A DNA stretch of 64,000 bases, from NCBI RefSeq assembly GCF_905475395.1, contig NC_058339.1, positions 75,730,520 to 75,794,519 on the forward strand, read 5' to 3'. This document shows positions 1 through 64,000 of this stretch, piece after piece. This DNA is from Chrysoperla carnea. Taxonomy: Eukaryota > Arthropoda > Insecta > Neuroptera > Chrysopidae. A model generated the notes under the pieces. It was not told where the DNA came from, ran no database searches, and saw only the letters and a program-made list of their open reading frames with translations. Numbering within the stretch: the first letter of the stretch is position 1; each line of letters opens with the position of its first letter. Position numbers and translations under genes: made by a program.

Positions 1-50
1 ATACAAATTTAATAAAATTGAATTATTACTGTAAGTTTTAAATTTTCTAG

Positions 51-336
51 ATTTAAGGCAAATATCAAATCAAAAGGTTTAAAAAAACCATACGAGAAAA
101 AAGAAAAATTACGTGAAGAATTAAAACGAGCCAAAGAAGCATCACGTGCGGTATTAGAACGGCGTAAACAAGAAAAAGAAGCTAAACGTTTACGAACGGA
201 AGAAAATAAAAAACGTCAAGAGGAAAATCGTAAACGTAGTGAAATTGTTCAAGTGATTAAAAATACAGCCAAATTAAAGAAAATGAAGAAGAAACATCTT
301 AGATTTATTGAAAAGCGTGATACTACAAATATGTAA
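51..336 (+). CDS. CCDC86: CCDC86/Cgr1-family nucleolar protein, C-terminal exon (partial)
   Basis: The last coding exon opens after a TTTTCTAG acceptor at 43-50. Its first base completes a codon begun in an exon outside the window, and TAA is at 334-336. The 94 full codons encode a very basic, charged coiled coil. It runs from KPYEKKEKLREELKRAKEAS through an ERRKQEKEAKR stretch and EENKKRQEENRKRSE to the diagnostic block EIVQVIKNTAKLKKMKKKHL and RFIEKRDT. That last block is the conserved end of the Cgr1/CCDC86 family. Family knowledge: yeast Cgr1 acts in the nucleolus in pre-rRNA processing for the large subunit, and animal CCDC86 is nucleolar and joins the mitotic chromosome periphery. The upstream exons are cut off by the window edge. 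The gene is convergent with the DNAAF3-like pair that follows. Confidence 0.87.
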
Positions 337-1529
337 TATAAATTTTCTTTTATTAAAAAATGTAAATTATATATAATGTATATTTTGTGATGGTCAATTT
401 GACCCTCTTTTTATTTTTAAGGATATTTTATTTATTCTCAATTTTTAACAGTCAAGTCGAATTATTATTCTTAGAAATGTTTTTTTTTATTTCTTTTTTA
501 ATTGGGTGGATGTTGGCAGATATTATGCGTTCAGGTTCGGCAAATGAACAAATTATGGCTAAAAGAAAGCCACAAATTACCAGCATTTTATATCAAGAAA
601 TTGTCGCCAGTCGTCTAAGGGTTTACGATTTCGCAAAATTTAAAAATGTAACTTTGAGAAACACGCTTTTCAAGTTTTTATTCTAGTCTGGATATTTAAT
701 TATTGTAATTTAGACTAAAAATTTTTACTACATACTTTTGAATATGTTCGTTATTTTCTAAAATAACGTAATGCGACTAAATATAGTCACACGATGACGA
801 TAAAATTATATTTCGATTATTACCACCAATTTTCTATACAGGGTGATTTTTTAGGTTGACATATGCTTGAAACTCGATAAATAAATTTAATCGAGGAAAA
901 TGTTTCAAACAAAAAATGTTAGTTTGAAAGGCACACATCTGATAACGGCATCGAATTATATCTAGTTTTCAGGTTCAATTAAAATCTCATTTTGATTCAT
1001 AACTGACAAACATTAGATGAACATTTTAAATTCGAAAGTTGTTCTTTATAAATACGCAAACATTTTTTGTTTGAAACATTTGTAAATTGTAATCCGAATA
1101 GTTGAGACAATAATTGATAGCAAAAATCTACTTTTTTGTGCGTTTGTTTATTCAATTTGGACAAAAATTGTCTTTGTAGAAAAATAAACCACTTATTGGA
1201 AATTTTTTTTCGAATAGTACCTAGATTTCGGAGAAATAATTATACCAAATAACAACTTTGATACGAAAAAACAATTTTGGATAACACTTTTCAGTCCGCT
1301 TTTTGCCTAAACTGTACGGTTTGCGGAAACATGTTTTGAAAAAAGAAAAGTTACATTATCAATAACAACTTTCTAATTTAAAATCTTCATCTATCGATTA
1401 CCAGTTATTTAATATCTGCATAAGATGTGCGACTACACCTTCAACATTTTTTAAGCATTTTCATCGATATAAAACTTATTTGTCGAGTTTCAAACATGAG
1501 GCAATTTAAAAAAGCTAGCCTTTATATTT
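337..1529. repeat. Intergenic spacer with a degenerate inverted-repeat element (about 839-1515)
   Basis: This lies between two convergent genes. From 839 (CAGGGTGATTTTTTAGGTTG) to about 1515 there is an old element. Its left end (GACATATGCTTGAAACTCG) is mirrored at the right end (CGAGTTTCAAACATGAGGCA). The same end sequences occur in the element at 12706-13216. An open frame at 387-686 encodes 99 residues with no recognisable domain; I do not call it a gene. Confidence 0.55.
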
Positions 1530-3099
1530 TTAAAATATTTTTCGAAATTTTGCATACGCATCTTTAAAAGGATCAAATTCCTTTAACGGAACTAATCCAA
1601 TTAAATTTTTTAAGGCAATTAATTCCCCATATTCTCGAATACTATCTGTTTTTAATTGTATCATAAATTTTTGTGTTTCAAATAAAATTTTCGCATGTTT
1701 CTGACCAGTTGCCAACAAATCTTTTTCAACACGATGCAATTGATCATTCCCAAAAACCATTAGATCAAAATAATTTGAATATTTTTTAGAGAGATTTGGT
1801 AGATTGGACATTGATAAAAATGTCACTGTAAAATGGTTTTTAGGCATCAAAGGGGTTGCATCGATAGGATCATATTTTTTTGCATCAAAATCTTTATATA
1901 AATCGGTTCTTAGATCCTTCGAGTATGTGTTATAATCACATGGTTTATCGTAAATAATTTGATGGAACATTTGGAACAAATTATATTCCGTGATATCAGT
2001 GGATCGTTTAATAAATACACCATTCGATTTTTCAAACATTTTTTTATCGTCACATTCAATTCCGTAAGCGATATGTGGTCCAGTTACAATGTCGCCCGAA
2101 TATCCATGATAAAGTAATTTTAAACCACTTCCTAGAAAATAGTGATAGTACAATAAAATTATTTTAAAAATTAAGTAATAAGAAAAAAATTGTTGTATTT
2201 TTGAAATTTTGCAAAGTTGTTTATTTGGTTGTAAAAACTTCGTACAGAAAAATCGACTATTCCGGTGGTGAGCGGTTTAAACTCTGTTTTTGGGGGTTAC
2301 AAAAATCAATTTTTTATAAAATACAACTATGCAAGATTTAAAAAAATTCAAACAAAAAAAGTTGCGATTAGTCGGTGAAGTCAGAAAGGAGTTCCTCACC
2401 TAAAACCCCTGTACCACATGTTAGATTTGGTTTAGATTCACCTAATTCAGACCATTTAAATGCTATACCAGATTCCCGCCAACTCATATACTCACATGCG
2501 GATATAATTTTTAAATCTTGCTCACATAATCGCGTACGATAATCAAAATCAAATACTTCATTACGACATTCAAAACGTTGACCTAACGCTTTACGAACAC
2601 GAAAATCCCATGCTGCTTGTATACCAAATTGTGAATCAGGACGTTTCCAAAATTTAAACACATTCTCCATGTAATCACGATCTTTGGTATTTAATTGGCT
2701 AAAATTAAATATTGGCATTTTTTTCGATAAATAAGTTGAATCAGTGATGGCTTCAACTAAATCGGCGGATTTTTTATATAAATAACGTGCAACTGATGGT
2801 CGAATTTTTATATTTCCATATAATTCCATAAAAATTCGAACTTTGTCATATATACCAAGTGATGAATCCTGGTCTAGGATTATACTTAAGAATAATAATT
2901 GACGGGCAATTTGTTCCGTCCATGTTTCAGCGATGTAAAAGTTATATTTAATATTTTTATGTTTATAAGATTCCGCAAGGGTTTTTATTACATGTCTTCC
3001 ATCTGCTGTGCCCAACAGCAAAATATTAACAGTTTGATTTGCTGTCGATATATCCAATTCTTTATTTAAATCAAGTGCTGGAGTGTATCCCCAAAACAT
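1530..3099 (-). CDS. DNAAF3: Dynein axonemal assembly factor 3-like protein, copy 1
   Basis: Two exons, 3099-2400 and 2131-1530, are joined across a 268-bp intron. The donor is TTAG|GTGAGG and the acceptor TTTTCTAG|GA, both phase 1. The product is 433 aa. DNAAF3 is a cytoplasmic co-chaperone-like factor for preassembling axonemal dynein arms; in insects motile axonemes occur in sperm and chordotonal neurons. Visible hallmarks are the start MFWGYTPALDL, the glycine motif LLLGTADGRHVIKTL at about residues 27-41 (resembling a methyltransferase motif I), FMELYGN, FKFWKRPDSQF, WDFRVRKALGQR, WRESGIAF, and in exon 2 GYSGDIVTGPHIAYGIEC. These match the N-terminal and C-terminal domains of the family in order. 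The length is near that of the conserved part of animal DNAAF3. It is about 20 residues shorter than copy 2, mainly in a linker after MFHQI. The reading frame is intact. Confidence 0.93.
2132..2399 (-). other. Intron A of DNAAF3-like copy 1
   Basis: This is a phase 1 intron splitting the Gly codon of VLG|SGLKLLYHG. Reading on past the donor reaches a stop at 2368, so splicing is needed to join the two domains. Copy 2 has no intron at this place; the corresponding codons there are read straight through. Confidence 0.85.
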
Positions 3100-3854
3100 T
3101 TTTAAGGTAAATAAAATTTGGACAATAATGAATCAGAAAATTGCCTTGGATACATAAATTATAATTTCCGCACAGAGGCGTAGCAATATTCGGGATAACG
3201 TTTTCAAATTAATATAAATAAATAAATATCGTTATATATTTTAAATTTTGTTTTATTTTATTCTATCCCATTTTTCCTTTCAGAACAAAATTATTAATTA
3301 ACTAATTAATTTTTTTTTAGTAAAGGTACAAACAAATTCTTATAAAATATAGGTGAGATAAAGAAGTTGGATTGTAAATACGTAATATTCTTTTTGGATT
3401 TTCATTTTATTTTTGTGTGGTATTTGGTTTGTAAAAAAAAAAGTTGATGCAAAAAAATTTTTTTAAGATGAAATTAATTATATGGAATTATGTGCAAGTA
3501 ATTCGTAAATAGTTTTTATGTATTTTGATTTCATTTAAATAAAGTTGAAAACTCAAACCCTGTTTTTATTTTATTTTTCCCCATCTCTCTGTAGCTATAC
3601 AATATTATTTCAGTTAAAAATAGGTGAGTATTTCGAACTTCACGATAGGTAAGTATTTCAAACTTCGTTTGCCATTTTTTTTTGTAATAATACTACTCAA
3701 AATTTTCCGAAAATGAGTTTTACTTTTTGTTATAATTTAAGAAAGTCGAAAATATGAATATAATTAATTAAAGAGAATTGAAAAAAATACACTCGAAATG
3801 TGAACAACAATAATAAGTAATAATGAATATAATTATTTATTAATACGAATAACA

Positions 3855-3930
3855 GAGCCCTAATGGTATAATGGTTAGCGTATCTGACTTCGAATAACTA
3901 GTCCCTTGGTTCGAAACTAGGTGAGGACAT
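3855..3930 (+). repeat. tRNA-Arg(TCG)-like SINE head
   Basis: CCCTAATGGTATAATGGTTA resembles a tRNA D-arm/A box. CTGACTTCGAATAAC resembles an anticodon arm with TCG, and GGTTCGAAACT is a B box. The acceptor stem does not close and the D arm has extra bases. It is therefore better read as the Pol III promoter head of a degenerate SINE than as a working tRNA gene. Confidence 0.6.
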
Positions 3931-4081
3931 ATATTAAAAAAAAGTTCATTAAATCTTTTAAGCCAAATCTGATTTTTATTTTCATTTTTTTTCAAATTTC
4001 CACCACAGCATGTTTGCCTAGTAAATGATGAAAAAATTAGTTTTTTTTCGTTCAAAAACTTCAATTTTTTTCACATTTCTA

Positions 4082-4313
4082 CTAGGAGAACATCAAGGAC
4101 GGACGGAATAAGTAGTGCCTGATAGCAAGGTAATTGTTGTCACCTCGTAAGTCAGAAAGTAAGTGGTCTGCACACCCGTGTTTGGTGAGTGTGACCTCTA
4201 GTGGGCAGACCAATAACTTTCTGCCAAAATAAAATTTTAGACTTTCGGGGTGAAAACACTTACTCACCTTTCTCCTTATCAGGAACTACTAATTCCCACT
4301 TATGTTCTCCTAG
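4082..4313. mobile_element. Short inverted-repeat MITE with CTAGGAGAACAT ends
   Basis: CTAGGAGAACAT at 4082-4093 and its exact reverse complement ATGTTCTCCTAG at 4302-4313 bound 232 bp with no coding capacity. The same short motif recurs alone or in pairs at about 4585, 16613, 16740 and 18145. This suggests a small family tied to the SINE-rich regions. No target duplication could be fixed. Confidence 0.6.
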
Positions 4314-4970
4314 TACAAATGTTTATTTGAATATAATTAAACTGACCAATTATTTATATTAGCTGACCAATTATCAGCGAATGCTTCCCGATCGCGCATA
4401 GGTGGAGTTTTTTCAATCTTTAATAAAAAATTTTCTGATGCTGACCAATTAATGAGACCAACTGACCTTTTATGACCAATTTCTGACCTTTCAGATGGTA
4501 TAATTGGTCAATCGAAATTCCGCACATGAGGTGCTAAGATCGCGGAGCTAAATGGTGACAAAAATCAGTTCTTAAATTAATAATAGGAGAACATGTATTA
4601 AAAATAGTAATTATATTTCTAGAGTATTAGTAGAGCATCTGTAAAAACTAACATATTTGCCTAATGATTTTTTCAGTAATATATGTATAGAGTATTAGAA
4701 GAACATCTGTAAAAACTAACATGTTTACCTAATAAACTTATTATTTAAATTCATTTATTAAATTTATGATATTTTTTCGTTCAAATTATTTGAATAGCGT
4801 ATTTTTTCCTAGGCGGTACATTAGACCGTGAATATATGTTTCGTCAAACCTAGACATAATAAGCTTGAAGGCAGAAAAAAACTTGCTAGAGTAATAATAT
4901 ATAAGATATTTACTTATTTCTAACGTAAACAAAAATTTGACAAAATGCTTTTAATTTCGCTTTCGCGTTT

Positions 4971-7120
4971 TTAAAGCTGGCAAGATGAATTTTGTTTTTG
5001 AAATCTTGCATACGCATCTTTTGCAGGATCGAATTCATTTAATAAAACTAATCCACAATCATTGGATTTTTCCAAAATTTTTTCACCATATTGTCGAATA
5101 TCATCTCGTGTAAATTGTATCATAAATTTTCGTGTTTCAAATAAAATTTTCGCACAATCTTTACCAATTTTAAATAAATCTTTGTTAATATTATCCAATT
5201 GATCGTTTGCAAATACCATCAAATCGAAATAATTTTGAAATTTTTCTTTTTGATGAAGTAACGAAAGATTCGTTTTTGATAAAAATGTCACTGTAAGATT
5301 ATTTAGGCGTACTAATGGAATCGCATTATTTGGATCATATTTTTTCGGCTCAAAATCGTTATATAAATCAATTTGTAAATCTGGATACACAATATATGCA
5401 CATTTTTGTTCCGTTCCCAAGGTATTAAATTGATCTGTATACGGTTCTTGATTACAGATTTGATGGAACATATGGACTAAATTATATTCTGTGATATCAG
5501 TGGATCGTTTTTTATATTCACGATTCGATTGTTCAAACATTTTTTCGTTGTCACATTCAATTCCGTATGCAATATGAGGTCCAATTACAATATCACCCAA
5601 ATAGCCTGGTATAAAAAAATGAATCAGTTCAGAGAAAGTGTGCGATTTTAAAAACGCTGTAAAACAAAAATCATTAAATTTTTTCAAATTATTTTTGTAT
5701 CATAATAAAGTTTATAAAAAAGGATTTTAGAAAATTTCACAAATTATATTTCCAAACAGCTTGGCTCTTTGACAATTAGTTTTTGCTGCTTCTTTTATTG
5801 TGGTTTTTGCTACTCCTTCCATAAACCTTCCAAAGTTCAGTAAATAAAGAGATTTTTTTGATTATTTGTTTGATATTCAGGTAAATTAGGTAAATTTGGA
5901 AGCTTCCTTTTTAAATTATTTGTAGGATATATGGGCCTACGCTGGACCTCCCCCTTTGTTCTTTTTTATCCCCCCCCCCTCATTCATAACATTCGAAATA
6001 TATGTAACTTTTTATAAAGAAACCAAATTATTTTGCTTTTAAAATTGAAATCATCCAAGGAAACGGGCGAGTAACTGCTAGTATCTTCATGAATTATAAT
6101 CCTATGTGCTATTCTGATATATGATTTCATTGAAATCCATTCAGTAGTTTTTGCTTGAGAGTAACAAACATCCATACATCCGCACAAACTTTCGCATTTA
6201 TAATATTAATATTATTCTACATTTATCCCTCTGTAGTAAGGAATGGCATCATAAAACTTTATAATATAATATTTATTTGACAAAACGCAATGAAAAGTTA
6301 AAAGTACTACAGACTTTCTATAGTTTATTTCTTGACTTCATGAATTCCCAGAACTTTGAGGTTACAACTCTACATTTTATTTATGGAACTAACCATGATG
6401 ATGTAATTTCAAACCATTACCCAATATTCCTGCACCATAGGTTAAATTTGGTTTGGATCCATCGGTTTCCAACCATGTAAATGCAATACCAGATTCACGC
6501 CAATTTATATACTCGCGTGAAAATATAATTTTTGCATCCAACTCACATAATCGCATATGATAATCCCAATCAAATATACCGTTACGGTAATCGTAACGTT
6601 GACCTAAATATTTACGAACTCGAAAGTCCCAAGCTTTTTTTATATCAAATTGTGAATCAGGTCGTTTCCAAAATTTAAACACATTCTCCATATAATCACG
6701 TTCTTTAAATTTTAACTGATCAAAATTAAATATTGGCATTATTTTCGTTAAATAAGTTGAATCAGTGATGGCTTCAACTAATTCAGCGGATTTTTTATAT
6801 AAGTATCGTGAAACTGGCGGTCGTATTATTGTATTTCCATACAATTCCATAAAAATACGAACTTTTTCAAATAAACCTAATGATGTTTCAGGTTCTAGGA
6901 TTATATTTAAGAATAATACTTGACGTGCAATTTGCTCCATCCATGTTTCGGCGATATAAAAATTGTATTTAATATTTGGATATTTATAAGATTCCGCAAG
7001 AGTTTTTATTACATGTCTTCCATCCGCTGTGCCCAACAGCAAAATATTAACAGTTTGATTTTCTGACGATATACCCAATTCTTTATTTAAATCAAGGGCT
7101 GGAGTATATCCCCAAAACAT
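4971..7120 (-). CDS. DNAAF3: Dynein axonemal assembly factor 3-like protein, copy 2
   Basis: Two exons, 7120-6394 and 5605-4971, join in phase 1 (CATCATCATG|GTTAGT to TATACCAG|GC) to give 453 aa. The protein closely parallels copy 1 along its whole length. It has the same start MFWGYTPALDL, the same LLLGTADGRHVIKTL motif, then FKERDYMENVFKFW, FDWDYHMRLCE, WRESGIAF and GYLGDIVIGPHIAYGIEC. It looks slightly more canonical than copy 1 (FDWDYHMRLCE against FDFDYRTRLCE) and keeps a longer exon 2 linker. The role is as for copy 1: cytoplasmic dynein-arm preassembly. Both frames are open, so both copies may be functional. The intron of 788 bp holds a Helitron-like fragment. An upstream GT within TTGGGTAATG would also splice in frame and skip NGLKLHHHG. 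Since copy 1 keeps that peptide, I prefer the donor given. Confidence 0.93.
5606..6393 (-). other. Intron B of DNAAF3-like copy 2, carrying a Helitron-like fragment
   Basis: This phase 1 intron lies ten codons downstream of the intron A position. About 5990-6215 holds, on the minus strand, the conserved 5' region of the window's Helitron-like family. It starts near ATAAATGCGAAAG, runs through GTTACTCTCAAGC and continues into a stretch with AATGAAATCATATATCAGAA. Short poly-C near 5970. Confidence 0.75.
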
Positions 7121-9028
7121 TTTATTTTTCGAAAAATTAACAAATTTTTGGAAGTTGTAAACAAAACTTTTTATTAGTAAACAATATTTAACTGAATAAT
7201 TAATTCAATAAACTCTTTTGTTGCCTTGGTAACCTGGATGTACGATAGACAGAGTTGGATTTTTTTATAATTCTCTAATTTTTAAGCTTTAAAAGCGTCA
7301 GTTAACTCTTCAACACTCCCATTATGAACTTTTTTGCATTCACTGTGGTTGAAACTATTTCTATCTTCATATAATTTTACCTATTTTCGAATTATGAATT
7401 TTCAGATTTTTCAACCTATATCTACATTTTTTAGAAAATATATTTCTTCAAGCCCTTCAGAAATTGTGAGAATTTTTTTTCCAAGTGTTTATATATTAAA
7501 TAAAAATCTACCATTCCTTTAAAATGGGGTAAAAAAGTGATACAATTTATTTTTCATATATTCAATAAACCTTAAGGAAAATTTGATGTGCAAATATAAA
7601 TTCTGTTGAAAATTGATATCAGCAGAAAAAAACATCTGACGTGAACGCCACACTACTTCTATATACGAATAAAATATACTCTCCAAATGCCAAATATATA
7701 TGCCGACTTAATCTAGGCTTGAACCATGGATCTATGATATTTTTTAGAATTTTCATTCCCTTCAAAAAACAAAATTGTGGACTTTAATTTATCAAATTGG
7801 AATCCCAAAAAGACACTGTTAATGAAATATATAAAAAAAACTGCAAATGTACAACTTGTATTTTTGAAATAAATTTTTTTTCGCATGGACCTCGAAAATC
7901 GCATAAGGTCTTCTAGAAACACCTTAAGTGAGGTCGCCCTTGACCGCCGGGAAGGTCAGAGCGACTGACCCTCCTTGGGTATGGTTACCACAGATTTTGT
8001 TGCCTAAGTTTGTTGAATTTATATAACAGACTATGTTGAATTTATGAAATTTTTTGGCAAAAAATTTCTGATTTGTAAATGCTTGCATAGGGGATCGGTC
8101 TAAATTTTTTTTTCACTTCAGGTGAAGAATTCTCACTTGATGTGCAGAAAAGTGAAGTTAGTTTTTAAAAATCTTTACTAGTATGCAACATATGAACGTT
8201 TAAAATTCTTAATTAAACAAAGAGAAAGATATCCACTAGTGACGTTATACGTGAGTATCGCCATAGAGATTACATATAAAACTTTGTTTTGCTAAAAGGA
8301 GATGGAAAAATTTTGAATGCAATCTTTGATTGCTTATAACTTCTAACTTTTATAACTAACGTTTTATTTTAATCAATTTTAATTTCACTTTCAAATTTTG
8401 TCATGGTATCGAGTCTAGTTTTACATTTTTATGGGTAATATGGCCAATTGGATATCAGGATTAACATCTATAATCTATTCTATACCTACATAAGCTAGAG
8501 AGTTGAAATTTTGTATATGAAATGAGTTAATGTTAAAAAAGTCCCTTTTGAGGGTCAACTTCCCAATCCCCTACCCGCATTTTTATATACATTTAATATT
8601 TTCAAAATAATGAAAATATAAAAATCGATTTTCAAAACAAAAAAAAAAGTTTAAAAAGGGGAAAACATGTTTTCGACCTTTTTTAATTATATGTACTACT
8701 GTTCATGCTCTATATTAAATTAAAATGACTCTTAATTTTGATATCATTAATAGATAGAAGTAATAATTATTCATGATGCTGTAATAATGTAATGATTCAC
8801 ATATTCATAAAATGGTAAACCGTAAAAGGGTTTTTCTGTGCATTTTATTCATATGTGAGAGTCGAGGACAGGTGCATTTTACTACGTAGTGCTAAGTGCA
8901 GGGCAAAGTGTGTTCAAGCTGAAGACGCACAACATTTATAAAAAGTGACATATAAACCTAACCAATAAAATATAATAATATAAATTTAAAAAAATAATAA
9001 ATAATGTAATTAAAATTAAAATATTATA
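7121..9028. other. Intergenic region between DNAAF3 copy 2 and the CUB-like gene
   Basis: These are divergently transcribed neighbours, so both promoters should lie here. A GC-rich imperfect hairpin at about 7930-7980 stands out from the AT-rich surroundings. The stretch 8840-9028 is the probable 5' leader of the next gene. No coding sequence was recognised. Confidence 0.5.
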
Positions 9029-12000
9029 ATGAACTTAACATATTTTATAATTACAATATTTTTAGTACTTAATTCAATATCATGTTTTCAAAATTATCAA
9101 AAACGTAAGTTGTAAAAATTACTTTTTTTTGTAATCTTTGATTATTTATTGTTCAAATTTTTTACTAATATTGGTCAGTACTTGACAAAAAAATGATTTT
9201 TAAATTTATTGATTATCAGTTTTTGATAATTCAAACAAAAAGATTACGTCATGAAGACATGAACGGTTATCTCTGAGTTTGCTTTGTTGTATTTGATTTG
9301 GGTCCAGTTTGGTACAATTATTTAAATTTTACACCTAAAGAAGGGCAGTTAATAAATATTAATTTATCATTCATTTAAAAAAAAAAGAGAAATGCATAGA
9401 ATTTTATGAAAATTAAAATTTTGTCAATTTTTATCTATATAAATTTCGTAGGAAATTACGCCTCTGTTAAATTTTTTTTTTCGTCAATTATTTAGTGCAA
9501 GCAAATAATTTTTTTTTTGTATTTTTGATTCAAGTGCTGACCATACTTAACTCTATATAAACATTATAATATGGATTTACTTAGAATGGGATGAGGCAAC
9601 GCTGGTCGTAATAAGAAGTGCCCGCAAAACTATGAGACAACCAAAGTAATGTATAGGATGAAATTCTAAGAAGAAATTTCATTTACAGTTTCTAAATCCG
9701 ATAAACTACTAATCGAGTTAGTTTGTAATTTTGAGAATTTATAGTTTAATTTTTTGCAAATTGAAATTTTTATAATAATCAAAGTTGTGGAAAATAAGTT
9801 TATTGCAAATTTTTTTTTTAAGTCAATTACAATATAAAAGAAATTTTTAATGTTCTAGTTATACAATATAAACTTTAGGTATCTATTATCTTTTATGATT
9901 AATTATCAGTTTATTATTTAAATATGGTTTGTAAGAATTTTTACCAATGTTTATATATTTAATTATAATTATCATGCGAGGAAAAAATCAATAAAACTTT
10001 TTGTGTTACTTCAAATATTTGTAAATATTTTGAGCTTCCATACAGTTCCTTCATTTGCGTACTAAACAGGGTGGGCCATTTTAATCCATAATGGCTCATA
10101 GCTCGGTTTGTAGTTAACCAATCAAAAAATAACTTAGACATAAATTTTAGAGTTTGTTTGGGGACATCTAGCCAATAGCCAATTTAGATTCTAAATGGAA
10201 AGGTGGGCCATTTTAATCTATAATGGCTCATAGCTCGGTTTGTAGTTAACCAATCAAAAAATAACTTAGACATAAATTTTAGAGTTTGTTTGGGGACATC
10301 TAGCCAATAGCCAATTTAGATTCTAAATGGTAAGAGATACTTTAAATGAAAAGTTGATCATCATAAATTTTTGTTTAAGACATATTTTGACATATTTTTA
10401 AGTCGCATTTCCTCCGAAAGCTAATGTTTCGAAAAAATGTTTTAAACAAAAATTGATAGTTTTTTTATAAGAATCAACTTTCTAATTTAAGTGTTATTTT
10501 ATCTCTTACCGTTTAGAATCAAAATTGGCTATTACAGAAACCCGAAGAACTAGGTTCAATCTGATGTCAGAACATGATGTCCCCCACCAAATTCTTCAAC
10601 TTTTGTTAAAGCTATTTTTTGTTTGATTAACTACAAAACGAGCTATTAGTCATTATAGATTAAAATGGTCCACCCTGAATATATTTTTTAATGAATGGGA
10701 ATGATTTTTTATACAGTATGAAGTTGCTAAATTTGTTGCCTTTGGAAGCCAACTAGTAATTGAAAATTGTACTAAAATAATGGACAGGTCCGTATTAAAA
10801 AAATTATGTTTTTTCTAGGTACACTCGAAGATGACAGTTTTTGTTCACTTTTGGTTAAACGTAAAACTTCGTTAAGCGATGATGCTGATGAAGGTTTAAT
10901 CGTTACATCCAATCGATTAAAAGAACATTCAACCGATTGGAATTACGATCATGCGTGTAAATTTCAAATACGTATCGGTAGAGATTTCACCGATCTTCTT
11001 ACACTTCAGAAACCATCAAATATTGGTTTAATTGCTGTTATCCAGAAATTATCGCTACGACAGAATAAAACGACAGGGGAATGTATCGATTGGATACAAT
11101 TTGGACATAAAAAAAATATAAATTCGAAACGATATTGTGGTGAATTATCGTACGATAATGAAAGTGGTAATATGTTTTATTTTCCAGTTGATACGTTTAC
11201 GGATAAAATTGATACAACAGTTTTTATTAATCGTAAGCGATTAGAATCAGATGAATATTTCGATTTGTTAATTGTTTATACACCTATTATCAGTAAGTAT
11301 GGACCATTCTTTTTAAGGTTGTTATGAAAATGGAAGGGAATTTCATTGCTCCTCTGAGATCGTGTTTTAGATCACGTGGCATACAAATTAAAAATTACGA
11401 CTTTTAATTTTAATATAATAAAATAATAATATGCTTTTATGATTCAAAATCAGAGTATTTAAGTATATTTCTACATAAATTATAATTTTTTCGAAAGTAC
11501 TCTATACAATGTAATAACCCGTTTTAAACTCATCAGTTTAACATAATTTTTCACGAAAACCAAGAACCTTTGACTGGATTTTCCTTATTATGTGAATAAT
11601 TGACTGTCTATTGGAAAACCTGTGATTAAATAGCATTTTCTACATAACAAACTTAAACATTAGTTTTCAAACAAATTAAATATTATTTAAACACTTAATT
11701 CAGTTGTTTTATATTAACTTGTTTTGCTTGTTATAGTGTGTCGAGATGCATATTCTTCATATTTGAAATGTTCAAAAGATGATGATATAAAAGCAATATG
11801 TATACGAAATGTTTTTAAAAATGACTCATATTTAAATTGCCCGAATTGTTTGGATGAAGGTGATAGTTGCCGTATAAAAACAAAACATAGTTCTGGTGTT
11901 GGTACAGTTGCAACAATTGGTGCCATATTATCATTAATTATTAGTTTTATATTCTTTTTATCATGTGTATGGATATGTAAACGATTTAATTTATTCTGTT

Positions 12001-12586
12001 GGTCTCATACATTTGCAGCTGGAACTAATCGATCGGTATGTACAAAGGTTTAAATATTTATAATAGGCATAAGAAAAACTAGCTTCAATAATGAATCCAA
12101 TTTGATTTGGATTAACTGCGTAAATTCTAAAAAGGTCATAAACAATTCAGTTATTTTTTTTATAAAGTGTCGTTATCCATATAAAGTACATGAAGTAAGA
12201 AGTTTTGGAGAAATCTATGAAAAACTGTCATCCATCTAGCGTTTCACCATAAATCCAATGTTAAAACTGCCTACTTTTGAAGTTATTTATTATATTAACC
12301 CCCCCCCCCCCCCCTTAAAATTTTCAGAATTAATTCAGACTTATTCGAACTTCATTTTATAAAAAAATCAACCTTTTTATTTAAAATTGTCTTGGTGTGC
12401 GTTCATCTTTAATGCAAATGTTTTTTTAAATTTTAGACGCAACATAGTAATGTTGAAATGAATCTCCAAGGAAGTACACCAACACCAAATATTCCAACAG
12501 TACCGTCAGCTCCTCCAGTGTCAGCTGATAAGGATTTACCACCACCGTATGAAAGTCTATTTCCCGAACGAGCTGGTGATAGATAA
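9029..12586 (+). CDS. Type I membrane protein with CUB-like and LDLa-like ectodomain and PPPY tail
   Basis: Four exons (9029-9104, 10819-11292, 11737-12035, 12437-12586) join cleanly at C|GTAAGT, A|GTAAGT and TCG|GTATGT donors. They give a 332-aa protein; phases are 1, 1 and 0. Residues 1-19 are a signal peptide (MNLTYFIITIFLVLNSISC). Cysteines at about 34, 72, 114 and 132, with the context GECIDWIQFG and RYCGE, fit a divergent CUB domain. Residues about 185-228 (CI....NDSYLNCPNCLDEGDSC) look like a short LDLa-type module. A hydrophobic span covers about 239-263, followed by a basic stop (CKRF). The cytoplasmic tail of about 65 residues is Ser/Pro/Thr-rich and ends with LPPPYESLF, a PPxY motif (318-321) that in known proteins binds WW domains of Nedd4-type ligases. 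N-glycosylation sequons are at about 108, 139 and 212. I know no named orthologue. A cell-surface receptor or co-receptor role is inference. Intron 1 hosts a MITE. Confidence 0.85.
10067..10677. mobile_element. MITE with CAGGGTGG ends and an internal 132-bp tandem duplication
   Basis: The left end CAGGGTGGGCCATTTTAATC and right end GATTAAAATGGTCCACCCTG are inverted repeats. Just inside the left end a unit of 132 bp (10071-10202) is repeated head-to-tail at 10203-10334, with about one difference over most of its length. The element lies in intron 1 of the CUB-like gene. Core sequence (…AGAAACCCGAAGAACT…) recurs around 30560 and, more degenerate, near 14640-14900. No convincing target duplication was seen. 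Confidence 0.7.
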
Positions 12587-14900
12587 AATCAATTCATCAA
12601 ATCTTAGGTCTAATATAGATCCCATACATGATTATAGCACATTTTATTTGCAACAATACATTTTAGTATGAGATTCTAATACCAATAATTGACGAATTAC
12701 CAATCCAGGGTGTCTTTTTTAAGTTGACATATGCTTGAAACTGGAAAAATAACTTTTTTCGATAAAAATGGTTCAAGCGAAAAAAAATTGATAATCGATA
12801 GGTGAACACTTTAAATTAGAAAGTTGTTGTTGATTAAAAAAGTAACATTTTTTGTTTGAAACATTTTTCCGCAAATCAATCAGTTTAGGCAAAAACGGAC
12901 TGAAAATGTTTATCCAAAATTGTTTTTTCGTCACTCTATAAAAAAAATTTTCCAATAAACCCAATAAAAGTGGTTTGTTTTTTTATAAAGACTATTTTTG
13001 TTCAAATTGAATGAACAAACGCGCAGTTTATGTATTTATAAAGAACAACTTTCAAATTAAAACGTTAGGTTTTAATTGAATCTAAAAATTTAGATCGAAT
13101 TCGATGCCGTAATAAAATGTGTACCTTTGAAACTAACATTTTTCGATTGAAGCATTTTTTTTGATTAAATTTTTTTATCGAGTTTCAAGCAAATGCCAAC
13201 TAAAAAAAGGACACTGTGTACATTTCAATTCCTCTCTAATATTCAAAGATTTGGACAAATACGATTGATACGCAAAAAATTCTAAGCAATTTATTTTAAA
13301 TGGTTGTGTAACCATCCAAATCATATGTACAGTCAAATAGTTTGCATAGCTGTAGCGCAAGTTGTTGAAATAATGTATGGGGTAATATTTTACTCGAATT
13401 CGAAACGCACAAATGATTGTGGTATTTTCTAGAATAAAAATTATGTGGCCAATTTTTTTGTTTATTTGTTTGAATGTGTAGCTATTTTTGATGAATCTTA
13501 AAAAGATTTTTTAAATAAAAAACAATATACACAAAATGTATTTTTTATATAAATATCTTTTTTGTAGGTTAAGTTTGTATTTTTTAAACATAAAATTTGT
13601 AAATATCATTTTATATTTTGTAATCGTGTAATATATATATTAATATATTTATATATAACTTATTGAAAATATTATCTATTTGTTTTTTTATCTACCTTTG
13701 TTCAACGATTTAACAATTTTCTTATCGGGAGTCTCGCAGGGATATATTAACCCGATCATCTTAGTCAAAAAATGTGGTCAACTTGAACGTAAAACTGCCT
13801 GTATATATTAAAAATCGATATGACAGACTTTTCTGCCACGATAAGAGCTGTCACGCCAAATTTTCCTTAAAATAGATAAAATTTGCAATAAAATGGTCTC
13901 TTACAAATTAATTTCTATGAAAGTGCAAAATACTTGTAATTATTAAAAATATAAAAATTTATAAAAAATATTTTTGCCGGGATAAACCCTGATACACCTA
14001 GTCCATTTTTTACCTATGATTAGAGAGCATCATATGCGAGTTTTACTGTCACGGGCTCTCTGCTTATTTATTTTGATAGCACAAATGTTGTTTCAAAAGT
14101 CACTAATGGTCACGTGTGCTCGTTCTTAGATATTTTAGATCAAAGGTCGCGAAAATCAGTTTTTTGAGAATATCTCGTTTGCTTTGCCTTATATCGTATT
14201 AACATTTATTATAAAAGTTGTAGAAGATAATTGTCTATTGTCTACAAATTTTGCATTTTTTTTATTCGTTGGATCGTTTCTGATATAGAGGGCGCAGAAG
14301 ATGGAGCGCTCAGCCTTATGTACCTTAGTACAGGGTCAATATTTATAAATATACAGTTTTAAAAAATTATGAATAATTATTTAATACCTTATATTTATAA
14401 ATAGTGTAAAAGTTCAATTATTAATGTTATCAAGTGGTCATAGTGTCCGACAAATTCTCTGCTGCATTTTTTCAGACCGATATCTTAAATATGACGTTAT
14501 CGCGCTCATTTGAGAGCGCAGCACTTTCGAAAAAAGTTGTAGAAAGAAGTTAGACTCTAGACTAGAGTTTAATAGATTCGTCATAAGGAAGTCCCACTCA
14601 CGAAGTTTCAAGTATGTATTAAACACTTTACAAAGATCTCTTTCTGTCCCACGGTGTACTACTACCGTTCGGAAAAAAGTTTGTTAATTATTATGAGGAT
14701 AAAACTTTCTAATTTAAAGTATTATTCTATCTCCTACTGTTAAGGATCTGAGTTAACTATTAAAGGATCCAAACGACGCAGATCAAATCTGACGCTAGAA
14801 TATGATGTCCCACTTTAATATGAATAATTTTTGTGCGAAACATTTTTTTGTAGTGTAAGTATTTTAGAAGATATTTGGGTCCATCGATTTAAATATGTTA
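12587..14900. repeat. 3' flank of the CUB-like gene and repeat-rich spacer
   Basis: It contains the putative 3' UTR, the MITE at 12706-13216, AT-rich filler, and at about 14640-14900 a degenerate copy of the core shared with the elements at 10067 and 30120. No coding sequence was recognised. Confidence 0.5.
12706..13216. mobile_element. MITE with CAGGGTGTC ends
   Basis: The left end CAGGGTGTCTTTTTTAAGTT continues into GACATATGCTTGAAACT. The right end carries GAGTTTCAAGCAAATGCCAA and finishes in GGACACTG, giving inverted termini of about 40 bp with mismatches. Non-coding interior; an older relative lies at 839-1515. The family is uncertain. Confidence 0.65.
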
Positions 14901-14902
14901 CC

Positions 14903-15168
14903 CTGTGTACCATGAAGGTTATAAAGAAGGAGAACGATCGCAATAGAAAATATTGTCCCCAATATTTTGAAAAAATAAGTGAGGCGCTGGGATCGCTAAG
15001 TTGTATCATTAAATGCGGGCTGTTGTGCGCTAATATACTACTTACCGACGACAGCGTGGCTGGTGGCTGAAAACGAACTATAAATTCTACAAATTTTCAG
15101 GGACAGGTGCGCTAATGCTTTAGTACATAGCGATCGTTCTCCTTCTTTATAACCTTCATGCTGTGTAC
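14903..15168. mobile_element. hAT-type MITE, complete copy with 8-bp target duplication
   Basis: The element covers 14911-15160. The left terminus CATGAAGGTTATAAAGAAGG and right terminus CCTTCTTTATAACCTTCATG are exact reverse complements. The inverted repeat continues inward through AGAACGATCGC. The flanks are CTGTGTAC (14903-14910) and CTGTGTAC (15161-15168). An 8-bp duplication with CA/TG-ended termini is the hallmark of the hAT superfamily. It is 250 bp long with no transposase. Confidence 0.88.
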
Positions 15169-16237
15169 TGTACAGGTACAGGTATAAAAATTTCATATTT
15201 ATTGATTACAGTATTCTAGAGACATCAGTATGCAGGCTATGGAACTAAAATATTTACTAACAAATAAGACAGAAATCTTTCTTTTTTTTTATTTTATTAA
15301 AACTGAGACAGCAATCTTTGCTAAAAGTAAATGTAGATACCTAATATTATTTTTAAAGTGAACCATAGAGGTAGCTCACAGAAAGATAGATAGCATGAAG
15401 CATATAGGCAGGAGAACGATCGCTATAGAAAATATTGTCCCCGAAATATGGATAAAATAAGTGAGGCGCTGCGATCAATACGTAGTATCAATAAAAGCGG
15501 GCTGTTGTGCGCTAATTTCAAATGATATATCAATTTGTACATTATGCTAACAACAACAGCTAACTTCACAGATACTACTTCTTGATGACAGCGCGGCTGG
15601 TGGCTTAAAAATGAACTATAAATTCTACAACATGTTTTAATTATCAATAATGTAATACACATACCTTTTACTCACCTATTTTAAGTAAACTTGTTTTCTT
15701 AAACTTAGTTTTTATTTTCTTTTACTAACCTTTTTTATTAAAATTATCCATTCCGTATTTCTTTTTACTTATCTTTTATCAATAAACTTACCTATAAATG
15801 AATAATTGTAGTAATATTTTGTTAAAAATGTAGGTTCTGTTTGATATTCCTGAAATCGATGTAAAGGATAAAAGATAAAGGTAGGTATAATATTGAATAT
15901 TAATAATTAAACCAGAAATATTGATAAAACGTTATTTTATTATTATATATATATTAGTACATATTTCATCAAAAATAAATATGAATGAATAAAAATGGCA
16001 TTTTTATACAGTATAAAATCAATTTTCCGGATTACGTTTTCATTTTTTCTAAATTAATATAAATAAATAAAAATCTTTATAAATTTTAAATTTTGTTTTT
16101 ATTTTTTAAATTTTCTATCCTATTTTTTATTTCAGAAAAATTATCAATTTTGTTATCACACAATTACAATCACAAAATTATCAAAATTATAAATAATTTA
16201 GTAAAGGTAAGTATAGATAATTATAAAATAACACTTA

Positions 16238-16306
16238 ATCCAGTTAGCTGTGTGGATATAGCACTTGCCTATGAAGCCAGAGTAACCTGGTTCGTATCCT
16301 GGTGTA
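16238..16306 (+). repeat. tRNA-like SINE head
   Basis: TTAGCTGTGTGGATATAGCA works as an A-box region and GGTTCGTATCC as a B box, spaced as in a tRNA. The T stem and acceptor stem do not pair, so this is a SINE promoter rather than a tRNA gene. Confidence 0.5.
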
Positions 16307-17202
16307 TATAATATATTTACTTTTAAATAATTGAATTTTTACAGTTGTTTAAATTTTCCACTCTTTTTATAGTTAAACCCGCCCTCTTGTCATAAATCAT
16401 GTCAATTATATATATGTCATAAATCACTATTATTTCAGGGGGTGGGAACTTAAATAATCATAAATATTCTTTAAAATCATAAATCATTTTTGAATAGGAA
16501 AACATGTAACAAGGTTTATCTCACTCATATTCTCCTATTACAAAATATTAAAATTGTAGTACTAAAATTAAAAAATAGCTTGCTTACGCTAAAATTTGAA
16601 ACTTTTAAATAGGAGAACATGTCATATAGCTAACCTCCATCATATTCTCCTATTACAAAATATTAAAAAAATACTTATTTTGCTTGCTTTTTGTTGTTTG
16701 TTAAAATTCTTGCTAAATGAAATTTTAGAAGATTTTGTAATAGGAGAACATGATATTTCACAAAAAAAAAGGAATTAGTTTAGTCCCACTTTCTTAATTA
16801 TATCATAACTCACTCTTCTGTCAGGGGTGGGAATTAAAATAATATAAATCTTACTTATTTGTCGCTTATGGATCATCACAACAATTATCTAAAAAAGTGA
16901 CAATTTATTTGTATAACTTATTTAATTAAAAATTTATTCGACACAATTATTATGCTAACCACTACCCCATCTTATACAAATCAATAATGTTATTATATAA
17001 AACTTTTACTCACCTTTTTCTAATAAACTTATTTTCTTAAACTATTACCTATGAATAATTAATTGTTATTTCATAAAATAAGAAAAAAAGTAATTATGTT
17101 AGTCCCACCTTCCTACTTATGTCATAAATCAATCTTCTGTCAAGGGGTGGGAATTAAAATAACATAAAATATACTCTCTTATTTAATTAATAAAAAAAAT
17201 TT

Positions 17203-17274
17203 CGGGGCAAAGCTAGATACGAACCGACGTGCTTTGTAACCGGAGACGACTGAGCTAGCCACTACTCCACTTTG
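17203..17274 (-). repeat. tRNA-like SINE head
   Basis: Read on the minus strand, AGTGGAGTAGTGGCTAGCTC gives an A-box region and CGGTTCGTATCTAGCTTTGC a B box. The acceptor and T stems are not properly complementary. It is similar in kind, but not identical, to the head at 16238. Confidence 0.5.
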
Positions 17275-18261
17275 GTCATATTAAGTTAATCAATAACGTA
17301 CTATAAATAACTTTTACTCAACTTTTTACTATAAACTTATTTCCTTTCACTGACCTTTTTTCATTTAACTCATATTAAACTTACCCATCATGAATTTCTT
17401 TTTACTTACCTTTTCTTCAATAAACTTACCTATAAATGAATAATTGTAGTAATATTTTGTTAAAAATGTAGGTTCTGTTTGATATTCCTGAAATCAATGT
17501 AAAGGATGAAAGATAAAGGTAGGTATAATATTGAATAATAATAATTAAACCAGAAAAATTGATAAAAACAATAATTGATTATATATATTTATTTGTACAT
17601 TCCTTGTAGAAATAAATCTGTTCTGGAAGTCAGAATATTTAATTTGAAATTCAGAAAAAGAATATGTAAAGTAAAACTATCTCTGAAAATATCAAATAAA
17701 TTATTAATCAATCATTTAATGACAGTAAATGGTAATTGATTGAGATTCTTTCGGAAGAAATATTCTGACTTCCAGAACATATTTATATTGCACAAGGGAT
17801 ATTTCACCCAAAATAAATATGAATGAATAATAATGGTTATTTTAAACAGTATAAAATTATTTTTCGGGATAACGTTCTCATTTTTTCTAAATTTTCAATA
17901 ATTTTATCCTGAATTTTTTTAACAGTTCTTTGTTAAATTTTATTTTGAATTTCCTTGGTGGAAAAAATATTTGAAAAAAAGATAAGTCTTAGGAAACTCT
18001 GAAAAAGTCTTAGAAACTTTAAAAAAATATTAGGAACTCTGAATTAGACTAGTACGAAAACGTTGAGAAATTCAAAGTTCCTAAGACTTTTTCATAATTT
18101 CTTATTCTTTCTTCAAATATTTTTTCCACCAGGGTTTGTTGAACATGTTCTCCTAATATAAATATTTAAAAAAAAATCATGAATAATTTTATAACATTTT
18201 GCAATAAGAGCATTAATTAAATAACGGCGATGTTATTTTTTTACAAATTTGTTTCTACTTT

Positions 18262-19395
18262 TTATCGATTGTGAATACGTTTATGTTTAACTAATTCACC
18301 TTTCTCATTAAATGTTTTATTACAAACATCACATGAAAATGGTTTCTCTCCGGTGTGAATACGTTTATGTTCAACTAAATGATGTTGTTGAGTAAATGAT
18401 TTATTACAAACATCACATGAAAATGGTTTCTCTCCGGTGTGAATACGTTTATGTTTAACTAAATTACTTTTTTCATTAAATCTTTTATTACAAACATCAC
18501 ATGAAAATGGTTTCTCTCCGCTGTGAATACGTTTATGTTTAACTAATTCACCTTTCTCATTAAATGTTTTATTACAAACATCACATGAAAATGGTTTCTC
18601 TCCGGTGTGAATACGTTTATGTTCAACTAAATGATGTTGTTGAGTAAATGATTTATTACAAACATCACATGAAAATGGTTTCTCTCCGGTGTGAATACGT
18701 TTATGTTTAACTAAATTACTTTTTTCATTAAATCTTTTATTACAAACATCACATGAAAATGGTTTCTCTCCGGTGTGAATACGTTTATGTTTAACTAATT
18801 CAACTTTCTGAGTAAATGTTTTATTACAAACATCGCATGAAAATGGTTTCTCTCCGGTGTGAATACGTTTATGTTTAACTAAATTACTTTTCTGAGTAAA
18901 TGTTTTATTACAAACATCACATGAAAATGGTTTCTCTCCGCTGTGAATACGTTTATGTCTAACTAATTCACCTTTCTGAGTAAATGTTTTATTACAAACA
19001 TCACATGAAAATGGTTTTTCTCCGGTGTGAATACGTTTATGTTTAACTAAATTACTTTTCTGAGTAAATATTTTATTACAAACATCACATACAAATGATT
19101 TTTCTTCTAAAACAGTTTCATCTTTAATAATTAGTTCTGTATGTAATTTTTGTTCAAGTTTAATGTTTTCATAATTAATTGTGTACAATTGTTTATCATT
19201 TTCATCACTAACAGGTTCATGTTTTACACTCACAACACTATCACTATCATTGCTGCCTTCTTCTTCATTTGTAATGTGTCCACCTTCCATTAAAATAGTT
19301 TCATCTAATATTTCACTTTTAATAATTAGTTCTGTATGTAATTCTTTTTCAACTTTAATATTATCTTTATTAATAAACAAATAATTATTTGCCAT
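18262..19395 (-). CDS. Ten-finger C2H2 zinc-finger protein with SUMO-motif-rich N-terminus
   Basis: One intact exon encodes 377 aa, with the start in AAACAAAATGGCA. Residues 1-99 are acidic and have no ZAD, BTB or KRAB domain that I can see. A segment is duplicated within it: NIKVEKELHTELIIK (12-26) and NIKLEQKLHTELIIK (77-91). It carries five psi-K-x-E SUMO consensus sites: IKVE, IKSE, VKHE, IKLE and IKDE. Residues 101-375 are ten C2H2 fingers of exactly 28 aa (CDVCNK..F.....L..HKRIH, TGEKPFS linkers). Fingers 5-7 and 8-10 are the same three fingers repeated. Contact residues (-1,2,3,6) are QSNK, QGER, QSNK, QVEK, ESNK, QHHE, EGEK, ESNK, QHHE, EGEK. It is presumably a nuclear DNA-binding regulator of the fast-evolving finger-array class; its target is unknown. 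It lies inside the hAT-ended unit at 15394-20029. Confidence 0.92.
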   Translation of the reverse strand: MANNYLFINKDNIKVEKELHTELIIKSEILDETILMEGGHITNEEEGSNDSDSVVSVKHEPVSDENDKQLYTINYENIKLEQKLHTELIIKDETVLEEKSFVCDVCNKIFTQKSNLVKHKRIHTGEKPFSCDVCNKTFTQKGELVRHKRIHSGEKPFSCDVCNKTFTQKSNLVKHKRIHTGEKPFSCDVCNKTFTQKVELVKHKRIHTGEKPFSCDVCNKRFNEKSNLVKHKRIHTGEKPFSCDVCNKSFTQQHHLVEHKRIHTGEKPFSCDVCNKTFNEKGELVKHKRIHSGEKPFSCDVCNKRFNEKSNLVKHKRIHTGEKPFSCDVCNKSFTQQHHLVEHKRIHTGEKPFSCDVCNKTFNEKGELVKHKRIHNR

Positions 19396-19490
19396 TTTGT
19401 TTAATATTTAATATTATTATCACGAAAACTTATTTATCAAAAGGTTCAAGCGTTAATTCACAACTCCAGTAAACATAACCTACAATGACA

Positions 19491-19812
19491 GCCTGAACCA
19501 TGAAGAATGTAGAACAGGAGAACGATCGCTATAGAAAATATTGTCCCCAAAATATGTATAAAATAAGTGAGGCGCTGCGATCAATATGTAGTATCAATAA
19601 AAGCGGGCTGTTGTGCGCTAATTTCAAATGATATATCAATTTGTACATTATGCTAACAACAACAGCTAACTTCACAGATACTACTTCTTGTTGACAGCGC
19701 GACTGGTGGCTGAAAAATGAACTATAAATTCTACAAATTTTTAGGGACAGGTACGCTAATGCTTTAGTACATAGCGATCTTTCTCCTGTTCTACATTCTT
19801 CATGGCCTGAAC
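19491..19812. mobile_element. hAT-type MITE, complete copy with 8-bp target duplication
   Basis: The element covers 19499-19804. It starts CATGAAGAATGTAGAACAGG and ends CCTGTTCTACATTCTTCATG, an exact inverted repeat that continues through AGAAxGATCGC. It is flanked by GCCTGAAC on both sides (19491-19498, 19805-19812). It sits upstream of the zinc-finger gene, nested inside the larger unit. The outer terminus differs from the 14911 copy while the inner one is shared, so the family has subfamilies. Confidence 0.88.
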
Positions 19813-20037
19813 AGACTATAAACCACGTGAAGCATATAGACGCTAATTTCAAATGATATATCAATTTGTACATTATGCTAACAACAACAGCTAACTTCAC
19901 AGATACTACTTCTTGATGACAGCGCGGCTGGTGGCTTAAAAATGAACTATAAATTCTACAAATTTTTAGGGACAGGTACGCTAATGCTTTAGTACATAGC
20001 GATCTTTCTCCTGTTCTATAACCTTCATGATAGATAG

Positions 20038-21017
20038 TGGAATGAACTAAAAAAGCTTCAATCAAGATGTTACCAGCAGATAGAACGTATCATGTCTCAC
20101 ATCCGCTTCAGAAACGTCAAAAAAAGAAGTTTTTGTATGTTTTCTTTTTGGAAAGAGCTGTAAGGTAATGTAATTTTTTGCATAAACAGAATCTGTGATA
20201 AGTTTTCTTCTTGATGGAAACTTGTTTGAAGATCAATCACCGATTAATTTTTCTATAGTTAACATTATTGTGAGTTCTTCCGTAAAGTGTGTGAAAAATC
20301 ACAATTTAAAAAATGACATAATTCACAATTTTGCCTCGCAAAAGGCCCAAAAATGTGTTTATTGTGATCAAGGAAAGATTAGACATATAAGCTTGAAAAT
20401 GAGGGGTGAATCATGGAAAGAAGACAAGGGTAGGACAGGAAAAAACTTGCTAGAGTAATAATATATAAGAGAATATTTTTTATATTGTTATTTTTCTCAA
20501 TTCATACAAAAGTTTATCTATCAATAAATCAATCAAACATTTATATATCAATAATATTATTGATTGATAGTTTTATTGATTACGGTTAAATAAACGATTG
20601 TTTATCCATCTTTTTATGTTAAATATTATAGTTTAATCTTCAATATTAATTAACACAACGTGTTCAAAATATGATAATTAATTCGGCAGTTGAACAATAA
20701 TAATTTGTACTATTGTATAAAGTGTGGTTTTTCCGATTTGATGTAAATATTATGAATAAGAAAAACCTAACGTGTTGCGAATTCTAATATGATAATATTA
20801 AAATTGTTCCACCAGCGCACATTAGGAGTATTTATACCAAATTTCCGGACAAAAGTCAGAAAAATCAACTCCTTTGTATCAAACAGGTCAGTTAAGTTAC
20901 CTTAACCTATCGCCACCCGCTTGTTTTGTAAGCCGAACTACCCGCTCTTACGGATGCATTTTATTATTGTTGTTGCTCGATTTACCGTGTCATTCAGTTT
21001 ACGTTTGCTGTGTTTTT
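20038..21017. other. AT-rich spacer
   Basis: No gene was recognised. An 87-codon open frame at 20195-20458 has no known domain. Its end (AAAAAACTTGCTAGAGTAAT) matches sequence near 4880, so it is probably repeat-derived. Confidence 0.45.
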
Positions 21018-21203
21018 TGGCCATCTTTTCTGATATACTCAATGAATAATTACGACTATAATACATTTAAAAAAAAAGAAAACCATACATATATTTTACC
21101 TGTGTAAAACAATCCTTACCATTATTTCGAAAGGGGATAAGCGAGAGCAACCTTTATCAATCTTTACTTTTAAACCCAGCGAAGCGGGTGGGTATCATTC
21201 TAG
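21018..21203 (+). mobile_element. Helitron-like element, 3' end
   Basis: It matches the 3' part of the elements at 42345 and 55637 (GGCCATCTTTTCTGATATAC…ATAAGCGAGAGCAA…AACCCAGCGAAGCGGGTGGG). It ends in CTAG followed by T. A small ACCC…GCGAAGC…GGGT hairpin just before a CTRR end is typical of Helitrons. Confidence 0.65.
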
Positions 21204-24200
21204 TTTGGTATAAATACGTTGATCGCCGATAGCTCGAAAACTGTTCATTAAAAAGTTTTGTGGCCATGAGAGTTTTTGATCAGAACAATCTGAAGAACAT
21301 TTTACAGAAAGCCATCTTTCTTCTGATATTGCGGGAACGAAATTTTAACAGTGATCATTTTATTTATCAATGTCTCATTATATGAATTTTTAAAACATTG
21401 GTGTTATTTTGAAGATCGATAACGAACCTCCTTAATAAAAGAACGCAAGCTAGCCCTTCTTCACAATAAATGTTAACTGACTCATGCTCATGCTGCATTG
21501 AGTTGCCATCTTCCCTTGAATCTAATCTTGATACTTTGCTTACTTACTTACCCGCTTCGCCCCGGATTTAACGTTGCACCGGTTTCCCCTACAAGATTGT
21601 CAACTAGAATTTTTTTTAAATTTCCTAGTTTAACATTTACGTAATTTGTAAATTGTAACATAAATATTATTATCACGTTGTTATAATAAACTTGGAGTTT
21701 TTTTTGAATGGACTTTGAAACAATGTCTACTCTGTTATTCAAAAAGAAAATAATTAACAAAACGTTAATATTTACCTGTTTTTTTTTCTTACCTGTGACT
21801 GTGATACGCATCACGTCTTCATTGTTTTAGAAAATAACATGTTTGTTTTTCATCATTTATCACATATACTTAGTTTTTGTTTTGCTAATCTAGAATTTTT
21901 TTTTTTTGTAAAAAAAGTTTCATGTTTTATGGCATGTGATACAGTAAAACCTGAGTTTATTAGTTTGTGATTCCATCTGCAGTACAGTAAATAAAGATAT
22001 TTTATTTAAAAACAAGTGAAAATAAACAATTGATTGAGTTAATTATTGAAATGCCATGTATAGACAGTGTTGATGACGCAATCGTTGGAATTTGACGTCA
22101 CGCAAGAAAAGATAGATATCCACTCTTAAATAGCCACACATACATAACTGATATTCCCATATTTATACATACTATAAAATTTGCACCTAATTAGCGCCCT
22201 CGTGAATAAACAATGATGTTTGCAAAAAAATGTTTCAAACAAAAGTTGTTTATTTTTCTATAAAGAACATTTTTTACATTTAAACTTTTGTTCTATCTTT
22301 AACGATTTACAAGATGAGTCCTACGGACCCAAGACCCAATTGAGCTTTTTAAGCGTTACAAACTTGGGACTAAACTTAATATACTATGATATATGTCATA
22401 TATACATGGTATAAAAATACTTAATGAAATCTTTAGGTGTTTGGGGATATGTCCGGAGTCTAAAACCGAGTTTTCGAATTCGTGGTGGTGGTGAGTTGGT
22501 TTTTATTAGATATCTTTGTTGCTATTGCATGTACATGCAATAGCATGCAAAGTTCTCAGTAAAGTTCTTTATATCAATTTTTTGGAATTTTGATTATCTA
22601 TCGAATGGTAAAAATCAAGGTAAATCGCAAGCCAATAAGGTTAATGATAATGGCCGGTCAAAGGTCAAATGTGAGAGGTAGTTTTCGTTTATGGATAAAT
22701 AGTGAATAACTGACATGTTTTTTCATCATAAATTTATTCTAGTTTTATATAAATAATCCATAATTGATAGTGTCCAATATGACAGTGTCAAAATCAAATT
22801 ATTCTATAAAGTTATTTGTACGGAATTGCCCGAGACTTGCGTCTAATTCCGTACTTTGTTCGTCTTATTTCGTACATAATTTTAAGACCCTAAAAAGCCT
22901 GAAAAGACCCTAAAAATTAACTGTGGGTATTCTTTTATTTATTCACAAAATACACAGATATAATCGTCCGAATTAGCCGCTGTACGGTATTAGCCTCCGC
23001 TCCCCTATTCCGTTAGTACCAAAGAAATCGTTAGATTTGTAATTTATATTTATTAAAATCAAAGTTCTAGATTGTAAATTTTACTAGAATTTATTGTATG
23101 ATTTGTAGAGAATGATCTATTTCTAGAAATAATTGAGAACTTCCTCCTTTTTTAAAGTCGATCAATCCAACAATATAATAATATTTTTATTGCTAATTAG
23201 ATAATCATTTTATTATAATCCTATTTCAAATGAAATATTGTGCAACATTTAAAGATTTGTCTAAATTATCAGTTCGCGTCGTCATTAATAAAAAAACGCA
23301 ATGATTCATTTCATTGGTAAAATTATTACCTCTTGCTATTTTTTTTTAAAATCCAGACAAATTGATTTATCTATTTCAAGGTCATTTTGAATTACATGTG
23401 CAAAATAGGAAACTTCTAGTCGTATTATAATTATCTAATATTAAAATATTATCAGCTAAGTTTATCATGCGTATTTAAATATGAACATCACTCCTTGATG
23501 TTACTATGCACAGTGGAGTATTTAACCTAAATTTCCGGACAAAGTACAATGAAAGTATTTTTATGCTCAAATTTGATTCAAAAGTATCTTTAAGTTTCTA
23601 CGTAAGGTGTTTTCAGAATTATCAGTAAGAAAAGAAAAGGCAAAAGTTCGCGCATGATTTTTTTTTCATAAACGTATACTTAAACTCTGCCCTGTTACAA
23701 AAAATTTTTCCGAGCAAAAAAGGGCCACATAAACAAAAAGCTTTGAGTTAGATAAATTTAATTAAAACAAGTGAAAACAAACAATTGACTGAGTTAATTG
23801 TTGAAATACCAAGCATAGACAGTGTTGATTACTCTATCACATTACACATACATACATGTCACACATACATAATTGATATTCTCATATATTACATACTGTA
23901 CAATTTACGCATAATTTGCGCCCTCACGCGTAAAAAGTGATGTTTACGAAAAAATGTTTTGAACAAAAGTTGGTTATTTTTTTTATAAGGAACATTTTTT
24001 ACATTTAAACTTTTATTATATCTCTAACGGTTTACATGATGGGTTCTACGGATCCAAGACCCAATTGACCTATGTTGCTCATTTACGAACTCGACCTCAT
24101 TTTTTACGTCCTGAGTACGCTGTAAAAATTTCAGCTTGATATCTTTTTATTTGGTTTAATTGTTTAGCTTTTGATATTTCGAAAGCCAAGGCAGATATCG

Positions 24201-24560
24201 AATAATTGTATTCTTAGCATTTAGGATACATTTTTACCCAGCGAAATTGACTTTACGGAGATCGAACTAGCAGGGAACAATTGAACAATTACTTTGTATT
24301 TTTTAAGACGCAAAATTTTTTTAAAACTTTGCGATACCAATTAAGGGTTAAACAATATACAAGGGTTAAACAGTATAATTATATTACAATTATGTCTTAG
24401 TAGTAAACACCTTACTATTCAATTATTTATACAAACTGTTCTTAGTACATATGATTTTCCATACAAACGTGCTTCATAGCATTATTTAAATTTTCCTAGA
24501 AAGAGTCCAACAGTTCATGTTTTTATATTAATGGAGAAACCATAAACTTTGAATCAATGG
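21204..24560. repeat. Repeat-rich intergenic region
   Basis: Two copies of an interspersed family lie here, about 22010-22420 and 23760-24110. They share TTGAACAAAAGTTG-like cores and a phrase on the pattern GACCCAAGACCCAATTGA. Further copies lie at about 33480-34110 (minus) and 43090-43330. Near 24150-24240 there is a fragment of the TTAA MITE interior (GCCAAGGCAGATATCGAA). A 26-bp perfect palindrome lies at 22520-22545. No coding sequence was seen. Confidence 0.55.
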
Positions 24561-25480
24561 GAGGAACTAATATAAAGTTAAGTATGGCATAATAAATTTA
24601 GGTCATACTTTTAAAATTTGTGGTAAAAATTAACCTAGCTATAATAGGTTTCAAGAGTATAAGGTCATGGTTCCGCTATTTAGCTATATTCACGCGGTAT
24701 AAATGGTGAATGTTTGCGAAAAACTAATATCTCAAATGATAAGTTTGACCCAAAATCAGTGGGTTTCAAAAAAAATTTCAATAAGAACGGATCAAATTTG
24801 CTTGAGTTATGAAAAAAATCGATTTTTGGAACTTAATGACGTCATCAAAATCATAAATATTTAATATCGCACTATCACATCCATATTTTATCCAATTTTG
24901 ATCGATAATGTATGGAACTCTACTAAATTTGGCTCATAATTTTCAAATTTGTGGTCAAAATTAACCTATTTATAATAGGTTTCAAGAATGTGGGATCCTG
25001 GTTCCGGTATTTAGCAAAGTGGTGAATGCTAGGGAAATACGAATAGAAAGTTTGATCCAAAATTAATGGGTTTCAAAAAAAATATCAATAAAATCGGAAC
25101 AAATTTTCTTGTGTTATGAAAAAAATCGATTTTTGGAACTTAATGACGTCATCAAAATCATACAAATTTAATATCGCACTATCACATCCAAATTTTATCC
25201 AATTTTGGTCGAAAAAGTATGAAATTCTACTAAATTTGGGCCATAATTTTCAAATTTGTGGTCAAATTTAATATATCAATTGTAGATTTCAAGATAGTGG
25301 AAACCTGGTCCCGATATTTTACAATGGTGAATGATAGCGAAAAAGTAACATCATAGATGAAAAGCGTAGGCCAAAATTAGTGGGTTTCAAGAAAAATTCC
25401 ATTCAAATCGGATAAAATTTGGGTGTATTATGACAAAAATTGATTTTTTGAACTTAATGACGTCATTGTCTTTTGAATGA
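24560..25480. repeat. Three tandem satellite-like units, each with a TGACGTCA palindrome
   Basis: Three diverged head-to-tail units of about 307-330 bp share phrases such as AATGGGTTTCAA, AAAAAATCGATTTTTGGAAC and TTAATATCGCACTATCACAT. Each ends in TTAATGACGTCAT, with TGACGTCA at 24837, 25144 and 25458. TGACGTCA is the CREB/ATF consensus; whether that matters here is unknown. Confidence 0.75.
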
Positions 25481-28254
25481 ATCTAAATTTTCTAGTTTGG
25501 AGTTAAATAATGCATAAATTTTGAATTTTAGTTCTTGAATTTTTAGCCATCTCCTTTCGAGCTATGAATACATGGAAGCCTTCGACTGCATTTAAGGATT
25601 TACTATTTGAGATTTATAAAGTAATAAGGTTTTCTTTATTATTTTTAATATACGTAGCAATTCTTTATTATCTCAAACACAAACGTCATTTTCTTTTCAT
25701 TTTCACGTCAGCCGTACGTTTGTGGATGTGAATGAACTAAGTTTTAAATTACATAAAATGACATAACCTTTTTAAAACTACGTCACACCGTTAACTAACA
25801 TAAAGAGAGATACTATTATACATTTTTATATTATAATCCATCTTTATTTCTAATATAAAGTAACAGATTCTACCTTGGTATGACGTCACAATTTTTATAG
25901 TCTAATAAAATTTACATCAGACTATTAATATTTGTATGTTTAATAAACCTTTCTGTTTTTCATCAGACAAGATATTCAGTCTTGAACTTATATTAATATT
26001 TGTCTGGTAATTTTTAAATCAAATATATAATTAATTAATTGCTAATTAATCTGAAATCCGAACATAATAATCAGTTTTAATAAATAGTAATAAAATGACG
26101 TAATTAAAATATAAAAAAATTATTCCAATGTTTATTTAAAATCTATTTTAAATTTAAAAAAAAAATGTTCTCGATAAATTACAATTATCGATTATATGAG
26201 AAAATGATTTTTATTATTTATTAACTTATTTTTGTAGTCAATAAATGAAATATTATTCTAAAAATAAATGTAAAAATCATTTTGTTTTCAACGTCTTAAA
26301 AAACAATACAAAAAAATAGAACTTACATCAAAAAATACTCGATAAAGTAAATATTATCCCTATAAAATACAAATGTGAAAGTAACTTTATTTGTTACGCT
26401 TTCACTCAAAAACTATTCAATGGATTTTAATGAAACTTTACAATAATTTAGCTAATACAACAGAATGGTTTTTAATGAAACTGTACAGTAATATAGCTCA
26501 TACATCAGAATAACACATGAGCTATAATTTATAAAGATATATTTAAAAAAAAAATAAAATTTAAGTATTATTCTGTGAACGAGATACAATTTATTTGTTT
26601 AACAGGTCAGTAAAAACAATTGAAAACCTCCTAATTTTCTTTAAGTTGGTTAGAAATCATTTTGTTTTCAACGAAATTTAATTGAGATTAAAATTATTTT
26701 AGTAAAAAAGAAAAATATATAATTGATAACCTCCTACATTACAGAGACGACTTATAAAACCACGTAAAATTATTTTAATTGGGGTATTGGAGTGAGTAAC
26801 CGATTACTCTGGTAGAACATTCACGTGGTAATATCACGTTTAACCTTGAACGAGGAAAAACTTGCTTTATACAGTTGACATTTTAATGATCTATTTGTGC
26901 AAATATTTGAACCATTGTTTTTTCAACCAATTATTATCTCCTTTTCTTTTATATTCATTTGAACCGAAAAAGATAGAGACATTCACAATCAAACTTTTTT
27001 CTTCTTCTCCTGTAAACATATTTGCTGAATGCTCTTTGACTTCTATGTAGATACTACAATCGCCGCCAGTCTTTTCCAGTTTTCAATTCAAGCTATTTAC
27101 ATTTTGCTAGGATAAATTAGTCTGCTACCATATTTGCGAAATATGTTTACTTCAGAATTATTAACTTCAAACTTAAATTCTTTGCGAAATTATGAATAAT
27201 CTTGCTATTTTCTACCAAAAAATTGAAAATTATGTACATTTGGAGAAATTGGCATTTATAGAAATTCGCACTGAAAGGTTTGGTAGTGTTAGAATGAGTT
27301 AAGGAAATTTACTATACGGCGATTTAAAACATTAATTGCACACGGTAAGAAGTGTATGGTGTTTATTACAATGTTGATATGGTAAAGGGGCAGGTACTCA
27401 AAAAGTATCTGATAATTAACAGTCAGTAATTGCGTAAAACCCACACTGACATCAGCTCATGCGTCCTAAACGTTGCTATGTACCGTGTACTTTCTTGTTT
27501 CTCCATCGAGCAATCGCAACTTGGCGATCTTATTCCAAAATTGATTTCGATGGAAAAGAATTACATTTAATTCAAAGAATGGTTCCCGTAACTAAGGATG
27601 ATTCACAATGGATGGTGAACCATTCGGCCCAAAGTACACCACCCTGATTAATCTCTCTTTTTCCGATATTTCATGTACTCTCAATCAGATGCCTTAGCGT
27701 TGACATACTTTTTTCAGACTATTATTCTCTCAAATTATCTGTTATGGTTTACGATTTAAAAAAATTCTTCCGAGCTCACTGTTGACTGTAAGAAAAATAT
27801 TTTTTTACTGTTCACCTTTCCGATAAATGTTCCCAGTCTAAAACTGGAAAGTTGGCAACTATAGCGAGACAAGGACCAGGCAAATGACATTTTCCCCAAG
27901 AAATTATCGTAGCATCAGAAGATTTGTATGAATATTCGGAAGTAATTGGGTAGGTAAGTGGAAGATCCATTTAGTCAGCATCGGTTGCAGTTTCTTCGTC
28001 GGCCCTCTTCAAAACATTTTCTTCTTAAATGTACAAAATTAAAAGGTAGAATTTTAAAATAATAAAAAATTGAGAATGCTGGTTTTTCCTCTACAGATTC
28101 AGATACAGTAAAACATAATTATACATTATGATAATGAAAATAATATTTTTCTTAAAATATATAATGGGAATCTCCAATCAACATTCACACACACACAGTC
28201 TTAAAATAATAAAGCCACCGGTTAATTTTACACTTGACACGAACAAAACAATCA
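25481..28254. other. Intergenic region with a Helitron-like 5' end
   Basis: At 26357-26575 there is a Helitron-like 5' end. It has a host A followed by TCCCTATAAAATAC, then GTTACGCTTTCACTCAAAAA. A short internal duplication of the AATGAAACTxTACA segment follows. The rest is AT-rich with no recognisable gene. An open frame at 27459-27647 has no known domain. Confidence 0.5.
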
Positions 28255-28330
28255 ACTGTTCGCGGGGTCACGGGGGGAAGTGGATCGCGGAGACGGTTAG
28301 AATTGCCGCGCCGCGCCGGACGGTTAGATT
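28255..28330. promoter_or_regulatory. Isolated GC/CpG-rich island upstream of the PPAY membrane gene
   Basis: About 75 bp with many CpG (GCGGGGTCACGGGG, TTGCCGCGCCGCGCCGGACG) stand out in very AT-rich DNA. The motif CGGTTAGA(A/T)T occurs twice. The island lies about 390-465 bp before the start codon at 28721, so it may be part of a promoter or first exon. This is inferred from position only. Confidence 0.4.
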
Positions 28331-28720
28331 GGATGATGGAATACTATATCAACACGATGCAATACAAATAAAATCGTCATTATTAAATTCAAAAGTATAC
28401 AAATACATAATATTTTATTTATTCTGTTCGTGTTGAAGAGTGGGGAGTTGAATAAAAATAAGTTTTAAATATATATCTCTGAGTTTTATAATCAACATTT
28501 TAAAATTATAATCATAACAGCATACAAGATAATAACCGCTAATCAACTGAATTAAACTATTAAAGTACTTTGTTACGTGTTTTTTTTTTATTTCATGAGT
28601 TTGAAAAACAAAATAACTGTTTTTAATTATTTTTTGTTGATTAAAAAGTGTGTTAATTACGAAACACTTACAGTGTTTTTATATGAAAATTTTGTGGAAA
28701 CAATCCGTCCAATAATTAAA

Positions 28721-31700
28721 ATGAATTCCAAAAATAATTTATTGACTATAATAATTAATTTATTAATTATTTGTGAATTATTTAGTGTTGTTATTTGTGA
28801 TCGAGATAAAAATTTGGGTATGTTTTAAACGATTATTATTATTTGATTTTGAACATTTCTTCTTCAACTGAATCAATTTTATAACCTTCTTCTCTTCATA
28901 CGATTCTTCGTTGTTTTTTATTGGTGAACATAAACGAAATTCGTTTGGTACGTAAACTTTTTCGTTTGAAATCGTTTATCAAAAAATTATTACCGATTTT
29001 TTTTAAATATATTTATATTTGTGTTAATAAAATGATCAAATATTTACACTTGCAGTTTGCACAATATTAAATTTAGACCGTTACATGTTGATGTTGACGC
29101 AATTGACTGTTAAAAACGGTATTATTACGACAATATTTAAAAGTATAATTAGTAGATATGTTAGTTATATTAAATTAGGAAATTAAAATTAATTAGATCA
29201 TTAAAAATAAATCATATACCTTTAGAGGTATTTAAACATTATACATATTTTAATTTTGAAATACATAATTACTTTAAAAATTGATTGTAAAATATTTGTA
29301 AGTAACTATATTTTGTGTTGGTTAGGTTATGTTTTATAGAAGACATTTTTTTTTAGTTAAATTTAGTGTAGATAAGGTTAGGTTTATTAAAGGCATTATT
29401 ATTTTTTAATTACTTTAAAAAGAAATCGTCCAAAGAATCAAAGAACTGTTAGATTGTATTTTTAATATTTAGAAATTTTAAATTTGCTTAAAAATCTTAA
29501 TAATAAAAGAGGTGTGTCACTTGTCGTTTCAAGGATAAGCTATAAAAGAAAAATTTTCCAAAATTTAAATAACAAATTCCTTGTTCACACTTATATCAAA
29601 AACGTTGTATTAACGAATTAGCCAGATGAGTGGACCTTTGGATTATATAGAGCACAAAATAGCTATTTGTTGCTTTTAATTTCCTAGACGTAATCTTTTT
29701 TAAAAGACTTAGAGAACTTAGTGAAAAGGCTTTTCAGCTACTAGATTCCCTAAATTTTTTAGTTTCCCCTATCCACTCCTCTTCTTAAGTACTTAATCGA
29801 CAATAGTCAGTGATGCTAATTTACTGGATACAAATAAATAATTAAAAGGCTAATGTCCTCTAAAATATTATATGGTTCCGGGTAGAATATGTAGATAGTT
29901 AAGGTAATTCGGACACGGTTTTTGTTAGGGATGGACGAATAAGTTGATAACAGCCCAGTTAGACTAGAAAAATAATACAAAATTTTTTTTAAATTTTAAT
30001 CGCTCATAAAATCATTCAAATTAAATTTAATACAACGATTAATATAACGATGGGCAGAGATTATTGGTAAAATATATTCTATAAATACAAGCATTTATAA
30101 CCAAATTTGTGTAATTCAAATCATCAAATTGGACCTAGTTTTTGGGGGTCTTTAATAGCCAATTTAGATCTTAAACGGTACCAGATAGAATATCACTTAA
30201 ATATTAGAAAGTTAATTAATAAAAAAAAAACTAACAAATTTTGTTTAAAACATTTTTTCGAAAAACGTTAGCTTTAGTAGGAAATGCGACTTAAAAATAT
30301 GTCATTATTTTATTGAATCGAAAGAAAACACGCTACCTACGGAAAAATCCTTTAGTCAAAACTTGTCAAGGACAATAGAGGACATTCGCCTGTGTCTATG
30401 ACTTTGACCTACAATTATCGATAAACTTTAAGCGTATTAGTACTCCCAAAAGCTAACGTTTTTCGAAAGAATGTTTTAAACAAAGATTTTTATTTTATTT
30501 TTATGAGGATCAACTTTATAATTTAAAGTGTTATTATAGATCTTTTACCGTTTAGGATTTAAAATTGGCTATTAAAGAAACCCGAAGAACTGGGTCCAAT
30601 CTCATGTCAGAATATGTTGTCCCCCTTCAAACTCTGCAATATTTGTTATTTTTTGATTGCTTATAACTACAACACGAAATATTTGGATGTATTATATATC
30701 ATGCCTTATATTTTTGTATAGTTTCGGTGATCGAACTTCTTTTAATATTTTTATTGTAAATATTTTATTTTTAAAACAATTATAAATTTTTGGCTTTCAT
30801 TTATAAATTACGTTCCAACTAGACGCGAATTATTTTCATAAACACATTACTTGTTTATGATACAAATTGCCAACAGCAATTTTATGGTTTTTCTAAACTG
30901 TAATTTATTATTTATTTTAAACGATTTCTTTATAAAATACACAACATTCTTTTTCCTTAAAAATCTATTACTTTGTCTTCATTCATAAAAATTCTATTAA
31001 TTTTAGTATTTGAAATTTTTATTTTTATATGTTTATTTTCATTTTCAAAATAGTTTTCCTTGTAAAAAAATACTGGAATAAATAAACCATTTGTCAACGA
31101 TTATGTTTATTAGTTGAATATATAATTACGTAATTCGAGAAAAAAATTGTTTATGATAATTTTTATAAAAATTAACAAGAAAACTTTGTCATTGAAATGA
31201 AAAAAAAAAACGTAATAGTCAAGAATATCCGATGGGTGTTGTCCCATGAGGTCATGATTTATCTATACCGGATAGTGAATAATATCATCGAACGTATAGG
31301 TGTCGGTCGGTAAATCTGTTTTTAACCCCCGAACCAAAAAAAAGGGTGCTATAACTTTGACTGTCTATGTGTCTGCTTTTGACATCGTAGCGCCTGAACC
31401 GATTTTGATATTTTTTGTTTCGTTTAAAAGGTAATACAATGGGGACTGTTCTTAGCTATGTTTCAAGTGCGTGTTTAGGATTCCGTACCCGGAACAACTA
31501 AAAAATAATCGAAATTGGTTCAGTTTAGAGAAGGCTTTAAAGAAAATTAATGAAGAGTTCTCGGTGGTTTTTTAAATGTTGTTAATTTTAATTTGTGCAA
31601 AGCATTTTGTATAAACTGAGGAAAATAGTGGCAGACGAAACTTTATAGTAAATCGGTTTTTTTTAAGTAAACCGGAAAAAATTGTGAATCTTAACCGGAT

Positions 31701-34700
31701 AAACGCAAGTGCGATTTTCTTGTTACAACATTAACTTTATCGGAGAGGGGTGGGGATCAAGTGGCAGACATCGCAAACTGGCACTATCACGGTAATTTGA
31801 AATCAAGCATGAAAGTCTCGAAAACTGCTGTAAAACAAAGTTAGTAAAAAATGAAAAAAATTTCGGCCGCTTGTCAAATATGCTTTCATAACGATTGCAC
31901 AAACCTTACACAATACAGGCCGACATTTCCCTTCGCCTCTACCACCCCAAAATGAGTAGCAGTGGTTCGTTTGCTAGTGGTAAAGGGGAGAAGTGAAATG
32001 TCTACCAGTTTTGTGTGAGGTTCGTACGTTATAGAAGCTATTTGTCAAGCGACATTTACTTATTTCTGTTTTTACTTACTTTGTTTTACTGCAGTTATCG
32101 GAACTTCTTCTACGCTGCTATAAAGAATCCGCTAAGAAGATTAACCTGCCACAATTTTTCCCGGTTTATAAAAAATGGATGCTTTGACTTACCGTTGTTT
32201 CCAGACTTCCGAGGTCCACTTTCTTCCCAGATTTCTACACGCCCTTCGATCTCGAAAATGGCCGTTCTGGAATATATATATCCTATGATAGAAAATGGTC
32301 CACATCGATTCAGGATTTTATTTACGTGCCATATGTTAGAGTAAAACTGAAAATGTTTCGTAAAGAAAAAATTTGAATCTTGAATAACAATAGGTAACGG
32401 TTGAAAAGGGGCCCTGTAAATTGCATTCCTAGGGGGCATTGCACAATTTTTAATGTCTGGACCTTATATTTTTTTATCAATGCATCGAAATGTTCTTCCT
32501 CCTTTTACAGTGATTAATTGTTTTACAATTCGTGATTTAGTGGAAGAAAAGTTTTAGCATGACGTATAGGTAATCGACAGTCCATTAAGTAAGGCTAGAA
32601 TTTCTTTCAAAAATCCCTGGGTTAACCGTTTTTATATGTCTGCATATATTCTTGACGCATTAAATTAAATAAAACAAGAAATTATAATTCACTTAATAAT
32701 AAATTAATTTATTTTTAGATATATTAATCATCAAAATAATGTGCTTTGGTATTAATTAGTAATATGATTCTGTGAAAATATATATTTGTGACGTAATATT
32801 TCCGTAGGTATAACCATGAGTGCTAAAGCTAGGCACATATTGTACCTTGTACGTCAGTTTTATGATACCCACTAATTACAATTTAATTTTGTTTTTATTG
32901 GAATCTCCGTTCTTTGTTGATCCAATTATTGCGGTGATTCAGTTGAATTCGTTTTATGTATATAATCTCTTTCATGGAAACCAACGTACATATGTGTAGC
33001 ATTAACCTTGTGTGATTGTGGCTGGGTCAAAAAACTTTGTTTAATTGTAAAATTGCACAATATTTTATAAAATTATATTATTATTAAAATATATCCCGTT
33101 CAGGACTCACAATACAATTATTTAGTTAGATTTATAAAATTATTATTAATTAACGAGACCGGTTTCGATTGCTTAGCAATCCTTTTCAGTACCATTACTT
33201 AAATCCTTAAAAATATATATAAAATAAAAATAAAATTACCAAAATAAGATAAAAATTAAAAAAAGTAGACCACGTACGGAATTGGTTACGCTTTTACCAA
33301 TTGAGCTACTAGGGTTGACGTCGATTTATTTGAGGGTGTACTTATTTTTATACTTTTATATAAGTAATAAATATCAAGATATACTAAGTTTAGTCTCAAG
33401 TTTGTAACTCCTAATAATATTGATGCCACGAACAAAATTTTAGTATAGGTGTTCATAAAATCACCTAATTTGCCCATTTCCGGCTGTCCGCATGTAAACA
33501 CGGTAACTTAAAAACGAAAAGAGATATCAATCTGAAATATATAAAGCGTGCTGAGGACGTAAAAAGTGAGGTCGAGTTCGTAAATGAAAAACATAGGTCA
33601 ATTGGATCTTGAGTCCGTAGGACCCATCTTGCAAACCACTGGAAATAGAACAAAAGTTTAAATGAAAATATATCCCTCATAAAAAATTATACAACTTTAG
33701 TTTGATACATTTTTTCGTAAACGTCACTGTTTATCCGTGAGGTCGCAAATTAGAACAAAATTTTGGTGTCCTTTTTCTCCAAAACTATAAAAGATAGAGA
33801 GTTGAAAATTTGCAAATATCTTATCGTGGTCTTGTGAAACATTCTCGAAATACAAAAATCAAAATTTTACAAAATACTTTCGAAAATTTTCGAAAACTCA
33901 ATAAATGGCGGTAGAAAGGCCAACATAATTGTGTTGGTTTTTTAATAATCTTTTCTAATTTATAAAAAAATAACGCAAGCACTGATCAACATTTTCTATA
34001 CAAGGTATACAAGATATTTCAAAAATTAACTCCGTCAATTGTTTGTTTTCACTTGTTAATTTTAACTTTCTTTTACGTAATTGAAAGTTTGACCAAAATA
34101 AGATTAATTTTCCGACTTGTAATTTTTTGCGTAAACTTCCTTTTCCTTTTTTTTTTTAAATTCTGGAATTTTTATTAATAATATTAATTTTTTAAATCTT
34201 TTTTTTTTTTTTTTTTTTGAACAAACCGAATTGGATGAAGATTAGCTTTTTTTGAAAGGTGCATGCCACTATTTAAGTACCTAACCTATTTAAGTAACTA
34301 CATATAAAAATTAAAATAAATCTAAGTAAACAACAAAATCAAAAATAATTTCATTAAAGTGACTTCATTTAATAAATTATACTTTTTAAAATTGATGTCT
34401 TTTTAACAATATGAATAATAATAATAATAATAACATAAAATAGAAGACAACTATAAACTTTAATATTATTGAAATATTTGAAACATTTATTAAGAATATC
34501 ATGATTTCAATAAATGATTTTATTTATATTTTAATTGAAATCATTTTTGTTCATGATTGAAGTCAATTAATGACATAATAAAAATTTATTTAAAACATAT
34601 ATTTAATAATTTATTTAACAATGTAGACAAAAATATATAGAAAAAGTTATTTAATATTAATTTAAAGGAAAGAAAAGAATTAGTTTATTAATTATAAATA

Positions 34701-37700
34701 ATACGTCTAAATCTACTAGAATTTGTATTGACCCAGTCGAGATTACAAATGTATTAATTTATTTAAAAATATAGAAATAAAAATTGGTTTAAATTATTTG
34801 AGGTTTGACATTAGAGGTTATGTTAGTTGAATATAGAGGCGCTAACTAGTTGTAGGAAGATGAAGTTTTTATGTCAAATAATCTGTGACGCATGAAGGTT
34901 ATAAAGAAGGAGAAAGATCGCTATGTACTAAAGCATTAGCGCACCTGTCTGACCTGTCCCTGAAAATTTGTAGAATTTATAGTTCATTTTTAAGCCACCA
35001 GCCGCGCTGTCATCAAGAAGTAGTATCTGCGAAGTTAGCTGTTTATGAGTACAAGTAGATGAAGTTAGTTGCATAATGTACAAATTGATATATCATTTCA
35101 AATTAGCGCACAACAGCCCGCTTTTATTGATACTACTTAGCGGTCGCAGCGCCTCACTTATTTTATCTATATTTCGGGGACAATATTTTCTATAGCGATC
35201 GTTCTCCTTCTTATAAGCTTTATACTGTGACGAAAAAAAAAATCTTCATGACATCTAGTGACGAAAATGTAAAACAAAATTAGAGTGCAAGTATAATTTC
35301 ACTATGCAATTAAATTATTTTTCAATTATGTTGCAATTGCTTGAAGCCTTTTTTCATTTGAATTAAATGCAAATAAATTAAATTTTCATAACCATTTTCA
35401 TTCAAGATTCTGAATCATACTTTCATTTTCAAGCGTAATTCCAAACATTTTTTTTAATTATTAAAACCACAGATAAAAATTTATCATTTTGTATTTATGA
35501 TTCATTTAAACCATGCTGAGTATCCACATTTGAATTAATGATAAAATTATGAAATTAAATTATTCTAAAAAATCCTACATACAAATTTTGTCAAACCTTA
35601 AACGGAATTTCATGTCATTAAATGTTTTAATTAATATTATAAACGGAAAAACCTTATTTGAAAAAAATTCTTTAAATACCTAATTAAATTAAGCCAACGC
35701 CAACTAAACCGATTTTGATGATTCTTTTTTTAGTGACAAATTACTTAGTGAACTTCAGATCACAAAAAATCACAAAAAATGTTTAACAAAAAGAAAACCG
35801 ACTTCAAAAGAAAAACTTTTCCAAAACAAATTAATAGGCACTAAAAAGTAACAACATAACGATAATATAATGTAGTTAAAATTATTGTTATTTTTGGAGT
35901 CGATGTCAGCCAAGGAAACAACTCTGACAGAATAGTTTGCTACGTTAGCTTGGCTGACACCGACTTCAAAAATAACAATAATTTTAACTACATTATATTA
36001 TCGTTATGTTTTTACTTTTTAGTGCATATTAATTTGTTTTGGAAAAGTTTTTCTTTTGAAGTCTATGGCACGCCATTTTACTATTTAATAGACTAATTTT
36101 TATCGAGAAAAAAATTAATTAATTATTTTTTTTCAATCAGAAATTTTATATTTTATATTTTATATTTTGTAAAATAAATCCTAGTAAAAGAGAGATTGAT
36201 ATAAGATAAGATGAGAAAAGAGAGATGAGAATTAAAATTATGATGATAACATAATAAAAATGTATTATTATTATGTATCATCATAATAATAATGTATTAT
36301 TATTATGATGATACATAATAATAATACATTTTTATTATGTTATCATCATAATAAAAATGTATTATTATTATGATGATACATAATAATAAATCAGTTAATT
36401 TTATTTGAATTAGATTAAAAAAAATGATTGAATTAAAATTATGTACATAATGGAAATAGAGAATTAAAATTATGTACATAATAAAAATGATTGAATTAAA
36501 ATTATGTACATAATGGAAATAGAGAATTAAAATTATGTACATAATAAAAATGATTGAATTAAAATTATGTACATAATGGAAATATAGCGCACGCCGTTTT
36601 ACTATTTAATATGAATTAAAATTATGTACATAATAAAAATGATTGAATTAAAATTATGTACATAATAAAAATGATTGAATTAAAATTATGTACATAATGA
36701 AAATGATTATTATTATGATGTTAACATAATAATAATGTATTATTATTACGATCATTTTTTTTCGGACATTAAATAGTAAAATGGCGTGCCATAGAAGTCG
36801 GTTTTCTTTTTGTTAAAAGTTTTTTTTTTCTTTTTGAAAGAGATGAAAAAATCTCGAGTTAATCATATTAGTATAATATTTTAATTGCTCTTATCAAATT
36901 TTCTTATCATAATTGTGAACGCTATGTCATCAATATAAATATAATAATGTGTATACCTACCTACATCAATTAATTATTCTTATCAATAATTAATATTAAT
37001 AATGTTATTAACAATTATTGAGGTAATTTTGTGTTAATATTTCCAATTTCGTCATAAAAAAATTTTTTTTACTCGTCTGTACTTTGTTTAAGCATTCTGC
37101 ACATGCGTTAAATATTCTTTAACTTTGTAAATCATAACCTCTACATAACTTGATATTTTATTTTCTAGTGAACTTGAGAGTGAAAATATTAGAGCAGAGA
37201 AAAAATCTAAACAATTTAAATTCATTTTAATTAATTTCACCAAATTTCGATCACAATTTTTTTTTATTGCGTACACTAACGAAAGTATTCGAGCAGAGCC
37301 GAAAGTGAATATTTTTTGAATACGCTTTTACTCTCGTGATGAGAGAAATTCTTACAATTTTGGAAGGACTTGAACAAATATATCTAAAAGAACTGAAGAT
37401 AGGTTGAAATAATCTGAAAAATTCGTAATTCGAAAATAGATAAAATTATATGCAGATAGAAAAAGTTTTAACCACATGAAAAATAAGAGTTATTTATGTT
37501 TTAAAACGAGCGTGAGCAAAATGCTCATAACGCGAGTGCTGACGGGTTAAATTTAAAAAGTATAATCCTATCAAAATAATTTTAAATGATGCTATTCTTC
37601 AGTATGCGAAACACGAACTAAATGGCGATTCTCAAAACATGAAAAGGATTGTTTTTTTCTTTACCTTGATTTCTTCCTCCATGGTTCTCCATTAAGAGCG

Positions 37701-40700
37701 CTTGTACTTCAAAATTAAACAAATAATAAGTCTTGTATAAGAGACCAGAAAAATTGGCTTAAATTAATTTATTCAGAAAAATTGGCTAAATTAATTTAGA
37801 ACTCCGATGTTTCTACCATTTCTGGTAGACGTTGTTTTTGTGATCCTCCATTTTTTTGAGTCTTGCCTGCACAGTTTCCTGCTGTTACTCCAGTGGTTAT
37901 ATAAATCCTCCATAGGTTCTTCTTATGATTCCTTGATTTGCGAGACATTTTTCTATCGACTTTGTTGTGTCTAATTTTATACGTCTTATAATTTTTATCT
38001 TCGTTTAATGTGAATGTCAAGAGAATCTTTTATCATTGTTATTGCAACCCGAGGTCATTTTAAATCATATTCCCCCCAGCTGCCAGATATCATGTTTGTG
38101 TATTTTCAAAACACACATCGCAATAATGTTTCAACGCATTAGACACAGACACTGAATAAAATCATGACCTATTATGGCAACACAAATGTAGGTGCGGTAA
38201 AACTTTTAGGTTATGTTTACCAAACAAACTGACAAAAACAATTTTTTTTAATGAAATGACAACGTAATAGTATTTTTTTGTTTATGAGATAATCTTTCTC
38301 ATGCAAACGCGTGCCATAAATTTTTTGTGATAATCTTAAGTGTGCTTATAAAAATATTTGTATACATTTTTTAAAATTATAAATACATTTAGGTCTAGTG
38401 CCTAGCCTAGTATTTGTCAGTCATTTCAGAACGGTAGGGATTTTGGGGGGAACGAATGTCTTGATCATGTCTAATAGAGTTGCCATCTCATAGTTGCGGG
38501 TAGTCGCGAGATAAATCAGTCGAGAAACACCTTTAACGTTATATATGTTATTGGCTTTCTTCTCAGCACCTTTCGTTTGATACCCATATCCTTACGTGAA
38601 TGTAGTTCACCATCTTGGATGGTCCGCCATATTGAATTTAGAATGAAGTCTCTTAGCTAACCATGTATTGTCATTCAAACCAAATGTGTATGCGAAAATT
38701 TCAGCCCAATCGGTTGAGGATAACTGTTTTAAAATTCAGCTGCCAGATTTAATCCGAACAAACATACATATAGTGCAGTTAAAGATGTTACAAATAAAAG
38801 AAAATGAAAGAATCCACTCGCATTTTACTAAAACCTCATAGAATGTGTTTTTAGATGTCAAATATTATTAGTAACGCATGAGTAAGAGGTGCAAATGGTT
38901 CTATTTGTTAATAAACAATAAATTGTTAATTCAATGAAACGGTTAATGTTAAAGTTGACTAACAAAATTAATAAATAGACAACTTGAATTACGTATAACT
39001 TTATATAGATAATAGTTTTCGAGTATTTGACAAACACTTAACATTTACGTCACACAAGTTGCCTATTTACTAATTTTTTTAATGAACTTTAACATTGATC
39101 GTTTCATTGAATTAAAAACATTTGCGCCACTAACTTATGCCTTACTAATGATATTTGACACTTAAGAAACACATTTCATGAGGTTTTTACAAAATGCTAG
39201 CGGTTTCTTTTATTTTCCTTTATTAGCCGATTTTTGCAACTTTTACTAGCTTGTGTAAAAATAATCCAAATTCTATTAGTTTACGGATATCTTGCTTATA
39301 TCTTCTGATTTGAATATCGTCATGATCAAAATTTTTTCCAGCTGCTTAAGTACCTCGTTTGGTTCTTGTCATACATTTTTCTCGTTTCAATAATTATATT
39401 TTGTTTGTTTATTTGTTTTTTTGTTTTTTTTTCATATAAATAATAATAAGACAATAAATTGGTTAATAAAAAAAAAAAGAAAACAACATTTTGTAATTTT
39501 TCCTGGGCTTGTTTATTTGTTTTGATGATGAATTGATGGAAATTAAATAATAATAATAATAATTTACCTTTTTCTGTGCATAGATATAATTATGTTATTG
39601 TTTTGCCTTACAAAAATAAAATTATATAATAATGTTTTTAGAGACTTTATTTGAATACAAAAATAGATAAACAATTATATTTTATTAATGTAAAAGGGAT
39701 GTTATCACTAATTGTAAATTCATGTAAAATTATATTAATCGTAGTACAGACGTCATTTTAGCCAGGTTCATGAAAACATGCTCATATACATGTACACAAT
39801 TTGTAACAATAGTCGTGTTATTGTACATAATACTTAGGCGTAGTGTGTATACTTCTGACTACAGAGAATTTTTTTTTCTGCATTAAATTACAGGAGTTAT
39901 TCTTTTATTTAAATAGGTTCAGTATCACGTACTGAATGTAAATGCACAAAATCCTTACAAAAATAGGCGGGGGAAGTGCCTCCATTTTAAGGAAAACCGT
40001 TTTAGGCTATATCTCCATAACCGTGCACTTTAGATCAAAAATGATAAGCTTTTACTGTAGATAATTAAATTGCCTACCTTTTTTATAAACTAATTTTTTT
40101 TGTATCGCTAACCGTTTATTACTTATACGATTTTGACGATTTACTTATTGACTATTTGACCGATATGCCCTCTAATATTTGTTTAAACATGAAAATGATA
40201 ATAACTGAACTTTTAAATCTAAAAATCTCCTAAAACATTTACTTTAAAATGGTTGAATTTACCTTTATATGAAACAAATAATGAAAAAATCAGTTCTTGT
40301 ATTGAATTCTGGAGGAATTAGGAAGTTGATATGAAAATAGACGATATTTTGTTTACTATTTTCGATGTTTGATAACAGCAAGAATTTTATTTTATAAATT
40401 TTTATTATTTTTTTATTGAAATTTCTCATTGTCCCTTTTTCATAATTTAATATTGATGTTTTGTTATTCAGTTAAAAAAAATCCTGTATAAAATTATATA
40501 CAAGGCCATTCAACTAGAAAAAACTACAAAATGCGCTTAAATATTTACACATGTTTAAAATTTTTTTTTCTTTGTACTATCCCATATTCTTTAGTTGAGC
40601 AAACAATCAATAATTCACCTTATCGCACATTAATTCAAGGATTTTAGCTATGTTTCTTGGGTAAAAGTTTTCCTCCACAACTTGTTATACTAACTGGTGC

Positions 40701-43700
40701 CTAATTTGAAGAACGCAAGACCCCCCTAAAGCAGGGGTGGCGAACCTTTAGATATATATCACTAAACTAATAATAATAAACTTTAAAATAAAACGAAAGT
40801 TCGTAGGATCACTCGCATTCGCTCGTAATATAATACTTCATACTGAACTTTGTGATCGGTGGCGTGCCCAAAATGCTCAATGGCAAACGTGCCACAGGTT
40901 CGCCATCCCTGCCTAAGGTATTGGCAAGGTCCTTAATATAAAGAACGCATTCTCTAGGTTTTTAACCTTTTGTTTTCGACTTGCTTTGATTTTCGACATC
41001 CACATTTTTGCAAAATTCGGTAAACAAGTGAAATATACAAAATTAAAAAAGCCCTCGATAAATTTTTCGGGTATGAAACCCTAAATTCGTATTTGAAACA
41101 TATCTTAGAATACTTCCCACTATTTTCCTTAGAGCCTTCTTCAAACTGAACAGATTTTGAGGATCATGGCCTATTTTTTAGTTGTTCCGGGTACGGAACC
41201 CTATACTCGCCCTAGAAACATAGCTAAGGACACTCTTCATTATACTATCTTTTAAACGAAACAAAAAAATCAAAATCGGTTTATCCGTTTAGGCTCTACG
41301 ATGCCACAAACAGACAGACAGACACACACACATAGCGGTCAATGAAATTCACTAAAAATTGTTGTATTTAAGATAAAACAATGTAAATTACTGTTAATAT
41401 TATCACATTTGTTTTTTATCAAAATAATAAATTGGATTATTTATTTAAGGGGGGAATAATTTAATGAGGTCAGTAAATTCGTTGTAGGTCAGTAACACTT
41501 TATGACCTGGACTTCACATTTTTTAGGGGGGAATCGTTGATGCAATAATTAAATCTATGTATAGGTCAGTTACATTTCGATGTCGCGCCTGTTTGTTATT
41601 TGGATAAACAAATTATTTATGATAATTGATGTATTCCTTATTAAAAAATTGTGGATGGTTTTCTGTCATAGTGAATGATCAGTAGACGATGTAAATGTTT
41701 CAACAAAATGCAATATAATTAAAGCGTATATGTTTTGAATTCATTCATTAAACGTTTTCTGACGCTTCGTTTCGCTTGAGTTCTTTTACAGTCAAAGATG
41801 ATACTTGAAAATTGATAATGAATGGTTATTTGTTGCGTGTCTTGGTAAGATAAAATCTTAACATTATTCCGCGACCTATCAAGAAAAACAAGCACTTCAT
41901 TCTAAACTAATATAGTACGAAATGGATTTTTGCCAATCTGGAAAATGTCCTTGTTTGTCGGTTTAAAGGTCAAAATTTGATCTTTGATCATATTTCTAGA
42001 ACAAAAACAATGTGTTTCATAAGTCAAATACCCTAAATATCATAGTTAAACAAAACATTATCATTTTTACAATAAAGTAATAAATTTTCATTACGAAAGA
42101 AAAAAAATTGATAAGAAAAATGAAATAATAAAGACCACACATTAATTATTAAATATTTACATAAAAATTTTCCATTTATTGTGAAAATATCGTACAAATA
42201 TTTTTAAAAATATTTAAAATAATGTAGAAATTTTTTGTAACAAATATGCATTTTATTTATCTAAGAAAAATATTTACAAAACTATAATTTATATATTATT
42301 ATTATATAATTTTAAATATGAACAGGAAAATACCGGAAAATTGTATATATTATAAATGTGAAAGTAAGCATGTTTGTTTGTTTGTTTGTTTGTTACGCTT
42401 TCACGCTAAAACTAGCGAGAGGTTTTTAATGAAACTGTACAGCAATATAGCTGATATATCAGAATAACACATGAGATATAATTTATAAAGATATATTAAT
42501 AAAAAATTAAAAATTAATTTAATTTAACATTACCATAAATTACAGATTTCTGTAAAAATAGTCAATATAAAATATTTCACGGCCATCTTTTCTGATATAC
42601 TCAATGAATAAATACGACTATTATACATTTAAAAAAATAGAAAACCATACATATATTTTACTTGTGTAAAACAATCCTTACCATTATTTCGAGTGTTATA
42701 GAAAGGGGATAAGCGAGAGCAATCTTTATCAATCTTTACTTTTAAACCCAGCGAAGTGGGTGGGTATCACTCTTATTAATAATTCTACACTATAGTCGTG
42801 TGTTTTTACTATAGAATATAATAGGTAATAGGTACTATTATAACACAACCAAAAAAGTAGTGAACCATAGCTAAATTTTCCAAGGTTTTCCCATATTCAA
42901 TTGAAATGCAATGATACATTGTTTTCAAGTAGTAGGGTTTTTCCGTTATTAATCAGATGTTTTAAATTTTTTATGTTTACTATTTATTGTAAATTGTAGT
43001 AAATTTTATAAATAATTATTTGATCATGGAGAAAGTGCCAACGTTTCGATAATTTAATTGTATTTTTTCAAGCTCCTTAGCGAAGAACCAATCTCATGAT
43101 CAAGTGATTATTGAAACAAGTGAAAACAAACAGTTGACTGAGTTAATTGTTAAAATACCTTGTATAGAGAGTGCTGAATGTCAATGTTTGCATTATTTTT
43201 AATAAATTAGAAAAGTTTAAAAAACCAGTAACACTAATTTTCGCTCTCATGGGTAATCAGTGATGCTTACAAAAAAATGTTCCAAACAAAAGTTGTTAAT
43301 TTTTTATAAGGAACATTTTTTACATCAAATTTTCTCTCAATACATCAAATTTACTGTCTATCCTGGTATATGAGTGTATGATGTCATCAATTTGGTGGCA
43401 GTATTTTAATAGTTAAGTTTAAATTTTGATTCTTTCCCCCTTGGCAACTGCATAAAATGTCTAAATTGCATCAAAAGTTCATTAACAAATATACGCACAT
43501 CTGAATCTCTTTCTAATAAATTGAAAATCATTTATGTCCTTGCTATAATAAATTATGAATTATGTATAGAATATTATTTTTAGCGAATCCCCGAAGCAAT
43601 TGTAGCTATTGCTTTTGTACTGATGATAAAAATTTGAAAAATTTCTTCAAATGTTCATCGATCCCACCTAATAGATGTCAAAAAAGACCATCGTTAAAAT

Positions 43701-46700
43701 TTATATTTATGTATGTATGTGTATACCATAGGTAAAATCTTTGGTGTATACATATGTATCTATACGTTAATGTCTCTGTAAACTCTAGCGGTCGCAATTT
43801 AAGTCCGATGTGAATAAAATTTGGTATCAAGAAGGGTTTTGGTATTTGAAAGGCCAAGTTCGTTTATGAGAAAAATCTACAGATAAATAAGGGGTGGGAG
43901 GGGGTTTGCGCAAAGTACAAAATTTTGAATTATTTCAAAATATTTTTGTATTTTTTGAACAGATTTAAGCAAAAAAGTAATTTTTTTTCTAAACGTATAG
44001 TTTTCGAAATAAAAATTCTTGGAAAACTAAAAATGCAATATTCGATTTTAAGAAAAATGTGTATTTTTTTTTTTTTCAATAATTGAGGGAATTCGCTTAG
44101 CTAACGCAGCTCCTGCGCTACGAATTTTTTTTATTAATAATTAAATAATAAATATTTAAAAAAATTAGGTTATCTATGTTTCATTAACAAACACATTTCC
44201 TCTTAAATTAAATATAATATTCTTGATGACTACGCAATAAAAAGTCAGCAACTCAGTTTGTTTCAGCTGACAACAGTTTCTTTTTCATCATGATCTTACG
44301 CACGTAGTCACTTTTTATTCTTGTTAAATAAATCTTTTAATACCTCCTTTCTTCAATGATCAAATTAATTTATTACGGAGTGATTTTAAATTGAAATAAA
44401 TGAAGAATTTCTTTAATATTAAATGTATACATATTAATATCCCACCAAAAACATTCTGTAAAAAACTAGCCAAGTCTCGATGGAGCTGCTTGTTTATCTC
44501 TAAAAAGTAATGAAATCTAGACAAAGTCGTGCCAAGTCTAAGGTTCCTTATTGCGATTTCCTTATTATTATAGTTAATGTTGTGTGACTTGGCTGTGGAC
44601 GCACTAAGGAACCTTAGACTTGGCACGACTTTGTCTAGATTTTATTACTTTTTAGAGATAAACAAGCAGCTCCACCGAGACTTGGCTAGTTTTTTACAGA
44701 ATGTTTTAGGGGGATTTCACTTTTTTTGTAGAAACGTGGGCATATTGATTTATTTTTTAGGGTTACTTGGTACTCCAGGTCTTCGATTATCCTAGTTTTT
44801 ATAGTATTCCCTTTATGTGGCCATTAAACCCTAACTCTGTACCAAATTTCAGCTCTCTGAGTTTATGGGAAGTACTAGTTCTATTTTGATGATCATGAGT
44901 GAGTGAGTGTCATAAATGCGAAACTTTGCTTTCGCTTAACCTCGGAACTAAATGACCTACAGACTTGAAATTTTGAATTTTAAGAATGTGATTATAGCTT
45001 ACTGGATGACGGAAATTTCTGTGTTCTGGTTTTATCCAGAGATTCTCAAATAGGGGCTTGAAAATGCGGCGAAATAGTTCCAATAAAGGATGGTACGGCT
45101 TTGTTTGCTTCGCGCTCGACTTGGCGGAGGTACTACACAAGATAGGAACTTCTTAATCATTTTAAGTATACAAAAATGTACTAAAATGCTATTTTTTTAG
45201 TATAATTAATAAAAATGAAAAAGCCACTTATAAAATTTAAAATATTTGGGATTTTAACGTTCTTATTAAATTAAAATAAATTATGAAATTTTAATGAAAA
45301 CTTAATATTTACGAATTTATGAAGAAAAAATATTACCTTTAAGATACTGAAAGCTAAGACTAGTGTTGGCATCATACTCTAGTATTTTTATCATCAAAAA
45401 CAGTCAAATTTTTTTCCATCCCACCATATATCATCATTGTTTTCAAACCTCTCTGTACCTATAAGCTAACCAACTGTTACTTTCAATTTTTTTTTTAGTG
45501 CTGACCTAGAGATAATTACTTAATTCTTTGGAGAATAAAACTTAATTATACGAAATTTCCCATAAACCTCTCATCGGATATTGGCCTTAATTATTTTTTC
45601 AAAGAAAACGATAATGCATTTTTATATTTTGATCTTGAGTCAGTTTTTATTTTTTCCATGTAGAGATAAATTGTTTAAAATGATTTCTCGGAATCATTTC
45701 TGTTTTTTGATAATATGTAGAGTTGTCAGGCGGCAAAGTTCCGTATATAAACTAAAACTGATGGTTTCGATACAAAAATGATAGTTTTTAAAAAAAACTG
45801 AAATTAATTGAGTGTCAATTAATGAGTATTTAATTTTTTACATAAAAAACTTTTATCAATATTCCTGAAATTTTAAGCTTTAAAATCATAACCAAAATTT
45901 AGAACTTTACATAAAAATGAAAAATTTTTTTTAGTAAAACATTGACTTTGATACGTAATTTCTCCTAAATCGTACCGAAAATCGATATGAATTTTTCACA
46001 AAAGGCATATAAGATTAAAATTTCAAAATTTTGCGAGCATTTTCAGTTTTTCGGTATCGAAATATCTTAAACAAATTTTCCGTTTTCACAATTTTCATCT
46101 CGAGAAGTAAAATGTTCAAAAAACCCATTTTATTAAATATTTTGCAACGGTTGTTAAATTTTGTAAAGTCGACATTCGACTAAAAAATTCATGCTTAAAA
46201 GTTCAGAATGATTGAGAACAAGTTTTTGGTCAAAAGTCCATTGTAATGTTGATCGTTGGAGACCTATTGTCGCTAAAATTATCAACCATCTAAAAAAGTA
46301 ATTAGTTTCATTTTGTAAAAAAGAATAGTTTGAAAAATAGTATTATTTGATAATATATTATGCTTATCAGTTTTACGTAATAGTAATTATTTTACAATAA
46401 TGTTTACAGGTTGTGTGGTACATTATTTAAACATATTTTTTATTTATCATAATTATGTAAATATGATAAATATAAAAATATTATCGACCTTTAAAATCAT
46501 TAAAATGCAAAAAGATAATAAATATTTTAAAAAAAGCAATAGTACAGAATGGGACAGAGGATAGTGGCGTAGCGAGGGGTGAACAGGGGAATGCATCATG
46601 CCTCGGGCGCCACAGGGTCCGCAAAACAAAAAATTGATGAATAATTTTTATTTTTATTATAATTGATTTTTGGAAAATATATTTTTAGTTTAGTGTCTGT

Positions 46701-49700
46701 GTAATATAATAAATCTTACTTCATAAACAAAAAGGAACACTACTGTAATAATATATTAATAATAGAAATTTCACATCTTTTCTACTGGCAGGGCTGATTC
46801 GACCTGTGTCTGTCAGCACTTCTTTATGGCATCTACGCTTTGTGGTTACATAAATTATCGCTTTTCTATGATAAAATAATATGTTAGAAATGATCTTGAA
46901 TCTTTAGCGTCTGAACTAGCCGAAATTCGAGACAAGCTCGAACAAGCGAAGTCTCTTTATGAAAAATGGGATATTGATACAACCATACGTGTAAGAAGAC
47001 GCCGCAAAATGCCCAACGAATTGGTTAGAGATAAATTATAGGTATCTTTTGAACTAATTCTAGATTAATTCTAGATGATCATATATCTAGAGAAAATATA
47101 TAATAAATTTTTTGATATCTGGAGTAATTTTCAAAATATCGAAAATTTTGTTTAGATATTTAGCTTTCGATATTTCGAAAACCAAGGCAGATATCGAAAA
47201 ATTTGATTCTTATTTTTAGTCTAAATTTAAGAAGTTATAACAAAATTCATCAATACAAATAATTTCAACTGCAAATCTAAACTTGCCTTGGCGCTTGAAC
47301 TATTTTTTAAAAATTCAATATAAAAAAAATATCACTCTTAATGAAGGACTCTATATCTGTATTTATTTTTAAATTATTGATTAATTATTATTATGTTTAT
47401 TATTATATAAATATTATAAAATGACGTTTTACAAGGACTGTTTTACAATTAAAACCAAAGGTATACGAGGTTAAAAACTTTGTACTACTAAGTAAAGTGG
47501 TTAAGGATGTACGAGCGCCAGGTTAATTTTGGATAAAAGGCTTGTTTTTTTTTATTTGAACTAGGACTAAGTCTAAATTCATTTTGAAAATTTTAGGTGG
47601 CTTGCCCGATTATTTAAATAAATAAATCACTTCAAAAGTTGGCATATTTAAAAATGGTTTTATTTTAAAACGGTGGATGGATGATATACTTTCATAGATT
47701 TCTCCAAAACTAGTCGGTGAAAATTAAAAAAAAAAATTATCTTAATTAAATTTAAAACCTTAATAAATTATTGAAAACAAAAAACCCGTTCTGCCAGACT
47801 AATTAAGGATGTATGAGCACGGTAGTGGAGACACAAATTTAAAAAAAAAAATATTTTTTCAATTTTAATGGTGAATTATGTTATAACTTGTCAATATAAG
47901 ACAAAAAGTAAGAATAAAATTTTTCGATATCTGTAATAATTTTCAAAATATCAAAATATTTAATTATTTAGCTTTCGATATTTCGAAAACCAAGGCAGAT
48001 ATCGAAAAATTTTAGTCTTATTTTTCGTCTACATTTATGAAGTTATAACAAAATTCATCATCAAAATTGAAAATAAAGTACAAATAATTTCAACCACAAG
48101 TCTATATTTGCCTTGGCGCTCATACTACCTTAAATACCGTATGCACAGAAAAAACTTTGTCATGCAGCAAGCTGCATAAACAAAGTGCATTTCCTTTTAA
48201 GAATAATTGAAAAATAAATTTACACCTAGTGGGAAATCTAACTCAGGAATTTGGCTTGGGATCGGACATCAATCGCTCTATTTGAGAGCCAAATATCATA
48301 ACTAACAATTAATTTTTTTAATTTTAGTATAAGTAAAAAATTTATTGGCGTGGATGAGTTTTCAACTTATAATGTTCCACATGAGGAGCGGTCACCGTAA
48401 CCATAAGACCACGACCTCATTGAGAATACTGTTAATATTTCTAGATAATAAACTATAAAAAAAAGTGTCGATCGGCGATGTCGGACGCTTTTTGTGTCTA
48501 GCCCCAATCCGCCGAACGCGCAATAAAGAACTTTAAAACCGATTAAATTCACGCCCAGGCAAAAAAATGCCTACGATTTATAGTTTAAAAATAGATTTGT
48601 TGTTTTCATAAAAACAGTATTATTGTATAGGTTAGGCATGTGATGTGCTATTAAAAATTCATAAAAATTTTACCTTCAGTAATCATAATTGATTACTAAT
48701 TTATTTTAGCTGTGTATATTCACACGCTAGCAGCTGAACAATGATGCAAATAAATAAATCCATAATTGCAATACATACTGAAACACTTTGAGGCTTTAAA
48801 AATATTTTTTTAAGGTAATACGAGCGCCAAGGTATTTTTATACTTGTGGTTGAAATTATTTTGTTATTTTGTATTTAACTTCATGAATGTAGGCGAAAAA
48901 TAAACTAAATAATTAAACAAAATTTTGAAAATTACTTCGGTTATCGAAAAATTTGCTTTTTCCTTTTCGTCTTATATTTCATATTTTATTTTCTTCTCCT
49001 CTCATCTCAAGGCCCCAATTTCACGCCTTTATTTTTGTCAACCTTTCAGCACTTCATGTTGTTATAGTATAAAATTGCGTTATATGCTACCAGTGGCGCT
49101 TTGTGTTCTGTACACAACGAATATATCATAGAAATATTCTACGCGGTGATTTTAGCGTGTATTTAATTTTATTTACGCTTTAGCTTGTAAAAAACTATTT
49201 AAAAAATTCGGTAAGAAATACTTAACCACATGAAGACAAAAAACAAATTAATTTTACTATATTCAGGGAAAAAATGATTTTATTTTATAATAAAATTTAT
49301 TTGATACAGGCGAATAACTCAGATTCAGTTTGCACGTGGAAATACACATGTGCATTAGTTGTTTTTTAAAATACAAAGATTACGTAATTTACAGGTTCTA
49401 ATAAATGTTGAAAATTCATTAATTTTAATAAGCATTCTCTTTAATTCATAAAACTTGAGTAATTATCATAATAATTATGTTTATAAAACGTGGAATCACA
49501 TGTGGGTAAATAGAAGTAGTAGACCGGGAGATAAACGCTATTATCTTGATAAAAACCATTCTATTAAGATACAAATTAACAATATCATTGAATAATATTA
49601 ATTAATATTATATAGAATTAATTAAAAATAAATTTATGACGAAAGAGATGCGTAAACTAATGACTGAAAGAAAATTATCACCTGTTGACTTATTATAAAA

Positions 49701-51899
49701 ATTAAATGTTATAATTAACGCATAATTCTTACGGTAATAATAATACATAAGAGGGTTATCACAAATGGATCCCTAGTACCTAAATCTGGGCCCTCTGTAC
49801 CCTCTTTGAATTGGGAATAACCTGTCACCCGAAGGTGGGACATTTCCAGGTAACAGATGAAATTTTAATCAGATGAAGCTATAGGAATAAGATTCTGTCC
49901 TCCTTAGGCCCTTCAAGTGGGATCACCAGAGATTCCCATGTAATGAAAGCGGTAGTTCAATAGATAGTGTCCTGTCAAGAGTCTCACCGCTCATTTCAAC
50001 TGTTACCAAGTGAGTTTTAGGTGAGCACCGTCGAATGGAAGACGGGCTTGTCGTACCCATTCCATAATTCGGTAAATTACAGAGCATCTTGCCATAGGAA
50101 TGACAGGCTCAGGTGAAAAGCGCGTTTGAGACGATCCATCTCGTAACAACTAATTCGCTGCTTCATTCTTTTTAACGTCATTTAGAGTCAGGGGATTTAG
50201 TTTCTCATAGCATTCATAGACTATCCTCGATTGGAATCTTGAACACTCAAGGGCCCGAAGAGAGGACTGACTATCATGCTGCACCAATTCTAATGCGACA
50301 AAAATTTCAATGCTTGTTATAGCGCCTTTATTAAACTTTTGTAATTTGTACGAAAATTTTCCTATTATTCACATTTTGAAGAAATTTATTCAAAATTTTC
50401 CATTTATTTTAGAAAATAATATTTCGAAACAAAATTTTTAATTTTTACTAACGTTTGTTTTTTTCTTTGTTACAGAAGATCTTTATAAAACTTGGGACGA
50501 CAAGGCAGATTTTGAGAAGAAATTAAATTTTTTATTGGGCAATAATTCTGGTGCATCATTGGATTTTTTACTCAATTTTAATCATGAAATACCAATCCGA
50601 GAGGCCATTTTACCACCATACTCGAATAACCACCATAATATGGGAATAGAACCAGAAGGTAATTATTTTATTTTTATTTTTTTATGGATGTACAGTATTT
50701 CAATTTTAATCGAATCTTTTCGGTTTTCGAAATAATGCTTTTAATTTTCCACATTGTTCTATTTCTGGAATTGGGAAATGGGTATCGAAACAGAAAGTTA
50801 GATTTCTATAGGATTTTTCTCAATGCGCTTTTCTTAAAAGGTTCCTGTATATTTTTCGGCTTAGTTTTGCCTCTTTTGAGTTTGGAGCTCTTTTTAAAAG
50901 GGGAACTTTCGTGTTAAGCCTTCCTGAGAGAAGCTACTAGGTGGTTCAAACTTTTGTTCATCATAGTAAGTCATAAAGTCATTAAAGTTGTTGGAAAAGT
51001 GACCAGAATTTTATAAAATATTGCGATAATTCAAAAATCATATTCTGTAAATGTGGTTGACACCAATTCGATATACAGATGTGGATTGTGATCGAGACAT
51101 AATCTTCAACTAAATTAGTCTGTTCATTCGAGCATTGAGTCTGTTTTGAGGCGGACTTTGGCTTCCGCTTCCATGCCGTATTCATCGCAAATTTTGAAAA
51201 AAGCGACGAATATCAACAGTCTCAAGATCAAAAATCAAAAAATGTAGAAATATTTCAGTGGAAATTTAGCTAGCTAGTCAGTGGAAATGCGTTTCATAAA
51301 TAGCAGCATTTACAGGACTATATCGTTAGCCTAGATTTATGTGGAGAGATCCTCAATGGTTGACCCTCAACAAACCCCCTTCGTGCGCACGGGCCTGACT
51401 AGAGTATGTAATCGAATTGGAGACTACAACCGTTTTAGATATTCATAAAAAATACTTATTTTCCCTTCTATTTGTTTCAGATACCGTTGTGAAAGCCAAT
51501 CGACACTTTGACCCATGGTCTATTGTATGGTATGTTGGATCATTTGGTGGCTTGGTTATATTTTTCCTTGTCGTATCCTGTTCAGAATGGTGTTGTCGAC
51601 GTGATACCGTTGCCAATAGTTCATTAAATAATCGTCGACAACGATGTCGATTACATGAAGATTATCAATCACAATCGCAACATGTCCCAGAAACACCGCC
51701 ACCAGCGTATCATCTTTTTGCACCTCCAGCATACGAGAGTGTTTATAAAGATTGTGTCTACAAGGATCCAAATCCAGATGGTGTTTTTGTTGTGCCTGTA
51801 CATCATGGCGTTATCAAACAAAATAATAATTCAAATGTTAAAAATTCATCATCAACGATTATAAATATTGATAATTCATCAACAATCGTGCCAAGATAA
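28721..51899 (+). CDS. Small type I membrane protein with two PPAY motifs; 21.7-kb first intron
   Basis: Exons 28721-28817, 50476-50658 and 51481-51899 join in phase 1 (TTGG|GTATGT to TACAG|AA; GAAG|GTAATT to TTCAG|AT) to give 232 aa. Residues 1-26 form a signal peptide (LLTIIINLLIICELFSVVIC), which decides the start over upstream in-frame codons. The ectodomain (27-106) is short, without cysteine pairs, and has an N-x-S sequon at 55. The membrane span is about 107-128 (SIVWYVGSFGGLVIFFLVVS), followed by CSEWCCRRD. The cytoplasmic tail of about 100 residues has TPPPAYHLF and APPAYESVY (PPxY at 167-170 and 175-178) and an Asn/Ser-rich end. PPxY tails recruit Nedd4-family ligases. The design recalls insect Commissureless, which sorts Robo to endosomes, but I cannot confirm homology from sequence memory. 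A sorting-adaptor role is inference. Confidence 0.82.
30120..30700. repeat. Degenerate interspersed repeat related to the MITE core at 10067
   Basis: It shares ATAGCCAATTTAGATCTTAA-like sequence, GTTTAAAACATTTTTTCGAA and AAAGAAACCCGAAGAACTGG with the element at 10067-10677. The ends are not resolved. Confidence 0.5.
31316..31600 (+). repeat. Interspersed repeat beginning TTTTTAACCCCCGAACC
   Basis: It reads TTTTTAACCCCCGAACC…GTGCTATAACTTTGACTG…TTTTGATATTTTTTGTTTCG…CCGTACCCGGAACAACTAAA. An inverted copy lies at about 41060-41345, where GTTGTTCCGGGTACGGAACC and CATAGCGGTCAATG can be read. The same kind of sequence is widespread in arthropod genomes. Non-coding here. Confidence 0.6.
31840..32440. 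repeat. Imperfect inverted repeat and overlapping two-strand open frames
   Basis: Around 31950 the sequence folds back imperfectly: CACAATACAGGCCGACATTT on one side, AAATGTCTACCAGTTTTGTG on the other. Open frames of 109 codons run on both strands at about 32015-32439 and overlap each other. Neither has a recognisable domain, so I do not call a gene. Confidence 0.4.
33280..33322 (-). repeat. tRNA-like A-box fragment
   Basis: The minus strand reads CCCTAGTAGCTCAATTGGTA then AAAGCGTAACCAATTCCGTA, the 5' half of a tRNA-like SINE. No B box follows. It abuts repeat sequence shared with 22220-22420. Confidence 0.4.
34883..35232. mobile_element. hAT-type MITE, complete copy with 8-bp target duplication
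   Basis: The element covers 34891-35224, in reverse orientation relative to the 15394 copy. It begins CATGAAGGTTATAAAGAAGG and ends …CTCCTTCTTATAAGCTTTATA. The flanks are CTGTGACG on both sides (34883-34890, 35225-35232). The right terminus has drifted. Confidence 0.87.
35785..36830. mobile_element. Foldback element interrupted by a nested inverted-repeat element
   Basis: The outer element has arms of about 130 bp. AATTAATAGGCACTAAAAAG…AATAACAATAATTTTAAC is mirrored around the centre near 35925, where GTCAGCCAAGG faces CTTGGCTGAC. A second foldback of the same family is at 62388-62692. Its right margin is split by an insertion at 36064-36797, flanked by GAAGTC on both sides. The sequence resumes as GAAGTCGGTTTTCTTTTTGTT. 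Confidence 0.75.
36064..36797. mobile_element. Nested element with TATGGCACGCC ends filled by palindromes and a minisatellite
   Basis: The termini TATGGCACGCCATTTTACTA and TAGTAAAATGGCGTGCCATA are exact inverted repeats, with GAAGTC on each side as a likely 6-bp duplication. An internal near-copy of the end (GCACGCCGTTTTACTATTTA) is at 36588. The interior is ATAATAATGTATTATTATTA-type palindromes (36238-36390), then a minisatellite of TTAAAATTATGTACATAAT units separated by 11-20 bp (36430-36705). Confidence 0.7.
38050..38800. repeat. Degenerate interspersed repeat
   Basis: Phrases such as TTTCGTTTGATACCCATATC, ACCATCTTGGATGGTCCGCC and AATTTCAGCCCAATCGGTTG are typical of insect interspersed repeats. 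No frame is intact and the family is not assigned. Confidence 0.4.
40732..40911. mobile_element. Short hAT-like MITE
   Basis: This 180-bp element has ends CAGGGGTGGCGAACCT and AGGTTCGCCATCCCTG (15 of 16 complementary), a classic hAT terminus. The flanks CCTAAAG and CCTAAGG fit a decayed 7-bp duplication. No coding capacity. Confidence 0.72.
42345..42778 (+). mobile_element. Helitron-like non-autonomous element, nearly complete
   Basis: It runs from TATTATAAATGTGAAAGTAA through (TTTG)n and GTTACGCTTTCACGC. It ends with the 3' block AAACCCAGCGAAGTGGGTGG and TATCACTCTTA. Its sequence parallels the minus-strand element at 55637-56095. The terminal CTAG has decayed. Confidence 0.65.
43090..43330 (+). 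repeat. Interspersed repeat (family also at 22010, 23760 and 33480)
   Basis: AACAAGTGAAAACAAACAGT followed by TGACTGAGTTAATTGTT and, further on, CAAACAAAAGTTGTTAAT matches the other copies. No coding capacity. Confidence 0.55.
44447..44707. ncRNA. Long near-perfect hairpin (candidate hpRNA locus)
   Basis: Left arm 44447-44555 and right arm 44600-44707 are reverse complements with 3 mismatches in about 108 bp. They are separated by a 44-nt loop. Either strand can be read as the same peptide-like stretch (RNLRLGTTLSRF…LEINKQLHRDLASFLQNV), as expected of an inverted copy of one segment. If transcribed, for instance as part of the host gene's intron, it would form a long dsRNA. It could also be a foldback transposon; no target duplication was found. 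Confidence 0.6.
44755..45135 (+). repeat. Interspersed repeat with GATGATCATGAGTGAGTGAG
   Basis: A stretch of about 380 bp, from TACTCCAGGTCTTCGATTAT through GATGATCATGAGTGAGTGAG to ATGCGGCGAAATAGTTCC and GGATGGTAC, recurs at about 61470-61840 in the same orientation with scattered differences. Confidence 0.7.
46560..47041 (+). pseudogene. Decayed hAT transposase fragment
   Basis: At 46883-47041 a 52-codon open stretch ends in TAG. It encodes LEQAKSLYEKWDIDTTIRVR then RRRKMPNE. This resembles the segment before the dimerisation region of DUF4371/ZMYM1-like hAT transposases (…YEKWDI…RRRKKMP…). Upstream, GTGGCGTAGCGAGGGGTGAA and CTCGGGCGCC at 46564-46610 resemble hAT-type termini. Everything else of a transposase is missing. 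Confidence 0.5.
47090..47315. repeat. Partial copy of the TTAA MITE
   Basis: It shares TTTAGCTTTCGATATTTCGA, AAACCAAGGCAGATATCGAA and the end CTTGCCTTGGCGCTTGAACT with the complete elements at 47505 and 63188. Its left end is missing. Confidence 0.6.
47501..48133. mobile_element. MITE at a TTAA target, complete copy
   Basis: Element 47505-48129 lies between TTAA tetranucleotides. The left end GGATGTACGAGCGCCAGG and right end CCTTGGCGCTCATACTACC are inverted. A TTAA duplication is typical of piggyBac and some other cut-and-paste families. An inverted partial copy starts at about 48810 (GGTAATACGAGCGCCAAGG). Confidence 0.7.
48360..48560 (-). repeat. GC-richer SINE-like patch
   Basis: The minus strand carries GTGGTCTTATGGTTACGGTG, an A-box-like sequence with no clear B box downstream. 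The adjacent TTGCGCGTTCGGCGGATTGG stretch is unusually GC-rich for the region. I cannot assign it. Confidence 0.3.
49760..50300. other. Long GC-richer block of unknown origin inside the giant intron
   Basis: About 540 bp has clearly higher G+C than its surroundings (for example ACCTGTCACCCGAAGGTGGG and GGGCCCGAAGAGAGGACTGA). It has no long open frame and no internal repeat that I can see. It ends about 170 bp before the acceptor of exon 2 of the PPAY gene. It may be a recent insertion or a fragment of a retroelement untranslated region. Confidence 0.4.
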
Positions 51900-54800
51900 C
51901 ATAATATTTGCCATATTTGATTACCGTTCAATGGAGTTCCTGTAAATCGGCAAATCGTGCACAAGTGTTTGCATCTGAAAAATTTTTCTGTTACGAAAAC
52001 TAAGTGAACAAAAGTGGGGTGCTTCTATTTTAATTTCTAAGCTATTTATAATACATTATAGAACGCGATATAATTGGTAAATCAATGCAGTGATGTCAAA
52101 AGATATGGCTTAGTGAATTTGGCGCAAATTTTGAAAAGTCATAATACCAGGTGTACTATTTTAAACAATCCGATAGAGTTATCTGCAACTTACGGAATGA
52201 AGTCATCTTTAAAACAAAAATATAAATTAATTAATTACTCATTTTAAAAGTTCCCTTTTTAAAATGGGACTATGGGCATTTAATTCAACTACAGCTTACA
52301 AGTGTGATTTGTGTTAAAAAAGAAGTGTTCGCATTCTCTATCCGTTAGATATCGAAAACGTACATTGTTAGAGTTGCAAGCTCAAAGTTTTGAGAAGTCT
52401 GAAGATAAATCAGAATAATGAAACTGTAAGATATTTTCGAATTTATGCGAGTATGAAACAAATAATAAAAAAACAACTTTATTTACTGAACTATGGAGGA
52501 TTTATGTTGAGATCGAAAGTAGATTGAAACTACACGATTTCTGGAGTATTGAGTAAAATCTGGAGAGCTGGCAACTCGTAATCCAAACTTGTTGAATTGC
52601 CGATTAAATATTGTAAAGCGTGATTTAATCGAATCACTCGCTTAGGAATTTAGATTATTCGTTTTTTTTTGTATTTAAAAAAATTAAATTGTGTGATTTT
52701 AACAGAAAAAAATTGAATGACAGAATACAGTTTGTCATTTTGAAAATCAAATCCGCTATATTTATTAACTTTACGGAAAAGTGTTTCGATCAAAAGTTAT
52801 TTCTTCTTTTATGAAGAATAACGTTTGAATACGTCAGTGACGTATCATTAGAGAGTAAGGGTGTAAAGATTTTAAATAATATGTAGTTTTCATTTTACCA
52901 AACAGAAGCGAAGTGAACTTCTTGCACATTGTATTGATCGCAAGTATCGACATATCAAAACTATGTAAAATACAAATAATTGAAAAGCAAATATTTAAAT
53001 CAGAATATAATATTAGAAATAAAATCGATAAAAATCTATTTTTATAGAATTAAAAAACGTGTTAAGAGTCAATATCTCGATTAATATTTATATTAAGAAA
53101 TTTATTTTTATTTCAAAATAGGTACTAAGAATATTTTAGGAAAAATCCCTAGCTACGGCAATGTAATATAAATTTAGATTTTGCGTTAAAAACTATATGT
53201 GTTTTGAATATTCAAAATAGCAAACTTTTTCTATACCATTTTTTCTGTTGAAATCGCCCGATGTTAATATCGATAATTTATACGTTTGAATGAATTTTCG
53301 ACTGTGATATTAGTTTGTAAAAATTAAATATTATACAAAATATGTGAGATTATTAATTATTATTATTATTATTATTATTATTTTTTATATATCGAAAATT
53401 TGTAAATATATTATTTATAATTCATTACGCTCATTAAATTAATTAAATGATTCTTTTTTTAATAAATTTTGTTTTTTTTCTTTAATCCAAACCTTTTCAG
53501 CGTCCAGAAGCGTCCATTATCGGCGTTCAAAACCTTTTGGACGCCGATAATTGTAATTGAGTTTTACACTACTGACTACCATGGAAAATTTAAAAGAATT
53601 GCAATTTTGGAAAATTAATACTCAAGGTAATTAAGGTAAAATGCGTACTATAATTTCGCCATCTGTGATTAAATTAAGCGAAGTTATCAGAAATCTTAGT
53701 CGGTAATGTAGGGTAAAATAAATGTCTATATGGATATACAGGGTGTCTAGCTAAGTTGGCAACATATGGAAACCTTTTTATTATAAGGTTTACGAAAATT
53801 TTTGTTCTTTTTTAAATTTTATTCTTTGCTTTCAAAAATGTTAACAATAACTTCACTGTTGATAAAGAATGTATAAGAGTGTCCTCAAATTGAGTAAGTT
53901 CGATAGAAATATTAATGGTCGTTTTGAAATGTAAACCATTTTGAACAGATAATAAGGGAAACGGTTCAAGAAATCACTCCTGAGATATGTAAGAGTCCCG
54001 TGATATTTTGTAAAAGAACAATTACATGCTCGGAACGTGAAGTTGGATACGTTGAGGTAAAACGAACCGAAAATAACTATTTTTACTTACGTAAACAATA
54101 TTAATTGTAACGTAATGAATGAAAAATAAATGTTCTGTATTAATTATTTTGTTAAAAATGTTTCAAATTCGCAAATATACATTTTAATTACGATGACTGA
54201 TTCATTTTAGTAACAGATAACGTGTTTTATAAGTAGGATTTGCAAAATTTAATTAAAAATTGAAGTGGTCAAAACATTCTCATTATTAACCATTCATTCC
54301 TAAACATTTATCTTCAGTTCGTTTTTGCCTCAACGTACCCACCTTCGTGTTCCATTCATGTAATTGGACTGTTACAAAATTTTTTAAATACACTCACACA
54401 AAAAGGCTTATTATTAATGTATTTTATTATTCATTTATAGGTAAGTTATGGGTTTTAAAGATATTATTAGTATTAGGAATAAGATCCGTAAATCGCTACT
54501 TCGATTTACGCGATTTCTAAATTTTCTATTTTATAATGTACCTCATACAACGATGTATAGGACAACATATATCTCGACGTACGCGAATTCTATTTTACAA
54601 TGAAAACGATTGTTGATTGAAGTATACAGTTTTTTAACAATGAAAACGATTGTTGTTCCTTATTTTGGTGATTTGTCCACCCAATCTCACGCTAGAGATA
54701 TCTATGATTGAAGTGGAAACTAACATTTTTTCTTGAACCAATTCGCGACTCCAAGAAGATGGCGCTATAAAGGCGGTTGAAGAAGGTATAAATATCTAAT

Positions 54801-55636
54801 AACTCAATTAGTAGAAATTATTGATTCATGCCATTTAATTATGTGTTCTAATATATGTATGATATCTGTGGTTCTAAGATAATGCTGTGCATATTTATAT
54901 TCTTTGATAATTGTGTTTATCTGTAGTCTTTGTTACACCCTCTTTGCCGTTTCGTGTATAAATCACTAGAGGTCAGCTCAGTATTTTGCAGTCACGAATA
55001 AACTCAATTGTTCTTAGAGTTCAGGCTAGAGACATCTATGACGAGAGCACAAATTTTATTCAATTAAAAATGGTTTGTTGGAAGAATATTTCAATGTTGG
55101 CTATACCAATAGATGGATCTCGTTGTTCTTTGTTCCATACACTTTCACTAGTAATATTTCCCCCGAAAATATAGACTTATATATTGTATCGCGCTTCAAT
55201 GGAGAGGGATCGCGATTTGTTATAAATCCGTTTCATGATTAGACAAGTATGATAGTTTGTCGCTACTTTTGAGCATCCCCAGTATTTCCAAATTCGATTT
55301 ATTGGGTTGAATACTTTGCAGATCGATGTTATACAAGCGGGAGCTCATTTCAGCAACGAAAGAAAATACTTGTAAATTCCGCTTATGATGACTATCGCTT
55401 ATAACGACTATAATAGGCCTTTGTCATATAAATTTTTATTGCTTCAAAGAACGTTCCTTATCGAGCCAAAACATCGTGTGAAATCAATTTTTGTATAACA
55501 TCAATAACTACGAAAATATGAAGGATTTAAACGTAGCGCCATTGAGACTAAATATCAAAAGTTGTTTTGCAAGAATAAGATAGAAAAAATTTAATTGCAT
55601 ATATCTTTTATGTTTGATAATCGATTTTATTTTTGA
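51900..55636. other. 3' flank of the PPAY gene and AT-rich spacer
   Basis: It holds the probable 3' UTR, an (ATT)n microsatellite near 53355-53385 and a hairpin at 53517-53550. No further gene was seen. Confidence 0.5.
53517..53550. repeat. Tight GC-rich hairpin
   Basis: TTATCGGCGTTCAAAA and TTTTGGACGCCGATAA pair at 15 of 16 positions across a 2-nt gap. GCGTCCAGAAGCGTCC lies just upstream. It is probably the trace of a small foldback element; a regulatory role is not shown. Confidence 0.5.
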
Positions 55637-56095
55637 CTAGAGTGATACCCACCCGCTTCGCTGGGTTTAGAAGTAAGATTGATAAAAATTGCTCTCGCTT
55701 ATCCCTTTCCTATAAAACTTGAAATAATGGTAAGGATTGTTTTACACAAGTAAAATAAATGCATGGTTTTCAATTTTTTTTTAAATGTATAATAGTCGTA
55801 ATTATTCATTGGGTATATCCGAAAAGATGGCCGTGAAATATTTTATATTGACTATTTTTACAGAAATCTCTGAGTTATGGTACTGTCAAATAAAATTAAT
55901 TTTTTATTTTTAATTATTTTTTGTTTGTTTATTAATTTATCTTTATAAATTATACCTCATGCGTTATTCTGAAGTATGAGCTATATTGATGTACAGTTTC
56001 ATTAAAAGCCATTAGCTAGTTTTAGCGTGAAAGCGTAACAAACAAAAAAACAAACATGCTTACTTTCGCATTTATAATCTATAGAGATATAGAGA
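55637..56095 (-). mobile_element. Helitron-like non-autonomous element, complete
   Basis: On the minus strand it begins TCTCTATATCTCTATAGATT after an A and contains the conserved GTTACGCTTTCACGC. It ends with an ACCC…GGGT hairpin (AACCCAGCGAAGCGGGTGGG) and CACTCTAG followed by T. Insertion between A and T, a TC start, a 3' hairpin and a CTRR end are the Helitron signature. It is 459 bp, with no Rep/helicase gene. Confidence 0.78.
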
Positions 56096-59000
56096 TTTCA
56101 GATCTTTAGTCATCTATTATTGTACATTTTCAAATTTTGACGAAAGATACCTTAAAATCGACATCAGGACAAAGGTCTATTGTTGGTCTCTTAAGTATCG
56201 TTATAATCGATTTTAACTGTACTTGCTACACCTACAGCATATTTTTTTATAAAACGATGTAAATCTTGTAATCTTCTAGTGGTAAATTTAATTTGTTTTT
56301 CCCATAAACTTTTTTTTACTTATTATGTAGGTATTTAATACAGTTTAATATAAGTATTTAATTAATTTAGTTTAGTGGTTCAGTGAATTAAATTAATAAT
56401 AATAATTTAATTTAATTATTTTAACAATAATTATTTTATTATTAAAAGTTTATAACATGTAATTAAGTACTCATATAAGTGTATATAGCAACAATGAAGG
56501 GCATTATGAATTATGGTTAAATTATTTATTTAAAAGCGATTTATTTTATCAGATTTTATAATAATTTAAAAAAAAACTTGTGAGTAACCGAGATCTATCA
56601 CTAAAGTAATATTTCTCCCTTATTTAATATTTCTTACTGTTAGTTATTTTTTATTTACATAAAACAACACTAAAAGATTTTTAACCGAATTTGGAAAAGC
56701 TGTGCTGAAGTTGCAAGCCGAAAAAAATATCAAAAATGCTGAAAAAGTTCCGAAAAGTGTCGGAAAAGTGTTCTTTCTCTGAGAATCCCTTCGAATTGAG
56801 CTAAAATGAGCCACCGATAACAACGGATTGCCTAGTAACCAGACGCCTATATGGGGGATATCAGTTCATTTGAACTGAAGGGAATCATCATTGAGGATAT
56901 CCAAAAGATTAGTCTAGAAAAGACTAGATCATTAGTCTATCTTTTTGGGGAAAATATAATTAAAAAACAATAAAATTCTCTCACTGGATAAATAGAGACG
57001 GAACTGTATTTACTGTGTTATATTTCACCTGAAATTTTATGATTTTTGTATGTAGGTATTTCCGGTTCAAATAATGCAAGTGAAATTTGAACTTTTTTTA
57101 TTATTGAAACGGTATAATTTTTAAATCAAATATGATAACAGTGCCGGATTTTATTTTCAAAGACCCATAGGTGGAGTTTTTGTGGGGGCCTAATTGAGAC
57201 AAAAAAATTTCATAGAAAATGGAAAATCAACAGATTTTTAGTTGAAAATTTATTTTGTTTACTAATCAATGAAATGACCGATAGTTCAAGTTGATTAAAA
57301 GTATACAAAATATTATTTTTAAATCATTTTCCGACTCTTCTTTTGCTCAGCAAAACTATCAATAATGTCATCAAAATTTAATTCTCTCCGTAGATCAGAT
57401 TCCATTCTCATGACCGACAAACTCGTTAATTTATCTTGTGCAAATAGAAATTTTTTCATTTTGCCCATAGGTACCAGATTGTCCGTCTATATAGTAAATT
57501 CGGCAGTGTTAATGATAAGCTGTGATGGATATGATTTTTGAGAGTTGGTTACGTAGAATTTTCGTCTAAATTGCAATAATAATTAAGTGTAGATCCCGAA
57601 AAGGTCTATTAACTCTCCAAAAAGTAAGATATCAAATTAGTATAATCATTTTCTATAGAAGTAATTTGATCTAAAAAATAAAAAATTTGAGCGAAGGTTT
57701 CTAAGATAACGATAAAAAAAAACAATGGTATATTTTCGCAGTGCCAGTGATATTCTAGTCGTAAGCTCAGAATCATGTTACTAAGTCGATAAATCGTATA
57801 CCTAAAATACATAAAAACGCACCTCATTTGACGAAGATATGAGTATTTTTCCAGATATCTTTAGAATATTTCTGATAAGTTTTTCGTACTGGAGTGTGAC
57901 TGAAGAGGGTACTGCATACAATGAAATTCGAAAGTGTCGAAAATCTGGAAACTCCTCCCTCCCCCTAAAATTTTTTGATTTAGAATTAGCTCAACTTCAT
58001 ATAAAAAAAATCAAGTTTAAAAAGTTTAAAAAGGTCGATAGTGTCCAATTTGCAAATGCATAAGTTATCGAATGTAAGTAATGGATTTCTTGTAAAATAG
58101 TTTGTGCATCCCGTGTATATATTCAAAGTTCCTAGAAAATTATAAGATAGCTTTTTCATTCTATCAAACATTGATTCAAAGCGGTAGAGAATGATACAAA
58201 ATTTCAGCATCGATATTAGATCCCGATTAAACTATTTTACTTGAAGATACTGTGTATCTAAAATTAAAAATTTGTCCGATTTAAAAAGAACATTTTTTCT
58301 TTTAGAAACTTGATTTTTTTTAAATTGATCAATCATTTCTCTAAATCACTTAGATCAATCAAATGATTAATATTTTTATTTATTTATTTATTTATTATTT
58401 TCATTCAAAAAAGTGTAAGTCAATCATTTAATCAAGTCAAATAAAAAATTGTATTAACAATAACTTTTTTACTTCTATTTGTTAATAAATTTCTTTAATG
58501 TAAATTATATCCGGCATTTTTGTTAATAAATATTATACGTACTAAATAACCTCTATATTCAGCATGTATTATTTTGATATTCGTTCAAGAGGTTTTACGA
58601 ACGATTTTCCTAGTGCAAATCTAGAAAATTTTCAGGGTGGGGCAGAGAAGTTAGCAAACTTTGTTTACGTAAAATAAAATTCCATTAATTTTTTCCATCT
58701 TAAAATACATATAATAGCATTTCAGAAAATTACACTAATTTTATTTCTAATTGAATTATAAATTGTATATTTAACTAATTTAAGTATGACTAGCTCGACC
58801 CGTGGGGTCTAAACTGTTAATTTACATAAAAAACGTTCTAGAAAAATAATTAAATTTAATTCATTTGAAAAAATAATTCCAGCAGGCGAAGTCCATTCTG
58901 TCGTTGATATTCTTCAAAACGTCCAAATAATTCATCAAATTCCCCAGGTTCGAGCCCATGGATAAAATATCAAAAGCTTATTTAATTTTTTTTCATGCTA

Positions 59001-61469
59001 TAAAAAATGAAATTGTTCTGAATGGTTTCCGAAAATATTCAATTTGAATGTACGTCGGAATCTTCATTCCCTAACGCCCATGATAGCACCTTAGGTGTTA
59101 AAATTTTTAATTGAAATCGTTCATTACACAGAAGTTTTGTGGATCTCAAAAAAACAAATTGTTTAAAATTTTTATTTCCTTTTATTTTGTTTTTATAATA
59201 TTATTTATTTTTATAATTAATTATTCTTAATGATCTACTTTTTAGTGTTTATTATTATGATTAATTATTTAAATTATTTTCTTTTATTATTATTATTATT
59301 TATTTATTTTTTTTTTTAAATAAATAAATATAACAAGACAGTTAACTTTAGTAATAATAGTAATAAAAACCTGTGTAAATTTAATAATTTTTAAATCTTT
59401 ACACAAGCTATTAATAAAATAATACACAATATATTTTTTATTTTTAATTTTTTATTTCTTCACATAATTATTCATTTGTTAAAAATAATATTATTAATTA
59501 ACTATTTTTAAGTTTATTATTATTATTTTTTTAATAAATTAATTAATTCACTGTTTAGGAATTATGCGGAAAATAATTTTCGCATTTTCCTAGATATTTT
59601 ATGTTTTGGGGACTCCTGATGAAATTTTTCTGTTTAAGAGGTAATTATGGAAGGGCCAAAAAAATTCGTTGAATTTACTAGAGCTAATTATTTAAGAATT
59701 GGTTATAGTAGTTGTGTACACACACATACTGCGGTCACTCAAGCGAACTATAGAACAGGGGTCAGATATATGCTATCGAAACGGTGCAGTTTTACGTAGT
59801 ACTAAAATAAATTTAATAAAGCTGAAAATTGTTACAGATTATATATTGCATATAAATAACAGTTATGATTGTCAGTCAGTTAGGTGTTAGAACAGGGCTG
59901 GTCAGTCAGCCCATATTTATGGACTGAATTAAGTTATTCCTTAAAAAGGGAAATCGTTTAGTTTTCGAAGCTTCTGCTTAGTGAATAAAAATTCTATACT
60001 GTATTATTATTTCATCAAGGTTAAAAAAAAAATTTTTCTTAAACTATGTCAAATAGAATAAAATAAGTAATGATAATAATAAATATGTAAAGAAATAACA
60101 TAGTACTCATTACTTGAATGAAAATAATTATGATAATAAAAACTGATTAGATATAAGTGTGCATAAATATATTAAATCTTAAAAAAATAGAACTAGAAAA
60201 ATATGATAGGGGAAGAAATAGTGCCTAGAATCAAAATTTAGGAAAAAAAAGACGGAAAAAAATTTCTGTAATAGAGTCCCATTTTTAAACGCAACGACTA
60301 AGAACCCAACCAACTCCTCTATAGTCGAAGAACTCAATCAACTCATAATTACAACAAAACCTACTCCGGATATATAAAATTTTCGGTCTATTTTTTCCGG
60401 GTCTACTTTTCCAGGTCTATTTTCTCCGATTACCAATTTTCAAAGCCACACATTAAAATACCACAATGAAAATTGTTCATAGCCCCGTAATTCCTTCACA
60501 ATATGTATTTTTTGTTTTTGAGAATTTAAATATTAAATAACTATATCGATAAAAATGTGTAAACTATGGTGCATGATGTGTGAACCATGGTACATAATCA
60601 TATGTACCATGGTTCACGCCATAATGTACCTATATACACTCAACTCAATCGATTGTATCTGAAGGTCCTGTCTTCTCCAATCAATCGTTACAATTCACTC
60701 TAGGAAACAACATCATAAAAAATACACGTGATTAACATAGAAAACCCTAAACGTTTTTCTTACCTAACCTAACCTAATCTACTTCGAATGAATGAGACTT
60801 CTTTTTCGCTTACTTATACTCGAACTTATACTTCGCTTACTTATACTCGAAAACCCATAAAACATACGATAACAGTTTTATTTTTTAATGCATACATTTT
60901 AGCATTTTAATTTTTTCGGAAAGAAAACTACATTGACAATCATTCTTCAGTCTACTTATATTGTCATAATATTGCCCCATTACAAGACATAGTAAGACAG
61001 AGCAATATCTATCGAGAAAGTACAGAAGATTCATGTTTCGTATGACTCCAGGTACTACACCGAACCCTACAAAAAAAAGTGTGAATTATATTTTTTAGTT
61101 TGATTTTTTTATCTTTTATATATAAGTGTTGTTCCGAATCACGAGATATCTAAAATGTAACATAAATAAATGATTTTATCTCGAGCAAAATCATATATAA
61201 AAACTAAGCTGTCCATGTGTGTGCCTTATTGATAAATGGTAAGTAGCCTGGTAGTCTAAATTTCAACTACTGAAAACGGGTCCACTTCCTGTGTTAATTA
61301 GTACGAATTACTGTCTTCAGTTGGCGGGATTGGAATTTGAATATTTTGATTAGCCCTTATAATGGTAAGTCTAAATTGGAACTAATGAAAACGGGTCCAC
61401 ACTTTGTAAAGGTGGTATGTCGATCTCTAATAATTTGGTTGGGCTCTTGTGTTTTCTAATCAGGGTCTC
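56096..61469. other. AT-rich intergenic DNA
   Basis: No gene was recognised. There are ATTT-type simple repeats near 58380 and 59290, a 38-bp palindrome at 60580-60617, and three TTAGG units (minus) near 60762-60776. Open frames here are short and domain-free. Confidence 0.5.
60580..60617. repeat. Perfect 17-bp inverted repeat with 4-nt loop
   Basis: GTGAACCATGGTACATA at 60580-60596 is followed by ATCA and then its exact reverse complement at 60601-60617. No element boundary was found around it. Confidence 0.7.
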
Positions 61470-61840
61470 CAGGTACTCCAGATCTTCGATTATCCAAGTT
61501 TTTACAGTTTTCCCTTTATGTGGTCATTAAACCCTAACTCTGTACCAAATTAGCTCTCTTAGTTTATGGGAAGTACTAGTTCTATTCTGATGATCATGAG
61601 TGAGTGAGTGTCATAAATGCGAAAATTTGCTTTCGCTTAACTTAGGAACTAAATGACCTACAGACTTGAAATTTTGGATTTTAAGTAAATGATTATAGCT
61701 TACTGGATGACGTTCTTTCTCCGTTCGGGTCTTATCCAGAGATTCTCAAATAAGGGCCTGAAAATGCGGCGAAATGGTTCCAGTAAAGGATGGTACAGCA
61801 GTGTTTGCTTCGCGCTAAACTTGGCGGGGGCACTACGGAT
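61470..61840 (+). repeat. Second copy of the GATGATCATGAGTGAGTGAG repeat
   Basis: It matches 44755-45135 over about 370 bp and diverges just after GGATGGTACAGC. The two copies lie 16.7 kb apart in the same orientation. Confidence 0.7.
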
Positions 61841-62387
61841 TTCAAGTTATATTTTTCTTTGAATCCTTGCGATAAGTATCCGATTTTTCTATTCGTAACA
61901 TCACTACTATACGCATTATACTATGTACTTAAAAAGTATATCTTCTATTGTAAAATTTATAATTTAGCGTGTATAAATAATAATTTTTTTTTATATCTTC
62001 ATAGATATTTTCAGATGTATTTATTTAGATAAAAATTTTTTTTTCTTTTAGATACTTTGATTATTTCTCTTTAATATTAATTTATTTTGTCAGTGAAAGC
62101 ACTTTCGTATTTTATTGTATTATTATGATTTGTTTTTTTTAAATATTTAATATTATTTATATATTTATTAATATATTTATAGATTATTTGTGTAGGGTGG
62201 ACACAATCGTAGATACAGCTCAAACTTTAAAGTTGAAAGAAATACGTTTTTCCTTAACTTTTATAAAAATAAAAAACGTGAATAGAACATTTCTTATAGT
62301 TTTTTGGAGGTTTTTGGACTTCTTTTCAGTCACGGAATTTCTCTACTAAATACAGTTTTTGGAAAATTGTTATCAAATAAAAAAACT

Positions 62388-63005
62388 TTTAACAAAAAAA
62401 AAACAGACTTAAAAAAAAAACAATTCAAAATCAAATTAATATGCACTAAAAAGTAAAAAATAACGAAAATATAATGTAGTTACAATTATTGTTATTTTTG
62501 GAATCGGTGTCAGCCAAGGAAACAACTGTGACAGAACAGTTTTCTACATTAACTTGGCTGACACCGATTTCAAAAATAACAATAATTGTAACTACATTAT
62601 ATTTTCGTTATTTTTTACTTTTTAGTGCATATTAATTTGATTTTGAATTGTTTTTTTTTTTATAAGTCGGTTTTTTTTTGTTAAAAGTTTTTTATGATTT
62701 TTAATGAATCTGAGGTACACTAACTAATTTGTCACTAAAAAAAGAATAATCGAAATATGAGTTATTTGTTCATTTGTCGCGCACATACTTAATGCAAATT
62801 TAAGACTTATATGGTATTCTCATGGAAGCCGTTGTCAGAATTGGACCAAATTGAAATGGGACTACTCGGGATGCACCAGCTATCATATAGATAAAGAATC
62901 AGCAAAATCGGTTCACCCAGTCAAAAGTTCTGAGGTAACACACATTAAAAAAAAAAAATACAGTCGAATTGATAACCTCCTCCTTTTTGTTTGAAGTCGG
63001 TTAAA
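62388..63005. mobile_element. Foldback element with associated tail sequence
   Basis: 62388-62692 is a long inverted repeat centred near 62545 (GTGTCAGCCAAGG facing CTTGGCTGACACC), of the same family as 35785. The minus strand on its right margin (AACCGACTTCAAACAAAAAG then GAGGAGGTTATCAATTCGAC, and TGACTGGGTGAACCGATTTT) is a segment common in insect genomes. Confidence 0.7.
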
Positions 63006-63183
63006 ATAAGGAAAAAACCAATTTCGGTTATATTTAAAATCATGTAACATCCTTGTGTAGTACCTATTTTTCTCATATGGAAATTTGAAACCTGCCTTTT
63101 CCTTCCCTATTCTTTTAAAATACTTTATGAATCTTTCCGGTGCCCCTTTTTCTCTTCGAGCAATCATATGATATTTATTATAG

Positions 63184-63729
63184 TTAAGGATGTAGGAGCA
63201 CCAAGGCAAATGACTTCAAAAGTAGGCATATTTAACATTGGTTTTATGGTAAAACGGTAGATGGGTGATATGTTTTCATATATTTCTCAAAAACTAGTCG
63301 GTGGAAATTAAAGAAAAAAACTATTTAAATTAAAGTTAAAACTTTAATAAATTATTGAAAACAAAAAAAAAACACGTTGTGTTCGAATAATTAAGGATGT
63401 ATGAGCACGGTAGTGGGGAGACAAATTACAAAAATATATATTTTCATTTTTGATTGTGAATTATGTTATACCTTGGCAATATAAGACGAAATGTAACAAG
63501 AAAATGTTTCGAAATCTGGAGACATTTTCAAAATATCGGAAATTGAAAATTTTGTTTAATTAATTATTTAGCTTTCGGTATTTCGAAAACCAGGGATATC
63601 GAAAAATTTTATTATAATTTCTCGTCTACATTCATAAAAATACATATAACAAAATTCATCATCAAAGTTGAAAATAAGGTACAAATAATTTCAACCATAA
63701 GTCTTGCCTTGGCGCTCGTACTACCTTAA
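63184..63729. mobile_element. MITE at a TTAA target, complete copy
   Basis: Element 63188-63725 is bounded by TTAA on both sides. The left end GGATGTAGGAGCACCAAGGC and right end GCCTTGGCGCTCGTACTACC are inverted repeats with a few mismatches. The interior is homologous to 47505-48129 (GCTTTCGxTATTTCGAAAACC). Non-coding. Confidence 0.75.
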
Positions 63730-64000
63730 TTTATTCTACTTATATGGTATTATGGTATTTTTTGATGGCATAAATTTTTTTGCGAGAAAAAATTATTCAT
63801 TGGTGAAACTTCGAATTTACGGGGAAAACAAGTTTTTTTTCCAAATTAGGGGACTAGTATCTCGAAAATAAGGCGAACTGAAGCAATTTTTCTTTCAACA
63901 AGTAAACTAATGCTTCTGTTACAAAATTTATGCTGTCCAGGGCAATTTTTTATTTGAATAAAATCATATTCGCATAAAATAATTGAAAATTATAAAAAAT

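Follow-up and report, generated by a model that had tools for sequence, protein, structure and literature searches.

A zinc-finger gene between P-superfamily MITE ends: a probable multicopy composite transposon in Chrysoperla carnea

Introduction

How does an intact zinc-finger gene come to lie between MITE ends that share one 8-bp target duplication? The question is raised by positions 15394–20029 of the window, that is, of the whole 64-kb stretch of Chrysoperla carnea DNA analysed here. The original prediction was that this segment is a compound unit with hAT ends that captured and mobilised the gene, and that further copies exist at other sites. The reading favored here, with a probability of roughly 85%, is that the segment is a composite non-autonomous P-superfamily transposon, built from P-element MITEs and present in several copies, of the Pack-TIR or macrotransposon kind. 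The analysis draws on one assembly, from which transposition is inferred.

Results

The octamer ATAGATAG lies on both sides of the unit (Table 1), as had been noted. It occurs four times in the 64-kb window against 2.0 expected, and the probability that two random window octamers agree is 1.0e-4; the match is therefore unlikely to be accidental. Perfect octamers also flank three ordinary window MITEs of the same family, at 14911–15160 (CTGTGTAC), 19499–19804 (GCCTGAAC) and 34891–35224 (CTGTGACG), and the intact ten-finger C2H2 gene is present; both features had been noted. Among 30 single MITE copies of full length, 27 have a perfect 8-bp duplication, the other three matching at 7, 7 and 6 of 8 positions. 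These 30 were drawn from the best 40 of 1118 candidates after the exclusion of one duplicate and of six loci that are compounds or units, with six partial matches (in L010, L011, L026 and L042) left out of the count.

Table 1. Features of the zinc-finger unit and its borders (window positions)
Feature	Position	Strand	Evidence or remarks
Left target duplication ATAGATAG, 8 bp	15386..15393	+	Sequence match
Left end, positions 1–237 of the 305-bp P-type MITE	15394..15630	+	0 mismatches over 237 bp
Non-coding cargo	15631..18261		Common to other units; partly to zinc-finger relatives outside the unit clade
Intact C2H2 zinc-finger ORF, single open frame, 377 aa, ten fingers	18262..19395	-	
Region upstream of the zinc-finger ORF	19396..19490	-	Common to units and relatives
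Left target duplication of nested MITE, GCCTGAAC	19491..19498	+	
Nested complete MITE, slightly diverged subfamily	19499..19804	+	
Right target duplication of nested MITE, GCCTGAAC	19805..19812	+	
CTATAAAC, probable old insertion site of right-hand element	19816..19823	+	Relatives L061, L062, L068
Right end, internally deleted MITE: left-end remnant and positions 117–305	19824..20029	+	
Right target duplication ATAGATAG, 8 bp	20030..20037	+	Sequence match

The outer pieces of the window unit are not two whole MITEs, both being partial. The left end lacks MITE positions 238–305 and the adjoining spacer, and is about 1.2 kb shorter than that of L029, which has an entire left MITE and in which the cargo found at the window's left junction begins at unit position 1440. 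From this comparison the missing segment is read as an internal deletion. On the right, a left-end remnant (19824–19840) is joined to 19841–20029, which equals positions 117–305 of the 305-bp MITE with 0 mismatches. The nested MITE's site holds no MITE in L029, L050 or L063. By our own reading of the sequence, tRNA-like segments are found within the non-coding cargo; neither Rfam nor a tRNA scan yielded a match in the window.

It might be supposed that two separate MITEs flank the gene and that their octamers agree by accident, or that one ATAGATAG MITE was split by the cargo; the outer pieces do jointly make up one MITE, with an overlap of 121 bp, as a split element would. An origin by chance or decay is nevertheless scarcely credible, given the low probability of agreement per octamer pair and the recurrence of the right junction and cargo at other sites with different matching octamers. 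The version in which one MITE was split by insertion was dropped, as L003, L015 and L016 have whole MITEs followed by identical spacer.

Nine loci in the genome, the window included, carry the cargo together with one or both family ends. In five of these both outer ends can be read, and the duplications are borne by those ends: four are perfect and mutually different (ATAGATAG in the window, GTCAGTAC in L029, ATGTACAC in L031 and GACTAAAG at C4:6.66 Mb), and the fifth, at C2:91.41 Mb, matches at 7 of 8 positions (GTATATGT/GTATATAT). The second end is unverified at L050, L051, L055 and L030; a right end was looked for and not found at L051, and that of L030 is not MITE-like, although a 9-mer recurs. 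The right junction has four genome matches with at most two mismatches and the spacer after the left MITE has six with at most three, all of them in units. The nine copies form a single clade (support 100/98) against 14 other relatives, and divergence from the window copy is 1.0–1.8% in the five units measured, compared with 4.2–4.7% in the four relatives measured. The predicted copies at different sites with their own octamers thus exist in the genome, and the matching ends, the octamers and the restriction of the right junction to units (4/4) strongly support the notion of a compound unit that captured and mobilised the gene. The predicted empty site with a single ATAGATAG was not found among the 40 scored of 805 candidates, where the joined flanks match nothing across the junction; for the C4:6.66 Mb unit, the 40 scored of 1773 candidates gave nothing decisive.

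Identical outer octamers would also be left by conversion following MITE excision or breakage. An ordinary MITE, duplication included, would then have occupied each site beforehand, and repair of the gap from a unit elsewhere would have copied the cargo in. The distribution of the units bears on this alternative. Five of the nine lie within C4:1.5–10.9 Mb, an interval picked after the data had been seen (the count is 5/8 without L055). In a list of 78 MITE right ends found by an exact pattern, which misses older MITEs such as those adjoining L029 and L030, each of the six C4 matches below 11 Mb falls within a unit locus, and the remaining nine on C4 are at 38–75 Mb. This clustering, with the absence of other pattern-matched right ends below 11 Mb, suggests that the units spread by moving locally rather than by the conversion of young MITEs at scattered sites. 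Also against conversion, the C2:91.41 Mb unit has ends from two MITE subfamilies, and the available part of PMC8277862 attributes multicopy Pack-TIRs to transposition. Conversion is accordingly considered quite unlikely, and the copies were presumably made by movement.

An unexpected feature is the superfamily of the ends. A 5,750-bp element at C3:2500904–2506653 has the same ends as the units, at 97.1 and 98.6% identity to the family ends over 140 bp each, within a perfect duplication, GTTTGTAT. It encodes a TNP-like RNase H domain of P transposase (PF21787, E 7e-29) and a THAP domain (PF05485, E 3e-5). Because an element with these ends encodes both domains, the family is assigned, on the strength of that homology, to the P superfamily and not to hAT; the predicted hAT identity was dropped. 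At two other P-transposase loci, L083 and L084, family ends are absent within the 5.0 and 4.7 kb read.

Other cargo seems to have been moved by the same MITEs too, to judge from two blocks of 39-bp satellite that lie between MITE ends with perfect outer octamers, ACTATGAG and AAGGATAC.

The cargo probably came from a host zinc-finger locus, since three relatives (L061, L062 and L068) continue uninterrupted past the position of the right-hand element. They read CTATAAAC-CATTGACTG, a common sequence, where the units hold the right MITE, and CTATAAAC resembles target motifs of the MITE family. The right breakpoint is readable in six relatives, three of which run on alike; L059 is partly continuous past it and then enters a MITE fragment, and L053 and L070 diverge at or before it. 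The left boundary is seen in units alone. The exact parental locus was not found, the nearest sequences being relatives 4–5% apart, nor was a donor locus that still holds both MITEs.

Most zinc-finger relatives examined have no complete MITE in their flanks, which do not always reach the expected end positions, and so the MITE route does not explain the zinc-finger family overall, as had been suggested it might. Copies without such ends, which were to indicate that the cargo arrived by a separate event, do occur, but a host source fits them better than separate arrival. At L089 (C5:5.63 Mb), a relative outside the unit set, MITEs adjoin the gene: an inverted older MITE lies just beyond it, as does a young MITE that has octamer ACAGAATC on both sides. 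One side of the gene was read, and this locus is at most a possible further compound.

Cargo might also have been captured inside one MITE by template switching (FoSTeST or gap filling) and transposed afterwards, rather than enclosed by two flanking MITEs. This is the model put forward for multicopy animal Pack-TIRs in the available part of PMC8277862. Against it, the left MITE is preserved in full, down to its inner terminus and the flank GAATTTTA on its inner side, and the right MITE is full length in the C2:91.41 Mb unit, directly after the target-like CTATAAAC. In L029, L030 and L031 the left MITE is entire, which disfavors a gap-filled split element. A whole left and a whole right MITE were not seen together in one copy among the units. 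On balance, capture by template switching appears rather unlikely.

The zinc-finger gene itself varies among the units. Six of the nine copies keep a reading frame that is open from the start codon onward. The finger array varies between copies, with 2, 2, 6, 7, 10 and 15 fingers and partly different helices; L029 and L063 retain two. The L031 copy has no gene start, that of L055 no zinc-finger part, and that of L030 no remaining ORF of at least 100 aa. Across six units the N-terminal part differs at 0–5 of 324 nt, too few changes for dN/dS between units to inform. Because this part is near-constant while the finger arrays vary, one might imagine the P-borne gene as a selfish vehicle that spreads and retargets at once, for example as a regulator of its carrier transposons, an idea that is unlikely.

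Discussion

In the composite-transposon reading, a host zinc-finger gene would once have become flanked by insertions of two P-element MITEs, the right-hand insertion being at CTATAAAC. The outermost ends, the left MITE's left one and the right MITE's right one, would then have been brought together by P transposase, and everything between these paired ends would have moved as one block, pasted at several sites with a new 8-bp duplication each time. The window copy would be one such insertion, at ATAGATAG, from whose left part about 1.2 kb was later lost and which received the nested MITE. The two founding insertions are presumed, as is a P-type transposase as the mover of the units.

Several known systems resemble this arrangement, as far as the accessible portions of the papers describe them. 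Like Pack-TIRs, the unit has non-TE sequence between TIR ends, with relatives elsewhere, in several copies with distinct duplications. One survey counts 370 animal Pack-TIRs, with inserts limited to 100–5,000 bp; 323 are hAT or TcMariner, and none is in the insect reference genomes (PMC8277862). The Ssk-FB4 family of Drosophila melanogaster, from the same paper, shares with the unit host sequence between TIR transposon ends, cargo that includes a coding gene, several copies whose target duplications differ, and parental relatives still in the genome. The unit differs from those Pack-TIRs in its P-superfamily MITE ends and in its block of at least 4.5 kb, which contains an entire zinc-finger ORF. 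In addition, three copies have a complete left element, an indication that two MITEs were involved.

The P-MITEs of Anopheles gambiae (PMC1562414) are likewise P-derived, with 8-bp duplications and a THAP-transposase master element in the genome, and macrotransposition of two neighboring P copies was proposed for one of them, the 326-bp AgaP2-P12MITE. Unlike in the unit, no gene cargo is described in the accessible text, which does not contain the term zinc finger. In maize Ac/Ds macrotransposons, as in the unit, the intervening DNA is moved by a linked pair of elements from one family; that pair belongs to the hAT superfamily, segments of up to 100 kb have been shown to move, and the accessible text has no amplified zinc-finger gene (PMC3260210). 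A literature search by title and start of abstract, with most subscription journals outside its coverage, found no P-MITE composite with a zinc-finger gene.

The best reading is that a P-MITE composite carrying a zinc-finger gene is a variant of the already known Pack-TIR or macrotransposon type. The P superfamily is among the best-studied families of animal transposons, and where C2H2 zinc-finger genes have expanded in particular lineages, tandem duplication is the usual explanation. Here one member of a zinc-finger family would have joined a mobile unit and been pasted at several places by way of P-superfamily ends. The unit may thus serve as a testable natural case of composite transposition in an animal genome, and it makes available near-identical gene copies whose DNA-binding arrays already differ.

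Recurrence of the unit

Identical octamers, ATAGATAG, border the window unit at 15386-15393 and 20030-20037; the probability that two random octamers agree, computed for the window, is 1.0e-4. As first noted, these octamers lie 4.6 kb apart and enclose an intact ten-finger C2H2 gene, and each ordinary family MITE in the window (3/3) likewise has a perfect octamer pair. The 305-bp MITE is abundant in the assembly that holds the window (559 Mb, 337 contigs), with 1118 candidates at first look. Among 30 full-length single copies drawn from the best 40 of these, which were scored, the 8-bp duplication is perfect in 27, while the remaining three match at 7, 7 and 6 of 8. This count omits the compound or unit loci L003, L009, L012, L013, L015 and L016, the duplicate L014, and six partial matches (L010, L011, L026, L042). 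L013 (C3:25628600-25629900) is a head-to-tail fusion of two MITEs, of which the first stops at position 276; GTCAAAAC borders the fused pair at either end. At L079 (C5:59803300-59803900), where a unit is broken on its right, MITEs form a tandem array with repeats of ~325 bp and a spacer of 20 bp.

One common sequence follows the MITE at three loci, each with a different left octamer, and reaches the window cargo ~1.1 kb further on. The cargo is joined to at least one family end at nine loci: the window, L029, L030, L031, L050, L051, L052/L081, L055 and L063/L066. Both outer family ends are readable in five of the nine, and the octamer pairs are perfect in four and match at 7 of 8 in one. Copies elsewhere with their own duplications, a check on the prediction, were thus found: a 4.9-kb unit at L029 (GTCAGTAC on both sides), a 4.5-kb unit at L031 (ATGTACAC on both sides) and, from small end reads, two further units, one at C4:6.66 Mb bordered left and right by GACTAAAG, the other at C2:91.41 Mb, where GTATATGT and GTATATAT agree at 7 of 8.

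At L030 a 9-mer recurs, but the right end is unfamiliar; the left MITE of L050 is reduced to its last bases, and L055 has lost its right part. The outer end of the right-side MITE array at L051 was sought and not found. On its left the L051 unit (L078, C5:59809578) has the octamer GTTTATAG, which in reverse complement equals CTATAAAC, the probable former right-MITE site, perhaps by coincidence. The genome holds six copies of the spacer adjoining the left MITE (<=3 mismatches) and four of the peculiar right junction (<=2 mismatches), in every case within units (6/6 and 4/4). Searches of this one assembly for an empty site gave no match across the junction of the joined window flanks (best 40 of 805 candidates) and nothing decisive for the joined C4:6.66 Mb flanks (best 40 of 1773).

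Superfamily and anatomy

The ends had been ascribed to hAT, an assignment that is not borne out. A distance of 2.2 kb separates one MITE end from a P-transposase match, and this place holds a 5,750-bp element, C3:2500904-2506653. Flanked on both sides by GTTTGTAT, the element has ends that are 98.6% and 97.1% identical to the MITE over 140 bp each, and its ORFs match a TNP-like RNase H domain (E 7e-29) as well as THAP (E 3e-5). Because an element with MITE-like ends matches both domains, the MITE and the unit are assigned, on sequence, to the P superfamily. Of 65 P-transposase RNase H matches in the genome, 29 fall on C6, which at 38.6 Mb is the smallest among the six contigs that appear in the results.

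The outer pieces of the window unit overlap in MITE positions (see table), and were initially read as one MITE split by insertion. Relative to L029, the window copy lacks unit positions 238-1439, a stretch that takes in the spacer and the last part of the left MITE; it also holds a nested MITE at GCCTGAAC, a site that is occupied in L051 as well and free of a MITE in L029, L050 and L063. The overlap therefore most plausibly reflects two different MITEs rather than a single one.

Features of the window unit and of satellite-bearing blocks
Feature	Position	Strand	Description
C2H2 ORF	18262-19395	minus	377 open codons, ten fingers
Left end of window unit	MITE positions 1-237		zero mismatches to 305-bp MITE
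Right end of window unit	MITE positions 117-305		zero mismatches; left-end remnant directly before
L009	C1:54702531-54705604 (C1:54.70 Mb)		39-bp satellite block, perfect outer octamers ACTATGAG
L012/L044	C1:79198312-79200743 (C1:79.20 Mb)		39-bp satellite block, perfect outer octamers AAGGATAC

Within the cargo, window 16240-16310 and 17200-17280 read as tRNA-like, each strand showing a B-box-like motif; tRNA and Rfam scans of the window gave no match. Elsewhere in the window, two similar ORF sets on the minus strand (1530-7204) resemble tandem copies of what we take to be an axonemal dynein assembly factor, DNAAF3-like.

Origin of the cargo

In a cargo tree of 23 sequences (the relative L060, with <600 bp aligned, was dropped), the nine units fall on a single branch with support 100/98. 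Over aligned parts of 15631-18255, divergence from the window is 1.0-1.8% in five units (L029, L031, L050, L051, L052) and 4.2-4.7% in four relatives (L053, L061, L062, L064). Zinc-finger relatives matching the cargo or gene are numerous, with a large share on C5; their counts are lower bounds, the best 40 candidates being scored per search.

The ORF start is kept in frame in six of nine units, whose first 108 codons are 0-5 nt apart, too few differences for a selection test. Finger helices differ in part among these six, and finger counts vary (window 10, L029 2, L050 6, L051 7, L052/L081 15, L063 2). L031 lacks the start of the ORF, L055 lacks the zinc-finger part, and in L030 every ORF is shorter than 100 aa.

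In a first set of non-unit loci the flanks, which do not always reach the expected end positions, showed no complete MITE; L059 and L067 have MITE fragments there. A further zinc-finger relative that does not belong to the units, L089 (C5:5630600-5631500), was read on one side of its gene and has two MITEs just past it: an older one, inverted and truncated, and a young, complete one flanked on both sides by ACAGAATC. MITEs thus do insert next to such genes, and it is possible that L089 represents a stage before capture.

The right breakpoint was readable in six of nine non-unit loci (not in L056, L064 and L067). L061, L062 and L068 have CTATAAAC-CATTGACTG and are alike onward, L059 is alike in part and then enters a MITE fragment, and L053 and L070 diverge at or before this point. 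In units, CTATAAAC (CTATCAAC in L029) is followed by the right MITE. This pattern would be expected at the inner side of an ordinary MITE that had inserted into a zinc-finger locus, once the block had moved by its outer ends.

Proposed composite transposition

Such an insertion would have kept the inner CTATAAAC beside the right MITE, and the block between two MITEs would then have moved via its outer ends (macrotransposition), gaining new outer duplications. L029, L030 and L031 retain a complete left MITE, the C2:91.41 Mb unit has a full-length right MITE, and the new duplications sit at the outer ends of units; these features fit composite transposition. No copy with both MITEs whole was seen among the nine unit loci. 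The predicted compound unit stands insofar as it recurs with matching ends and its own octamers, but those ends are assigned to the P superfamily rather than hAT.

Five of the nine units lie in a 9.4-Mb stretch of C4, an interval picked after seeing the data; a separate tally of this cluster took eight units, without L055. P elements jump locally, a behavior that the clustering recalls. Ends of the same 305-bp MITE also enclose 39-bp satellite arrays at two loci, and this satellite DNA has apparently moved as composite P element cargo.

Macrotransposition was proposed for one Anopheles P-MITE (PMC1562414) and shown for maize Ac/Ds (PMC3260210). A literature search by title or abstract opening gave no multicopy Pack-TIR that joins MITE ends of the P superfamily to an entire zinc-finger ORF, nor does one appear in the available part of PMC8277862. 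That part describes 370 Pack-TIRs across 100 animal genomes and gives as multicopy four cases from frogs and alligators, plus Ssk-FB4 in Drosophila. Whereas those Pack-TIRs are mostly hAT or TcMariner (323 of the 370), with none in insect reference genomes, the lacewing unit combines P-superfamily MITE ends with a whole zinc-finger ORF.
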